NCBI GenBank assembly: GCA_015039365.1
Contig: WION01000087.1
Location: 62,001-126,000 of the forward strand
DNA length: 64,000 bases
Source: Amanita rubescens
Lineage: Eukaryota > Basidiomycota > Agaricomycetes > Agaricales > Amanitaceae
Direction of reading: 5' to 3'
This document shows positions 1 through 64,000 of this stretch, one piece after another. The notes below the pieces were generated by a model. It was not told the DNA's origin. It ran no database searches and worked only from the letters and a program-made list of their open reading frames with translations. Position numbers and translations under genes: made by a program. Every line of letters begins with the position of its first letter. The first letter of the stretch is position 1.

Positions 1-124
1 TAGCCGAAGGTAAAAGAGGCGCAGCCAAAAGCCGCAAATCACCCCGTCTAAAGACAGAATTAGCATTCATTAATCCAAGATAAGGTCAAATTTGATAAGC
101 TCTTACTGTGATTGTTTCGAGTGG

Positions 125-421
125 TCTGAGAAGCCAATCAGCTAACCTCCTCAAAAGCCGGGATTGTTTAGCTACTTACCAGACACCGTTGACGACGGGA
201 AGGTTACCCGCAGAGCCGACAGCTGGAAGGTTACCGACAGAGCCAACGGCGGGAAGGTTACCAACAGAGCCGACGACGGGAAGGTTACCGGCATCGCCAA
301 GACTCCCGGGGACACCGCCAATGTTGCTGGTAAGGCCCCCGTTGCCTACAGAGTTGACAGGAGCGGCGGCGACAAAAATGGCGAAGGCGGCCACGGCAAC
401 AACAGCGAGTTTGGAGAACAT
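125..421 (-). CDS. small secreted glycine/leucine/proline repeat protein
   Basis: The ATG at 421 opens a reading frame that begins with a clear signal peptide (MFSKLAVVAVAAFAIFVAAA, cleavage probably after AAA-P). The mature part is about 60 residues and holds four tandem 9-residue units of the type GNLPxVGSV, visible in DNA as 27-bp repeats at about 195-290. The exon ends at 180 at a strong GTAAGT donor. A branch-like CTGAT and acceptor TTCTCAG lie at 126-140, so the next exon starts at 125 and TG plus A forms the stop codon across the junction. If unspliced, the frame ends one residue later at TAA, so the protein hardly changes. No cysteines are seen, so this is not a hydrophobin. It resembles the many short secreted proteins of basidiomycetes; no function can be assigned. 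Confidence 0.55.
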
Positions 422-1407
422 TTTGGTGGTTCAAGGAGTGAGGTATTGGTAAAGGAGTGGCAGTGGTTTACTTGGGGTGCAAGAGTAAGTGAAGCTGCGA
501 GACTTCAAACGGTGATGATGTTTGACGAATACCGGGCTCCCTTTTATGGGGCACTGGACAACCGAACAGAGGTGAAATATTACCATGCTAAAACAACGTA
601 AAGTTATGTCACTGGCTCCACCTTTTATCCGAATTAGCGTGTGCCGCGCAGGCGAACAAAGTTCACTTACTTACTAGCTATCATTCATTAATCTCTGGTG
701 ACGACATGTTGGTGGGAAGCTTGGGTGACGGAATTCCAATCCGAAATTGGGAAATTGCTGCGTTGACTGAAAAGTATTGCACTTTGGGCTTCCAGCGATC
801 GAGTCCCGTGTCTTGAAGGGAGGAGCTTTGAGCTCTGGAAGCAGTACGGTTGTGGAGCGCACTAGGACAAGTCTTGGACTGTTCCCACATGCAGTGCCAC
901 CTTACCTCCTCGACGCTTCTGTCATCAGCCCAACAATTACCCTTTTTTTGAACTACCGCCACTCTTCTGCCTTCTTCGCCTGCGCATCTCCGTGTTAGTT
1001 TAGCGTAACGTTATGATCGAATAGGCCTAGTATATGTCGGCTCCATTCGGCTACTCCTGCACGATTAAAGGAGGCCCAGCATTCGTTGAATTATTGAAGT
1101 TTCCGCCCGACTTCTACTCTTTCTGCTGTACATCAGTGACTAAGCGAATTGAGGTCGTTACCGATGCTACTCCGATCGCTTGCCAACGTTTCCATCACCT
1201 TGCCTACGTGCTACCGGCTGTGCAAACTCGCGCGCCTAGGATACGCTGACAAAGCATGACGTCAAGACAGGCATTCATCTTGCAAAACCTCCAAAAACCC
1301 ACCCAAAAAACCCAAACCATCCTGCCACCCACTTGTGAAGAAAGGCGGTTTTCAACCTCCCTCCAGGCTGACGCAGGGCCAACGCACCGGAATGTTATAC
1401 CTCCGAG
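422..1407. other. intergenic, no gene recognised
   Basis: Both strands hold only short open frames without domain signatures. The part just above 421 is the presumed 5' flank of the small secreted protein. Nothing else is recognised. Confidence 0.5.
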
Positions 1408-2330
1408 ATCGTGCGAGAGACCAAAGAGGCGTCGACGGACTTTTTTCGTCGAATGTCCATCTACGACAAAAAATGAAAATGAGAATCAGGTCTAGTTCAA
1501 AAGAGGCAAAACGCACCTCGCTCATATGCCCGCGATCTTCTTCCTCAATACCAGGACTGTCTTCTTCCCCATTGAGAACATGAAACCTGATCGCTCAACA
1601 TCTATCACTCGGCGAAAACGACAAATGGGGCGGATGATGTGTCCTCTCCTCCTCCTGCATCACCTACCCAAGACCAATCTTCTCCTTATCCTTGTATCTC
1701 GGGCCACCTGCAAGGGGTAAAGGGAAGTGTTAACTTTGCAACTGACTTCGAAGAGCGGTGCTACCCACTAGATATCCGTCTTATAGGAACTTCCCTGATT
1801 GCTTTTGTCAAGGGGTCAACGTACAACTCTTTGAAAGTCCTCTTGGCTTTCTCCTCGCCGTCAAGCCAAACCTGCTCTGTGCTCCCGCCTCTGACAGCTG
1901 ATTTCCGAATTTCCGACGTAACACGTAACAAGTATATCAAGTATATCGTACTTTGTGAATACAACAATATGAGGCACTGTGTTTGTCGCTTGTTAGGGGA
2001 GCTTGGATGACAGATAATCGTGGAACTCACCACCGCGTCCACAGATTGAAGAATTCCTCCACTCCTCTTTCTGCGACGCGATCGCCAGCGACGGGTACTG
2101 AGATACAAATCCTGAAAGTATGCTGTCTCGAGTTGGAACATAATGGTCGGGTGCCCAGTTACTCACTGGCAGATGGCATGAAGTTTGTCTTTGAGCTCCA
2201 TCATTTGCTCGCGTCCTTCGATGAAACACTTCACTATGTCGAACTTGGCAACCTCGCCAGGCTCGAAGCCTTCCGAGTCGCGGGCAACGTGAGAGTTGAG
2301 GTGGTGATTAGCGTGGGAGGCAGGGTCAAG
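1408..2330 (-). pseudogene. decayed P-loop GTPase (G-domain fragment), copy 1 of a duplicated block
   Basis: Read on the minus strand, 2300-2160 encodes a G3-region segment (DSEGFEPGE, then FIEGREQMMELKDKLHAI) typical of the basidiomycete P-loop GTPase family also found in the two array genes of this window. Further on come PVAGDRVAERGVEEFFNLW (about 2100-2035), the G4 segment VVFTKYD (about 1960) and a helix containing EEKAKRTFKELYVDPL (about 1840-1790). No G1/P-loop exon is found upstream on this strand. The later segments lie in different frames, with a stop between the TKYD and EEKAK parts, so this is a truncated and probably dead copy. About 750 bp of it recur at 7960-8720. A head-on neighbour, the plus-strand GTPase P-loop exon, starts about 130 bp away. 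Confidence 0.65.
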
Positions 2331-2460
2331 TACGCCAGGTGGGAATTCTCAACTCTTATCGTTATCCTTATCGGAAGAAGTTGTTTTCGACCCCCCACAC
2401 GAGCATGTCGCAGCTGCAACTTGCAAACGCTAATCTTGTAGGGACTCATGAGTCTCACAG

Positions 2461-5400
2461 ATTTCTTCTCTAATACTCGAGCAGGCTATTGAGCGCTTTC
2501 GAATCTTGGTCATCGGTAACGCCAACGCCGGCAAGACAACCATTCTGAAGAAGGTGTGCCATGCCCAGGGTCGTGAACCGATTTGTTTCAATAGAGATGG
2601 TGAACCGGTGTGTCACCTGCTTTTCTGAATGTCGCCAAGGCTTAGTATTCATTCGCCCTTGTTAGATTGCTGCAGAGTTGAAACCGGATGCCTCGGTGTG
2701 TTTCGGATGTATCTGTATCCCGGGCCTTCTTTTATGACAAATCAATGCAATTTCGCAGCGCGGAGAACATGATATAGAAGACAGTTTTCAATATCCAACA
2801 GCTCACGGCTTCATTTTTCACGATTCCCGTGGGTTCGAGGCAGGTGCTACTGGCGAACTGGATAATGTTACAGATTTCATAAAGAAACGAGCTGAGAGAG
2901 AGGAATTGAAGGATCGGCTTCATGCAATTTGGTGCGCTAAGATCTGCAACATATTGTAATTTTCTGAATTTTCTCCTGCCGCTCAGGTATTGCATCCCGA
3001 CTAGCAATGATAGACCGATGACGGAAGCGGGGAAGAAATTATTTGAGATTGACACCGGAAACGGTTGGCAAACGTCTGCATCACCTACTAAACGCATTGC
3101 TTATTCTAATACAAGTTCCTGTCATTGCGATCTTCACGAAAATGGATGGTCTCGAAGACAGGGCGTTTAACCGGCTAGCAATGGATGGTATTTTCGACGA
3201 AGAGAAGGCCACGGCCGAGGCAAAAGCTACATTCGAACGCAACTATCTGGAGCCACTTGAAGCGGTAAAGCACAAGCCGTGCCATACCATAAAACTACGC
3301 GGTATGTTGCTCACATCGACGGTAACAGCGACAAGCTCGACCATTCTCCACACAGACATGGACAAGGAAGGCACTATTTGCGACGAGCTGATCCTGAGGA
3401 CATCACAGGCCCTCGACGGCGATGCTCTAAAGTTGTTCTGTCTCTCAATCCTTCGGAATGATATGGAATCTCGTATCAAAGATGTTATCAACAAGTGGGC
3501 CATTGCCTCTTCCTCCCAGATAACCAGTAACTGATACGATACTACAGGATAATTATACCAAAGGCAAAAGGTGAGGAAAACATCGACTATGTCTTCGATC
3601 GGTAACTATCGTTCTCCCTTAGAGGCTCGTGAATCGGTCTCGTTTTCGAATGAACAAGCAAAATCGTTGTTCTGCGACGTGATGTGTCGCTTTCCGCACA
3701 TGCTGGTACGCATGCACACTCGTTATATTTAATTATTCACTCCCGTGCTTACAAATGTCAACAATCCCGCCACAGCCCGTACGTAATAGTTATATCGCCT
3801 GCCCTTCCTCTGCTAATCATCCTTGGCAGAGTGTGAGCGTCCTTGCATCAGTCGATGACATCTGGAAGCTATTAATCACCCAATTACCTTGCATCACTCT
3901 CAGTTTGTAAGTACCTCATTGCCCTGATTGTCATTGCTTGTCCTATTCGTCATGATACTCAAACGCAACATGAACTTCAGGAAGTAGGTCTTAGGCTACC
4001 GTGACGTTCCTGGGGGTAAGGTCATCACTGATACCCTCGTTCGCTCCTCCCCTCCATAGAAGGTATGTAACTGGTTATTTGGGAGGGAACTACTTTATCA
4101 ACTTTTTTCATCTTCGCAGCTAGTGAGTTCTTCACTACGGTTGATACTCTGATGGTGCTTATGGAAATATTCCTTATCGGTTGTCCACAGATTGTGAGTG
4201 CTGTGGATGTTCAATTTGGCTGTACATTGTTGATAATGTTGATGGCAGCATGTGAGGTCTTGATCATTTTTTGAGTGGTGAATGTCTCATTCAATCTTAT
4301 TGGATATAGAATGTGAGTCTCTCTGACAGTTGTGTGCTCTAGTTCTTGGCTATAGTGATTAATTAATAATTACTTGGTATCTATAGATGGCAAGTTATTC
4401 ATGACACTAGTACTGCACTCACTGTGCCTGACCATATGATTCAACTAATCTTCAGGATGTGAGTATAAGCTACATCAATGACATAACCATCTGCACTGCC
4501 TAATGTTGTGCCCAACTTTTATTCAAACCATACAGGAAGTGGGTGTGCTTGTGTTGATACACCGGGGACATATAATCTTACACATCACCAGAATGTGAAC
4601 TTTATTTGGACCTTTGATGGCATACATCATCTACTTACAATCATTCCTGGATTGGTGTATATCAGGCTGTGAGTTGGAATGTTCCTCAACCCAATCACAG
4701 TGGTGTACCAATGGCCTCATCATGGCATTGAACAGGTTGATGTAAGTTTTGGCTTGGTGCTCTCTCACTGAGTTACAAATGCTGTATTTGAAGGCTGTAT
4801 GTACTATCCTACACCAACAATTTCAAACTTAACTAATAAATACTTTATCTGATTTGCAGGCGGTATATGTCATCTGCTCTTCATGACCACTTATTGATTG
4901 TTGCATTGGTCAATACTTGGCATTGCAGTGTGTAAGTTTGTTCCATCATCAGCATCACCAACTTCTGATATGTGGTGTAGGAGGTATGTGATTAGTTTGT
5001 CCTTTATTTTTGAATGACATTGGGGTGGATATCAGACTGTAAATATAATTGTGGGTTTACTTTTACCAGCAATTAGCAGATCATATTTGCATTTGCTTAT
5101 AACTCACATATCTACTTTGCACCACTGGTGTGCTCTTCACAGGATGTGAATTTGCAATTTTTCTGTTGTGACCAGCCCCTCACAGCTTACCTCTGCTCTT
5201 CACAGCAAGTGAGTTTCTGACTTTTCTGTTGTGATCAGCCCCTCACAGCTCACCTCTGCTCTTCACAGCAAGTGAGTTGCTGACTTTTCTGTTGTGATCA
5301 GCCCCTCACAGCTCACCTCTGCTCTTCACAGTTTGTGAGTTTCTGACTTTTCTGTTGTGATCAGCCCCTCACAGCTCACCTCTACTCTTCACAGATTGTG

Positions 5401-7484
5401 AGTTTCTGACTTTTCTGTTGTGATCAGCCCCTCATAGCTCACCTCTGCTCTTCACAGCGAGCGAGTTTCTGACTTTTCTGTTGTGATCAGCCCCTCACAG
5501 CTCATCTCTGCTCTTCACAGGATGTAAGTTTCTGACTTTTCTGTTGTGATCAGCCCCTCACAGCTCACCTCTGCTCTTCACAGCAAGTGAGTTTCTGAAT
5601 TTTATGTTGTGATCAGCCCCTCACAGCTCACCTCTGCTCTTCATAGCGAGTGAGTTTCTGACTTTTCTGTTGTGATCAGTTCCTCACAGCTCACCTCTGC
5701 TCTTCACAGCGAGTGAGTTTCTGACTTTTTTGTTGTGATCAGCCCCACAGCTCACCTCTACTCTTCACAGGATGTGAGTTTCTGACTTTTCTGTTGTGAT
5801 CAGCCCCTCACAGTTCATCTCTACTCTTCACAGGATGTGAGTTTCTCACTTTCCTGTTGTCTCTCACGGCTCACCTATGCTTTTCACAGATTGTGAGTTT
5901 CTGACTTTTCTGTTGTGATCAGCCCCTCACAACTCACCTCTGCTCTTCACAGTTTGTGAGTTTGTGACTTTCCTGTTGTGATCAGCCCCTCACAGCTCAC
6001 CTCTGCTCTTCACAGTTTGTGAGTTTCTGACTTTTCTGTTGTGATCAGCTCACAGCTCACCTTTGCTCATCACAGCTTGTGAGTTTCTGACTTTTCTGTT
6101 GTGATCAGTCCCTCACAGCTCACCTCTGCTCTTCACAGATTGTGAGTTTCTGACTTTTCTGTTGTGATCAGCCCCTCACAGCTCACCTCTACTCTTCACA
6201 GATTGTGAGTTTCTGACTTTTCTGTTGTGATCAGCCCCTCATATCTCACCTCTGCTCTTCACAGCGAGTGAGTTCCTGGCTAAGTTTTCTGTTGTGATCA
6301 GCCCCTCACAGATCACCTCTGCTCTTCACAGCAAGTGAGTTTCTGAATTTTATGTTGTGATCAGCCCCTCACAGCTCACCTCTGCTCTTCATAGCGAGTG
6401 AGTTTCTGACTTTTCCGTTGTGATCAGTTCCTCACAGCTAACCTCTGCCCTTCACAGGATGTGAGTTTCTGACTTTTATGTTGTGATCAGCCCCTCACAG
6501 CTCACCTCTGCTCTTCACAGCGAGTGAGTTTCTGACTTTTCTGTTGTGATCAGCCCCTCACAGCTCATCTCTGCTCTTCACAGGATGTGAGTTTCTCACT
6601 TTCCTGTTGTCCCTCACAGCTTACCTCTGCTCTTCACAGGATGTGAGTTTCTGACTTTTCTGTTGTGATCAGCCCTTCACATTTCATCTCTGCTCTTCAC
6701 AGGATGTGAGTTTCTGACTTTTCTGTTGTGATCAGTCCCTCATAGCTCACCTCACCTCTTCATAGTATGTGAGTTTCTGACTTTTCTGTTGTGATCAGCC
6801 CTTCACAGCTCACCTCAGCAAGTGAGTTTCTCACTTTTCTGTTGTGATCAGCTCCTCACAGTTCACCTCTGCCCTTCAACACAGGATGTGAGTCACTGCA
6901 CAAAATCAATATTTGATTGCTTTTTGATCCTTGCATCCTTCTTTTGAAATGCATCCAGAATGTATGTGCCTATCTTATGTGTTACTTCCACTCTTTCATG
7001 GGGCCATTTCATCTTCTACTCTCCAATATATGTCCAAACTGATTGCTTTGTGTGGTTTTATAGGACCATCAAAGTTTGGAGCAGTGCTTCGAGCTTATCT
7101 TGCCATTCATACCACTGCAGGTGTGGTACCTTTGTTACAATCTAGGCTAGTTGCCTTATCATCATTCAACTTCACTTAGGATTCTTATCAACTTCAAGCT
7201 ATGTGGATTGGCCTCAGTATGTTTTAACATTCTCTGCCATCATTGATGTCTCACTGATCTAGCACTTCATAGTGGCTGCAGCTGTTGCAGATCTCTGCTT
7301 ATTTGCCTCTCTCTCAATATCCCATGAGACCTTTCAGGAGACTTTTGACTTCTGTCTAAATGCAGCATCATATCTGAAACTCAAGTCTGCTGTAGAGGAA
7401 CAGTCTTCTACTATCATTTATGCCAATGTAGTCCTGGACATCCTGAAGGAGAATAGGGACAATTACAAGTTGTCACTGCAGTGA
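2461..7484 (+). CDS. P-loop GTPase with about 50 single-codon exons (microexon-array gene)
   Basis: The G domain is spread over exons 2461 (or 2485)-2607, 2759-2931, 2987-3063, 3116-3301, 3356-3494, 3548-3570 and 3623-3705. It shows G1 GNANAGKT, G3 HDSRGFE and G4 IFTKMD; reading frame is kept across every junction. The apparent stop at 3534 lies inside an intron (donor GTGGGC at 3495, acceptor ACTACAG ending 3547). After the exon ending in RFPHML at 3705 come 49 exons of exactly 3 nt and one of 6 nt (4736-4741), all in phase 0, from CCC at 3776 to AAT at 6959, each bounded by AG and GT (or GC). Normal exons follow: 7064-7120, 7180-7216 and 7273-7484, giving a helical tail of about 100 residues ending at TGA. 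The 5' exon with the start codon was not found. Function is unknown; the GTP-binding call is firm, and the coding status of the microexons is inferred from phase and the absence of stops. Confidence 0.75.
3706..5145 (+). other. heterogeneous half of microexon array 1 (introns diverged)
   Basis: Twenty-one consecutive microexons lie here: CCC 3776, AGT 3830, TTT 3904, GAA 3981, AAG 4060, CTA 4120, ATT 4191, CAT 4249, AAT 4310, ATG 4387, GAT 4456, GAA 4536, AAT 4592, GCT 4666, GTTGAT 4736, GCT 4794, GCG 4860, TGT 4929, GAG 4981, ACT 5036 and GAT 5143. The introns (about 50-105 nt) are unrelated in sequence to one another, yet each has a good donor and a pyrimidine-AG acceptor, and every exon is 3n. 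The intron after 4389 has a GC donor (GCAAGT). Confidence 0.75.
5146..6887 (+). repeat. homogenised tandem intron array 1, about 63-bp unit
   Basis: About 28 near-identical units follow one another. Each is a roughly 60-nt intron beginning GTGAGTTTCTGACTTTTCTG and ending CTCTGCTCTTCACAG, followed by one variable codon. Codons in order start at 5206, 5269, 5332, 5395, 5458, 5521, 5584, 5647, 5710, 5771, 5834, 5890, 5953, 6016, 6076, 6139, 6202, 6265, 6332, 6395, 6458, 6521, 6584, 6640, 6703, 6766, 6819 and 6885. They are drawn from GAT, CAA, CGA, TTT, ATT, CTT and TAT. Each unit has a CTGAC branch-like site and two further AGs (ATCAG, CTCACAG) upstream of the main acceptor. The intron after the CGA at 5458 starts GCGAGT. 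Confidence 0.9.
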
Positions 7485-7541
7485 AGCAGGGTTGACATGC
7501 ATAATGTGATAATGATATATGATAATGAAAAGAGCTTTGAA

Positions 7542-7833
7542 TCTAGAGTGGGTTGCTTTGGCTTGAGGGTTTTCTGCCAAAAGATCATATGGTGATGTCA
7601 GAAAGGTAGGAACTTGGCTCATGAGAGACACAGTGGTCAAACTGCTTCTCCAGCAAAGACAAGTATTGGAATAGATAGACATCCCCATTCTCTGGGGTGA
7701 TCTCTGACTGAAATAGAGTCGGACAGATGTGATAAAGATGAAGAAGAGGAATTTACTTCTTGTATGTCTTCTAGGATGGTCTTGTCTGAAGCCATCTCTG
7801 ATAAAGTGACACGAGTGGGTCAAAGTTTCCTTT
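7542..7833 (-). pseudogene. copied fragment of the LAA1/HEATR5 5' end
   Basis: This stretch matches 18043-18336 closely. It carries the LAA1 start region (ATGGCTTCAGAC), the first intron, exon 2 (SEITPENG then YLFQYLSLLEK in the functional gene) and the start of exon 3. It is dead: an extra T in the run GCAGTTTGACC shifts the frame, and the exon-2 donor GTGAGCC has become ATGAGCC. The match stops abruptly at a TCTAGAG on the left and at CAAAGTTTCCTTTC on the right. No other part of LAA1 is present nearby. Confidence 0.85.
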
Positions 7834-7959
7834 CGCGCGCCCACCTCCGAATTCGCGACCACCTTGACATCCTTGTCCAACATGGAAGAAGGCGATGCCT
7901 GCCCAGATGCCCCTTTCGAAGTCCGCGAAGCAGAATCCCACCGCGGGATGCAGCTGAAT

Positions 7960-8720
7960 CGTGCGAGAGACCAACACTTTTTTCGTCACTCATGTCCGTC
8001 TACGACAAGAATCGAAAATGAGAATCACGTCTAGCGTTCAAAAGAGGCAAAATGCACCTTGCTCATATGCCCGCGATCTTCTTCCTCGATACCAGGACTG
8101 TCTTCTTTCCCATTAAGAACATGAACCTGATCGCTCAACGCTCCATCACTTGGCGAAAGCGACAAATGGGGCGGACAATGCGTCCTCTCCTCCTCCTGCA
8201 CCACCAACTCAAGATCAACCCTCTCCTTATCCTTGTATCTCGGGCCACCTGTAAGGGGTAAAGGGAAGTGTAACTGACTCCGAAGAGCGGTGCTACCCAC
8301 TAGACACCCGTCTTATAGGAACTTCCCCGATTGCTTTTGTCAAGGGGTCAATGCACAACTCTTTGAAAGTCCTCATGGCTTTCTCCTTGCCGTCAACCCA
8401 AACCTGCTCTGTGTCTGAGTATATCATACTTTGCGAATATAACAATATGCGTGTCGCTTGTTAGGGCAGCTTGGATGACAGTTAATCATGAAACTCACCA
8501 CCGCGTCCACGCACCAGATTGACGATTTCCTCCATTCCTCTTTCTGCGATGCGATCGCCAGCGACAGGTATTGAGATACAAATCCTGAAAGTATGTTGTC
8601 TCGAATTGGAACATAATGGTCGGGTGCCCACTGAGCTACTCACCAGATGGCATGAAGTTCGCCCTTGAGCTCCATCATTTGCTCACATCCTTCGACCTCG
8701 CCAGGCTCGAGTCGGCAGCC
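7960..8720 (-). pseudogene. decayed P-loop GTPase fragment, copy 2 of the duplicated block
   Basis: Sequence from about 7960 to 8720 repeats 1408-2220, with small deletions. On the minus strand the most readable remnant is CEQMMELKGELHAIW followed by a GTGAGT donor at about 8700-8640. This is the same segment that precedes an intron in the live GTPases. The copy lacks a stretch present around 1870-1960 in copy 1, including most of the G4 region. It abuts the metallophosphatase relic on its right and the LAA1 fragment on its left. Confidence 0.65.
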
Positions 8721-9431
8721 CGTCCGTCCAGCACATATATTCTTATATACCATTTGCGCCCGATCCCATTTACACCCCTGCCAGCGTGAATGTGCCCGAA
8801 CACATGCAACTTTGGACGGACGTGCCATAATGCAAAGAGCAGTGCGTAGCATCCGTGCCTGTTCGCGTCGAGGTGCGCCAAGGGAGGACCGTGTGTGATG
8901 AGGGTGTCGGTTAGAGGCGGGATTTTGGACCAGGTCTCGTGTGCTTCGGGATGCCCCGGCGGTGAGCGTTGGGCGGACGCGAGGATACTGGAAAGGCCAT
9001 GATCCGTGTTTTGGTGTGTATGGGCTGCCATAGATGCGCAACTTGCGTCCACTTATGGTGAGTTCGATGGACGAATTCTCAAGGTATGTCAAACTTGGCG
9101 GTATACGCGCAAGCGTGCGAGCGCGACGTCCGAGTCACAGTGGTTGCCGGCGATGAAGAGTTTGTGGGGGTGCGGATGGGAGTTGAGCCAGGCGAGGGCG
9201 TCATCGAGTTCGTAGTCTGTGCCAGACTGGGTGAGGTCACCCGCGTGGATGAGAATGTCGCCTTCTGGGAGATGAGGTTGAGCGTGGTGGGTGTTGTGTG
9301 GGTGGGTGGGTGTCGGATACTTGCAAACGAGGCGGATGGGGAGTTTTGTCGGAAGTGCTAGAAGCGGCAGAGGGTGCAGCATGGAGCCAACGTGCAAGGA
9401 AAATGAGGGGCGATGATATGAAGCGGGGCAT
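8700..9431 (-). pseudogene. metallophosphoesterase (MPPED/UPF0046-like) pseudogene
   Basis: Minus-strand segments in order are: VSDTH (about 9310), EGDILIHAGDLTQSG with IAGNH (about 9275-9140), the segment YLENSSIELTISG then RLRIYGSPYTPKHGSW (about 9080-9000), LTDTLITHGPPLAHLD (about 8920-8870), VFGHIHAGRG (about 8800-8775), and WDRAQMVYKNIC (about 8765-8730). These are the metal-binding motifs D-x-H, GD, GNH, H and GHxH of calcineurin-like phosphoesterases of the MPPED type. They lie in at least four different frames. One shift sits in an expanded CCCA-type run after SDTH (9295-9315). The others are single-base changes with no plausible introns. The gene is inactivated. Confidence 0.75.
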
Positions 9432-9671
9432 CTTGACGATAGATGATATCGTCGAGGCTCATAGCGTTCCGTGTGTCGAGAATGAGCGGTCCGAGTACCT
9501 AGAGATCCCACAGTTTGAGCCTTCTGTGGCTGGTCGGATGACCCACGCTGAATCGACACCGGCGTTGTCGAAGCCTGCTGATGTAACTCGCGATCACGCA
9601 CATCACACTCGATGATGGATTATTGACAATAATAATAACATATGACGGGAACGGAACCCTCGATCGAGAGA

Positions 9672-10250
9672 TTAAATAAAGTGAATATGCGGTGCCTGCA
9701 CTACAATATTCATTGCCTTGAACTCCTCACTGACATCCTCGTCATCCCCATCCAGCACTTTACCCTCTCTGTTTGGTATGTAAAATCTCTTTTCAAGTGG
9801 CTTGACCCGCTTAGCCCATTCCGGGGCCTCTTCAAAGACTTTCGGGCGTGCTGCGAGCTCAGTAAAATCGGTTACGATGGGAGGTGCGTCCCTGGGCAAG
9901 CCGTATGCAATGCGTCGGTTGAAAGCGTCCCACATCAACTGGGTAAGGACGGCAAGAATGGCGCGGCGGACGGGATCGGGATTGGGATCGTCCACGGGCT
10001 TAGGAATGGAGGAGATGGCCCAGTCAGGATGGCTACGGCAAAAGTACTCGAGCTCGTCTCGGAAGTTAATGTTCCAGCCAAGGACGAAGAACTCGTAGAG
10101 ACGGTACAAGGAGGCTGAAGGGGTGTCGGGGCTGGTACGGCCGAGGAGACGGGAGAAGAAGGAAGGGGAGACGTGTGGGCGTGCACAACGGGTACGAACA
10201 CGGGAGGGATCCGCGAGGATGTCTGAGACTGTGGGTGGAAGGGCGAGCAT
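9672..10250 (-). CDS. conserved hypothetical protein, 192 aa, single exon
   Basis: An intact frame runs from ATG at 10250 to TAA at 9672. The protein is proline- and charge-rich with a block reading YGLPRDAPPIVTDFTELAAR in its middle and a C-terminus ending PHIHFI; no signal peptide or membrane helix is seen. From memory this looks like a family of single-exon proteins of unknown function conserved in agaricomycetes. The upstream flank (10251-10330) carries a TTTTTTATAGTATCACGTGA stretch with an E-box-like CACGTG, a plausible promoter element. The opposite-strand frames across it are shadows. Confidence 0.7.
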   Translation of the reverse strand: MLALPPTVSDILADPSRVRTRCARPHVSPSFFSRLLGRTSPDTPSASLYRLYEFFVLGWNINFRDELEYFCRSHPDWAISSIPKPVDDPNPDPVRRAILAVLTQLMWDAFNRRIAYGLPRDAPPIVTDFTELAARPKVFEEAPEWAKRVKPLEKRFYIPNREGKVLDGDDEDVSEEFKAMNIVVQAPHIHFI

Positions 10251-11053
10251 CACAGTGTTCGCGTTAGATATTCTTTTTTATAGTATCACGTGACCCGTCG
10301 AAATCAGACCCATCTACGAGTTAAGGCTCTTGTTCTTTCTTCCCAATAATGCGGATGTCGAACACGGGTTAACGGCTGTTCACTCACATTTCCCGGATGA
10401 GTTCATTCCGTGTGGGAAGAACATGGCTTCTTCGCTAGATTAGTCTCCAGTGGCAATGCGGACACCAACAATGGTGCTGCCCTCAGGGAACAGATGACTC
10501 CTGCTATGCCTTGAAGATCGACCGAATGGAGGCAATGCGGACACCAACAATGGTGCTGCCCTCAGGGAACAGATGACTCCTGCTATGCCTTGAAGATCGA
10601 CCGAATGGAGGCTTGAAAGTGGTGAGTTGAGATATTCTCCCTTGGAACCGTGATTGCTCATTTGTTCGGCATCCAGTTGTTAATACTTTCTATCGTGCTC
10701 ATAGCAATGTTTGATCACCTCACTCTTTTCCGGGACTGTAGCTATTCATCATCATTCAAGGCGTAAATTAAATGTGCCGCTCAACGAACGAAAACTTAGC
10801 TTCAATGTATTCCTGGCCTAGGAATCAGCTAGGTATGCCGCACAAGGCATTCATAGCGACCTGCTGATCGCCAGGTGGGCATTGCCTTATCATCGTACCT
10901 AGGTACTCGTTCTCTCTTAACACGCTCTGGTCCTGTTCCGTCTCGAGTGATTCCCCTTTGAGTCCACAAAGGGTTTACACGTAATCATCATCAAAAAAAA
11001 TGTCCATGCAATTACAAAATGCAAACTTGAAGATGTACACAGCGCTACAGACA
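10251..11053. other. intergenic, with one short tandem duplication
   Basis: Apart from the 79-bp duplication at 10452-10609 nothing coding is recognised. The right end is the 3' flank of the LAA1 gene. Confidence 0.5.
10452..10609. repeat. perfect 79-bp tandem duplication
   Basis: The 79 bases 10452-10530, starting GGCAATGCGGACACC, are repeated without visible change at 10531-10609. No open frame or terminal inverted repeats are associated, so this is probably a recent slippage or unequal-exchange event. Confidence 0.9.
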
Positions 11054-14000
11054 TTAGAAGGAACGCAGTGATATTTGAGGCTTGGTCGAGGCCGAAGCAG
11101 CAGAGGAATTACTACCAATTGCTCGCCTAATTGATTGCTCCAACAAATCACGTTGTGATTGATCAAGCTTCGAAGCAGCTTCTTTGAATGCCGCAGGAGA
11201 AGATGTAGCATACGATAATAACTGCGTGGCCGTCTGCGACCTCACAGGGTCGGTTGCCGATGGTTGTTGATTCGACAATAGAAGCGACATCGTCGGCAGC
11301 AGGATGCAAAGTGCGCGTGTGCCTATAAACACTTAGCAGGGTGCGAACAGCAGAGCAATTAACGTACGATGATTCTCGGGGATGGAGGAGAAAAATAAGT
11401 AGAATGCCTTCCAAACTTCGCCAACCGCGGCGGTACGTGCTTCGCTGATATTCCCGTCATTTACTAGAGACGCCGTCTTTGCAATGAATTCGACCAAGCC
11501 CGGAAGCACTTGTTTTGTACATTCAACTAGGACAGGACTTCCCAAACTCGAGGCAGCAATGAGCGTTTTGCAGCAATGTGCTGCTGTTAGGGTTATCGCC
11601 TGTGCAATTGTCAATTATTCAGTTTTCAGTAGTCCAAATATACACACATCTTCGTCTTCTAGTAGCTTTTGCATAATGATGAAACAGCAGTACTCTACAA
11701 CCGGCCGCCCTAACTTGATCCAGTTCGGAACAACAGTTAGAACAAGAACAGCTGCCAGCATGTTATTCTTGACTTTTTTATCGCAAACCAGACCTTGTCG
11801 TCCTCTGTACGAATATACTCGAAATCGGATGGGAAGAATAAATCGAAAGTCTTACCTCATTTCGTCTATATTCAAGAGACACGCAGATAACAAAGCATGG
11901 ACTAGCCGAGTATATAATGCCTTATCTTGCTGAGGAAATTCAAGAAGCGACTTGAGCGCAGGTAAAGTGGGTCCAACAAGATCTATTTCGGTCGATTCGT
12001 CCTTCAACAACTCTATTGTAGTCAGTGGACAGGCCAAACAGTCGGTCTTGCTTTACTTACCTGTATATAGCATTATGGCCACCCCACGTACGTCTTCTCT
12101 TTGAGAAGACTCTAAGGTCGACATAACTTTCGTCATTGCCACGAATGCTGTATTCAACATCCGAACGCGGTCCAGTGTATCTCCCTCTGTCTTTATTAGG
12201 TATCACTACGCTTCGTTGCTGCAAACGCTACTCACGGATGATGGGCCCGCGCGACGACGACGACGAATGCTTGATCGTGTATGAACATATTCTTAAGCAG
12301 TGGGTCGCCGCAGAAGTAGGAGCAAGATTAGGGCTGACAGCCATCAACGCATTACACAAGGAATATCAGTGTAACGTACCTTGAACTGTGCATTGTTGCC
12401 ATACTTGCTAGCATTTCTATAAGGTCTATATGCACGCTAGCCGGTTCTGTCATCGCCAACCGATAACATTGGCTTATAAGCTCATCGAAAATAGTTGGTT
12501 CAGCCAGTACGTTCCCCGAGTATTCTGGTCGAACTAGCGACTTGAGCGCACGCAGAGCAGAGATCAAGACCGATTGATGAGATGACGGGGCATGGCTCGA
12601 TTCGGATGACGATGTCGAAAGTGCCTCGAATACCAAACCAAAAAGGACATAGAAGAAGGCGGTGGGTTCCTCTCTACCACGCGCCGGTTGCACCAGGGTC
12701 CCAGACCCATTTTGTTTCAGCTCTTGTCCGTCCATTGCGGCTAATACGTATGGGTCCTCGGCTTGCATCGCGTGAGCTACCGCAGACAGTATGATAGGCC
12801 ACTGCGTCCACATAATACTAGGATATGTTAGCAGCTATGTTTGCAGTGACATTTCGAATGAATACACTTACGGGCATCAGTACCTCTTTTCCAAGGCTTG
12901 AATATGAAGCGTCAATGCCGACTGTGGACGACTCCTGGGTGAATTCCGAGTCAACACGGATGCTTGCATAGTCGGACAAGGCCGCAATCCAGAGCGGAGC
13001 AAGCTTCGGTTTATGAGGCTTGATGACATTTTCCAAGTAAGATTGGGAGGCGCTGGCAACGTGCAACTGCGCCCATGCTGACAAAGTCGTTATTCTGAGC
13101 ATAGCTGATGCATTCGGGCTCATTTCGCCCGCTTCTCCGAGAGAGACTGTGCCAGAATCTAAAAACGAATCTCAGCATTGATTAAAAGATCATATACAAC
13201 ATATACGTGACCTTTAGACTGTTCCAATGCTGTCGTTAGCAGTCTCAAGATGCGACCCATTCTACTGATATCCTTGACAACACCACATCCCACAAATGCA
13301 GCGCAGGCATATACAGCAGAGGCTAAGATTTCTGGCGTCGAGTCTGAAGAAAAGGCGGGTGTCAAGGCAGCCGTGATGGGAGCCTGGTGCTGTTCCAACA
13401 GAAGGGCATCCTCATACGCTGGGTCAGGGGACGACGCAAAGACCTTAACAGTAGTATAAGAAACGTCATCAAATACCAGCAACGACAGATCACCTTGATA
13501 ACATCTCTCAGCACCACCAGCCCTTCTAACCTTATTTCCGTCACATATGCCGTGGAAGCGGTAAAGGCCATCTTGATCAAGTCAGGTACTCGAGAAACAA
13601 GTAAGCTTGGTATTGGTAACCCGACATTCCTCGCATATACGGGATCAATATGCTCCCTTCTTCCGCTCTGCGCAACAAGCGTGCAAATCTGGTGAAGACA
13701 TTGCAGGGCGAACAACTGGGTCCTCCACCTCGATGTAGTATGTCCCACTCCGTCAGCGGTGTTGGTACCAACACCACCCGCTCCTCCCACAGCTCTGGAA
13801 TTCAAGGATTCTCCTTCGTCATCACGCATATTCTGATTGGAAGCAGCTTCTGTGACCTGTTGGTTCGCGTTAGAGCGTGCCATGATTCTTTGACAGAGAT
13901 CTATCCAGGCCGACGGATTATGCACGACCGTTTGCTGCAGCCAACTAGAAATGACGTTCCTGACTCCTTGCACAGACGCATCGTCATCCAACATGGCGAA

Positions 14001-17000
14001 AAGATCCTCGACGAGACGATCACCTCCCAACTTGGACATTGCTAGTGCATCTTTTTGGACCAGCTGGTACAGCGCATTGATCGACGCGAGTTTGGGCGGA
14101 CGACGAGAAGAGCTGAGATGCTGTCTGAATTGTTTCACGAGCCCAGGAATATCAACGTGTTCAGGAGCGAACATCAAAAAATGTTGAATGCACTTGATTG
14201 CTTCGACTTGAACACCCTCGTCATTCTCCAGGGAAAATTCTCTGATCAGATTAAGAACTAGCGTTCTAGTCCTCGGCGATTCGTGCATGTCTGGCCCTAA
14301 AACCGTCGTAACGGCGTCGATGATTTGACACGCAACAGGATATGCCGGACAATCTCCGCTGAGATTGCCGTTGAGCAGTGTTCCACCCTCCCTTTCGTGC
14401 GAATCGAGGGTATAAACTTTGAGCAGCATTCCAAGCGTACTTGATACGAACGGCGCGTAACCCAAACTGGCGGCATTGATAACGGTAGCAAGTGACTTCA
14501 GAGCCCAGAAGTGTACAACCGGGTGCGGGTCGTTGCTCAGTGACATGAGAACATTGACTGTCGTTTTCAACAACGGACCAGCAGCAAGCCCACCGACGTA
14601 ATTGTATATAGCACCAAATGCGAGCGCACAGCCTGCTCGCCCATTGGGATCTCGGTTGCTAACGACCTGGTCTACCAAATCTTTGATCTGAGTCGTGAGG
14701 AAACTGGTGTTTGAGAGGCTGGCAAGCCTTCCTATCGCCTCTGTGCTCGCAGCACGTAAGACGGGGTCACCATCGATAAGTGTAGACTGTGCATATATTG
14801 AGTACGGCCAAACGGGGAAAAAGGAGACATACCATAAGGAACGGGGACAGCAGGTTAGTTATCTGTGTATTTCCTAAAACATCGCGAGTTTGCCTTGCAT
14901 GCGTTGAGCTCATGGCGTTCCTCAAAGCAAGAACTATCGCGATTGACGCGTTAACAGTAACAGCAACCTTCCGACCCAAATTCTTCTCAAGCTTCGAGGA
15001 CCGAACAGCTTCAAGCAACGTATTGATCGTCCGGATAGAGACTGTCAGGTCCTGCAAGGGCAATAGTTGCGCAAATAATTCGACAGCTGCATCCACTACC
15101 GCTGTCGTAGGTGGCGGAGGTTCAACAAGTTGGAACAGTTTCCCGTCCAAACTCCTGGATTGCTGCTGACACAAGAAGAGTGGATCGTACTCGCAAGTGC
15201 CTAAGATAGGTTTCCGCAACTAATAGAATATTGTCACTAAGACGTCCCACCAGTTCATCACACCAAAAACACGTACCAGCGCATTTATAGCAACCTCCAC
15301 CACATCTCGATTTAAAATGTCCCCTCCATCATCACCATTCTCCTCTCCGCCGTTCGCAGAAGCCGGCGATCCCTCAGCCCTAGCCCCATCCAGCATTCCA
15401 AACCCGACCTCGACAATCTCACCTGGCTTACCACCCGCAACCACTCCATACGCATATCCATCGGCGCTACACCAAAGATTCGAAAAGGCGCCGGTATTTG
15501 AAGTAATCGCGGCTTGCAACTGCGAACCTGCGTACCCCTCCATGCTGCCAAACAGAGACGCAGTCGATTGCAACAACGCGTTCTGAATTGGATCCGCAAT
15601 CCGATTCACGCCAAGCGCCGAGAAACACTGGAATATCCGCTTCCTTAACAATGCCTCTCTAGCCCGCAGAGTCAAGGATCGACTGCCGGGGTATCCCAAT
15701 TCTGCCCCGATGGAAGACGATCCAGGTCCAGGTCCAGATGAAGACCCCGATGATGTACCCCCACTTACGATCTCCAGAGGATCTTCAACACTCAAACCCT
15801 GAAAGTTATTCGCAAATTGAAGCGCGTTGCTCAACACGGACGAGATCCTACGGGCCACATCGAGCGTAACAAGCGCAGACGCGTTGTGGCGAAGGAAACA
15901 AAGGACGGCACCCAACGCGCTTTCTCGCACGTGCAATAAGAACGCCCATTCCGACGGAGATCGAGACGCTGAGCCACTCAAGCTCGTAGAACTCGATCCA
16001 GCGTTTCCGAGACCGCTTCCGCCCGCCAAATCGCGTCCTGTCGGCTTCGGCAGCGCGTTCCTCCAAAGGACGAGCAATTGCGCGAGCTGGGGTCGGACGA
16101 ACCCAGGTCCTAAACAGAGTAGCGCGCTTATCGCGGTCCACGCTACCTCTACTTCGATCCATGCAACCTCTAGGGTGTGTTCGCCCGCGCGTTTGAGTAG
16201 TTGGACGGCGATGTCGAGGACTTTGGCCGAGATGTCGTATGAGACGTAGAGAGGACGAGAAGGGATAACTGATACGAGTGCTGCCAGGGCATGGGCATGA
16301 CCGAGCGCTCGGATAGGTGGTGAAGAGGTGTGGTGTGATGAAGAGGGAGGGCTGACGAGGAGAGTGAGGTCGCGTTGCAACAGTTCGATAATGGTTAAAA
16401 GAGTTTTTGGGAGACGGAGAGGAGTCGAGGCGCAGAAACAACGCAGAGCCCATGATGCGGATATGCGCACGCTGTGACTGGGATGGGTGAGGAGGGTGAG
16501 GAGCGGCTCCGCTAAAGCTTCCTGTTGTATCGTTTACGTGAACACTGGATCGGGGGGTTACTCAAAATCAAACCGACCTGAATAGTACCGGGGAGATTCC
16601 CAAGCTGACCCACCAACCCAGCTGCCTCCTTCAACACTACACATAATACAGTACTTCCCGGGACGTTAGCACCAGATCCCAGCATCGGCGGCCACCGCTT
16701 GAGATACGACACCGACAACTCTTTGAGAGCCTGTATCTGGCCCTGTTCGCTCAACATCCTCACCCCAACTACATCGCGAAGGACGATAGCCACGAGCTTA
16801 CAAGCAAGCAGCCTTTCGTACCTCTTCGCAAGTACATTTGTGCCCCCTGCACCGCCGCCAAAACCCGATCCAGACGTAGTACCGCTACCTCCAGCGGAAG
16901 AAACATAATGTGCCACAATCTCCGTCATAAAATGCGCGACTAGCAACGCATAGTTCGCCTCTACCCATTCCGAGCCCAGTTTTTCCAGCACGGCAACATA

Positions 17001-18293
17001 AAAGTCGAATAAACCAATCTTTGTCTTTCTACTTGCGTTGGTCTTGTTGAACTGTACGGAAAGATGCTTCAGCATCTCCTCCGCTGTCCAAAGTGGTTTG
17101 GCGATTTCCACTGCTGCAGCGGTATGCGCAGGGGTCCCTGGAGCGAGGGTTTCGTCATTCTCCACCAGACTCCCATCTCCATCTTTTCCCTTTTTGCTAG
17201 ATCCCGCAGAGCTTGCCTTGGATGAGGCAGCGGTAGGTGGAGGAATCGCGATCCTTCTCTCCATCTGCGTCGACGCTAGTAGATGTCCAACTAACCCAGC
17301 ATGCGCGCTCCTAGTCGACTGGTCTGCACCATCCAGGCTCCGAACGCATAAAGTCAAGATGGACTCTACGTCTGTGTGAGATGGAGGCGTGTCCGGAGAG
17401 AACATGGCGATTAGGACCTGTGTTGCGGCTCGCTGAACGGGGAGGGATTTGTCTGTTAAGAGGTATCGCGATTGCTTTAGAATGTCTTTGGAGGCATAAT
17501 CGGTTACGGCGCGTTTGGCTGTTGAAAGTGCTTTGCGGAGGGTGAGTAGGGCGGAGTATCGGAGCAGAGGCGACTGAAAGGCCTTGTCAGCCAAAATAGC
17601 TATAGATCGCGTTAGGCGTACTTGCATTATTAGATGATTTGGCAGTTTTTAGAGTGATGACGACGATCTCGGCCATGAACGACATGAACTGTGAAAGAGA
17701 ACGTTTACGACCAGTCTCATCCAGAAAATCTGGATACTACTCACCTGTGACCCAAATGTACCCATAATCTCTCCTATACACGTGAACGCAGCACTCAACG
17801 CGAAGCACTCAGCTTCCCATTCAACATCCTCAACGTGGACCACTCACATCCTCTTTGCCTCTTTCTCTGGGGTCTTGAAATCGCCCACGATCTTCATGAA
17901 CACTTGTAGAGTATCGAAAAGGGACCTCGTTTCACCTCGTGAATACATCGCAGTGAAACATCTCGCAACGAGGTTTCTAAGCGCTCGACCTGGAAGTGGG
18001 TACGGATCTGGTGCAACGACGACTTTGATTAGAGCTTTCTCTAGAGCGGATTGCTTTGGCTTGAGGGTTTCCTACCAAAATATCATACGGTGACTTCAGA
18101 AAGGTAGGAACTTGGCTCACGAGAGACACGGTGGTCAACTGCTTCTCCAGCAAAGACAAGTATTGGAATAGATAGACCTCCCCATTCTCTGGGGTGATCT
18201 CTGACTGAAAGAGAAGTCAGACAGATGTGATAAAGATGAAGAAGAAGAATTTACTTCTTGTATGTCTTCTAGGATGGCCTCGTCTGAAGCCAT
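11054..18293 (-). CDS. LAA1: HEATR5/Laa1-type HEAT-repeat protein (AP-1 accessory factor), 18 exons, 2119 aa
   Basis: Exons, 5' to 3': 18293-18255, 18204-18121, 18071-17848, 17793-17745, 17688-17626, 17573-16578, 16521-15277, 15219-14833, 14786-13494, 13443-13212, 13158-12872, 12801-12380, 12333-12236, 12186-12061, 12012-11856, 11804-11648, 11599-11368, 11322-11054. They sum to exactly 2120 codons, close to the 2000-2100 of the Laa1/HEATR5 family. The N-terminus (YLFQYLSLLEKQL, then FTAMYSRGETRSLFDTL) and C-terminal blocks (VKNNMLAAVLVL, QKLLEDED) match that family. The body is helical HEAT-type repeats, with low-complexity serine/glycine insertions near 15,720 and 16,860. In yeast and animals these proteins act with the clathrin adaptor AP-1 in trans-Golgi/endosome sorting. 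The intron after 17626 uses a GC donor (GCAAGT). Exon 12 needs an acceptor at CAG 12802-12804 to stay in frame (see findings). Confidence 0.92.
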
Positions 18294-18650
18294 CTCTGCT
18301 GAAGGGACGCGATGGGTCAAAGTTTCCTTTCTTGGATCAATGCGTGACAGATGGTCACTCCGAGTCCATCAAAATTCCCATCACTACCGTTGTCCAAGCC
18401 TCGAGAGACGATTCAATCATTGAATCTGTGTTCGAACTCACCATACATCAGAGCCACGCTTCAGCACCCTAATTCTCGGCGTCACAAGCACCAAGGAGCT
18501 ATCTTCCCTTGGGCAATGACTTGGTATGTAATATGGGCGCCGTCTGGTTCAAAAGACGCGGACGACCAAATGTAAGAACTTGCAGCTTGCGTGATGAAAG
18601 GAAGCTAGGAGGGGTTTCGAACCGCTCATTGTTCAAGATTCGTGGTTCTC
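18294..18650. other. 5' flank of LAA1, nothing further recognised
   Basis: No gene is seen. Positions 18294-18336 are shared with the copied fragment at 7542-7833, so that duplication included about 40 bases upstream of the LAA1 start codon. Confidence 0.5.
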
Positions 18651-19010
18651 TCAACTAGATTTTGGAGCCCAAAGAACAAGACAAAGGGCAGGAGAAGCCA
18701 GGCCGATGTGCCAGTGCGACTTAACTGCCACGATTGTCTTAGTGAGGGGCCCGCCAGTCGAATCATCTGAAACGGTGAGTTCGACAGGCTCATTAAGCAG
18801 CACAGTGGTTGTCAGGCCGCAAGCTTCACGAAACTTTACGCCTTGCTGTGCGCATTGAAAACCGTGGCACAATACTTGATCGTTACCGATATCTTGACCT
18901 GTTGTTGACGCCTCCAACCAGGATAAATAGATAATTGAGGAGAAGACCCCAGAATTGGGTAGAGGCAGGCCGCCGAGCCTCACAGGTATTCAAATATTCA
19001 AGTACGACAC
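18651..19010 (-). pseudogene. decayed DUF4430-type paralogue
   Basis: The stretch STQFWGLLLNYLFILVGG (about 18965-18915) copies the segment TKFWGILLNYQFIPVGG of the intact neighbour at 19128-19910. After it the frame is broken: the following QQ-V-K segment and the C-terminal beta-rich part (LLNEPVELTVSDDSTGG at about 18795-18745) are in another frame, and the signal peptide and N-terminal half are missing. It is a truncated tandem sister of the intact gene. Confidence 0.6.
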
Positions 19011-19127
19011 AAAATCTATTTCTTCTGTCCGGTATAATCCAAGAATACCCGTAGAACCGATCACCAACAATGTCAAAAGAGTGGAAAAAAAGATATAAAC
19101 CCAGCATCTGATCCTCGCCGACCTCTT

Positions 19128-19910
19128 TCAGTAAACTACTTCAATCGTCAACGCAGCTGAACGAACGGAATCCGACTTCTCTGCCTTCACCTTCTGCGTA
19201 CCTGGACTTTTGAAGGTAACGGAAACGTGTCCGTTTGCGTCACTGGTCTGTCCATTAACCTCTGCTCCTGCAACGGGCGAGCCACTTTGACCGTTTGTAA
19301 CGGTGAGTATCACTGGGTGACCAACGTGCACGTAGCCGGGGCCAGTAAGCTTGAGGAAGTTGACCTTGTTGAACGCGTCAAAAGCGAACAAGACGTCGTC
19401 CATGCGCTTGACCTCTTGTTGACACCCTCCGACCGGGATAAATTGATAATTGAGGAGAATGCCCCAGAACTTGGTAGATGTCTGCGCCTGGTTCGCGATG
19501 GTGGTGACAAAGTAATCGTCGAACTCTGTAGAGAACGTGCTGCAAGTAGAGGTTGAGCGTCACATTTTCGGGAAAGGGAATGCAGTGGGGCGGACTTACC
19601 CGTCCCACGAGAAGTGATGGAGTTTTGAAGCATCGTCGAGCGCACTCGTAACAGTGGGACCGGGAGTCGGATTAGCGTTATTATTGGTACCGTCACAAGG
19701 GTGGGTGCCTCCCGACGCAGTGGTCACCTTATGACCATGCGTAAAGATCGGTCCTTCGAAGATGGTGTAAGTTGCGGCTTCGATGCGCAAGTTGACAGTT
19801 GTTGGGACCGCCGAGTTATCAGCAGAGGCCTTGACGCTGAGGATGAGTGCCCCAAATAGGAAGAGCAAGCTGTGAGTGACAGTGCGTAGCGCGAAGCTGC
19901 GAGGTAACAT
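19128..19910 (-). CDS. secreted DUF4430-like protein, 240 aa
   Basis: Two exons, 19910-19600 and 19539-19128, join in frame (donor GTAAGT, acceptor TTGCAG) to 241 codons. Residues 1-30 form a signal peptide ending VKASA. The next part has the sequence style of the DUF4430/transcobalamin-like family (VNLRIEAATYTIFEGPIF, then THPCDGTNNN), and the C-terminal 90 residues are beta-rich and Ig-like (GYVHVGHPVILTVTNG and then a VSVTFKSPGTQKVKAEKS segment). Such proteins are common in agaricomycete secretomes; a ligand-binding or wall role is possible but unproven. The decayed tandem copy directly downstream indicates a local duplication. Confidence 0.8.
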
Positions 19911-20872
19911 GATAGCCTTTCGAGTGAAAGAAAGCCTCTGTTATTGTACTAGCGGCGTTTCTTCGGTTACGTGCTGCAAAAAAAAATCAAGTACGTAAAT
20001 CTGATGCCGGCAGACAGCCCGAGTTCCTTCCCCATTTAGGTTTTCAAATTTTTATCTGTCGAAATGGAAAGGCGTGGGCTTAGGGCTGCTTAGGGAAATC
20101 CCAATGGGCAAAGACATAGCACCTTGACTCGGGACTCCTGGATTCCAGCACCTGGCAAACACTATAAATGACAAGCCCAATCACAACATGTCCCAGGACG
20201 AAACCGTACTTACAGCCAATTCCAAAACCGTAGTCGTTTTCGACTTCAGTATGTGGGGCCGAATAACGTGGGACGCCCAGCCATACTACTGATTTGGAAA
20301 GACTCGTGTTTTCACCTCCAATTATGACCCTGAAGGGGCTTCAAATTTGTATGGTGACCGACTAAGTGGTATGATAAATTACATATGTAAGTATTGTTGT
20401 GTCACTGGCCTGAGAGTCTGTTTCGAGAAAATGGCCTGAAGACGGGGAGAGACAGGGCAGCTTCGTGGCATGTTGTCAGATGTTAGTATCCAAATCGCGT
20501 CTCCACCTGTTCCTCCGTACGGCGACAAGTCGATTGTTTTCGTTGTTTGATTTCTTGGTGAACAACGAGGTCAAGATGGGGAGCGTCAGCATCAACGATA
20601 TACGACTGTAGCGTCCAGATAAGGTAGTACAGATCGTGAGTAAATATTAAATGATGGGAATATCAACGCTAGAAGGTGCGCTAATTCGCTTCCACACTGG
20701 GCCACAAATTGTCCACGCTAGTCCAACTTCCGCAGTGACTAGTCCATCGGATTCGCTACCTAACCAATCTTATAATCAAGCCAACAAACGTATGTAAAAG
20801 ACGAGGGTGGACTATGCTCTAGTTAGTGCCAGATCATCTTCATTGGGTGACGACTAATTTGATGACTTGAAG
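19911..20872. other. intergenic, no gene recognised
   Basis: This holds the promoter side of the DUF4430 gene and the upstream flank of the retropepsin fragment. A short frame starting at the ATG at about 20188 has no recognisable domain. Confidence 0.5.
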
Positions 20873-21339
20873 CGTGCCTGTCGAAGTTAACGGTCATCCC
20901 ATAAAAGAGTTTGTGGATAGCGGCGCGCAACAGTCTATTATGAGCTTTCGATGTGCAGAGGCGTGTGGGTGAGTACAGTGTTCCTCCAGTTCTGCTCTCG
21001 CTGACTGGTTCTGACATTATGCGTCTGATCGATTCACGACTTTCAGGAATAGCGCGGGGAGTTGGGACTGCCAAAATTCTCGGAAGGGTGCACAGCGCTC
21101 AACTTAAACTGGCAGACCTCTTCTTCCCATGTTCATTCACAATTAGGGAGGTACATGTAAGACTTTCAAAGTCTTATTACGCACGACTGACGTGACTTAG
21201 GGCCGAGACGTCGACCTGTTGCTAGGTCTCGACATGCTCAAAGCCCACCAAGCATGCATCGACTTGGAAAAGAATGTCCTCCGGATTCAAGGCCGTGAAG
21301 TCCGGTTCCTGAGCGAACACGAGCTACCGATCAAGCAAG
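20873..21339 (+). pseudogene. fragment of DDI1-type retropepsin domain
   Basis: Three segments read as the aspartic-protease (RVP) domain of Ddi1, the ubiquitin-shuttle protease. They are [20 protein letters not shown] with the catalytic D-S-G-A and [12 protein letters not shown] (20873-20968), then [11 protein letters not shown] followed by [16 protein letters not shown] (21015-21151), and GRDVDLLLGLDMLKAHQAC with VRFLSEHELP (21201-21339). The ubiquitin-like and central helical domains normally upstream are absent. At the first intron the base pair before the next exon is GA, not AG (CTGAC-ATTATG), so normal splicing is broken. The final donor leads into non-homologous sequence. It is most likely a copied, non-functional fragment rather than the genomic DDI1 gene. 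Confidence 0.7.
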
Positions 21340-21440
21340 GTAACGTCGAATGTTCGTCTGCCTCAGTTTCTTATACCATAACTGAGGCTCATTCCTTAGA
21401 TATTTGCCTCGATAAATTTTCGCTGCCAACAGTTACATGA

Positions 21441-22545
21441 TCAATCCAAAGGCATGTTTGCATAGAGCGATTCCCTCGCCATTTTCTTCCTGAGAATCTG
21501 GGCTCCCGGTTCAGTGACGGATTTGTCCCGAGCCCTTCGTACAATCGCCTTGTCCGTCTCTGTCATCTCTGCACGCAATTTCAACTGATTCTGCTTATCC
21601 GAACGGATGTGGAGGTTCATGTACCTAATCGAAATACGTTCAACGACCACGCGGCAAAAGGAAATCGACGTTGCTTACTCCATGCATGAAGCGACCGTCA
21701 TGGGTTTCTCAACAGTTGTGCCAGTGCGACCAGAAAGCATCAAAAACGCTTCTTTCTCTTTCGCCATCTTCATGGGATCGCCGTAGACGGGGAAAGGCAT
21801 CGTGATCGAAAAGTCGCTGTTGTTGACGTTGAACTCCAGTAGTCCGAGGCGATCGTTGCGGTGCCCGTTGCGATTGAGTTTCTCTCTCTCTCCTCGCCAC
21901 ATGCTGTCGCGCATCTCGGTGAGAGGGGCATTTCCCGATTGGCCTGGTATGTGGGAGTACAAGTGATTAATTTGGATCATCCCTTCCATCTTCTCGCCGT
22001 AGGGCTCGTCAGTGATAAAGAGTTTGACGAAAGAATGTACGTCGGAAGGTTCGATGGCGATGTCGACGCGGGTCATGAATGGCACTTTGAATCCGAGCTC
22101 ACGATTCCTGTTAAGGTCCAGGTCGAGGGCAACACAGACCTGGAGCATGGCGACGAGCGTGACGTTGGAAGCCAAGGTTTTCACGAGTTCCTGGACCTTG
22201 GGACGCTCTGACGGAGTGCACCCTGTTTTGTGACGAGGCCTGAAGAGCGGTGAGCTTTCGGAAGAGAATGCACTTCTGTTGACATACCAGTCCTTCTTTT
22301 GGCACTCCTTCGAACAATACCACACACTTTTGCACTGCAAACCATACGATTCAACCGGGAGAAAAATAGGAGGTCATCCTCACCCTTTTACATGTCGGCA
22401 AATTGTGGCGGACCGTGAAGCAGGTTGTGCACTGGACTTGGATCTTACTTTTGTTTGCCTCGATGACTTCCTGAGGGGTAGCTGTCATGCGGAACAACTC
22501 TTGGCTGAGAGGATGGGTCGTATGAATGACCTTCGTTGGATCCAT
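21441..22545 (-). CDS. MYND zinc-finger protein, 317 aa
   Basis: Four exons, 22545-22384, 22334-22288, 22239-21679 and 21624-21441, give exactly 318 codons including the stop. The N-terminal third holds a MYND-type finger: CTTC, then LPTCKR, CKSVWYCSKECQKKDW and HKTGC; its cysteines and histidine are split over exons 1-3 at normal intron positions. The rest is a conserved-looking domain of unknown function with segments such as PFMTRVDIAIEPSDVHSF, ending in a charged helix rich in Lys, Arg and Glu (QLKLRAEMTETDKAIVRRAR). MYND fingers mediate protein interaction. No SET domain motifs are seen, so it is not a SMYD methyltransferase. Confidence 0.8.
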
Positions 22546-23044
22546 CGTGCCGATGCGAGTCAAGTGGTGGTCACGCAAGGTCGCCAATTTATCTCAATAG
22601 TTCTGTGGCTGTACATGTCTCGGATGTTTCTTGTCCTGGTCTCAGCTACTAGTAACACACACTGGCACTTGCCATCCACAACCCCGACCTGTTCCGTTGT
22701 TTGCCGCGCGTTCCGTCCTCCGCCTGAAGGCTGAAGCTGAAGTATGACTGGTGCCTGCCTGCGTGTGTGACCTCAAGAATCTTAATCAGGTCGCGCGACA
22801 CATACATCACTGAAGCCACTACGACCGCGCCGATGTTCCCAAATGTTTCCAACTGTAAGCCTGTACCTCCTAGCACCACCTGATCCTGCTATATTGATAT
22901 ATAATCCCTGTTATACTACAATTTAATAATGGGGACTCACCCAACGTTGTCCCCCTCCCGCCGCTTATAGCCCCTTATAGCAACGCGTGACGCGTCACGC
23001 GCGTGGTCACCAGTTTAGCCTCGTGGCTTTCCTTGCCTCCCTCC
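22546..23044. other. divergent promoter region
   Basis: This lies between the minus-strand MYND gene and the plus-strand NACHT gene. Runs around 22890-22940 are AT-rich, and a short inverted GCGTGACGCGTCACGCG lies at about 22983-23000, near the NACHT gene start; it could bind a dimeric regulator, but this is inference. Confidence 0.4.
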
Positions 23045-26000
23045 ATGGCCGACCGACGTGAAGGCACTGCACGAACGATATTCAAGACGCTCCTAAAGCC
23101 CATTGATAAGTGGCGCAAATCAGCCAGCGCCTCGGCTAGCCCGTCGAGTTCAACTCGGGTTTCCATTTCCTATGCATCTGACGCTCACGATCCTGTCTCA
23201 AGAAGTGCAGGGCCGACGGGTTCAAGTAAGTATATTGGTCCCATCTTAGTTTTATCCGACTCAAACTCTTGCTAGGCGCCGATGCTACCTTGAATCAGGG
23301 TATGGATTTCTACCTCACAGATCTAGCGGACTCAGCCCACTATCCAGGTCCTACCACCCCCTTCCAGTCAGTAAAACATCTTTCATCAAGCATTCCGGAT
23401 CTGCGAGGTCCCGCTGTTCAAGGTGAGATTGCAATACGCCCGGTCGTCGCGTCTGAGAATTGACTTCGAGCACGGCCGTGAAATCCGACTCGTACTGAAG
23501 AACCAGCGTCGATTAATTCTCAAATGCCGGTCTCGGATTGGAAGGCGACTACAAAACAGGGTCTTGGAGTAGCTTCGCGGTTCGCCCAAACGCTCCTCAA
23601 GAAGCTGCCGGACTGTGTCAATACTAATCCAGTTAAGATGGCACTCTCCATTGTTAAGGCGGTCATCGAGATAAAAGAGGTGGGTCGTCATCCTTGTATC
23701 TCGACCACAGGTTGACTATTATCTCAGGCGGTCGGAGAAAACAAGGACGAGCTTGCACAACGTCTCGAAGACACAGCGAACAGACTCATGTCTGTGGAGG
23801 GGGCTTTAGCTATTGGTATTCCGAAGGCTGCCGAACAGAAGATGGAGAAACTCAAACAGTACGTCGTCCTCCCTGCGTCAAATGGTATACCACAATGAAC
23901 GCGTCGCCATCTAGGATCCTTCAGGAAGAAATGAAGAAGTTAGAAGACCTCACCCATAAGTCGCTGGCCATACGGACGCTAGACCATGAAGAATATCAGA
24001 AGATGATCGGCCAAATCTTTCAACGCGTAAATGGTGCTACGACATCCTTCCAGGTCCATACTCTTATATTCGTCTAAGCTTATGTATTTGCTCATTGTTT
24101 GTTCCCAGTTCGAAATGGCGAACAGCATCCAGGAAACGGCGAACATAATGCACGACGACATCAAGGCAAGTATCTCGGTTTCCTGGCTTGTGACCAACAC
24201 TGATTGATTGAACAGAAAGAGGCCCTAAAAAGCCTGCGTCCCTCCGAGAAGGCCGACCACAATACTATTCTCGAAGAGCAGGGCCTGAAGCGGGAAGTGT
24301 GCACGGACGGAACGCGTGTCAAGATATTGGAAGATATTATCAAATGGGCTAATGATTGCTCATCAGACAGCCCGTGTGTCTTCTGGCTGACTGGTCAAGC
24401 TGGCTCCGGCAAAACCACAATTGCGTATACCATAGCCAAACGATTCGAGAAGGATGGTGAAGCCAACGAGCTCACCGTCTTGGGCGGCAACTTTTTCTGC
24501 TCACGACAATACCAAGAAACACAAGCCCAAACCCGTATCATTCCCACCATCGCCTACCAGCTTGCTCGTAAATGCAAATCGTATGCAAACACTTTGCATG
24601 TTGCCGACAAATTCGACGCCGTCAATCACGACGTCTCCCGCCAGATAAAGAGTCTTCTTCTTGGACCTTGGCAACTGTCCGAAGCCACACGCCCCCTGAA
24701 CTACCACCCTACCTCGTTATCATCGATGCTCTCGACGAGATCAAGGACAACGGAGGGTCAGCATTTCTGCGCGACCTGCTCACAGCAATCAACAAAGACG
24801 ATATCAGAGGCTTAAAGTTTCTCGTGACGAGTCGATCGGATCCTAAAATTGTTACACTCTGCGAGTCCTTCGCGTCCGAGGCCGTTTGTCGTCTCCAAGA
24901 CGTGCCGATCGAAGAGGCAAAGTCAGACATCAAGATGTACTTGAACATCAAGCTGCCGAAGCTTGCTGGCAGTCCAGAGCTGGCCAAGGTTGGACAACAG
25001 GCGGGTGGTCTGTTCATCTACGCTGCGACGGTGGTGAGGTATTTGACCCGGTGTAACTCGATCTCCCCTAAAGAGCAGACCGAGATGCTTAACAATCTCC
25101 TTTCCAAATCGGCTTCCGCAAGTGCTACATTCTTAATTGACATATTATACCGCCAAATTCTGCACGACGCGTTTTCGGAGTTCGAAGGAAATATCTTGAC
25201 TCGCCGATTGCATTCCTTTATACCTTCCTATGTACGGCTGAACGCACATCACCCTCTACCGTTGCTGCGCTCATCGCAGGCAATGATAATGAAGCCGCAA
25301 AGGCCGTTTTGGATAATCTCCATTCTGTGCTATATACCCAGGACGATCGGGTTTTTTGGTACCATGCCTCGTTCCCCGACTTCATTTTTGATCCAGCCCG
25401 GTCAAACTTCTGCGTTGGTGAGAAGAACTTTCTGTTTTCGTGTAACGAACCAGCACACCACAATCTTCTTAGTGAATCGTGCTTCGGCGTCATGAAGTCC
25501 AGTTTGCGATTCAACATGGGTGATATAACTTCATCCTTCCCGTTCGACCGTGACAACGCCGCTGCGCTGTCTAAGCAGGTTGACCAGAACATCACTGCTG
25601 TTCTTAGGTACTCATCTCGCCACTGGACTTACCACTTGCCATTGCCCCAGCTCATCAATACCAATAATCTTCGTTGCTGCATTTCGGAGTTCCTCCAAAT
25701 TCGTGTCCTGTTCTGGATCGAGGGTATGAATTTGCTTGGATTATGCAATCAGTGTACCCCAATGCTTCAGCATGCACGTCAGTGGGTATTGAAGGTATGG
25801 ATTGCAAGGCTTGAGTTGTGCTGCAAGAACTAACAGTGTCGGTCAGTACGGGAACAGTTATTCGGAATTGGCAGGTGACCTTTGTGAAGCTGCCAATTTT
25901 GCTACCTATTTTGCTGGGAGCCCGGCTGCCGAATCGACACCGCATCTGTACATCTCGGCGTTGGCAACATGGTCGCGGGAAACTAGTCTCTCTCGGAAGT

Positions 26001-27496
26001 GGAAAAGCCAATTCACTCGCATCCCTGTCTTTACGCATACCAAAGGCAGTAGTATTGATTTGCCATTGATGACGATATCAGCTAGGGGAATAATCTTCGC
26101 TGTTGCATTTTCAGGGGACAGCACGCGGATTGTGTCTGGGTCGTCTGACAAGTCTGTGCAGGTGTGGGATGCGTCAACAGGTGTGGAGTTGAATAAGCTG
26201 AAGGGCCACACCGGGTGGGTCAATTCGGTCGCGTTCTCGAGCGATGGGACGCGGATTGTGTCTGGCTCGGATGTCAACTCTGTGCGGGTGTGGGATGCGT
26301 CGACAGGTGTGGAGCTGAAGGAGCTGAAGGGCCACACTGGGTCAGTCAATTCGGTCGCGTTTTCGAGCGATAGGACGCGGATTGTGTCTGGCTCGGATGA
26401 CAACTCTGTGCGGGTGTGGGATGCGTCGACAGGTGTGGAGTTGAAGGAGCTGAAGGGCCACACCGGGTCAGTCATTTCGGTCGCGTTTTTGACTGATGGG
26501 ACACGGATTGTGTCTGGCTCGTATGACAACTCTGTGCGGGTGTGGGATGCGTTGACAGGTGTGGAGCTGAAGGAGCTGAAGGGCTACATCGGGTCGGTCA
26601 GATCAATTGCGTTTTCGAGCGATGGGATGCGGATTGTGTCTGGCTTGTATGACAACTCTTTGTGGGTGTGGGATGCGTCGACAGGTGTGGAGCTGAAGGA
26701 GCTGAAGGGCCACACCGGGTTAGTCATTTCGGTCGCGTTTTCGAGCGATGGGACGCGGATTGTGTCTGGCTCGGATGACAAGTCTGTGCGGGTGTGGGAT
26801 GCGTCGACAGGTGTGGAGCTGAAGGAGCTGAAGGGCCACACCGAGGAAGTCAATTCGGTCGCACTTTCGAGCGATGGGGTATGGGTTGTGTCTGGCTCGT
26901 CTGACAATTCTGTGCGGGTGTGGGATGCGTCAATAGGTGTGGAGTTGAAGGAGCTGAAGGTCCAGACTGAGTGGGTCAATTCTGTCGCGTTTTCGAGTGA
27001 TGGGACGCGGATTGTGTCTGGCTTGTATGACAACTCTGTGCGGGTGTGGGATGCGTTGACAGGTGTGGAGCTGAAGGAGTTGAAGGGCCACACCGGGTGC
27101 GTCAATTCTGTCGCGTTTTCGAGCGATGGGACGCGGATTGTGTCTGGCTCATCTGACAACTCTGTGCGGGTGTGGGATGCGTCGACAGGTGTGGAGCTGA
27201 AGGGCCACACTGAGTGGGTCAATTCGGTTGCGTTTTCGAGCGATGGGACGCGGATTGTGAGCTCGGATGACAAGTCTGCAAGTGTAGGATGTGTTGATGA
27301 GTACTTTCCTTGGAATCTGACAAACACAAATTGGATTATTTCTTCTCAGGGGCAAAACTACCTCATGTGGGTGCCACAAGAAGTTGGATTGCTTTCACCT
27401 TTCAATATTCTCATCATTTCTCGTTCTGGATTTGCCACTGTTGACTTTTGTCAGGCCATGATAGGTCTTGGTTGGGTTCACTGTTATACACCATAG
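23045..27496 (+). pseudogene. NACHT-WD40 NLR-like gene with two frameshifts
   Basis: Exons: 23045-23225, 23276-23422, 23507-23679, 23728-23858, 23915-24053, 24109-24165, 24216-25794, 25847-27496. The N-terminal region is the helical domain typical of agaricomycete NACHT-WD40 proteins (ending DIIKWAND). The NACHT has Walker A GQAGSGKTT (about 24390) and Walker B LVIIDALDE (about 24715). The C-terminus carries 10 WD40 repeats and the usual tail NTNWIISSQGQNYLMWVP. Two lesions break exon 7: a C run at about 24690 is one base short (C5 where frame needs C6), and about 8 extra bases (TATACCTT) sit near 25215. With both corrected the exon is a whole number of codons. So this is either a recent pseudogene, or an assembly/allelic artefact. 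The intron after 24165 uses a GC donor. Confidence 0.75.
26071..27290 (+). repeat. near-identical WD40 tandem repeats, 126-bp unit
   Basis: Ten copies of a 42-residue WD40 repeat lie in tandem (core VAFSSDGTRIVSGS, then RVWDASTGVELKELKGH). Differences are concentrated in the same few positions: the residues after GHTG, the residues after SGS, and D/N-K/N before S-V. The ninth unit lacks three residues (KEL), and the tenth is degenerate after RIVS. Such homogenised repeats with focal variation are known from fungal NLR ligand-sensing domains. Confidence 0.9.
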
Positions 27497-28005
27497 GCCA
27501 TCAGGATTTTGGCTTAAAATAGTGTCAGAACTATGTTCCACACTATCTCAAGGTCACCATGAGTGATGACGAAGGGAGAGGAAAGAAGGATGAGATTCAT
27601 GGTAGAGTGTACTACATACAAGATTATCGCAAGACTGGCTACTAGTCTCGTAGTACAGGGCTGTATATATACACTACTACTACATCAAAATGAAGCAAAT
27701 TGGTTGCAGTGATGACACAATTCAATTGCAGCTCAACAGTGAGAGTCTAGTAGTTCCATACTTTTCAACTCCACCACATTTTTTGAATCTTCTCCATTAC
27801 ATCTTTTGTTACAGACCTGTTCCAGCAAAAACTTCTCCTGCCTTTCCTGGCCTACTAATCTATTGACTTTTGCTACACACATTCATACTTTCCGTTCTGC
27901 TTATGCCCCAGTGCCCTTTCCATTTCTGCCTAGTACAAATGATAAATATGAGCTCAATGCAAAGGCCATGAGCCAATAAATCACCTGGATGTCATGTGGT
28001 GTGTT
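27497..28005. other. AT-rich intergenic region, no gene recognised
   Basis: The sequence is AT-rich and almost free of CpG. It separates the convergent NACHT-WD40 gene and the minus-strand array gene; further 3' exons of the latter could lie here, but none is convincing. Confidence 0.4.
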
Positions 28006-31000
28006 TCACCCTGCCATAAATTGTCCATAAATAGTGCATGACAAAACAATGCACATCATACCATCAATGTGAGTCACCTGCCTATGGAGCAATGTGACAA
28101 AATCTTGATGGCCAGTGTGGATAAAGTCAGGAATGATGTAAGCCTTCAGCTTCTGAAAATAGCCTTTTTGCTTGTATTGATCCAAGGCTTCAGTGACTGA
28201 TACCAAAAATGGTTTATTGATCCAGAAGGATAGCTTTGCAATGATAATAATTGCTTGAAAGGTTAAGCATATATACTATAAATGAAAAGGGATGATTTAC
28301 AAAGTAAGACTTGGAAATCAGTAGGCTGGTTGCAGTGGTATCAGTTGTGTAGTACTACCCATAAAAAAGAAAAGAAAAAACCTTGACTGCAAAGTTCCTT
28401 TGCTTGTTCCCAAACATGGTAAAAAGTTCATGCTACATAGTACTATGAGATAGAGTAATAACTCCAATCTCCCAAGACCTACACACTAACACACAAACTA
28501 ATATAAAATCAATACCTTATGAACTGGCATCACTCACCTAGAAGTAAAGAAAGTCATATAAGTGGGATCATGATGTGGGAGTTTGTTCACTAAGATAAAA
28601 TCTTACAATCTATGATGATGATGATGATGTAAAAGCAAGTAAGATATGGACAAGATATGGCAACATGCTCACTTTCTGACATACATAGGATGTAATAATA
28701 TGTCATTCATGAATTGAGCTATGCTGAGGATGCAGTTCAGAAAATGTGCAATGTCACTCACAAGCTGTTTGTCAAAGGAAAAGATGTGAGACAGCCTTTC
28801 ATAAAATGTGCAATGTCACTCACAAGCTATTGGTCATAGGAAAAGATGTGATGAGATGCCTTTCCCAAACATGTGCAATGATGTCACTTACATCCTGTTG
28901 GTCATAGAAAAGTTGTGATGGGACTGTCTTTCACAACATATGCAATGTGGTGACTCACTCCCTGTTGGTTGTAGGAAAGATGTGAGCAGACTACCTCTCA
29001 CTTGAAAATGTGAAATGTCACTCACAAACTGTTGGTTACAGGAACAGATGTGATGAAACTGCCTTTCACAGCATGTGCAGTGTCACTCACAAACTGTGGA
29101 AAAGATGTGATGATACTGCCTTTCACAAAATGTGAATGTGCATTGTCACTCACAAACTGTAGGTCATAGAAAAAGATGAGACAGCCTTTCACAAAGTGTA
29201 CAACATCACTCACAAACTGATGATCACAGGAAAACATGTGTGAGACTATCTTTTACAAAATGTTGAATGTCACTCACAACCTGTTATTCATAGGAAAAGA
29301 CCATGAGACTTGCTATTACAAAATGTGCAATGTCACTCACTCGCTGTTGATCAAAGGAACAGTTGTGATGAGACTTCCTTTCACAAAATGTGCACCATCA
29401 CTCACAACCTGTTGGGCATAGGAAAAAATGTGATGAGACTGCCTTTCACAAAATGTGCAATGTAGTGCTCACTTGCTGTTGGTCATCAGAAAAGAGGCAA
29501 TGAGACTGCCTTTCACAAATGTGCAATGTGTCACACTCACTCCCTGTTGATCAAATGAATAGATCTGATGAGATTACCTTTCACAAATTTGCAATGTTAC
29601 TCACAAGCTGTTGGGAAAAGGTATGGGTGTGATGAGACTTCCTATCACAAAATGTGCAATGTAACTCACAAACTGTTGGTCATATGAAAATATGTGATGA
29701 TTGCCTTTCTGTCACTCACTCGCTGTTTGTCATAGAAAAGGATGTGATGAAACTACCTTTCACAAAATGTGTAATCTCACTCACTCGCTGTTGGTCATAA
29801 AAAAAGGAGTGATGGGGCTGCCTTCCACAAAATGTGCAATGTCACTCACTTCCTGTGGGTCATAGGAGAAGATGTGATGTGACTGCCTTTAACAAGATGC
29901 TCACTCGCTGTTGGCCATAGGAAGAGGTTGTCTTTTCTTTCACAAAATGTGCAATGTCACTCACTCCCTGTTGATCATAGGAAAAAATGTGATGAGACTG
30001 GCTTTTACAAAATGTGTAATGGCACTGACTTCCTGTTGATTATAGGAAAAGATATGATGAGAATGCCTTTCACAAAATGTGGAATGTCACTGACAAGCTG
30101 TTGGTCATAGGAAAAATGTGATGAGACTGCATTTCACAAAATGTGCAATGTCACTCACTCCCTGTTGGTCATAGGAAAAGATGTGATGAGACTTTGCCTG
30201 TGGAATGTCATGGTCACTCACTTCCTGCTCATCCATCATAGGAAAAGGTGTGATGGAACTGAATTTCACAAAATGTGGAATGTCACTCACTCCCTGTTGG
30301 TCATAGGAAAAGATGTAATGAGACTGCCTTCCACAAAAATCTTCAATGTTGCTCACATCCTGTCAGTCATAGGGAAAAAGTACTTAGCAAAGCATTTCAG
30401 AAATATTTGCAATGCTACTCACATACTGTTGGTCATAGGAAAAGGTTATATTTGAACCACTAAGCTAGCAATGACATCCTGCTAACCTCCTATGTTTATA
30501 GGAAAAGTTGTGATTTCATTGCTTTTACAAAATTTTGCAATATCACACACAATCTGTAAAACAAGAGGTGTCAAAATTATATTGTATCAAAGGGCCAGCA
30601 TGACTCACTTCCTTTTGGAACAGAATTAGCATCATGAATGGAGAGAAAAAATAAAAACAATGGAACTGACTCTCTTTTTTGATAGCATTTCATGTGATGA
30701 ATTTACATCTCACAAAAGGATCACATACATCCTGTTTGTTTTGCAATAGCTTGTGAAGAGGCTTTGGAAAGGAGACATATTTACTGTCTGTTGTTTTGGA
30801 ACAAGATGTAATGTTTATAAGCAAAAAGAAAGGAAATGTCACTTACTTCCTGTTATTAAGTAATTTGTTCATACTCTTTTTCAGATAATAGTATGTCATT
30901 AACTTTCTATTGTTCATTGAGTTATGTCTGATAAGCTGCACAAACATTAATGTTACTTACTTTCTTTAAGCAGGTTAGATGTGGTGTAAAGCAGTTTTGT

Positions 31001-32821
31001 CACTACTCACTCCCTGCCAATGAGAGACTGGAATGACAAGGCTGCTTACAATGATAGATCAACTCACTTGCTATTGGTCATATGATGCACCATTGGATAA
31101 TCTACCACAAATCAAAATGGATTCATGTTACTCACTTCCTGCAGATTATGAGTCAAGACTGTTCATCACAAAAGAGGGCATTGCACACAAACTATTGTCA
31201 TGAGACAATATGTATATCAGATCTGTGCTAGTTCGATGTCACTTACCCACTGATATCAATAATATCAGATCTTGCCACCAAAAGAGTAGGGTGACAACTA
31301 GCCTGTGTGTCACTCAGTTGTTCATTGGACATCTGAAGTGATTAATTTGTTTTCATATGAGGGCAAAGTTGGTTTGTTACTTACCCCCTGATGAACTTTT
31401 GCAAGTATTCATCATTTCACATGAAGGCCACTTACCTCCCTGTCCACCTACATACTTCCATTTAACTTTTCATAAACTGATGTGCAGTTTGCATACCCAG
31501 AAATGTGGAAATTTTGAAAAAACTATGAGAATGACATCATCCCATGTCCAATGTTTATGTTTCAGAACATGTCTGAACAATGTTAATGTAAGTAAGTCAC
31601 ATTCTGAATGTGACCCTCACTGAAGTGCAGATTTAACACAAAGTTCAAGATTATTCATCTGTGTTGAAACAAACAAATGATGCATGCTGTCATCATCTAT
31701 TGTATCAGCAGTTTGTTGAGTTAATTCAGCACAATTCTTCTCTGGTAAATCCATGTCTATGAAACAACATTACTCCCTCTTTTCAGGAAGAAATTTTGAT
31801 CAATCTCACCTTCCAATCTCACATATGTTTTGGGAGGATATTTGACATCCAGAACTTTAGGAAGATAAACTTGCTGAAACCTGATTTCAGCAATTTCCCT
31901 GGCCCTCTCCCAATTATCTTCATTTTTTCCATCAGTCAAGTTGACAAATTCACTAGCTATTTGACCATCAAACTTAGTGAATATAACCACCAAAGGAGCT
32001 GTTAAGGAAATATTCAGTAGTCAGTACACTGTCGATTACTGCTTAGCAGATTTTATAACAATTTGGCCAATGGAAGGGGGGTAACAATGTCACCCCTTTT
32101 CCCTTGGCTCATGGGCAAACCTCTCCAAAACCAACAAGATGAGTATAAATTCATTAGCAATTACCTCTTCCTGTCCCTTTATCAAAAAATTCAAGTTCTG
32201 CAGGTAGAATGGGACGTGGGCTATCCATGGGTATGCAGTACCTACAGGGAGCTTGGTCAACCAATCATGTAAATGGATAAATGATAAATCAAGGTACCAA
32301 ATTGCATGCAACTGATTTTTCAGCTCAGTTTCTGCAGACCTCTTCTCAATGAAATTCCAAGCAACCTCCAACTCCTCAGTAGAACCAGATTCAAACCCCT
32401 GAGAGTCATGGAAGATAAAGTTACTCCCAGGGTATGTAATCTGATGTTCAATATCATGTAGGCCTCTCTGTTATCAATGTATATGAGTGGGCACATCCAT
32501 ACATTATGATTAAGTGCACCTCAATTGATGGGGTCAAATGAGTTGCAGATGCTGCCAGTTCTTGGCCTGCAGGAAACTCAATATACAGAAGAAGTGCAAT
32601 ATTCAACCTGACTTACCACCCTTGTCATATATCATGGGTTTTGTTCCCTTTGCTACACCACAAACCTTCTCAAGGATAGTTGTCTTGCCTGCATTAGCCC
32701 TCCCTATGACAAGGATACGAAAATGTGGGCATAGGTATTGTTCCCTGAGCATTTTAACATTTGTCTCATCTGTACCTGATATGTACCAGTCAGATAATGG
32801 AGATGCCAAGACATCAATCAT
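28006..32821 (-). CDS. P-loop GTPase with about 45 microexons (second microexon-array gene)
   Basis: The G-domain exons are 32821-32617, 32463-32298, 32241-32165, 31998-31810, 31756-31621 and 31572-31497, all joining in frame. The protein starts MIDVLASPLSDWY and has G1 GRANAGKT, G3 HDSQGFE and G4 IFTKFD, closely parallel to the plus-strand gene, including the FSKFPHFW segment that ends the last normal exon before the array. Then come a 12-nt exon (31447-31436) and about 44 exons of 3 nt, in order from GGG (31387-31385) to TTT (28497-28495). A likely terminal coding region is 28206-28085 (acceptor GTATCAG; segment QKLKAYIIPDFIHTGH); the join to it and the stop at 28006 are not settled. Function is unknown. 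Confidence 0.7.
28495..31447 (-). repeat. microexon array 2; homogenised tandem introns of about 62-nt between about 28.76 and 30.30 kb
   Basis: On the minus strand the units run: donor GTGAGTGACATTGCACATTT, then TGTGAAAGGCAG, then acceptor CCTATGACCAACAG and one codon. Codon positions (plus coordinates, gene order) include 31387, 31249, 31191, 31138, 31070, 31013, 30963, 30906, 30849, 30787, 30731, 30611, 30553, 30489, 30425, 30359, 30293, 30224, 30161, 30097, 30032, 29967, 29907, 29852, 29787, 29722, 29672, 29607, 29543, 29475, 29408, 29343, 29280, 29216, 29156, 29093, 29028, 28961, 28894, 28826, 28764, 28675 and 28609. Codons are GGA, GAA, CGA, CTT, TTT, GTT, CAA, GAT, AAA and a few others, never a stop. 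Introns at both ends are diverged. Confidence 0.88.
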
Positions 32822-33349
32822 ATTGGATCACTCAATGCAAGTCCGACACTGATAGTGTCTGCCATTACTAGAATCAAGTGTGTACCAAAGCAAGGATTGC
32901 AGGGATAGATCACAATGCTGGCATAAATTCAATGACCTAAGTTTGTATGGCTCGACATACTCGACATACCACTGGTATGGGAAGCAATAGATGGTGCGTC
33001 GACGACTCAACGGGTGTCACGTGTGACAGTAATTCGAGTCGAGTCGAATCTGGGTGTGTTCGGTCAACCAGAGAGTTGAGGACTTGTGAAGGATGTGTGG
33101 TCAAAGAGGTGAGAGCCCGGTGTGGCACCGCATGTCCACGAGGCTAATACCAGCAGTGACCCCCGAAACCGATCTGCTGATCTGATGCTCAGTCAATAGC
33201 TTCTCCATTAGGCAACCTGGGCTTTCTTGCATCCCACCCCCAAACTACGGGCCAGAATTTCGCCGCCAACGCTCCACTCTGGCCGTCACCATGACGGTTG
33301 ACCCCGAGCTGAACCATACGCCACAATGGTGAGGCAACGTCCAACAATG
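32822..33349. other. intergenic, no gene recognised
   Basis: This is the 5' flank of the minus-strand array gene and the 3' flank of the Ppo gene. A minus-strand frame ending at 32828 contains CQHC and CRTC pairs but stops just before the GTPase start codon and has no convincing upstream part. Confidence 0.4.
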
Positions 33350-36300
33350 TTACTGCACAAAATAGAGATAGGAAACAAAGATTGCGATGGTGAGCGTGCA
33401 GATGTTTCTCATTATACAACAGCATTACAGTATGTATTGTGGCCCTTATTCGTCGTACTAGTAGCCTTGTGAGTGTTTTGATGACTAATAACAGCGAGGG
33501 ACTTACCACTAAATGCAAAGGACCTGGCCAACAACTCGTAGATCCATCCGGCATTAAATATACATTCAGCTCCGTTTCATGCACGAGCGTCCGGAATCCA
33601 GCCAACCTACCCAAGTCTCCTTCTGCACGTCTCAAATTCCTTAGTTTAAGGATAACTCTGAGCACCTCTACGATAATCTGCTCTCCGAAGGCTGCAATAG
33701 GGCCGCTGAAGAATTCGTTTCCCAAGATCCGATATGATGTTCGTTGCCGCCGTGGATCTATCTCCACTGGCTCAGGGAATTGGGCAGGCTGCATCGCGAT
33801 CGCCTTCAGGAAAACACTCTCAAGGATCATTCGTGTAAAACTCACATCAAGATTAGCGTTCTTAAAGCTGATCCATAACCTATCTCCAGCATGGACATTA
33901 AGGGGCGCCATATCCTGGCCTTGAGGGATCTGCGCGTCTGCGGTAACTTCTCGCCACGCATTGCTTATACGAGGGTTGAAGCCTTGTCGGTCTTAAGCAA
34001 TAATACAAGTGGATTAGTTAACAGGAAACTGACGAAGGGCTTCTCGTGCATAACCGAGCAAAACTTCTGCGCTCTCCGCATCATCTAATTGCATTAGTTC
34101 TAGAATATGATGTCGTTCCTTCTCTTGCTCTTCGTCCAGGTAAAAGTCGACAGCGTGCACAGCGGCTTCGAGGGACTTTGATCAGCTATATTCTCACCAG
34201 AATTGTAAAACATACCTTGAGCAATGCTCACAGAGCAGCTGACAGCTATATCCAGCACGATGGTAACAAGCTCTTCGAGCGGTTTATCGCTAGATGCCAT
34301 CTTACTGAGAAATTCAAAACTTGGCGGCGTGTCTTCTTCAGTTTGCTTTTGACTCGTAAAGATTCCCATGAATGCTTTCTATGAAATACATGAGAGCCGG
34401 GCAGGGATTGAAGTGGTAAAAATACTGACAGGCGATAGGACAGGTTTGAGCGCCAATATTTCCTTCGCCACGAGACCCAAGATGACATGGGTAGCTCTGA
34501 CAGTTTGAAGCAAAGCAAAGCCATTCTCAGTGTCTTCAATGCTCGGGTATTTGAGGCTACGAATACGATTCATACTATAATCCAATCTGTAGAAGGAAAA
34601 CTCACGTATACTAATGAACCGACGTCAGCTCCGTTTGCTCATATCACGATGACGGACTCACTAGCTTGGATAGAATATCGTACAATTCACTCTCTGTGTA
34701 TAGCCCCTCAGGATATGCGTCCGTTTTCAGAGGGATACCAAACTATGCGACTCGCATCAGGTCACAAAGGCTGAAAAATTTATAGTCGAGCACTCACCAA
34801 ATGTTCGGCCACCCACTCGACAGACGATGCATTAACAACATCGTGAACAATATCAACAGTCGTGCCCTTGATGCCTCCGTACTTCCATGATCTTTCTTTG
34901 ATCTTCCGCGATACACTTTCACGGAACCAGTCACCGTGGTTTTGCAAAGCATCCTTGTTCGGAAAGAGCGCTTCCAGCACCTGTCATCTTCTTAGTACTA
35001 TGGCCTAACCTTTTTTTGTCAGACGCACATAAAACTTCTCGGGAGTTTTGTACCTAATTATTCATTTAGTCTCTGTATGGCACAGGTACATAAACGCGCT
35101 TACTCAGTCCCGGACTCGATGGATAACATGAATTCTTGACCATCCTGGGCGACTTTAAGCTCATACATGGGAGCAAAAACGACGCGTTCATTAGTAATAT
35201 GCTTGATGGGCGCGAACTCATCCAGAATCTTGGGAATGGGAGCAGCCGTCGGCTGGTCAAATAGGTACCTATCAGCTATTCCTTGCTTCGTTAAACTGTC
35301 TTTCATCTTTTGTGGTGTTGAGAATGGGAAACAGCCGTATACTGAATTCTGGTACGAAAGTAAACGATAGTCAATGCCTCTCACGAGTTATTGACTTACA
35401 TATTCGTAATACAGGCGAAGGTGGCGAATGAGCAGCTTTGATACTTGAAACGGGTTAAATCGTTGTCAACGCGATGGCGATAAGATACTCACATTGTCCG
35501 CCCGAGTTTATGCTAGACGAATCTCGCTGGCAATCTAGATAACCCCATGATGTTAGATTCCGCGCTAAAAAGCATCATGATCAGAGGACGCCCGTTTAGA
35601 GTACACCGTATGTCTTACGACTAAAGTCGGTCGTGTAGAACCTGTCTCCCTGTATCAATCTCACAGCGTCCGCTAATAAAGCTTTAGTCATCTACTAAGT
35701 CAATAAATAAGCAGTTGATGCTTTGAGATGGGGCAAAGCACGCACTGTGTACCCGCAAGAGTAAGGTGAGTCCGCCGATGCTTCGCATTGCAAACCGGGC
35801 TAAAAGATATCAATAAGACGCTGAAAAGGCACGGAAACGACTCACGTAAAGTTCCAAATTATCAATATGGCCATAAAGTCTTCGCGCAGTACTCTACAAA
35901 CATTAGTTGTCAATCCACACACCTGCAAAAGAACATCAACTTACCGAAATGACAGGATCCGAAGACCATTCTTCAAAATCCTCAAACGCTACCCAAAAAA
36001 AACTAAGAACATCAATCACAAGACAGTAAAACAGAAACACATACGTTTCAGTCCTAGATGAGTTCTAAACTCGTTCAATGAACACACTCCCCAAGACCGT
36101 GCTCGCTCGATTGCAAGGATCTCTGCGGGTCGAAAGATGACCGCAATACCTCTAGCTCGGAACGCGCTCGCGGGACTTTCAGTCGCCTCCAGCAACACGT
36201 TGACGAGCTCGTCGTCGTCGAATTTCCCGTTCAATCCGCGCATCAATCTATCCAAGCCATTTGAGATGACATATCCTGTAACAAAACAAAAAAACAAACC

Positions 36301-37798
36301 TGGAGAATGACCGTTTTCTGGGGTCAGAGTTCAAGTTCGATTGATACTCCCGCTTTACTCTTTCCAAATCTTCGGGTGAGATTCTCTCTGGTAGTTTTCG
36401 CCCAAAGAGCTGGTTGAATTGGTCCTCGGTCCATTTTAGATCGACTTGAGATAAGCTGGCGTGCCACTGTTCGAGTAGTTCAGTTAAGGCGTGTCATAGA
36501 ACGATGTCAAAATGCGGTAATACCCTGTACAACATGTTGAACTCGACACTTGAATGTGTTCCGTGCGAGCGTCCACTAGCGGCTTGCCTCCTCAACTGCG
36601 ATAGCTGGCAAAAACCGAGTGAAACCAACAACAAAAAAGTTTGAATGAGCTGGCCTTACATCTATACCACCGCTTCTCGTCCAATTTGTATCTTCTGAAA
36701 GCCCGAGATACGCAGGAAGGTAATCTGACATCATCACGTTCAAGAAATGTCCACAGCTGTGAAAAGAATGTAGCAGGCGTCATTTGTGGATAAGATGAGA
36801 AACGTACTTGACTAGTCTGGCAGTTTGGAATATCTCTTCGTCCTGTTTCAATCTGAGAGATTCGTCCGTAGGGGGTGGATCTATCCATTTCTTCTGTTCA
36901 TTAATGCTTAGTAGGCGTTCCGCGATATACTAGGAGTTGGTTAGGGTTCCTGATTACTGAATCACATGAAACATTACTCGCGTTGTGATTTCGACTGAAG
37001 ATGACCAAAAGCGCAATTACGGAGGGCGGTGCGAGCAGTAGTCTATCCTCGGCGAACGTATCTGGGTAGAGAACACCTCTTCCTGAATCTTTGTCTCTGA
37101 TCTGGCTTTGGCTCTCGGCGTCTGAAGCGAAAAGTCAACTATTGGAAGTAAATACAGAGGTCGGGGTCGACGCACCTGAACCGTACAGCGGACTAAGATC
37201 GAGATACGAACTAGTGGAGTTGACGTTCCAATCGTCCAGGTTTGTATTATACAGGGAATATCTGTTTAGAGGGGATTACTTCCATGGAATACGCAGAACA
37301 TCACATAAGACGTACGTCACTAATAACGCAAATGCGTATGAAAGACTTGAAGCGCCCGATGGATGTAGTCGTTTCTGCACGCCGTTCAATCAACATCGCT
37401 CGGAAGAGAGGTAAAACAACAACAGCACTCACATCACGCGCCTTTAGCAAAGCATCAAACACCAATCCCGGTTCAGGCAATGACGCAAACCGGTGTTCAC
37501 TGTGCACGTTCCGCGCATAAGGCATCCCCGCTCGGCCTATATCCGGGTAAAGAACATTGTTCGCTCCCCCATCCGCTTGTCGATGAACGTGTTTTGAGCC
37601 CACAAATGAACATGGAAGCTACGTTATCATTAGCAGATGATCATGGTGGGTGCAGGGCGGACGTACGTTAGGCAGCGTGGGATACAACGGATCTCTTATC
37701 TTTACCATTTTAGTCTTCTTTTTGAAACCGAAGAGTGTGTGTGTTGGAAGGGAGGACGAGGACGAGGGTGGGGACGAGGAAGTGGCATCTGCCGACAT
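33350..37798 (-). CDS. Ppo/linoleate diol synthase-like protein (heme dioxygenase plus P450 domain)
   Basis: Conserved blocks occur in order on the minus strand. The N-terminal part has GGANNVLYPDIGRAGMPYAR (about 37550) and HPSGASSLSYAFALLVT (about 37360). The dioxygenase core has SSYLDLSPLYGS (about 37200), FSRNHN|YIAERLLSINEQ, VMMSDYLPAYLGL (about 36740) and EFNMLYR|WHASL (about 36520), where the Tyr and proximal His are present. The P450-like half has DFEEWSSDPVIS, SCGYT, WGYLDCQRD, SVYGCFPFSTPQKM and GNEFFSGPIAAFGEQI. Introns are short and frames continue throughout, so the gene looks intact to a stop at 33350-33352, placed immediately after a final acceptor. Such enzymes oxygenate C18 fatty acids to oxylipins that act in fungal signalling. 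The P450 heme-ligand Cys is absent, as in 10R-dioxygenases of the PpoC type. The distal-His position reads Tyr (see findings). Confidence 0.8.
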
Positions 37799-37859
37799 GA
37801 CGACGGCAGCGATATCACTGGATGGCGGCTGTGCACCGTCGAATTGGTCGCTCTATACA

Positions 37860-38336
37860 AACAGATATGTATCAATCATGGTACGAAATGGAAAGCGGTA
37901 TACACACGCTGGCGGGTTTTCTTGCTTCAATCGAGTCGAATGAACGTCGTTCGGGCGATGGAGGGTCCAGCGCCGGCGCTGGGTCTGGCTTTTCCATGTA
38001 ATTCAGTATATGGATAAGGCGGGATTAGTGCGGGACTCGGACACACTTCTGTAAGTCCAAAAGAGGATGTTGACATTTCCGCGTCGAACTGAGAAAATGA
38101 TCCGGTGAAAATCTAGCCAGTGAGGGATGACAGATAGAAAAACGTACGTCGTCAACTATGATTTTCACCACCGGATAACCTTCTGACTCTTCAAAATCGA
38201 GATCGTCAAAGTCTGGCGCGGGCTGTGCGGCCTTGCGTAGTCGTGTAGAAGAAGAGGGCGCTCGAAATTGTTTCTGTCCGGATGAGTTTAGATGGGTTGG
38301 GAATGCGGCGAACGTTGGGGACGCTGTGCGGGACAT
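37860..38336 (-). CDS. hypothetical small gene upstream of Ppo, uncertain
   Basis: A frame starting MSRTASPTFAAFPTH (38336) contains an acidic motif (PDFDDLDFEESEG, then VVKIIVDD) and a GTACGT donor at about 38149. A plausible second exon begins after CTGGCTAG (FTGSFSQFDAEMSTSS), and a Pro/Ser-rich stretch follows. The segment is duplicated at 45.6-46.2 kb, where the MSRTASP part is inverted. No family is recognised, and it might equally be 5' coding sequence of the Ppo gene. Confidence 0.35.
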
Positions 38337-38559
38337 GGAGGTAAATTTGCAAAGGTTGGCACGAGTTGATTGTCGCCATCAGTGACGGCGACGGCGATGC
38401 ACTGAGCAATACGGCTGATGCGGCAGCACCGTGACTCGGATCTCGTTACATTTGTACTTAAGCCCCTTGAAACAGCCCTTTACATTACCATGGTATCCAT
38501 CACACGAAGAAAATAAGACCAAGAGCAATCAAGACATTCAATATGGATAAATAAGAATC

Positions 38560-38970
38560 ACGGTAGACTACGGGCGCAATTTCCTGCATTGAAAGTGAAT
38601 CTGCAACTTATTGAGCAGATTCTGAAGCCTCGACCACATCTCTGCCATTTGACGCACAACTGTCTATCTAGATCTTCAGTATTGGGTGTGATAACCACGA
38701 TGAAAGGATCCTCACCTGATTCCGTACGCGCAGGACCCAAAGATAAAACGCGAAGATTAGGAAAACGAGCGGACACAAGCTCGATAAGGTCTTTATCAAT
38801 TTGACTGTCGTCTACCGCAATAGACAAGTCTTCCAAAGTAAACCTGCAAACGGAGGAAAGTGCATTCATGACGTCCAATAGATCAAGATTGCAACTGTGA
38901 CTTGATTTGGAGCCGTGCCGTCGTCTTCGTTGATATCGACGACGCGGACGACACGTTGAGGCCACCATAG
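38560..38970 (-). pseudogene. F-box/LRR gene fragment
   Basis: It matches the intact F-box gene at 46.6-48.1 kb (segments LDVMNALSSVCRFTLEDLSI and FPNLRVLSLGPA, and the 3' end) but lacks the F-box and about 200 bp of the last exon. The junction with the neighbouring sequence at about 38970 is abrupt. It lies beside the Ppo gene, just as another F-box fragment lies beside the Ppo copy at 44.4 kb. Confidence 0.75.
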
Positions 38971-40883
38971 CCTCTCAATTTCTTGCCAGTTTTTCCCTCA
39001 GCGGCGCCTCCCTTAACATGTTCAGAATGCATACAGGACGAGCGGTTGGCACTTTCAATTCCTGTGCCAACGTCAGCTTTCTGCCTTTCTATTAATCATC
39101 CAAACTCCCCTCCCTACAAAACTGGTATCAAGACACCATTTTCAATCAACGAACGGCACTCACCAGCATATTTGAAATGAAAATGTCTTCATCACATCGT
39201 CCACGTAAGCCGTACTTGCCTCCCCCGTCATAACTATGGCATATCCTTCATCTAGTCTCGTCGTTACTCTCCGATTCTTGCCCATTTTCGGGGATGTTAG
39301 CGATTCTTCACGTTTTGGTGCAGGAGAAGGTGATGGGAAGTCAACATTTTTATTCCATCTTTTCATCGGAAGAACGGTTGACGTGACTGCTCTTGCCACA
39401 GCTACAACTGCGGTATGCCATTTTTCATTCGCTTCTTCGTTCCTGTTATGCTTTGCGCACTCCAATGGCATCTACTAGGCGTAGGGGATATATGTGCTGG
39501 CTTTTGTGCATGCGATATTTCTTGTGATGGAGGAGCTGGGCGAGGTACTTGAAAAAGCGAGCGGAGGGGTGATGAGGTGGGTGGAGTTTTCACAGTAGGC
39601 CAGATACTCCAACGGTGAAGCGTCCTGCTGTAAGATGGTGTCGGACTCTCATTTCCAATGCTGATTCTTGTGCCGCTGAAAGTGCGGCGGATGTAGGTGC
39701 GGGTACGAGTGCAAGCGGGGTCATGAGGTGATGAGCTTGTGGCAGGTGCCTGAGTCAGTCCGCGCCTGTATCCGATCCGCTCTATCCTTGGGACGAGTAT
39801 TGCTTGCATGACCATGATACAGCCTCGGCCCTCCTCTCCCTTGGTACCATGATGGTTCGTCCGAGAACGTTGACGCATTGTTTGAATGCAAGGCTCGCGA
39901 GTATGCCTAGCGGCGAGGCGGAATCTGCGTGAGGGGTGGCCAGCGCTCGGGCTGAGCACAGTTGTCGAGAACTCTGGGCGAAGGTAGCTGACAGAAAGAA
40001 GAATCCACTGCTCGATTGGCCGGAAGGCGAGGGCAGTTTGCGAGGCGAGACAACGAAGGCCCGTCATGTAAAGACAATTTGCGGAAGTGAACGATACGCT
40101 ACAGATACACCGAAAGTGACATGGATAGTCGATATATATCTTTCCTGAACATACATTGAATCATCCTTCCATCGCTAGTTGAGTGCTGAGGCTCAACGCA
40201 CCTCTGACCTGGTTCTCCACATGTACTATCCAACAGATTTACATCTCGAGTTCCCTGACCCTCCCAGTAATGTTCACCTTGACCATAATCGCTTTCAAGA
40301 CCAATTGAGGGGACACCGATATTTGAAGACGGCACCAACTAGCGAGTCGCAGCAATGGCGAACCGTGATGCTGTGGCTCGGACATAGCCACCGCAGGATC
40401 CCTTCCACTCGCTGCAGTATGACCAAACGCTCTTGCACATTGTAGTAGCACCGATTCCCTTTCAATTCGTATGCAAGTTCCAAGGCCTGAAAGGATTCGG
40501 TCTTATCCGGGCGGCGGGAGACATACACGCGGTCCACGCCGAGACACGCGACACACGGCATATTCCGACACACGTCCCCTAGCGAAATGCTAGACTTAAA
40601 ACTCTCTAATATGGATCTGCTAGTAGAGAGATAACTGCTATATATGAAGCCCTGTTCCCTGGCCTCGGACCATGCCACGCGAACTCGAAGCGGTGGCCCG
40701 CAACCCTCCGCCGGACTATGCCGAGAGCCCTTTTCCACGAAGTTCCATGTGACATGTGACATCACGTCCTTTCTTCTTGACTGCCATCTAGCTACATCAT
40801 TCATCAGGTAACTTCATTTTGGTCTATTCCGAGTATGATATTTCTCATACATATGTATTACTCTTTCATAGACTGTGATCATC
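38971..40883. other. mostly unassigned region; one uncharacterised minus-strand frame
   Basis: A minus-strand frame of about 220 codons starts at ATG 40067 (MTGLRCLASQTALAF, Arg-rich and reminiscent of a mitochondrial presequence) and runs to about 39402, where it overlaps another frame (39471-39160) in a different phase. A splice join between them is possible but unproven. The rest, including frames near 40.2-40.8 kb, shows no domain. Confidence 0.3.
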
Positions 40884-43800
40884 ATGCCAGCAGATCCACC
40901 TCAGGTAGTGAATACTGGTTTCTTTGCTGGATACCGGAATATTTTTGTTATGGATAGTGAACTTATAGAGGTATTGAATTTCAGCATTTTTTCACCTGGA
41001 TCTCATCAATAATGAAGACTCATGATAGATCAATGTCTACTATTATGTTCCAGACCCTCCTTTACCTCCTATTAAACATTCTAGCACTTTCTTTACAGGT
41101 CAAGACATGTACTTGCAGAAGCTGAAGGATCACTTTATGTCTGATATAGGGGGCCAAACAAAAATTTTCCTTCTGCATGGTTTAGGTGGCATTGGCAAGA
41201 CTCAGATTTGCCTTAAATTCATTGAAGAAAATTCTGATTTGTGAGTCTATTACACATTAGTATAGTATGTAATTCAAAATAACTGACCTACATATTCAAG
41301 ATTCTCTAACATATTCTGGATTGATGCTTCTTCAGAGGAAAGCATCAAATGTATACTCACACAAATATCCTCAACCTACAGTACTTCTTCAGATGGTAAT
41401 CCCTCAGCCACATCTGCTCTTGATTGGATTTCTAAAAGGCCCAACTTTTTGATGGTGTATGATGGAGCAGATGGTCATTACTCAGTAGTTGAGAACTTCC
41501 TCCCACCTGGAAATGGAGGAAATGTTATGATAACAAGTAGGAATATTGGGTTGATGAGGCTATCCAGAAAAAACACAATGGAGGTTCATGGCATGACAGA
41601 TGAAGATGCTATTTCACTGCTATTGAAGTCAGCCATGCTTAATGACACAGATGATGATACCCATGATCTGGCCCAGCAGCTTGTATTGCAATTGGATGGA
41701 ATCCCTCTTGCCATTGACCAAGCAGGAGCATATATGCATTCATGTGGATGTAGCATTAATGGTTATGTGGAACTGTTCACAAGATACAAGAATAAGTTAA
41801 TGAGGGATACTCCAAGATTTGAAGGTGCTTCAGATTATGGAACATCTACATATGGGACATGGGATATTTCCATGAAAATGATGGAGGGTATAGCTGCAAT
41901 GGATAATTCACAGGAATCTCTTGAAGTAAAAAGTGCCATGAAGCTCTTGAGGATCTTTGCTTTCTTAGATCATGCTCATATACCACAAGAATTATTCAAA
42001 AGTGCTGCTGAGAACTACACAAAAAGATGTATTGCCAGTAAGGATGATGTGTATCCTTCACCACCATTGAGCTTGCTGGATATTGCCAAAACTGTGTTGT
42101 TTTTGGATGAGAAGAGAGAATGGGATATGTTACAATTTCAACAAGGGATTAAAGTGCTGCTATCATTTTCTCTGCTCAAGCCAAGTGGTAAAATGTACTC
42201 AGTCCATGCATTAGTAAACTCCTGGAACAGAAGCAGAATTCCACACACAGAAATTAATAGGCAAATTTCACTCACAAGGGCCATGCTAGCCTGTTCTGTA
42301 GAGTTGGACTATGGTGTTGACAACTATAAGTTTTGTGTGCTGCTTGCTCCACATATCAGAGCAAATTATGCTCATGCAATACAGTCAAGTTCAAGCACTC
42401 TCTTCTATGACTATGAATGTGTTAGATTTGCACTTGTATTTCATCACATTGGAAGTTGGAATGAAGTAGAGAGGCTGCAGATACAAATCATGAATGCAAG
42501 GAAAGAAAGGCTTGAATCACACCACCCAGACACTCTGATAAGCATGGCTAATCTAGCAGTCACATATGTGCACCAGGGGAGGTGGAATGAAGCAGAGAAG
42601 CTGGAGTTACAAGTTATGGAGGCAAGGAAAGAAAAGCTTGGATCACACCACCCAGACACTTTGAGAAGCATAGGTAATCTAGCAATTACATACTGGAAGC
42701 AGGGGAGGTGGGATGAAGCAGAGAAGCTGCAGGTACAAGCCATGGAGATGAACAAAGAACACCTTGAATCACAGCACCCAGACACTCTTACAATGATGGC
42801 TAATCTAGCAGCCACATACAGGAACCAGGGGAGGCAGGATGAAGCAGAGAGGCTGGAGGTACAAGTGATGGAGGCAAGAAGAGAAAAGCTTAAATTACAT
42901 CATCCAGACACTCTGACAAGCATGGCTAATCTTGCAGTCACATACCAGAACCGGGGGAGGTGGGATGAAGCAGAGAGGTTGCAGGTACAGGTGCTGGAGG
43001 CAACCAAAGAAAAGCTTGGACCACATCACCCAGACACTCTGAGAAGCATGGGTAATTTAGCAGTCACATATGGGCACAAGGGGAGGTCAGATGAAGCAGA
43101 GAAGCTGGAGTCACAAATCATGGTGGCAAGGAAAGAAAATCTTGGATCACACCACCCAGACACTCTGACCAGCATGGTTAATCTAGCTGCCACATACTTA
43201 AACAAGGGCAGGTGGGGTGAAGCAGAGGAGCTCCAGGTACAGGTCATGGAGGCAAGCAAAGAAAAGCTTGGGTCACATCACCCAGACACTCTGAGAAGCA
43301 TGAGTAATCTAGCAGTCACATACAGGAACCAGGGGAGGTGGGATAAAGCAGAGAAGCTGCAGGTACAAGTCATGGAGGCAAGGAAAGAAAAGCTTGAATC
43401 ACATGACCCAGACACTCTGAAAAGCATGGCTAATCTGGCAGTCACATACCATGCCCAGGGGAGATGGGATGAAGCAGAGAAGTTGAACATACAGGTCATG
43501 AAGGCAAGTAAAGAAAAGCTTGGATCACATCATCCAGACACTCTGAGAAGCATGGCTAATCTAGCAGCCACATATGATGAGCAGGGGAGGTGGGATGAAG
43601 CAGCAAAGCTGAAGAAACAGGTCATGGAGGCAAGGAGAGAAAAGCTTGGATTACACCACCCAGACACTTTGAGAAGCTTGGGTAATCTAGCAGTCACATA
43701 CTTCAACCAGGGGAGATGTGATGAAGCAGAGAAGCTGGAGGTACAAGTCATGGAGGCAAAGAAAGAAATGCTTGGAATACACCACCCAGACACTCTGACA

Positions 43801-44226
43801 AGCATGGCTAATCTAGCAGTCACATACCAAAGCCAGGGGAGGTGGGGTGAAGCAGTGGAGTTGGAGGTACAAGTCATGGAGGCAAGGAAAGAAAAGCTTG
43901 GATCACACCACCCAGACACTCTGACAACCATGGCCCGTTTAGCTATCACATACAGCAACCAGGAGAAGTGGGATGAAGCAGAGAAGCTGGAAATACGAGT
44001 CATGGAGGCAAGGAAAGAAAAACTTGGACTACACCACCCAGACACTCTGAAAAGCATGACTAATCTAGCACTCACATACAAAAGTCAGGAGAGGTTGGAT
44101 GAGGCTGATGCTTTGTTTGCACAAGCCATTGTGATAATGGAGAAAACTATGGGATCCCAACACCCAACTACAGTCAAGTGCAGGAAACTCAGATTGAGTC
44201 TAATTGCAACATTGGCACAAGGGTAA
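40884..44226 (+). CDS. NB-ARC-TPR NLR-like protein, 1074 aa
   Basis: Exons 40884-40970, 41029-41240 and 41301-44226 sum to 1075 codons. The NB-ARC domain shows the P-loop GLGGIGKTQ (about 41190), a Walker B-like FLMVYDGAD (about 41445), the GGNVMITSRN motif and GIPLAIDQAGAYM (about 41700). From about 42430 to 44110 the C-terminal half is a tandem array of 42-residue TPR units of the kinesin-light-chain type (core HHPDTLxSMxNLAVTY, GRWDEAEKL). There is no recognisable N-terminal effector domain; about 60 residues precede the P-loop region, with a hydrophobic FFAGYRNIFV segment. Fungal proteins of this type are candidate pattern sensors analogous to NLRs. The gene is nearly free of CpG and differs in composition from its neighbours. 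Confidence 0.9.
42421..44110 (+). repeat. near-identical TPR tandem repeats, 126-bp unit, 13 complete units
   Basis: The motif HPDTL recurs 13 times at exact 126-bp intervals from about 42527, with a diverged final HPTTV. Most variation lies in a few residues (after DTL, in the TY-xxQ turn, and in EKLxxQVMEA), and the rest is homogenised. This is a recent, actively exchanging repeat. Confidence 0.9.
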
Positions 44227-44640
44227 AGGCAGACACCTTGGCACCTTTGGCAGATCAGCTTCATCATAGTAACTTGGCTTATTACATATTGTTTAGTAGT
44301 GACTAGTGAGTAGTAAATATCATCCAATTAGGAGACGGTTTTGATGGTCCTTCAACTATGACAAGCACTGAAATTAGAAAGCTTCAAAGTCCAAGATGTT
44401 GACTTGCCAGGGTCTCGCACTTGCCTGCGTCCGGAGCAGGAGCAAATGGGTATCCAATAAGCAAAGGAAGAAGAGGTCCGTACATCGATAATCGTCGCAG
44501 ACGGCTGAGATCGATGGCCCACGGAGTTCTCAAGAAGGTGAACATTTTTGTATCCTTCGACGATAACGTTGTGAATGTGCGGATGTCTTTTCAGGAAAGC
44601 CAAGAAGCGGTGTGCGTCGACTTCAGTCGAAGAACAATGC
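44227..44640 (-). pseudogene. fragment of F-box/LRR gene 2
   Basis: Plus-strand bases from about 44400 to 44640 match 51660-51880, that is exon 2 of the intact F-box gene at 51.1-52.4 kb (minus-strand FLKRHPHIHNVIVEGY, then the IYGPLL and IGYPFA-like segments). Frameshifts break it, and the copy stops at about 44640, where Ppo-derived sequence starts. Confidence 0.7.
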
Positions 44641-45730
44641 CTTACATCTATACCACCGCTTCTCGTCCAGGACGAAGAGATAATCCAAACTGACAGACTA
44701 GTCAGGTATGTTTCTCATCTTATCCGCGAACGATGTCTGCTACATTCCTTTCGCAGCTGTGGACATTTCTTGAATGTGATGATGTCGGATTACCTTCCTG
44801 CGTATTCGGGCTTTGCTTCAATCTGAGAGATTCGTCCGTAGGGGGTGGATCTGTCCATTTCATTAATGCTTAGTAGGCGTTCCACGATATACTGAAAGTT
44901 GGTTAGGGTTCCTGATTATTGCATTACGTAAAACGCTACTCACATTACGATTTCGACCGAAGATGATCAAAAGCGCGATTACGGAGGGCGGTGCGAGCAG
45001 TAGTCTATCCTCGGCGAACGTATCTGGGTAGAGAACACCTCTTCCTAAATCCTTGTCTCTCTTTCGGCATCTGAAGCGAAAAGTCAACTGTTGGAAGTAA
45101 ATACAGAGGTCGGGGTGGACGCACCTGAACCGTATAGCGGACCAAGGTCAAGATGCGAGCTAGAGGAGTTAATGTTCCAATCGTCCAGGTTATTTATTAT
45201 ACAGTGAATATCTGTTTAGAGGGGATCACTTTCATTCAAGACGTACGTCACTAAGAGCGCAAATGCATGTGAAAGACTTGAAGCGCCCGGTGGATGTGGT
45301 CGTTTCTGCTCGTCGTCCAATGAACATCGCTCGGAAGAGAGGTAAAACAACAGCACTCACATTCACGCGCCTTAGATACAACGGATCTCTCGTCTTTAAC
45401 ATTTTATTCTTCTTTTTGAAAACCGAAGAGTGTGTGTGTTGGAGGGGAGGATGAGGACGAGGGCAGGGACGAGGAAGTGGCATCTGCCGACATGACAACG
45501 ACAGTGATATCACTGGATGACGGTTGTGCACCGTCGAATTGGTCGCCCTACAAACAGATATGTATCAATCAATCATACATAGTTGGTACGAAATGGAAAG
45601 CGGTACATACGCTGGCGGGTTTTCTTGCTTCAATCGAGTCGAATGAGCGTCGTTCGGGCGATGGTGGGTCCGGCGCTGGCGCTGGGTCTAGCTTTTCCAT
45701 GTAATTCAGTATAAGTATGAACAAGACGGG
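44641..45730 (-). pseudogene. rearranged copy of the Ppo gene 5' half
   Basis: Positions 44820-45430 repeat 36840-37470 and 45420-45720 repeat 37720-38020, both in the same orientation, with the intervening exon deleted. Within it, 44675-44818 (exon encoding CGHFLNVMMSDYLPAY) is inverted relative to the functional gene. A TAA follows the TYSLYN segment at about 45200, and several exons are lost. It is a non-functional mosaic. One site is informative: the intron donor that is GCGAGT in the functional gene is GTGAGT here. Confidence 0.8.
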
Positions 45731-45819
45731 ATTAGTGCGGGACTCGAACATACTTCAAGTTCTGTTGATAGTCCAAAAGAGGATGTTGACACTTCCGCGT
45801 CGAACTGAGAAAATGATCA

Positions 45820-46160
45820 CCAAATGTAACGAGATCCGAGTCACCGTGCCGCATCCGTTGCTCAGTGCATCGCCGTCGCCGTCACTAATGGTGACAATCA
45901 ATCCGTGCCAACCTTCTGTTGCAGATTTACCTCCATGTCCCGCACAGCGTCCCCAACATTCGCCGCATTCCCAACTCACCCGGACAGAAACAATTTCGAG
46001 CGCCCTCTTCTTCCACACAAGTACCCAAGGCACAGCCCGCACCGGACTTTGACGATCTCGATTTTGAAGAATCAGAAGGTCATCCAGTGGTGAAAATCAT
46101 AGTTGACGACGTAACATTTTCTTACTGCTATCCCTCACTGGCTAAGATTTTCATCGATTG
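45820..46160 (+). repeat. inverted copy of 38.13-38.41 kb
   Basis: The plus strand reads MSRTASPTFAAFPTH and the acidic segment DFDDLDFEESEGHP, the same protein found on the minus strand at 38336-38150. The orientation is opposite to that of the adjoining Ppo-derived copy, so at least two inversion or template-switch events shaped this block. Confidence 0.8.
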
Positions 46161-46627
46161 ATAGTGGGGAGGCTCGAGATTGTATGTAGATAAATCTCTC
46201 GCTGTGAGGAGTTGTGTTTTTTTTTCTATTTCCAGAGTTCAATGTTTATTCATTTTGCTTTGGTTTGGGGGGTGCGCGATCGCGTGGCATTTCCATTTGG
46301 GGAAAGCCGAAAGTGGGCAAGTCGCGTTGAGGGAAATGCCCGAAAGCGGAAATGCCCAAAACGAGACTGTGTAAGGGTTGGCGAGGACGAAGTGGAGGAG
46401 TGAAAGGAAAGATGGAAAGACGCGGCGGGGCAAGGCGCGTCTTTCGGGATCAGGGAATTGTCGGAATCGTTCAACGCCCTCCGAATTTATCCTTAGATAA
46501 TGCATTATTGCGGAGCTTGTGGTAAGCCCAAGCTTCTTGAAACAACCCTCTAACCACCACAGTCTAACCACCACAGACCAAGAGCAATCTTGTTTAATTG
46601 AGACGTTCAATAACACATTACTATAAC
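46161..46627. other. intergenic, no gene recognised
   Basis: Only short frames without domain signatures are seen between the inverted copy and the 3' end of the F-box gene. Confidence 0.4.
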
Positions 46628-48093
46628 CTATAATCTCAAGATAAATAAATAAGAATTATAGACTACGGGCGTAACTTCCTCCATGAAAGTGAATCTGCAA
46701 CTTATTAAGCGTTTAATCGTATTAACATCCAATCTGTACTTACACAACTGCATAAATCTCAATGAAGGACAATGCTCTTCAAAGTGTTTTACAGTTTCAC
46801 TCCATTGATCCCCGTCGTCTATGAGAGACCTATCGGCCTCTCCCGAATCTTCCACTGTGTTTGAATAAACCAAATGTTGGAGATTCTTAAGCCTAGACAG
46901 CATCTCTGCCATTTGACGTACAAACGTCTACCAGACCCTCAGTATTGGCCGTGATAACCACGATGAAAGCATCCTCACCTGACTCCGTACGCGCATAACG
47001 GAATTTGAACGCGCAGGACCCAAAGATAAAACGCGAAGATTAGGAAAACGAGTGGACACAAGCTCGATAAGGTCTTTATCAATTTGACTGTCGTCTACCG
47101 CAATAGACAAGTCTTCCAAAGTAAACCTGCAAACGGAGGAAAGTGCATTCATGACGTCCAATAGATCAAGATCAACTGTGACTTGATTTGGAGCCGTGGC
47201 GTCATCTTCGACGACGCGGACGACACGTTGAGGCCACCATAGGTGTACGCGTTTGAGTGGGAGAGCATCCCGCAGAGAACTCTCCCTTATCAATGGACCA
47301 AATTCGTTTGGTCCCTGGAAGGCTTGGCAAGTGGAGAACGAAAACCCTAGCAACAGCGGCAAGAGAGGCCCATAAATAACGACACGTTCCAAATGTGCAA
47401 ATCGACTTGTAAAGTCGTCAGGTGCGCGAGAAAACGTAAGCTTGTTAAACGATCTCGTGTGGTCGCCGTTTACGATAACGTTCTTAATCCTAGGATGACG
47501 ACGCAGGAAAGCGAGAAACCGTTCCGCGTCGGATTCCGTCAATAGAGCATTGGCGTCGTAAAACAAAGTTTCAAGCCTAGGAAATTCAAAATTGGAGGAA
47601 AGAAGAGCGTTGGCGAGGTCACTGAAGATGGGTTGAGTTTTGATCCATTCGCTGCGCTGTTTCTTGATTAGGATGCTGTAGGGCTCCGGGACTGTGATCT
47701 CTTGATCGTCAATCCGCCTGCAAAAAAAGAGATGGATTTGTGCTCAAACTCCAAATGCCACTGTGCAACTTACACCGTAAGCACACCAATCCCGCGGAAC
47801 GTCAGCATTTCAACACCCTGACGCTTCCTCTGATCCGAAAGAAGGGCCTTCATACATTCGATACTTCTCCTCTGAACTCCAACCGCGATAGAACCTTCTT
47901 GTATAGACCACAGTGAAATGTTGCGATAAAAGTGGCCAATAGCTATTTCATACACGACCTTTGCGGTCAGCGCAAGGTTGAGAACGTCTTCTGTGGGCAG
48001 GTACCCAGCTACCTCGCCGATAATCTCTATGGGGAGGTTTGGAGAAGCAGCTTGAGGAAGGTCCATGACAGTCAAGGAGGCGACGCGCACCAT
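46628..48093 (-). CDS. F-box/leucine-rich-repeat-like protein 1, 452 aa
   Basis: Exons 48093-47774, 47717-46979 and 46927-46628 give 453 codons. An F-box lies at residues 18-60 (LPIEIIGEVAGYLPTEDVLN). The remainder has irregular LRR-like segments (FPRLETLFYDANALL, VIYGPLLPLLLGFSF, FPNLRVLSLGPA). F-box proteins recruit substrates to SCF ubiquitin ligases; the substrate here is unknown. A paralogue lies at 51.1-52.4 kb, with fragments at 38.6 and 44.4 kb. Confidence 0.8.
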
Positions 48094-48480
48094 GAGTGGC
48101 GAATCGCGAATTCGAAGCCCTTTGTTGTTGTGGGCGGTGGCCGTGCCATGCGAGGAGACGGGCGCTTTTAGAGCCTAATTTGGGATGCTCTGACACATTG
48201 CTGTGGCAGTCTTTGGCTGAGCATATAAAGCCACCTAAGATTGTTGTTTCTATTGTGGAATAGTCGTGGTAGCCGAAGAGATCAAATCAGGTGGTGGCCT
48301 GGGCCTGACAACGTAGGTTTACGTAAATGACCAAATTCAGAACCACGGAATCGGACGAGTTCTGATCTACGCTCACGACGTGAAAATTTTTCTTAGGGGT
48401 TACGGCGACCTGTTGAAACCATCCAGAAAGTAACGGCTCAACCTGTAGATGGCAAGACATCGTTCTATCGGCTACAATTC
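48094..48480. other. intergenic, no gene recognised
   Basis: This is the 5' flank of F-box gene 1. Nothing further is recognised. Confidence 0.4.
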
Positions 48481-49020
48481 TGTGACTTGCGTAGACGAGG
48501 ATTCGACGTCAGCTTGCCAAGGACGATGAACACCCTGCGCACGAAGCCTGGTTGCTTATGAACAGCGAGCATTTCTGGCAATTGTTCATAGCAGCAGGTC
48601 TTGAGGAGGCCCAAGGACATGGTTCCGGAAATCTTGTGCTAGTGAACGTGCCAGACTACTCAAGCTTTTGCGTCTATCGGCGAGTATTCATTTAACATTC
48701 TATTCTATGCCTTTTGACCGACCCGATGATGGCGCAGATTGGATATACGTCGGCGAACTACCAGAGTCGATTACCAGAGTCCAAGGCAAAGCTTGATCCG
48801 ACGCTGGAGATACTCAGCCTTACTCATTTTTGGGCTGTCGCTGGTTTGCATGAACGCTTCCAAGAGTTCATTATCAATGTGCCAGATTTCATCAACCCTT
48901 ACTGGGTTAAAGCTAGTGAGTTGCGCGATTTCAAAGTCTGCTTGATACCAATTGAGATTTGTAGAGCACGCAGAAGCGAAGGAGCTTTGGAGAGCTTGTG
49001 AAGAATTCGAGGAAAAGAAC
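48481..49020 (+). pseudogene. BTB/POZ domain relic
   Basis: Segments typical of agaricomycete BTB proteins appear in order but in different frames: EAQGHGSGNLVLVNVPDYSS with FCVYRRVF (about 48600-48690), DDGADWIYVGELPES (about 48725-48770), and RLPESKAKLDPTLEILSLTH with FWAVAGLHERFQEFI (about 48775-48875). A stop follows RRVFI. The upstream start and the downstream half are not recognisable. Confidence 0.65.
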
Positions 49021-50016
49021 CGGGACATTAGAAGCTTAAGGACCCGAAGAGTCATGCTCCCCCATCTCTCATGAGCGACAGTCACTCTGGAGTCCATTTC
49101 CCTCTAGACATGAGTCGCCGACTGTAAAAATATTCTTGACACGAATTTAAGCTCGTCTCCTGCTTCATTTATTTTATGGGCTTCTCGCGATGTCCTTCCT
49201 CACTTTGTTTCTTGCAAAGTCTACGCGAGCTCAGAGACTAACTTCTCGTAATCGTCTGGCTGGCTCCATCCAGAATATAGGCAGCGCGTCCTCATGATGA
49301 AGCGACCGGGTAGGATGGAAGATACGATACTATCTCAGCCGTATATTGTCACGAGCGGGAGGAAAGCCGAGGGTTGAAGATGGCCCAAAAAGTTACGCTC
49401 TAAACTTGAAACGTCGACTTCTCAGTTCATCACTTGCGATGGTATTGAAACGTATCCGATAATGACAGTCACCATGGCAGAAATATATATTTTTATACTA
49501 CACTGTACAAAGCCCCATCCGTCTTGATTGCATTTCATAAACTAACCTTTCTCCATCTGACTTCTGGTTGTTAAGTTGCTTCGGAAATTTACCCCTGATC
49601 ATAACTCACCAGCTGGTAAAGTGGGTCTTGCCTATCCAATCACATCAGGTCACGCTGATGAACCGGAGACCTTTCAATGGGCATTAATATCAATTCCTTA
49701 GCACCTTGCATGACGTTCCATACCCATGATGATTTTCAGTTTCCCTTTCAAGGAACAATATTAGTCTCAACGGCCTAACAATGAGGGAAATTCTCAGCCA
49801 TACTTCGAATGTTCCTGAATATGCTTAGCACCGGCGGGAGACCTTTGAAGGAAGAACTTTAATCGCTTAACGCCTTTGAGTATAATGCATCATCGTACCC
49901 GAGAAGAGGTGTCTTTTCGTCGGGCCTTTCATCGAGGAATATCAGTTTTGATCGCTCAAGAAATACACTAATCGTACCTATGAACATGACCGGAAGCGTG
50001 ACCGGCAGTCGACTCC
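49021..50016. other. no gene recognised
   Basis: Both strands are full of stops and no domain motif is seen. Confidence 0.4.
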
Positions 50017-50418
50017 CTATGAATTATCAGCTTCAAGACATTGATAATGCTTTACACGGTACCCCTGATTTGGCGGGTGCGACCCAGGACGATGGGCTTC
50101 AAGGTCAGGTTCCTGAGGTTTTCTTGGTATGCAATGGTCTACGATCTTGGCAGTACAGTATATCACTGCAGTTCCTGCCGCGGTCGCTGCTGCGCCCACG
50201 GCGAGCAGCTTCAGATCCTTGCCCGGATTGGCAGAGCTAAGGTCGCTGCGAACCTATTAATTCATCTTGATTAAGAATAAACAAAATACTACTCACCCGG
50301 GGTACATAGGCTGGTCACCGAGGCCTTGACCCGAGGGGACGGGAAGGCTAACTGAGGTTCGAGAAAACAAGGCAAGTTGAAGGAGTGCAAGAGAAACGGA
50401 GGCATTGAATTTAACCAT
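50017..50418 (-). CDS. small secreted protein, 116 aa
   Basis: Exons 50418-50297 and 50245-50017 join in frame (GG|C across a GTGAGT donor and a TTCGCAG acceptor) to 117 codons. Residues 1-24 form a signal peptide (MVKFNASVSLALLQLALFSR, then TSVS). The mature protein has PVPSGQGLGDQPMYPG, an Ala-rich hydrophobic stretch (LLAVGAAATAAGTAVIY) that could be a membrane helix, and a polar C-terminus. No family is recognised. Its upstream flank carries a direct repeat. Confidence 0.6.
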
Positions 50419-50442
50419 GATATGGTGAAAGTATTCTCAAGT

Positions 50443-50838
50443 GACCGGCACGTTGAGTAGGCTGGGGGACTCGAAGAATCTGTTGGCAGAGTTTATATCC
50501 ATGATTCAGAAGCAACCCAAAGGCGATACTAGCCGGCAAAATTGGCTCTGTTGCGACTGGCCGTTCGTTGAAATCAGGATGGTAGTGAAGCAATACACCT
50601 GTTACATGTAAGGCTATGCTACCATCTGTGGGGCATAGAGAACCAGTGGTGTATGTCCATGAGGTCCCACTTGAACTAAGCGGTAAAATTCACCTCGTTT
50701 TTGACCAGCACGTTGAGTACGCTGGGGACTCGAAGAATCTGTTAGCACAGTTTATATGATTCAGAAGCGACCCGAAAGGCGACACTAGCCGGCAAAATTG
50801 GCTCTGTTGCGACTGGCCGTTCATTGAAATCAGGATGA
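50443..50838. repeat. about 137-bp direct repeat in the upstream flank of the small secreted gene
   Basis: 50443-50581 and 50703-50838 are close copies (GACCRGCACGTTGAGTA to GAAATCAGGAT), separated by about 120 bp. The first copy begins about 25 bp upstream of the start codon, so a promoter-proximal segment is duplicated. Confidence 0.85.
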
Positions 50839-51100
50839 GTGGGGTATGTCCATGAGGTTCCACTTGAATAAGCGGCAAAATTCACTTGGTTTTCGGCCAT
50901 TTCCGCTCCAGCCCCGGGCCATTATAATTTAACATTTGATCCTATCAATAATCAATTCATGGCCGTGACTGTGTCTAATAGTAAACATGTGCGAATAAAT
51001 CACGCCATGATCAATTCAAGGCGCGTGGTTCTGTTCTTTACGACCTGCCTCCACACGAGCGAGCCTAAAACATGATAAAACGATCAGAACCCGAAACTCA

Positions 51101-52392
51101 TCAGAGCCAGGATTCCTGCTTACAGAGTTTCAAAAACTTCAAGGACTCGCAGTGGCCAGCAAAATGCGCTGAAATAGCATCCCAAGAGTGCGGATTCTGA
51201 GCATACCCTCGTAAAGCTGAATAATACCCACTATCTTCAGCATTCGTAACGGAATACGTAAACCGCTCTAAACGTTTAAGCTTCCCAACCCTCTCAGCCA
51301 TCCACATGTATGCTGCCTTTGACAAACGTTATTCTATCATGTTGACGTATTCAAAGATCAATCGTACCTGTCCAGTCAAGTAGAACTGTTCTATAGAGCA
51401 GACGTTGAGTTCTCGGAGGTTCGGAAAGTTGTCCGTCACGAATTCAATGAGCTCTATGTCCAGCTGAGGAACAGCAAAATCGATTTGAAGTGATCGCAGC
51501 GTATCTTTGGAGACAAGGGCCAAAGCCTTCAATACGTGAATGGGATCAAGTTCAACAGCGTATCCAACGTGACAAACGTGAACCCTGCGTTGGTGCGGCC
51601 ACCAAATATGTACTCGCGTTAAAGGCAGTTTGTGGTCAACAATCCTGGCCGCCAGCGGCTCGTGCTTACCCGCGCTCGGAGCAAGAGCAAATGAGTATCC
51701 AATAAGCAAAGGAAGAAGAGGTCCGTATATCGATAATCGTCGCAGACGGGTGAGATCGATGGCCCACGGAGTTCTCAAGAAGGTGAACGTTTTTTGAGGA
51801 TATCCCTCGACGATGACGTTCTGAATGTGCGCATGTCTTTTCAGGAAAGCCAAGAAACGGTGTGCTTCGACTTCAGTCGTCAAACCCCCCACGTCGAAGA
51901 ACAAGGTTTGCAGTCTTGGAAAGTCGAAATTGCCAAACAAGAAGTTTTCTACCTTCCTGAGAAACACGGGTTGTAGCTTGTTCCATTCCATGCGCTCCTT
52001 TCGAAACTCGGTGAGAAAGGGCTCGGGAATGGCTCGATCCGAGGCGTCGATGGGTCTGAAACGGGCGCATGAATAAGAAGACTGCATCTCCATGTATGAC
52101 GAACGTACATGCTGTGGACTCCAATACCATGGATTATCAGTTCGCGAATGCCGTGTCGCTTGTTGGCGTCTGAAGACAATCGGTCCATCCATTTAATCCC
52201 CGACTTCTGCAGTGGAAGGTTGTTTGTATCAAAGCGCGTGGACGCAATCACAACGGTTTGATAATAATACCCAACGCATATTTTGTAAATGCGTTCGCAA
52301 GTGAGCGCCACACGGGGAATATCCTCCTGCGGGAGGCGTTTGGCGATATGATCGATAACTTCGCTCGGGAGGTTGAGAATTGGGAAGACCAT
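51101..52392 (-). CDS. F-box/leucine-rich-repeat-like protein 2, 395 aa
   Basis: Exons 52392-52109, 52055-51368 and 51316-51101 give 396 codons. The F-box occupies residues 6-50 (LPSEVIDHIAKRLPQEDIPR). LRR-like segments follow (FPRLQTLFFDVGGL, IYGPLLPLLIGYSF, FPNLRELNVCSIEQF). Exon structure and protein order match F-box gene 1, so they are paralogues. The third exon carries the cap-like HFAGHCESLKFLKLCK. Confidence 0.8.
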
Positions 52393-55300
52393 AACGAAGA
52401 CGGAGTGAAGGGGTTGGATGCGATTTACCGGACGCAGATCTTTTATATGGCCTCTTCCTTTGATAAAGTATTTGTGGTCAAGTGCCAGCCGCTTTGTTGT
52501 TGCGCTTTACTTTCAGAGGGCCATAAATCGCCGCCTTTCTTTCATGAAGCAGGGATCCGTTCGCTTGACCTGGATCGCATACCGCTGCGTCCCTTGCTCA
52601 GCACTGCGAGTGGGTTAAGCGCACATTGATGGATTTCGGGGTCCCTGTGCTTGACCGAGATGGTGCTATCCCTGTAAAATGTGGCTCGAGTGGATCAGTT
52701 TACTCGAAGGCCAAGGGTCAATGGAATGTTGTGGCGACAATAAGGGAAACTCATTTATTGTTTGCGAAGCTGCGGACCGTGCGGAATCCCGATGCACCAT
52801 ACTTGCGAATTGGAGTGAAGATGCTAATTGATTCCAATTTATTTGCAGGCAGGATGGCTAAGTGGTTGGGAGCGGATTCGGGTGCTGGAAATGTCTGGTT
52901 TGGCTTGTCGAGATGTTCGAATCCCGCACGTGCTGCCTCATTTTTTCCGACGTGCGTTATACAAGCGAAACAGCTACCCCACGCATAGTGCAAGTTGCTA
53001 TAACCAAAAGGTTACGCCGACAGATCCGGATTAATGCTTCAAATGCCGCTACAAAAGCTTGCTCCCTACCTGACCGAATTAAGTACTCTGCTCGCGACGA
53101 CGACGTGGAGCGTATTCTTCAATGTTTGCGAAGGGGCGGTGGCGGTGGAAAGCTTTAGAGTGCTTAACCAGGCCGTCCAAGGAAGGTTCCCGCGAGAGTT
53201 CTCTGAAGGATACGGTATCAGATTCTCGCCCAGTTTAGGTCACAGCGCCACACGGAAGTGTTCGCGAAAGTTATTAGTATTACCTCTCATTGCGACTATT
53301 GATTGGGATTCCGCATTGCGCAAACGATTACCTAGACTTGGACATAGTAACTGGAGTGTAGTGGACCTTGAAGCGAATCTGAACCCTGGAACGGCTTTAT
53401 CGGCCACAAGAAAGTTATATAATTAGGATATAGATAACGATCTTTTCAACCAATGCCCAGCGATGAGGACGCAATCAAAAGCACCAAAAGAAAGCTATAG
53501 CATCCAACATCTACGATGACATTCAGTTTGCTAAGCTCTCGCTCAGATTGATTCACCACAAGTCGTCTGAGCAGAAATTGGGGGCGATAAAATATCCGGG
53601 CAGAGGATTCAAACCATTCGTCCCGATAGCACTACGCTGGAAGCGTCAACAGCTGCTTGCACAACGGTTCCGGCATAGTCATCGCCAAGTGTTTTGACCT
53701 TGATGTTACTGCGAATGCTCCCCGGTTGCCCCCTGACCCACCCGAGTTGGTTATGGAAGCGGCCGCGACGAAGGTGGAGAAGGCAGAAATGGAATAACTA
53801 GGGATTTGCCAGAGGTCATGTTTGAAGAGAGAATGCTGCACCGGAATGTTACAATTACGAGCCGGGCCCGTCCGATGGACACTTGATTCCGTGTGGCGTT
53901 GATTACGGGAATCTGATCGCTTGAGACTGTCAAATTGCTTGGAACGTCCGGGTCCCGGCGTTCATGTCGTCATTTTTATTGTTTCGATACCGTTGCTTAA
54001 GGACCTTATAGGTGACGAAGGTTTATATCGAGAATAGTAGCGCCCAAAGGTGCAGGACTGCGGCTCTCCCTCGGCGCGAGGACCGAGCTGCTGGTGAATG
54101 GGGTAAAATGGAATTTATCCGCTGCTGATCCCGGGACGTTGGAGCTTTAGCCAAAACGGTGGGATTGTGCACAATTTCCACTACACTGTGTCGTTCAGAA
54201 TTGCAAATTTATGATATTCCAGTGTAGGGAGGTAATCAACCTGTACGACAATGAATTAGGCGAAAACGAAGCAGTAAATTGAGACGAGGCTCCATGCTCG
54301 TGGATGGATGCGGTGATTGTGAGATTCCTTTGCATTTCGGGCTTTACCGGTTATCCTCTCAGGCGATAAGTTCCGAGACGCGCAAAAATTGGCACTGCTG
54401 TATTATTACTATCAAGGAGTGGAGAGACGAAACGGACAACATTAATGGGTACCTTATTATGTCGGCACCGAAAGGTTGAGGGTGATAATAAATCGTTTTT
54501 CGTAACATCGCCCGTTGAAACAATTTCAAGGCCTGTTAGAGTTATTCGTCTCCAAGGAGTATTCAAAACAATTTAGGGTTGGGGAAAGTAGGAAGGCCGT
54601 ATCCATTAGATTGATAATGGTTACCAAACAGTTATGACCTAAGAACAGGAAACGCTACACATCCCTTGGCGGGCTAAGCGCGCGTAACTCCATTTGTCGT
54701 TCATCCTCCTGCTCTGCCTGTCGCGAACTGTTTCTCGGACTATCGTCATCTGTCGTAGAGAGCTGAATTCTGATCGAAAAGGTTTGATGCCATGTTGGGG
54801 TACTCCCTTGCTGGTGCGCAGCGAACACGCGAAGATGTAAAATGAGTCTGTATGTCTACAACATGAACATCAAGTTAGATTTGGAATGCAGGCATAAAAA
54901 AGACGGAACGAACTGAGACTGAGTACATGGCTATCATCCATCTACATAAAATGAAACAGTTAGATTCAATAACTTGTAAGATTTAGGAGCACTTACGGGC
55001 TGGATAATAGCGCAAGAGGACCTTGTACGCGAAGTGCTAAAACCAAGACAATGGTCAATGTAACTGGCGCGTTTGCGTGAACAAGAAATTCGTTTGTCGC
55101 TGGTAACAATTAGTACTAACCCACGAGCCTGGTTTAATATATTAACTTCAACAGGTCTCATAGAACGAAAAATCTTACATGAAGAAATGCATAGTTCCAT
55201 CCTCTACGAAAGCGCAGAGAAGCGGCGGGACGTGCCAGGCCCTCGGAGATCTTCTCAGAGAGATAACGTGGAAATATTCCTGTGCTGACTTGATAAAGTT

Positions 55301-57019
55301 CCATAATGTCAAGAAGAAAAAAAGGACTAAAGGCGATCCGAATCAAATCTAGCCAGGAAGTAATGTAGCTTACTGGTTGTGGATAGGTTAGGAACCCTGT
55401 TAATAACGATTAAATCAACTTTGCAACAGTAGACGTTGGGTTATTGCCCACCATGCGATTAATGTATAATCCGCATGATAATCCCAGACCGGGCAACCAG
55501 GCCAATGAAGACCCGAGGGCAAAGGAGTATATTTTATTGTCGAATGTATTCTCACTGTAGTATATAGCACTGTCTATTTCATTTTAGATATTAGTACATC
55601 AGAATTGGAGATACGAACGGCAAATTGGCCTGGAACGATCTATAACTTAGCATGCAGCAAGGGTATCAACGAACGCACCTATCAGTACAAGCACGAGGAA
55701 CACCAGAACTGTAGAAAAATCATTGCATGCTTGAGCCGTCTGCTAATGTCTGCTTACGATGACGATTTCGATTATAAAGTGCATGCACCCGTAACATCAG
55801 TATCGAGTTCGAAAGTGTCGTAAATATCATAGGTCCTCCACTATCTGTCATTAGATATTAACGCACAATAGGGCCGCATGGTAACATACAAGGTCAACCA
55901 CGTATAGTACCGTCGACATCTTCATGGACATTAATTATGGAGGTCGCCATAAACTCCTCGAACTCACGTCTAATAAGGAGATTGTGTTAGATCACGTCAA
56001 ACAATTACATATCAAGACATACGTCATACGAGTTGTTCTCCCTTAGAGAGACTGTCAAATCTATTAGTCACGGCCTCCATAGAGGCAGTCATGACTCGCA
56101 AATTGTTATGGTTCTGCGGCAGTAGTCAATATTGTCAACTGAGTAACAGCGTCCACGGCTTACGCAATATAGACTAAGCCATAGTATCGAACGCAAAAGT
56201 ATGCGACTTTCGGGAAGGACCACCTCTCACTACAACAAGTTGAATTGAATCATTACGTCACGGCAGCATTCGGTCATTCACCTCCACATATAGGTTATCT
56301 GTGGGACTCAGTCAATGCCTGGGTATGAACCGGTTGATATTTCAATTCACCTCACGACCGAGGGTCAAAAAGACATCGTAGGTGAGAAAGGCAAATGATG
56401 CCACTGAGAGATATAAGTGTGGAAAACATGGAACTAAAGAAACACACGACACCGATCCCATAATTTACTGCCTGAACTAAAAGATATTCGTCGACGAGGC
56501 TTTGTTCCAGAGAATTGACCGGCATAGCAGTGGGAAGCAGTGTATCCAGGTTTATGTACGTTTGCTGTATCCGTTTCAGCTATGAAAATACCGCTAATCA
56601 CCCCTTTGGATACCATTTATGAAGATACGATCGAGGTACATAGTCACGTATATCAGTGACTAGCACCTTCAAATGGAGAGCAACGATGACCTCACGGTAA
56701 ATTTGGAAACGGTATAACGGGGCCATCCATACACGATAAGCAGGGAGTTTCAATAAACATTGCGGAGGCGTCGGTGTCCCGCGGTCTGGATTTAGCGTGG
56801 GTCAAGCGGAGTCAGCGGGAGTCGTAGTTTGTATAATCGGTGGAATCCAACCTGGTTGTAGAATCTCCGCCAGGGCCCATTACGTCCCCAGGAAAAATGT
56901 ACCCGTCCATAACGCTGAAACTATTCGTACAGCTGCGGTTCGTGGACCGGCACTTTTGCTGTTTGGGGTGATGGTAGTACTCGGCTTCAAAAGTGCGACA
57001 AACAAACAATATGTGTCAT
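52393..57019. other. gene-poor stretch with one tRNA-like element
   Basis: Apart from the box A/B element at 52848-52940, no domain, splice chain or long frame is convincing on either strand over about 4.6 kb. Composition is mixed and no tandem repeats stand out. Decayed mobile sequence is possible but cannot be recognised by eye. Confidence 0.4.
52848..52940 (+). other. tRNA-like (Ser/Leu type) relic or SINE head
   Basis: A box A match (TGGCTAAGTGG, 52855-52865) and a box B match (TGTTCGAATCC, 52914-52924) are spaced as in class II tRNAs. They are followed by a T6 terminator at 52941. GGCAG at 52848 can pair with CTGCC at 52933, and the D-stem GCT/AGC pairs. The T-stem and anticodon stem do not pair, so a working tRNA is unlikely. 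Confidence 0.35.
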
Positions 57020-57715
57020 CATCATGCCATTCGGCGAAGTCGTCTGGATCGCCAGGCTCGTGGGAAGCACCAACTTTTTAATGCACTAACCGGCCCATAT
57101 CGATCGCCAACCTCGACCCTGCCAACGAAAACATACGCCATGGACACTTATGGCCTTGGGCCCAACGGTGGCATGCTGTATTGTATGGAGTATCTGGACG
57201 CAAATTTTCATTGGTTGGAGGAATTGGGCCTGACGCACATGTGCTGTTTGACCTCCCCGGCCAAGTCGAGCTAAGCACAAGCCATGACGGTGTCAAGAAT
57301 ATTGTAAATAAATTGACGAAGATTGGTTTTTGAGTGAGTACGTGGTCCAATGGAAGTTTCGAAGAATGCCTTACTCACGACGGATCGCCGCAGTCACAGT
57401 GCATCTCTACGACGCACATTATGTTATGTGCCTCAAAACACGTGTCACTCAGGGCGATGCTTCTTTTTTTTTTTTTTTTTTTGGGGCGATGCTTCATCTT
57501 GAGCTCCCCCACATCAACGTCCTTTCGAAGATGGATCTTATCACGCAGTACGGGGATCTAGGTGCGTCGACTCTTGACCCTCCACTTGATTCTTGACTTA
57601 GTAACTCCTTTGCAGATTTCAATCTAGAATACTATACAAGACCTTTCCTACCTCGAAAACGCGCTATCTGCCTCCCTCCCTAAATTCGCCGCGCCCAACA
57701 TGTCACTTATATCTT
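57020..57715 (+). pseudogene. GPN-loop GTPase 2 pseudogene
   Basis: Recognisable segments of GPN2 occur in order: MPFGEVV (about 57024), [15 protein letters not shown] (57150-57195), the [12 protein letters not shown] part (about 57255-57290), MLHLELPHINVLSKMD (about 57490-57535) and YLENALSASL (about 57650). They lie in several frames. The G1 loop region is damaged, and an insertion of 19 T interrupts the last third. GPN GTPases help assemble RNA polymerase II. A functional copy must exist elsewhere. Confidence 0.75.
57452..57495 (-). mobile_element. poly(A)-only retroinsertion with 12-bp target duplication
   Basis: GGGCGATGCTTC at 57452-57463 is repeated at 57484-57495 and flanks a run of 19 T (57464-57482) plus one G. 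In the GPN2 family this site is a single copy (encoding L-R-A-M-L). This is the footprint expected of a target-primed retroelement insertion on the minus strand that kept only its poly(A) tail. Confidence 0.8.
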
Positions 57716-57876
57716 GATTGATGCATTGTGAGAGAAAGCCGTAACCAGAGGAATGGTGTTGGAGAACCAGGTCTAGGAAAGCTGTGGGCGGGGGGAGACG
57801 GACACGACCGTTTGGAAAAACATGTCATCACGTGCTGCGGGAACGAGCGTCTATTGCAGCTTTTGGGCGGGAGTAC

Positions 57877-59457
57877 ATGTCTGTTACGAGCGTCCTGCCC
57901 CAGTCCGCGGAAACTGCCACCGCAGTTTTTGACCTTCAAGCTTCAAGGCTTCAGCGAACCCAAATCCCTGATAATCAGACGTCTGTCTCAACACACATGC
58001 AATTCGTACAATGCGAGTTTAATGCCGTCGCGGGAAACTACAATCGGTACACAAATCAGCTACCCGATGACGGTAAGTATAGACTTTTGTCACGTTCCGG
58101 CTTCTTACCCACGTCTCGATGCCGAACAGTCCTGAAAGATCTTTGCGACAAAGACTCTGAGGATCGCGCAGAATTTGGAAGAGTGAAGGATGACACAGTT
58201 GCGTATCCGGACGCCGGACAGTGGATTCTCCAACGCCAAGAGTATAAAATGTGGAAGCAGGGTCAATTGCGAATGCTTTGGTTAAAGGGTATACGTGGGT
58301 GTCAGGTCCTTGTACATTCCACAATTGCTTAATCGTAGCTGAACAGCCGGTGCAGGAAAAACAGTCCTCACGTAAGGCATAACTACTTGACTCATCATGG
58401 TCATACGATCCATCCTTCACACAGCTCTGTTGTTATCGAGGATGTTAAGGGAGCTCTGGGATGTCAATATATCTACGGTTATTGTGACCAGTTAAACGGC
58501 AAAAAACGTAAATCAACAAATCTCCTTTGCAGTCTGCTCGGACAGCTCTTGAAACGAGATCCAGAGGCCTTAAGCATACTGCACAATCAGTGCGAGATAA
58601 AGTCCCTGTTCCAGATTGGTGACCTTACGAACCTCATCATGCAGTTATCACGGGCGACTGAGAAGACTTTTGTGGTAATTGATGGGTTAGATAAATGCGA
58701 TTCTCTCGACATATTGCTGCCCCATCTCTTGGAACTGGCAAAGGAGCTATATGTCTTCGTCAGCAGTCGGGATCATCCCGACATTCGACATCATTTCCAA
58801 GATCAGACCCATTACATGATCAGCGCGGATGATATCAGGCACGACGTGCAGCAATTTGTGAAGATGGAGGTCGAAAAGATCAGCAGAATCAAACCAGATG
58901 TTGTTGATTTTATTGTCGATAGCTTGACATCGGGGGCTGAAGGAACGTAAGTAAGAGTGCGACTGTACTGCCTACTACCGCTTAAATCATTCAGTTTTCT
59001 TTGGCCGCTTTACCATATTGAAGAACTCAAAAACAATTCGCTTACAGCCGCTGAGATTAAAAGGTCACCGGAAGGGTTGCCACAAAGCTTCGAAAATATG
59101 GTTAAAAGGGAATTTGAAGCGATTCATGATCGTTTTCATCTCGTTCTCAAACTAGTCCTATGCGCGAAGAGGCCTCTTACCATCCTCGAGTTGGCTGAAG
59201 GCGTTGCGACCGATAAGATGGAACGCGTATGGAACGCGTCAAACGTAGTCGAGAATCCCATGCTGCTCGTCGACCGCTGCGCAAATCCCCTTGTTTGTTT
59301 TCCTCACCCAGAGCGAGATATGTTGCAAATCGTTGCTCCCTTCCACGAGTCCGTTAAAAAATCCCTGCTGGCGGGCCGTGATGAACCTAAGAGAAGCAAA
59401 ACATTTTATCGGCCAGATGTGCATATCCAGCTCGCCAGGCTATGCCTTACAACATAA
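57877..59457 (+). CDS. NACHT-domain protein, truncated before its repeat region
   Basis: An N-terminal helical segment (from ATG 57877) and an exon with LKDLCDKDSEDRAEF (58131 onward) lead to a 25-nt exon carrying Walker A AGAGKT (about 58348-58373). Then come KTFVVIDGLDKCDS (Walker B, about 58670), SSRDHPDIRHHF and RPLTILELAEGVA. This order is that of NACHT-ankyrin type proteins, yet the frame ends at TAA 59457 just after the region where ankyrin repeats normally begin. Splice joins, for example donor GTAAGG and acceptor TTCACACAG, keep frame. It may be a repeat-less protein or a 3'-truncated pseudogene. Confidence 0.6.
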
Positions 59458-59724
59458 TCACAACATCGACTCCACACGCACCAGTCATTGCACATATATT
59501 ACAAAGTGTACACTACAGCAACCAGCGCCTCGGGGCCTAAACGAGTATTTTTTAAAAGAAGAAAGAAAAAGGGAATCACCGTCTTTGGAAAGACCCAGAT
59601 TCCACACTCTTTAACAGCAGAGTAGGCCAACAATTGTCGGCGGTTCATTACTACGCAAACATAGGAAAGGGCTCCACTATCATTTGATCAGCGGTAATCA
59701 CGAAAATCAACAAGCAAAGACAGA
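59458..59724. other. short convergent intergenic region
   Basis: No feature is seen between the 3' ends of two convergent genes. Confidence 0.4.
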
Positions 59725-62700
59725 CTAACCATCGCAGTCCTCCACCGGATGGAATTTTTCCTTGCGTATGTCGAGATTACCCATCGAACGCCCCTGGGGA
59801 ACCGAGGTGCCCCCTGCTCGAATCCACCCCCCTATGTCCTCTGCCCGTAATATTGCCCCAATGGAAGGTGCAAAAGTCCGCCTCTCAGAGGTTTCATCCA
59901 GCACCAAAGCAGCCTTCACCCGTGACTCGCTTCCGATGACGACCATGGATGCCCCGTTGGGATCATCGGATAGTGGGACAAAATACACGTCCCGGCGCGC
60001 GGCGCTATCGGGTAGGAGCATTTTATTCATTGGCACCAAGACATTTTGCTCTGATAGACAACCGTCGCCGGTGCACTTGCTGAAGAGCTGGATCCGGAAG
60101 ACTTCGAGGCTGGTTTCTCGCCCCGATAGGAAGAGGTGACGCGGTGTCCAGGTGAATATGAACGGGAGTTGCGAAAGGCTCAGACCTTCATGCTTTCCCA
60201 GGTCGGCCCTCGCGCAATGTATGAGAACCGGTGGGCTACGCGTGGGTTTTCTGGTCGAAAGGCGGTATATGAACACAAGCATATAGAGATGGAGTGGATG
60301 GTGGATAAAACAGCGCTTATTCTTGCGGAGCTGATCACCTTCGACTACTGTAAGGCGGACTTCGACCGAAGCCACGTGAAGGAAGAGACCGCAAGGCGAG
60401 AACTGGGTCTTTACTGAAATCTGTCGGGCTAGGGCAAAATGAAATGTTAAATGATGGTTTTTGAGGAGCAGTCGTTTACTCACCGTGCGAAGCAGACGGA
60501 CGCAGTTGACGCGTAAAGTACGTCTTGGCGGTAACGTCTGCGAATAACAAATCGCCGCTGCCCAATGGCCAGACGACCAGCGACTCCTGGGGATGAACAG
60601 CCGGCGGAGAGTCATACAACATGAACCATAAGGGGCACGAATACTCAAACAACTTGGTTGGTGTTGAGTTGTCGTCGTATTGAAGAGCGGTAAGCAGGAC
60701 GGTGGGTTCGCGTGCGCTGGATGACCGCATATCATCGTAGGTTTGGCCTAGTGGACGGCCGTGGAACATGGCACCAAGTCGAGCGTCAATTTTTCTGCCC
60801 CATGATTCTTCCTCGGTGTCGCTATCTTGAGATCCGCCCAGACTCGGGAACGCAGATCGAGACAGCACGTCAGCTCCTACGAGATTGATCTGCCGCCGGA
60901 GGAACCAGAAATTGAACCCTCTTCTGTCTCGGCCTCTGACCCCGTATCTGAAGTCGACTGCTCGGAGACTTCTGATTCTGAAGAAGAGTTTGAGGAAAGA
61001 TAGCCCTCTTCGTCTGTTGATGCATCGCTCCATGACTCGTACGCCTCCATTTCGACGTCGGATGAATCAGACGATACTTCCGAGAGCCATTCATCGTCAC
61101 TTTCATCGGAGATGGTGCAAGGGTCATCCTTTGTATCGCTAGGGTTCTCCAACCGTTCGAGATGAGTGAAATCCTTGCCCAACCTTTCAAAAAGGCGATA
61201 AGGCTCCTGGAGTTGCGCGGCAAGGGTATGTGACCTGCTCCCAATAACAACCAGCGCTCCACGACCAGAAACCTCTTCAAAATATGCCGGGGCGTCTCCA
61301 CCAGAGGCTACTACACGGTACTCGTTGTCCTCGTCTTTCCTGAATAACTGTGCACCTAAGCGCAAAATCTGAGCATTGCCGCTTAGAGCCGTTGGGCTGG
61401 CCACTAAACGCTTCAGACCTTCAGGGGGAGGTTTGGCGTATAATAACCAATTCGTCGCCGCTTCAGTCGTCGTGATAATCTGTTTCTTCCCCAGACTCGG
61501 TGCGGAAACATGGTCGGACAACGTCCAATGCTCGCAAACGAATTGTAAAGAACCGTCTTCGCGTTTCCAATTCCTGGATTGAAGTTAGTGACAAATTCTC
61601 GGGGTTTTACGCTCACTTACTTGAGCCGAACTGCGACAATCTGCTCTTTGGATACACTAAGAGCTTCAAAGCGTTCTGAGCATGTTCTCTCGGAGAGCCT
61701 GAAGGATCTGTACCGGCTTTGGAAATCGGAGAAGAGGTGATCGGGCCCAAAGGTCGTCCACCAAATACGATCCGACTCTCCTCTGAGTGTGAGGTAGGAA
61801 CAGTATGAGTCGGAATCACGGCAGCCCCCACAGCTGAGGAGCTTCCGCCAGTCGTGGATTAGTTCCTGATAGTCTGATCGATACCTCGTGGTAATTAGAC
61901 GCTTGCTATCTGATAAACGGCGAGTCCGGGTAAGCAACTCCGGCATACCGCGCGGGAGGGCGCGAGGGAGGCTCCGTTGACCTTGAACGGCGTACACGTC
62001 GAACCAGCCCTGTACCCAGATGGACTGGATCTGCATGCAGGTCTGGAAGCTGTTGGACGACACAAAGGCCTCCACACGCCCGCGGATCTTGTCCTGCTCC
62101 TCCTCCTCGAGGTCATCTAAATGTCGTACCCAGTACTTGGCAGCATACTGGGAAAAAACCTGCTTGTAGACTGTCTCCCCAGTGCTGTCAACCCAGGTGT
62201 AGGTCCCATCCGGTTCACTCTGTTTCTGCAACACTTTGGTATAAGCTGGACGAGTCAGATATATGAGGCAGGCGTTGGCAAGAGCGAAGGGGCTGAAATG
62301 TAGCTGGTGGTCCTTCGAGTCCTTGGCCAGTGTCGCAGGGTTGTTCTTAAGGAACTCAAGGACGCTGAAATGGACGAGACGGCATGTGTCTGTTGGATTG
62401 GGATCCGAGGTGTTCCCATCAAGCTCGACAAGAGTAGTATACATTGCCAGAAAGGTTTTCAGTGGCAGGGTCCTGATCGAGTGAGCAGCATCCGATGCTG
62501 CCTTCTTTTTCTTTCTGTGACTGGCCAGTACAGCAGCAGCCTCTTGTAGTTCTTCGAGGCGCAGCTGACGGCGTGCAAAGGCTACAAGAGACATTACATT
62601 GCTGTGTGAATGTTAGCACGTTTCTTTACCAAGGTCATCGACCGCGTACATTGCAATTCTCTTATCCTCTCGATCCCAACGCCCGAAGCGGTCGAAGTAG

Positions 62701-64000
62701 CTCTTGTAGAGGTCGACCAACTCCTTTGGCGCATCGCTGAGAATGTGGAGTACGTCCTCCACCCTGTTTACCTCGTCGAAACGCTGAGTCATGAGCCGCG
62801 CCCACAAGAAGTTTCCCTGGGCATGTGACATCAAGTAGTTTTCTGCCCGCTGGAAATGCTTCCTATCCGTCTCGTCCAAGTCATCCTGCTGTGGACAGAA
62901 TCGCTGCTTGAGGTCGTGCAGTTTCGCCGTTAGAAACCGCACAACGTCAGCGTTAGTGTGGTTGACAAGCTCAAGAGTAAGGCCTAGATCAGGTTGAATA
63001 TGCTTCTCAAAGTACTCGACAACCTGAGCTTGTCGTCGCTTGGTCACCCAGAGGCCAACCTTTAAGCAAGTTTGAGCCTAGATACAGTTTCGCTAATCGT
63101 CAACAACGAACCTTCTCAGTCGCCTGTTCCTTGAGCAAGTTATTCAAGAACTCGAGCACGGAGGATATGCCGGCCGGTATTGCTTCGTCGAGCCCGTCAA
63201 TGAAGAAGTAGACTCCACCTTCAGAAAGCAACTTGGAGACGAGGTCATTGATGCGATCCTGGACATCCTCCGGTTTGCGGCTCCGGAGCATGCAATGAGC
63301 GAATTCCTGATCAAGGGGTAAATGGCGTGAAAAGTAGACATCAAAGAGCTGGAGCGCAAGTAGACGTAATATTTCAATGGGGTATTCGCATGGCTGAGAG
63401 AACTGGCAGAAATAGTACGCCACAGCTGCACCCTTGGACTCCAGGTCACGAATGGCGAACGAGGTGAGCATAGATTTTCCGCAGCCTAGGGGGCCGCTGA
63501 GACAGAAGAGACGGCGAGCCTCTGATCTAGGGCCACACCAGGTGGTATAACAGCTTTCTTGTATCAACCACTGGCAGGTTTCCGGCTGTAGGTATCGCAC
63601 ATTTTCATCATGACGGCGCGAGTTTGGGCGAGCGACAGTGTTATATGGGGGGGTGAGATGATCTCGGATCTGCTTGTAGAGGCCGACTATGTTTCACTCA
63701 GTGGTCAGAACAAATTTGAACAGGCAAGGAATGGTCCTCACAATAGTTGAAATCGCTCTGCTTCTGGTGCCACTCACTCTGAAGTTCACGCGCGGTGTGA
63801 GCTTCAGCGTATTCCTGTTTGTCCTTCTGACCTTGGCAAAGTAAAGCTTGCTTAGAGATACTTTCGGAAACGGATTGGATTTCAGAAATAATCGAGTTCA
63901 TCTTCTTCAGGGCAGACGTGGTCATAGCCCGGCCGAACGTGGCGAGACCTGCACACCGTCAATACTAAAGGCCATAAGCCAACTGAGTAAAGTACCTTTG
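59725..64000 (-). CDS. NACHT-domain protein with acidic linker and beta-rich C-terminal domain (5' end outside window)
   Basis: Exons: 63948-63742, 63686-63112, 63059-62650, 62601-61621, then about 61574-60964, then to about 60483, and about 60445-59725. The acceptor before 63948 shows that at least one upstream exon lies beyond the right edge. The NACHT has Walker A SGPLGCGKSML (about 63480) and Walker B VYFFIDGLDEA (about 63200). A winged-helix-like linker follows (RLVHFSVLEFL). After it comes a C-terminal half with a Ser/Glu/Asp-rich linker and repeated beta-like segments (VVIGSRSHTLAAQL, YSCPLWFMLYDSPPAV, VVWPLGSGDLLF). These suggest a diverged propeller. The acidic linker can be spliced in frame (GTTCAA donor) to DSDTEEESWGRK. 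It is an NLR-type sensor candidate. Confidence 0.7.

Follow-up and report, generated by a model that had tools for sequence, protein, structure and literature searches.

Putative arrays of single-codon exons in a GTPase gene family of Amanita rubescens

In a P-loop GTPase gene of Amanita rubescens, the linker between the GTPase domain and the C-terminal domain is likely encoded by 50 exons in phase 0, of which 49 are single codons and one has two codons, and which would be spliced into the mRNA successively. If true, this is a limit case of splicing: throughout a gene family, dozens of 3-nt exons follow one another, each of which has to be located between introns of about 60 nt. The arrays would offer a natural setting in which to test intron definition, the order in which introns are removed and the minimum exon size.

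Exon chain and protein of the window gene

The window is the whole 64,000-nucleotide stretch of DNA analysed here, in which our chain finder detected two chains only, the array of the window gene and a second one on the minus strand (Table 1). The original prediction had described 50 intervals between AG and GT or GC, all of 3 nt save one of 6, in phase 0 from the G domain and followed by three 3' exons to a stop. Each unit was recovered at 3776-6961, with 49 exons of 3 nt, a sole 6-nt exon (GTTGAT) and phase 0 throughout relative to the last upstream exon, whose end is at 3705; the frame stays open through the three 3' exons as far as a stop, and the resulting model has 62 exons and 441 aa, with GT/GC..AG at every junction. 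GT donors are used throughout the array except in the introns that follow 4389 and 5460, which have GC, and the introns are 49-104 nt long (median 60), many of them with lengths not divisible by 3. A 63-nt tandem repeat is confined to 5131-6878; in the younger part most units consist of a 60-nt intron plus a codon, and the codon columns carry 1.84, 1.49 and 0.97 bits, against at most 0.89 in 40 flanking columns. The longest chance chain was 4 in 20 Markov-1 sequences of 64 kb each and 3 in 200 Markov-2 sequences of 4 kb each (100 modelled on the window and 100 on 3706-5100).

Table 1. Predicted features of the two GTPase genes in the window
Feature	Position	Strand	Remarks
Nine upstream GTPase-gene exons	2405..3705	+	Gene model, MSQLQLANAN...FPHML; exons 2405-2437, 2485-2607, 2666-2695, 2759-2931, 2987-3063, 3116-3301, 3356-3494, 3548-3570, 3623-3705
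Older array part, 20 exons PSFEKLIHNMDENA-VD-AACET	3706..5142	+	Includes 6-nt exon 4736-4741; introns mutually diverged
Younger array part, 28 single-codon exons DQQFIRDQRRDDIFFLIIRQRDRDDDYQ	5143..6821	+	63-nt tandem repeat
Last two single-codon exons, 6885-6887 GAT and 6959-6961 AAT, and final 102-nt intron	6822..7063	+	
Three ordinary 3' exons, 7064-7120, 7180-7216 and 7273-7484, C-terminal domain	7064..7484	+	Stop at 7484
Second gene, GTPase domain exons, ending FPHFW at 31497	31497..32753	-	5' limit approximate
Second gene, probable ordinary 30-nt exon MSNEQLSDTQ	31303..31332	-	Read by eye; donor and exons toward FPHFW tentative
Second array, 44 consecutive single-codon exons WFEQGKKETDREIEYDGEGLEGRERRFLGQVRVFFFFGDLLKIF	28495..31249	-	Chain finder

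The predicted protein consists of a GTPase domain, a linker of 51 residues and a C-terminal domain, with PSFEKLIHNMDENAVDAACET... lying between FPHML and DHQSLEQC. TRAFAC-type P-loop GTPases carry the motifs G1 GxxxxGKT, G3 DxxG and G4 TKxD. The translation contains GNANAGKT, DSRG and TKMD, in columns that are mostly invariant among relatives, in agreement with the assignment of the host gene to the P-loop GTPases. No Pfam GTPase family scored above its gathering score (Arf 15.9 against 22.3 and MMR_HSR1 14.0 against 21.9 for the window protein; MMR_HSR1 19.3, under 21.9, for the relative P0164), and a Pfam scan (E<=1) of the window protein, P0002, P0164, P0121 and P0042 gave neither NACHT nor ankyrin. 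The linker is predicted to be disordered, with pLDDT below 50 in P0164 between confidently modelled flanking domains. The top neighbours in a fold search include IRG immunity GTPases, with septins and EngB within 1 of the same Z and identities of about 10-16%. The C-terminal domain is helical.

Arrays in the family and intron-free sequences of relatives

Chains of 30-69 units were found at 15 of 17 further family loci of the genome (8 of 9 plus 7 of 8), which are not independent blind draws, as the chain start in C437 and the absence in a short flank of C439 had been seen beforehand. There was no chain at L065 and L066; at L068 and L070 the chain was reported in two pieces, and the chains of C276 and C56 (L063 and L068) are near-identical. 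Frames are open in most chains. Stop codons made up 4 of 650 array triplets against 33.9 expected, and none of 5000 shuffles was this low; the test covered 14 chain stretches, of which C777b and C777c may be one gene, with the near-copies C353, C397, C777a and C408b set aside, and units within one array are not independent. The four stops, from a run with triplets only, lie in C316 (two, falling to zero once 6-nt exons are allowed), C124 (one) and C31 (one); the C124 array has one in-frame TGA. One C408 array has eight exons of 2 or 4 nt that break the frame, and no open frame resulted when one was sought through it. These exons are perhaps consensus errors.

Sequences without introns were found in two large protein searches, from each of which the best 120 of about 1050 matches were considered. 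Judged by similarity, they would come from related mushrooms, and the jgi contigs among them are probably derived from RNA, since their frames also lack the G-domain introns. P0002 (449 aa, on an 1800-nt contig) aligns with the whole predicted window protein at 59% identity and 100% query coverage, including the translation of the three 3' exons with its C-terminus; among the matches listed it alone spans the entire linker of a window-type gene, and a protein search from its linker and C-terminus returned P0002 itself only. Residues of the older array part are shared with the intron-free P0002, P0005, P0006 and P0009 at 13, 11, 12 and 13 of 21 positions. Against P0002 the true register gives 13 of 21, versus 0-2 of 21 when the exons are shifted by 1-3 bases.

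Single-codon stretches of genomic chains match P0121, P0133 and P0140 at 15, 12 and 12 of 17 residues, and P0164, P0165 and P0169 at only 8, 7 and 6 of 17 (best of five loci for each protein). For P0121, the 15 equal residues lie among the first 17 units of the minus-strand array, all consecutive and each a single codon, aligned with no gap. The residues directly before WFE are TNEQLSETK in P0121 and ANKQLSEAQ in P0133, next to which the 30-nt exon of the second gene may be set. Since the linker is also present in relatives' sequences that lack introns, splicing likely joins the tiny exons one after another. The original prediction had named as its refutation the removal of 3706-7063 as a whole, or its retention, with no triplets in the mRNA; this outcome is contradicted for the relatives only, by virtue of the linker in their intron-free sequences.

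Among the matches listed, 30 jgi proteins reach the landmark before the linker; 9 of them continue to the C-terminal domain, and the remaining 21 have tails of at most 95 residues, for which contigs that end early, intron retention and splicing errors are possible causes. P0121 does not extend to the C-terminal domain. Some frames end in apparent intron retention where one unit meets the next, as in P0017, whose tail is ...FPHMLPS-VSVLA while the window intron following the codon for S reads gtgagcgtccttgca. Splicing may thus often be incomplete, given that 21 of these 30 frames end within the linker or close to it. Codon-sized exons probably also explain why public annotation cuts the GTPase family short, since 63 of 84 non-jgi records with a rough FPH-type landmark (among 190 listed) end within 40 residues past it, though in some records of Botryobasidium, Serendipita and Laccaria the landmark rule also picked up similar strings within the G domain.

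Codon change, array growth and alternative readings

Within young arrays, the 60-nt introns hardly differ from one another, whereas the codons differ almost to saturation. Per-site differences of codons versus introns were 0.566 versus 0.0012 in C408 (54 of 78 units), 0.617 versus 0.0050 in C133 (33 of 55), 0.610 versus 0.0244 in C777b (22 of 43) and 0.625 versus 0.069 in the window (21 of 49), in a set of 60-nt introns with at most 12 changes from one reference, a choice that itself lowers intron diversity. Such near-saturated codons between near-identical introns raise the question of how this diversity is made. Other arrays of the family have introns graded from near-identical to diverged, and neighbouring units carry the same codon more often than in shuffles (10 versus 3.5 in C133, 11 versus 5.5 in C408). 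Both facts suggest that the diverged first 20 units of the window may be old copies, and they leave unproven the earlier argument that constant exon length cannot stem from tandem copying.

Between the window gene and its paralogues, 0.87-0.89 of aligned bases are conserved in the first codons and 0.86 in the introns, so that the first codons are indecisive as coding proof; all 5 of the 5 differing codons alter the amino acid. Near-identical copies differ by 1-3 codon changes per 150 and 17-24 intron changes per about 3030, an unclear difference, so faster codon change was not caught in progress. None of 15 pairs in the WF group showed a higher identity in codons than in introns aligned with gaps, a comparison that is indecisive because unrelated introns reach 0.70-0.75 on the same measure.

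We propose that each short intron would be recognised singly by intron definition and that the introns would be removed one by one, since a 3-nt exon is too small for two splicing complexes at once. Skipping of a unit would drop whole residues without a frameshift. Tandem duplication of the intron-plus-codon unit would make the arrays grow, and fast codon change afterwards would give each paralogue its own disordered linker. The linker varies greatly between genes, and most likely it would serve recognition, as a variable surface of a GTPase of the immunity or nonself-recognition type. More tentatively, and with a probability well below even, the arrays may be a dedicated repertoire engine, in which the intron-plus-codon unit copies itself, the codon alone is diversified by exon-aimed mutation or by selection, and the spliceosome assembles a recognition peptide one residue at a time and could reshuffle it by skipping units. 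In that case mushrooms would possess a combinatorial receptor system independent of NLRs, built on a very large number of GTPases of immunity type.

It is also possible, with a chance not far below even, that splicing is constitutive only, with all units always included and one fixed linker per gene, the diversity lying between paralogues and not between splice forms. The gap-free alignment of P0121 with 17 genomic units fits such fixed linkers, as does the length of the P0002 linker (59 residues by our delimitation), close to the 58 in the C133 paralogue, whereas the reported alternative splicing of the Tuber nank microexons points the other way.

The arrays might instead result from an introner-type invasion, in which copies of one mobile intron cut a pre-existing coding linker at nearly every codon. 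The 54 selected units of C408 fit this idea, as they comprise 3 intron types with very different codons, and intron variant and codon are unlinked. It is nevertheless rather unlikely, because insertion leaves the 3-nt spacing unexplained, neighbouring codons repeat in two arrays, and copies of the window-type intron without a preceding AGNNN (4 exact, 19 with at most 2 mismatches) all lie inside the same arrays. A dispersed introner was rejected on these 19 of 19 filtered matches, in a search with the window-type array intron that copies with more than 2 changes in 23 fixed bases would escape. Annotated Botryobasidium relatives (P0042) have no long linker, which also disagrees with a pre-existing one but counts little, as annotators could overlook tiny exons.

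That 3706-7063 is one big intron or a decaying minisatellite, whose triplets never enter the mRNA, is highly improbable. The NCBI protein P0001 from a sister contig agrees with the nine upstream exons as far as FPHML and then ends with residues encoded by 4860-4886, as though the earlier triplets were skipped, and codons are conserved no more than introns between paralogue groups. On the other hand, the intron-free sequences of relatives hold the linker in register, stop codons are depleted in the arrays, and exon length stays at 3 although the introns range over 49-104 nt. Finally, an assembly or consensus artefact of tandem repeats can practically be dismissed: the 2- and 4-nt exons of C408 resemble blends of two common codons, but neither the first 20 units, with their diverged introns, nor the minus-strand gene is a simple repeat, C133, C777 and C408 each have a copy identical across 3445 intron bases and every codon, and open frames prevail.

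Comparison with known systems

Among the titles and abstract openings listed in our literature searches, mostly of non-subscription papers, none describes codon-sized exon arrays in such a GTPase. IRG proteins (e.g., Irga6 and Irgb10) are among the best fold neighbours, but septins and EngB score within 1 of the same Z, so that the fold favours no one kinship. Introners or introner-like elements provide many near-identical spliceosomal introns per genome (PMC9860276, PMC4457414) and are dispersed over many genes, whereas copies of the window-type intron were found here solely in the tandem arrays of this family. The micro-exon genes of Schistosoma mansoni have exons of 3-81 bp and introns up to 5 kb and encode secreted proteins (PMC10526429). 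They resemble the present arrays in their many short exons and variable proteins, and differ in their long introns and secreted products from a GTPase gene with introns of 49-104 nt and exons of nearly always 3 nt.

Fungal NLRs such as Podospora HNWD contain highly conserved repeats with a few strongly variable codons, for which concerted evolution and diversifying selection were reported (PMC4986451). Near-identical repeats around strongly variable codons are common to both systems; in NLRs the repeat is a protein repeat, while here it is an intron and only the intervening codon is predicted to be expressed.

The closest counterpart is the nank family of Tuber melanosporum, NACHT-ANK genes with tens of alternatively spliced 3-bp microexons, credited to Iotti et al. 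2012 and tied to diversification of a sensor region in the citing papers (PMC4986451, PMC10197012, PMC3689799). By that account, the original prediction was mistaken that no gene family of this design was known. In both systems an expanded gene family of fungi carries codon-sized exons by the tens; nank is reportedly an ascomycete NLR with NACHT and ankyrin repeats, and ours is a basidiomycete GTPase without either. Alternative splicing is reported for nank and conceivable here. What is new relative to Tuber is another protein family in another phylum. Codon-sized exon arrays would then have arisen in two fungal phyla, in nucleotide-binding families unrelated to each other; this suggests a common use, for which variable recognition is the likely candidate.

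Single-codon exons in the window gene and the GTPase family

The plus-strand GTPase gene of the window is predicted to carry a chain of tiny exons, which encodes the linker between the G domain and the C-terminal domain (the table below). The introns of this chain are 49-104 nt long (median 60), and the constant phase is not automatic because their lengths are often not multiples of three. Random sequences with the same dinucleotide or trinucleotide make-up gave chains of at most four units (AG, tiny exon, GT or GC). Repeats at and around the gene are also listed.

Features of the window by position
Feature	Position	Strand	Description
Tandem repeat	191-290		27 nt, 3.7 copies
Direct repeat, upstream of window gene	1601-1881		recurs downstream, about 6.5 kb on, at 90-93% identity
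Window gene model	2405-7484	+	ATG to stop; 9 exons 5', 50 tiny exons, 3 exons 3'; uninterrupted frame of 441 residues
Window gene array	3706-7063	+	50 exons (49 of 3 nt, one of 6 nt); AG before and GT or GC after each
Direct repeat, downstream of window gene	8142-8413		recurrence of the upstream repeat
Tandem duplication	10452-10612		79 nt, exact
Apparent NACHT protein, then near-identical WD40 repeats	24204-27496	+	adjoins second GTPase gene; open frames, named by eye
Second GTPase gene array	28495-31249	-	44 single-codon exons

In the source genome (75.7 Mb, 786 contigs), a G-domain search gave at least 164 matches, and two NCBI proteins of Amanita rubescens (P0001 and P0004) match the family. 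Chains of 30-69 units were found in 15 of 17 further loci picked from the match list (8 of 9 and 7 of 8 in two batches; two of the chains were reported in two pieces), a sample neither wholly blind, as the chain start on contig C437 and an absence in the short flank on C439 had been seen beforehand, nor wholly independent, as the chains on C276 and C56 are near-identical. The other two loci, L065 and L066, showed no chain, and neither did the opposite strand of the eight loci in the second batch. In close paralogues on C133, C408, C777, C353 and C397 the chains comprise 44-60 units.

Linker codons in genomic triplets and intron-free frames

Stop codons are depleted in the chains. In 14 chain stretches including the window, 4 of 650 triplets are stops against 33.9 expected when each codon column is shuffled, and none of 5000 shuffles was as low. 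The chain finder is blind to stop codons, and this test is independent of any transcript. The triplets mostly have A or T at the third position (91%) and are rarely NCN (8%), which usually puts A or T, instead of the commonly seen G, in front of the donor. The donor is GTGAGT in 416 of the 650 units.

A protein search with the predicted window product matched intron-free frames on jgi contigs. P0002, a 449-residue frame on a 1800-nt contig, is 59% identical across the whole query, reading FPHML-PSFDKLINDMDKNAVNAMRES...HEN-RYLQQCLE where the window gene has FPHML-PSFEKLIHNMDENAVDAACET...QDN-DHQSLEQCFE (FPHML directly precedes the linker). Read in the true register, the two agree at 13 of the first 21 linker residues, compared with 0-2 after shifts of one to three bases, and three other frames share 11 (P0005), 12 (P0006) and 13 (P0009) of these residues. 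Similarly, WFEKGKKESDREIEYDG of P0121 agrees with the minus-strand-type linker WFEQGKKETDREIEYDG at 15 of 17 residues, and P0133 agrees at 12 of 17; P0164, P0165 and P0169 have only 8, 7 and 6 residues in common with the best locus of each. Ordinary intron positions of the G domain are also read through in the jgi frames with the linker, which are therefore most simply taken as spliced RNA.

The matches listed in two protein searches include 40 jgi proteins, 30 of which reach the landmark before the linker; nine of these run on into the C-terminal domain and the other 21 have tails of at most 95 residues. Some frames end in apparently retained intron sequence, placed precisely at the edge of a unit, as in P0017, which ends PS-VSVLA, where the window intron following the codon for S is gtgagcgtccttgca. 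Judged from these frames, incomplete splicing may be common. Many annotated Agaricomycete proteins of the family end a few residues past FPHxW or FPHML, often with an intron-like V-S or V-R, and the family is probably widely mis-annotated for the same reason, an apparent read into the intron.

Variable codons between near-identical introns

The youngest arrays, with 60-nt introns, have 54 of 78 units in three intron types (C408) and 33 of 55 units in five (C133). Per-site difference is 0.566 in codons and 0.0012 in introns for C408 (ratio 459), and 0.617 and 0.0050 for C133 (ratio 124). In both arrays these are the units picked for intron likeness to one reference, a choice that in part accounts for the low intron diversity; selection by 20 downstream bases gave the same picture for both arrays. 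The ratio is 25 for C777b and 9 for the window. There was no linkage between intron variant and codon, and linkers differ considerably between paralogues that share one array intron.

Compared with shuffles, adjacent units more often carry the same codon in C133 (10 against 3.5) and C408 (11 against 5.5), a trace left by the duplication of single units; the other 10 arrays tested at this lag show little or no excess. Between near-identical copies of the window locus, differences affect 1-3 of 150 codon bases and 17-24 of about 3030 intron bases, a result that does not favour fast codon mutation as a simple account. In one locus (L012, C408:16500-26400, minus-strand array), eight exons are of 2 or 4 nt with flanking introns unchanged at 60 nt. 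These are likely consensus errors blurring differing copies, because several read as two common codons merged (GAAT, GTTA, CTGA); the alternative is indels confined to exons.

Proposed mechanism and relation to known arrays

Short introns with strong donors would each be recognised on their own. Judging from known footprints, a 3-nt exon would be too small for two complexes, so the introns would have to be removed one at a time. Since each exon supplies a complete codon in phase 0, loss or gain of a unit, whether genomic or through skipping at the RNA level, alters length and not frame. Arrays probably grow by duplication of a 63-nt unit, with codons diverging afterwards, and the product would be a GTPase whose linker is specific to each paralogue and probably disordered. 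The variability, the family size, the IRG-like fold and the NACHT-like neighbour hint at a possible recognition role. By eye, the open frames adjoining the second gene resemble a fungal NLR with highly conserved repeats.

In the parts of the literature covered by our searches, we did not find described such arrays in this protein family or in this phylum, near-complete restriction to 3-nt exons across a whole inter-domain segment, or the pattern of identical introns with variable codons. Arrays of codon-sized exons are already known from one fungal gene family, through the work of Iotti et al. on Tuber melanosporum nank (NACHT-ANK) genes as it is cited in passages of PMC4986451, PMC10197012 and PMC3689799.
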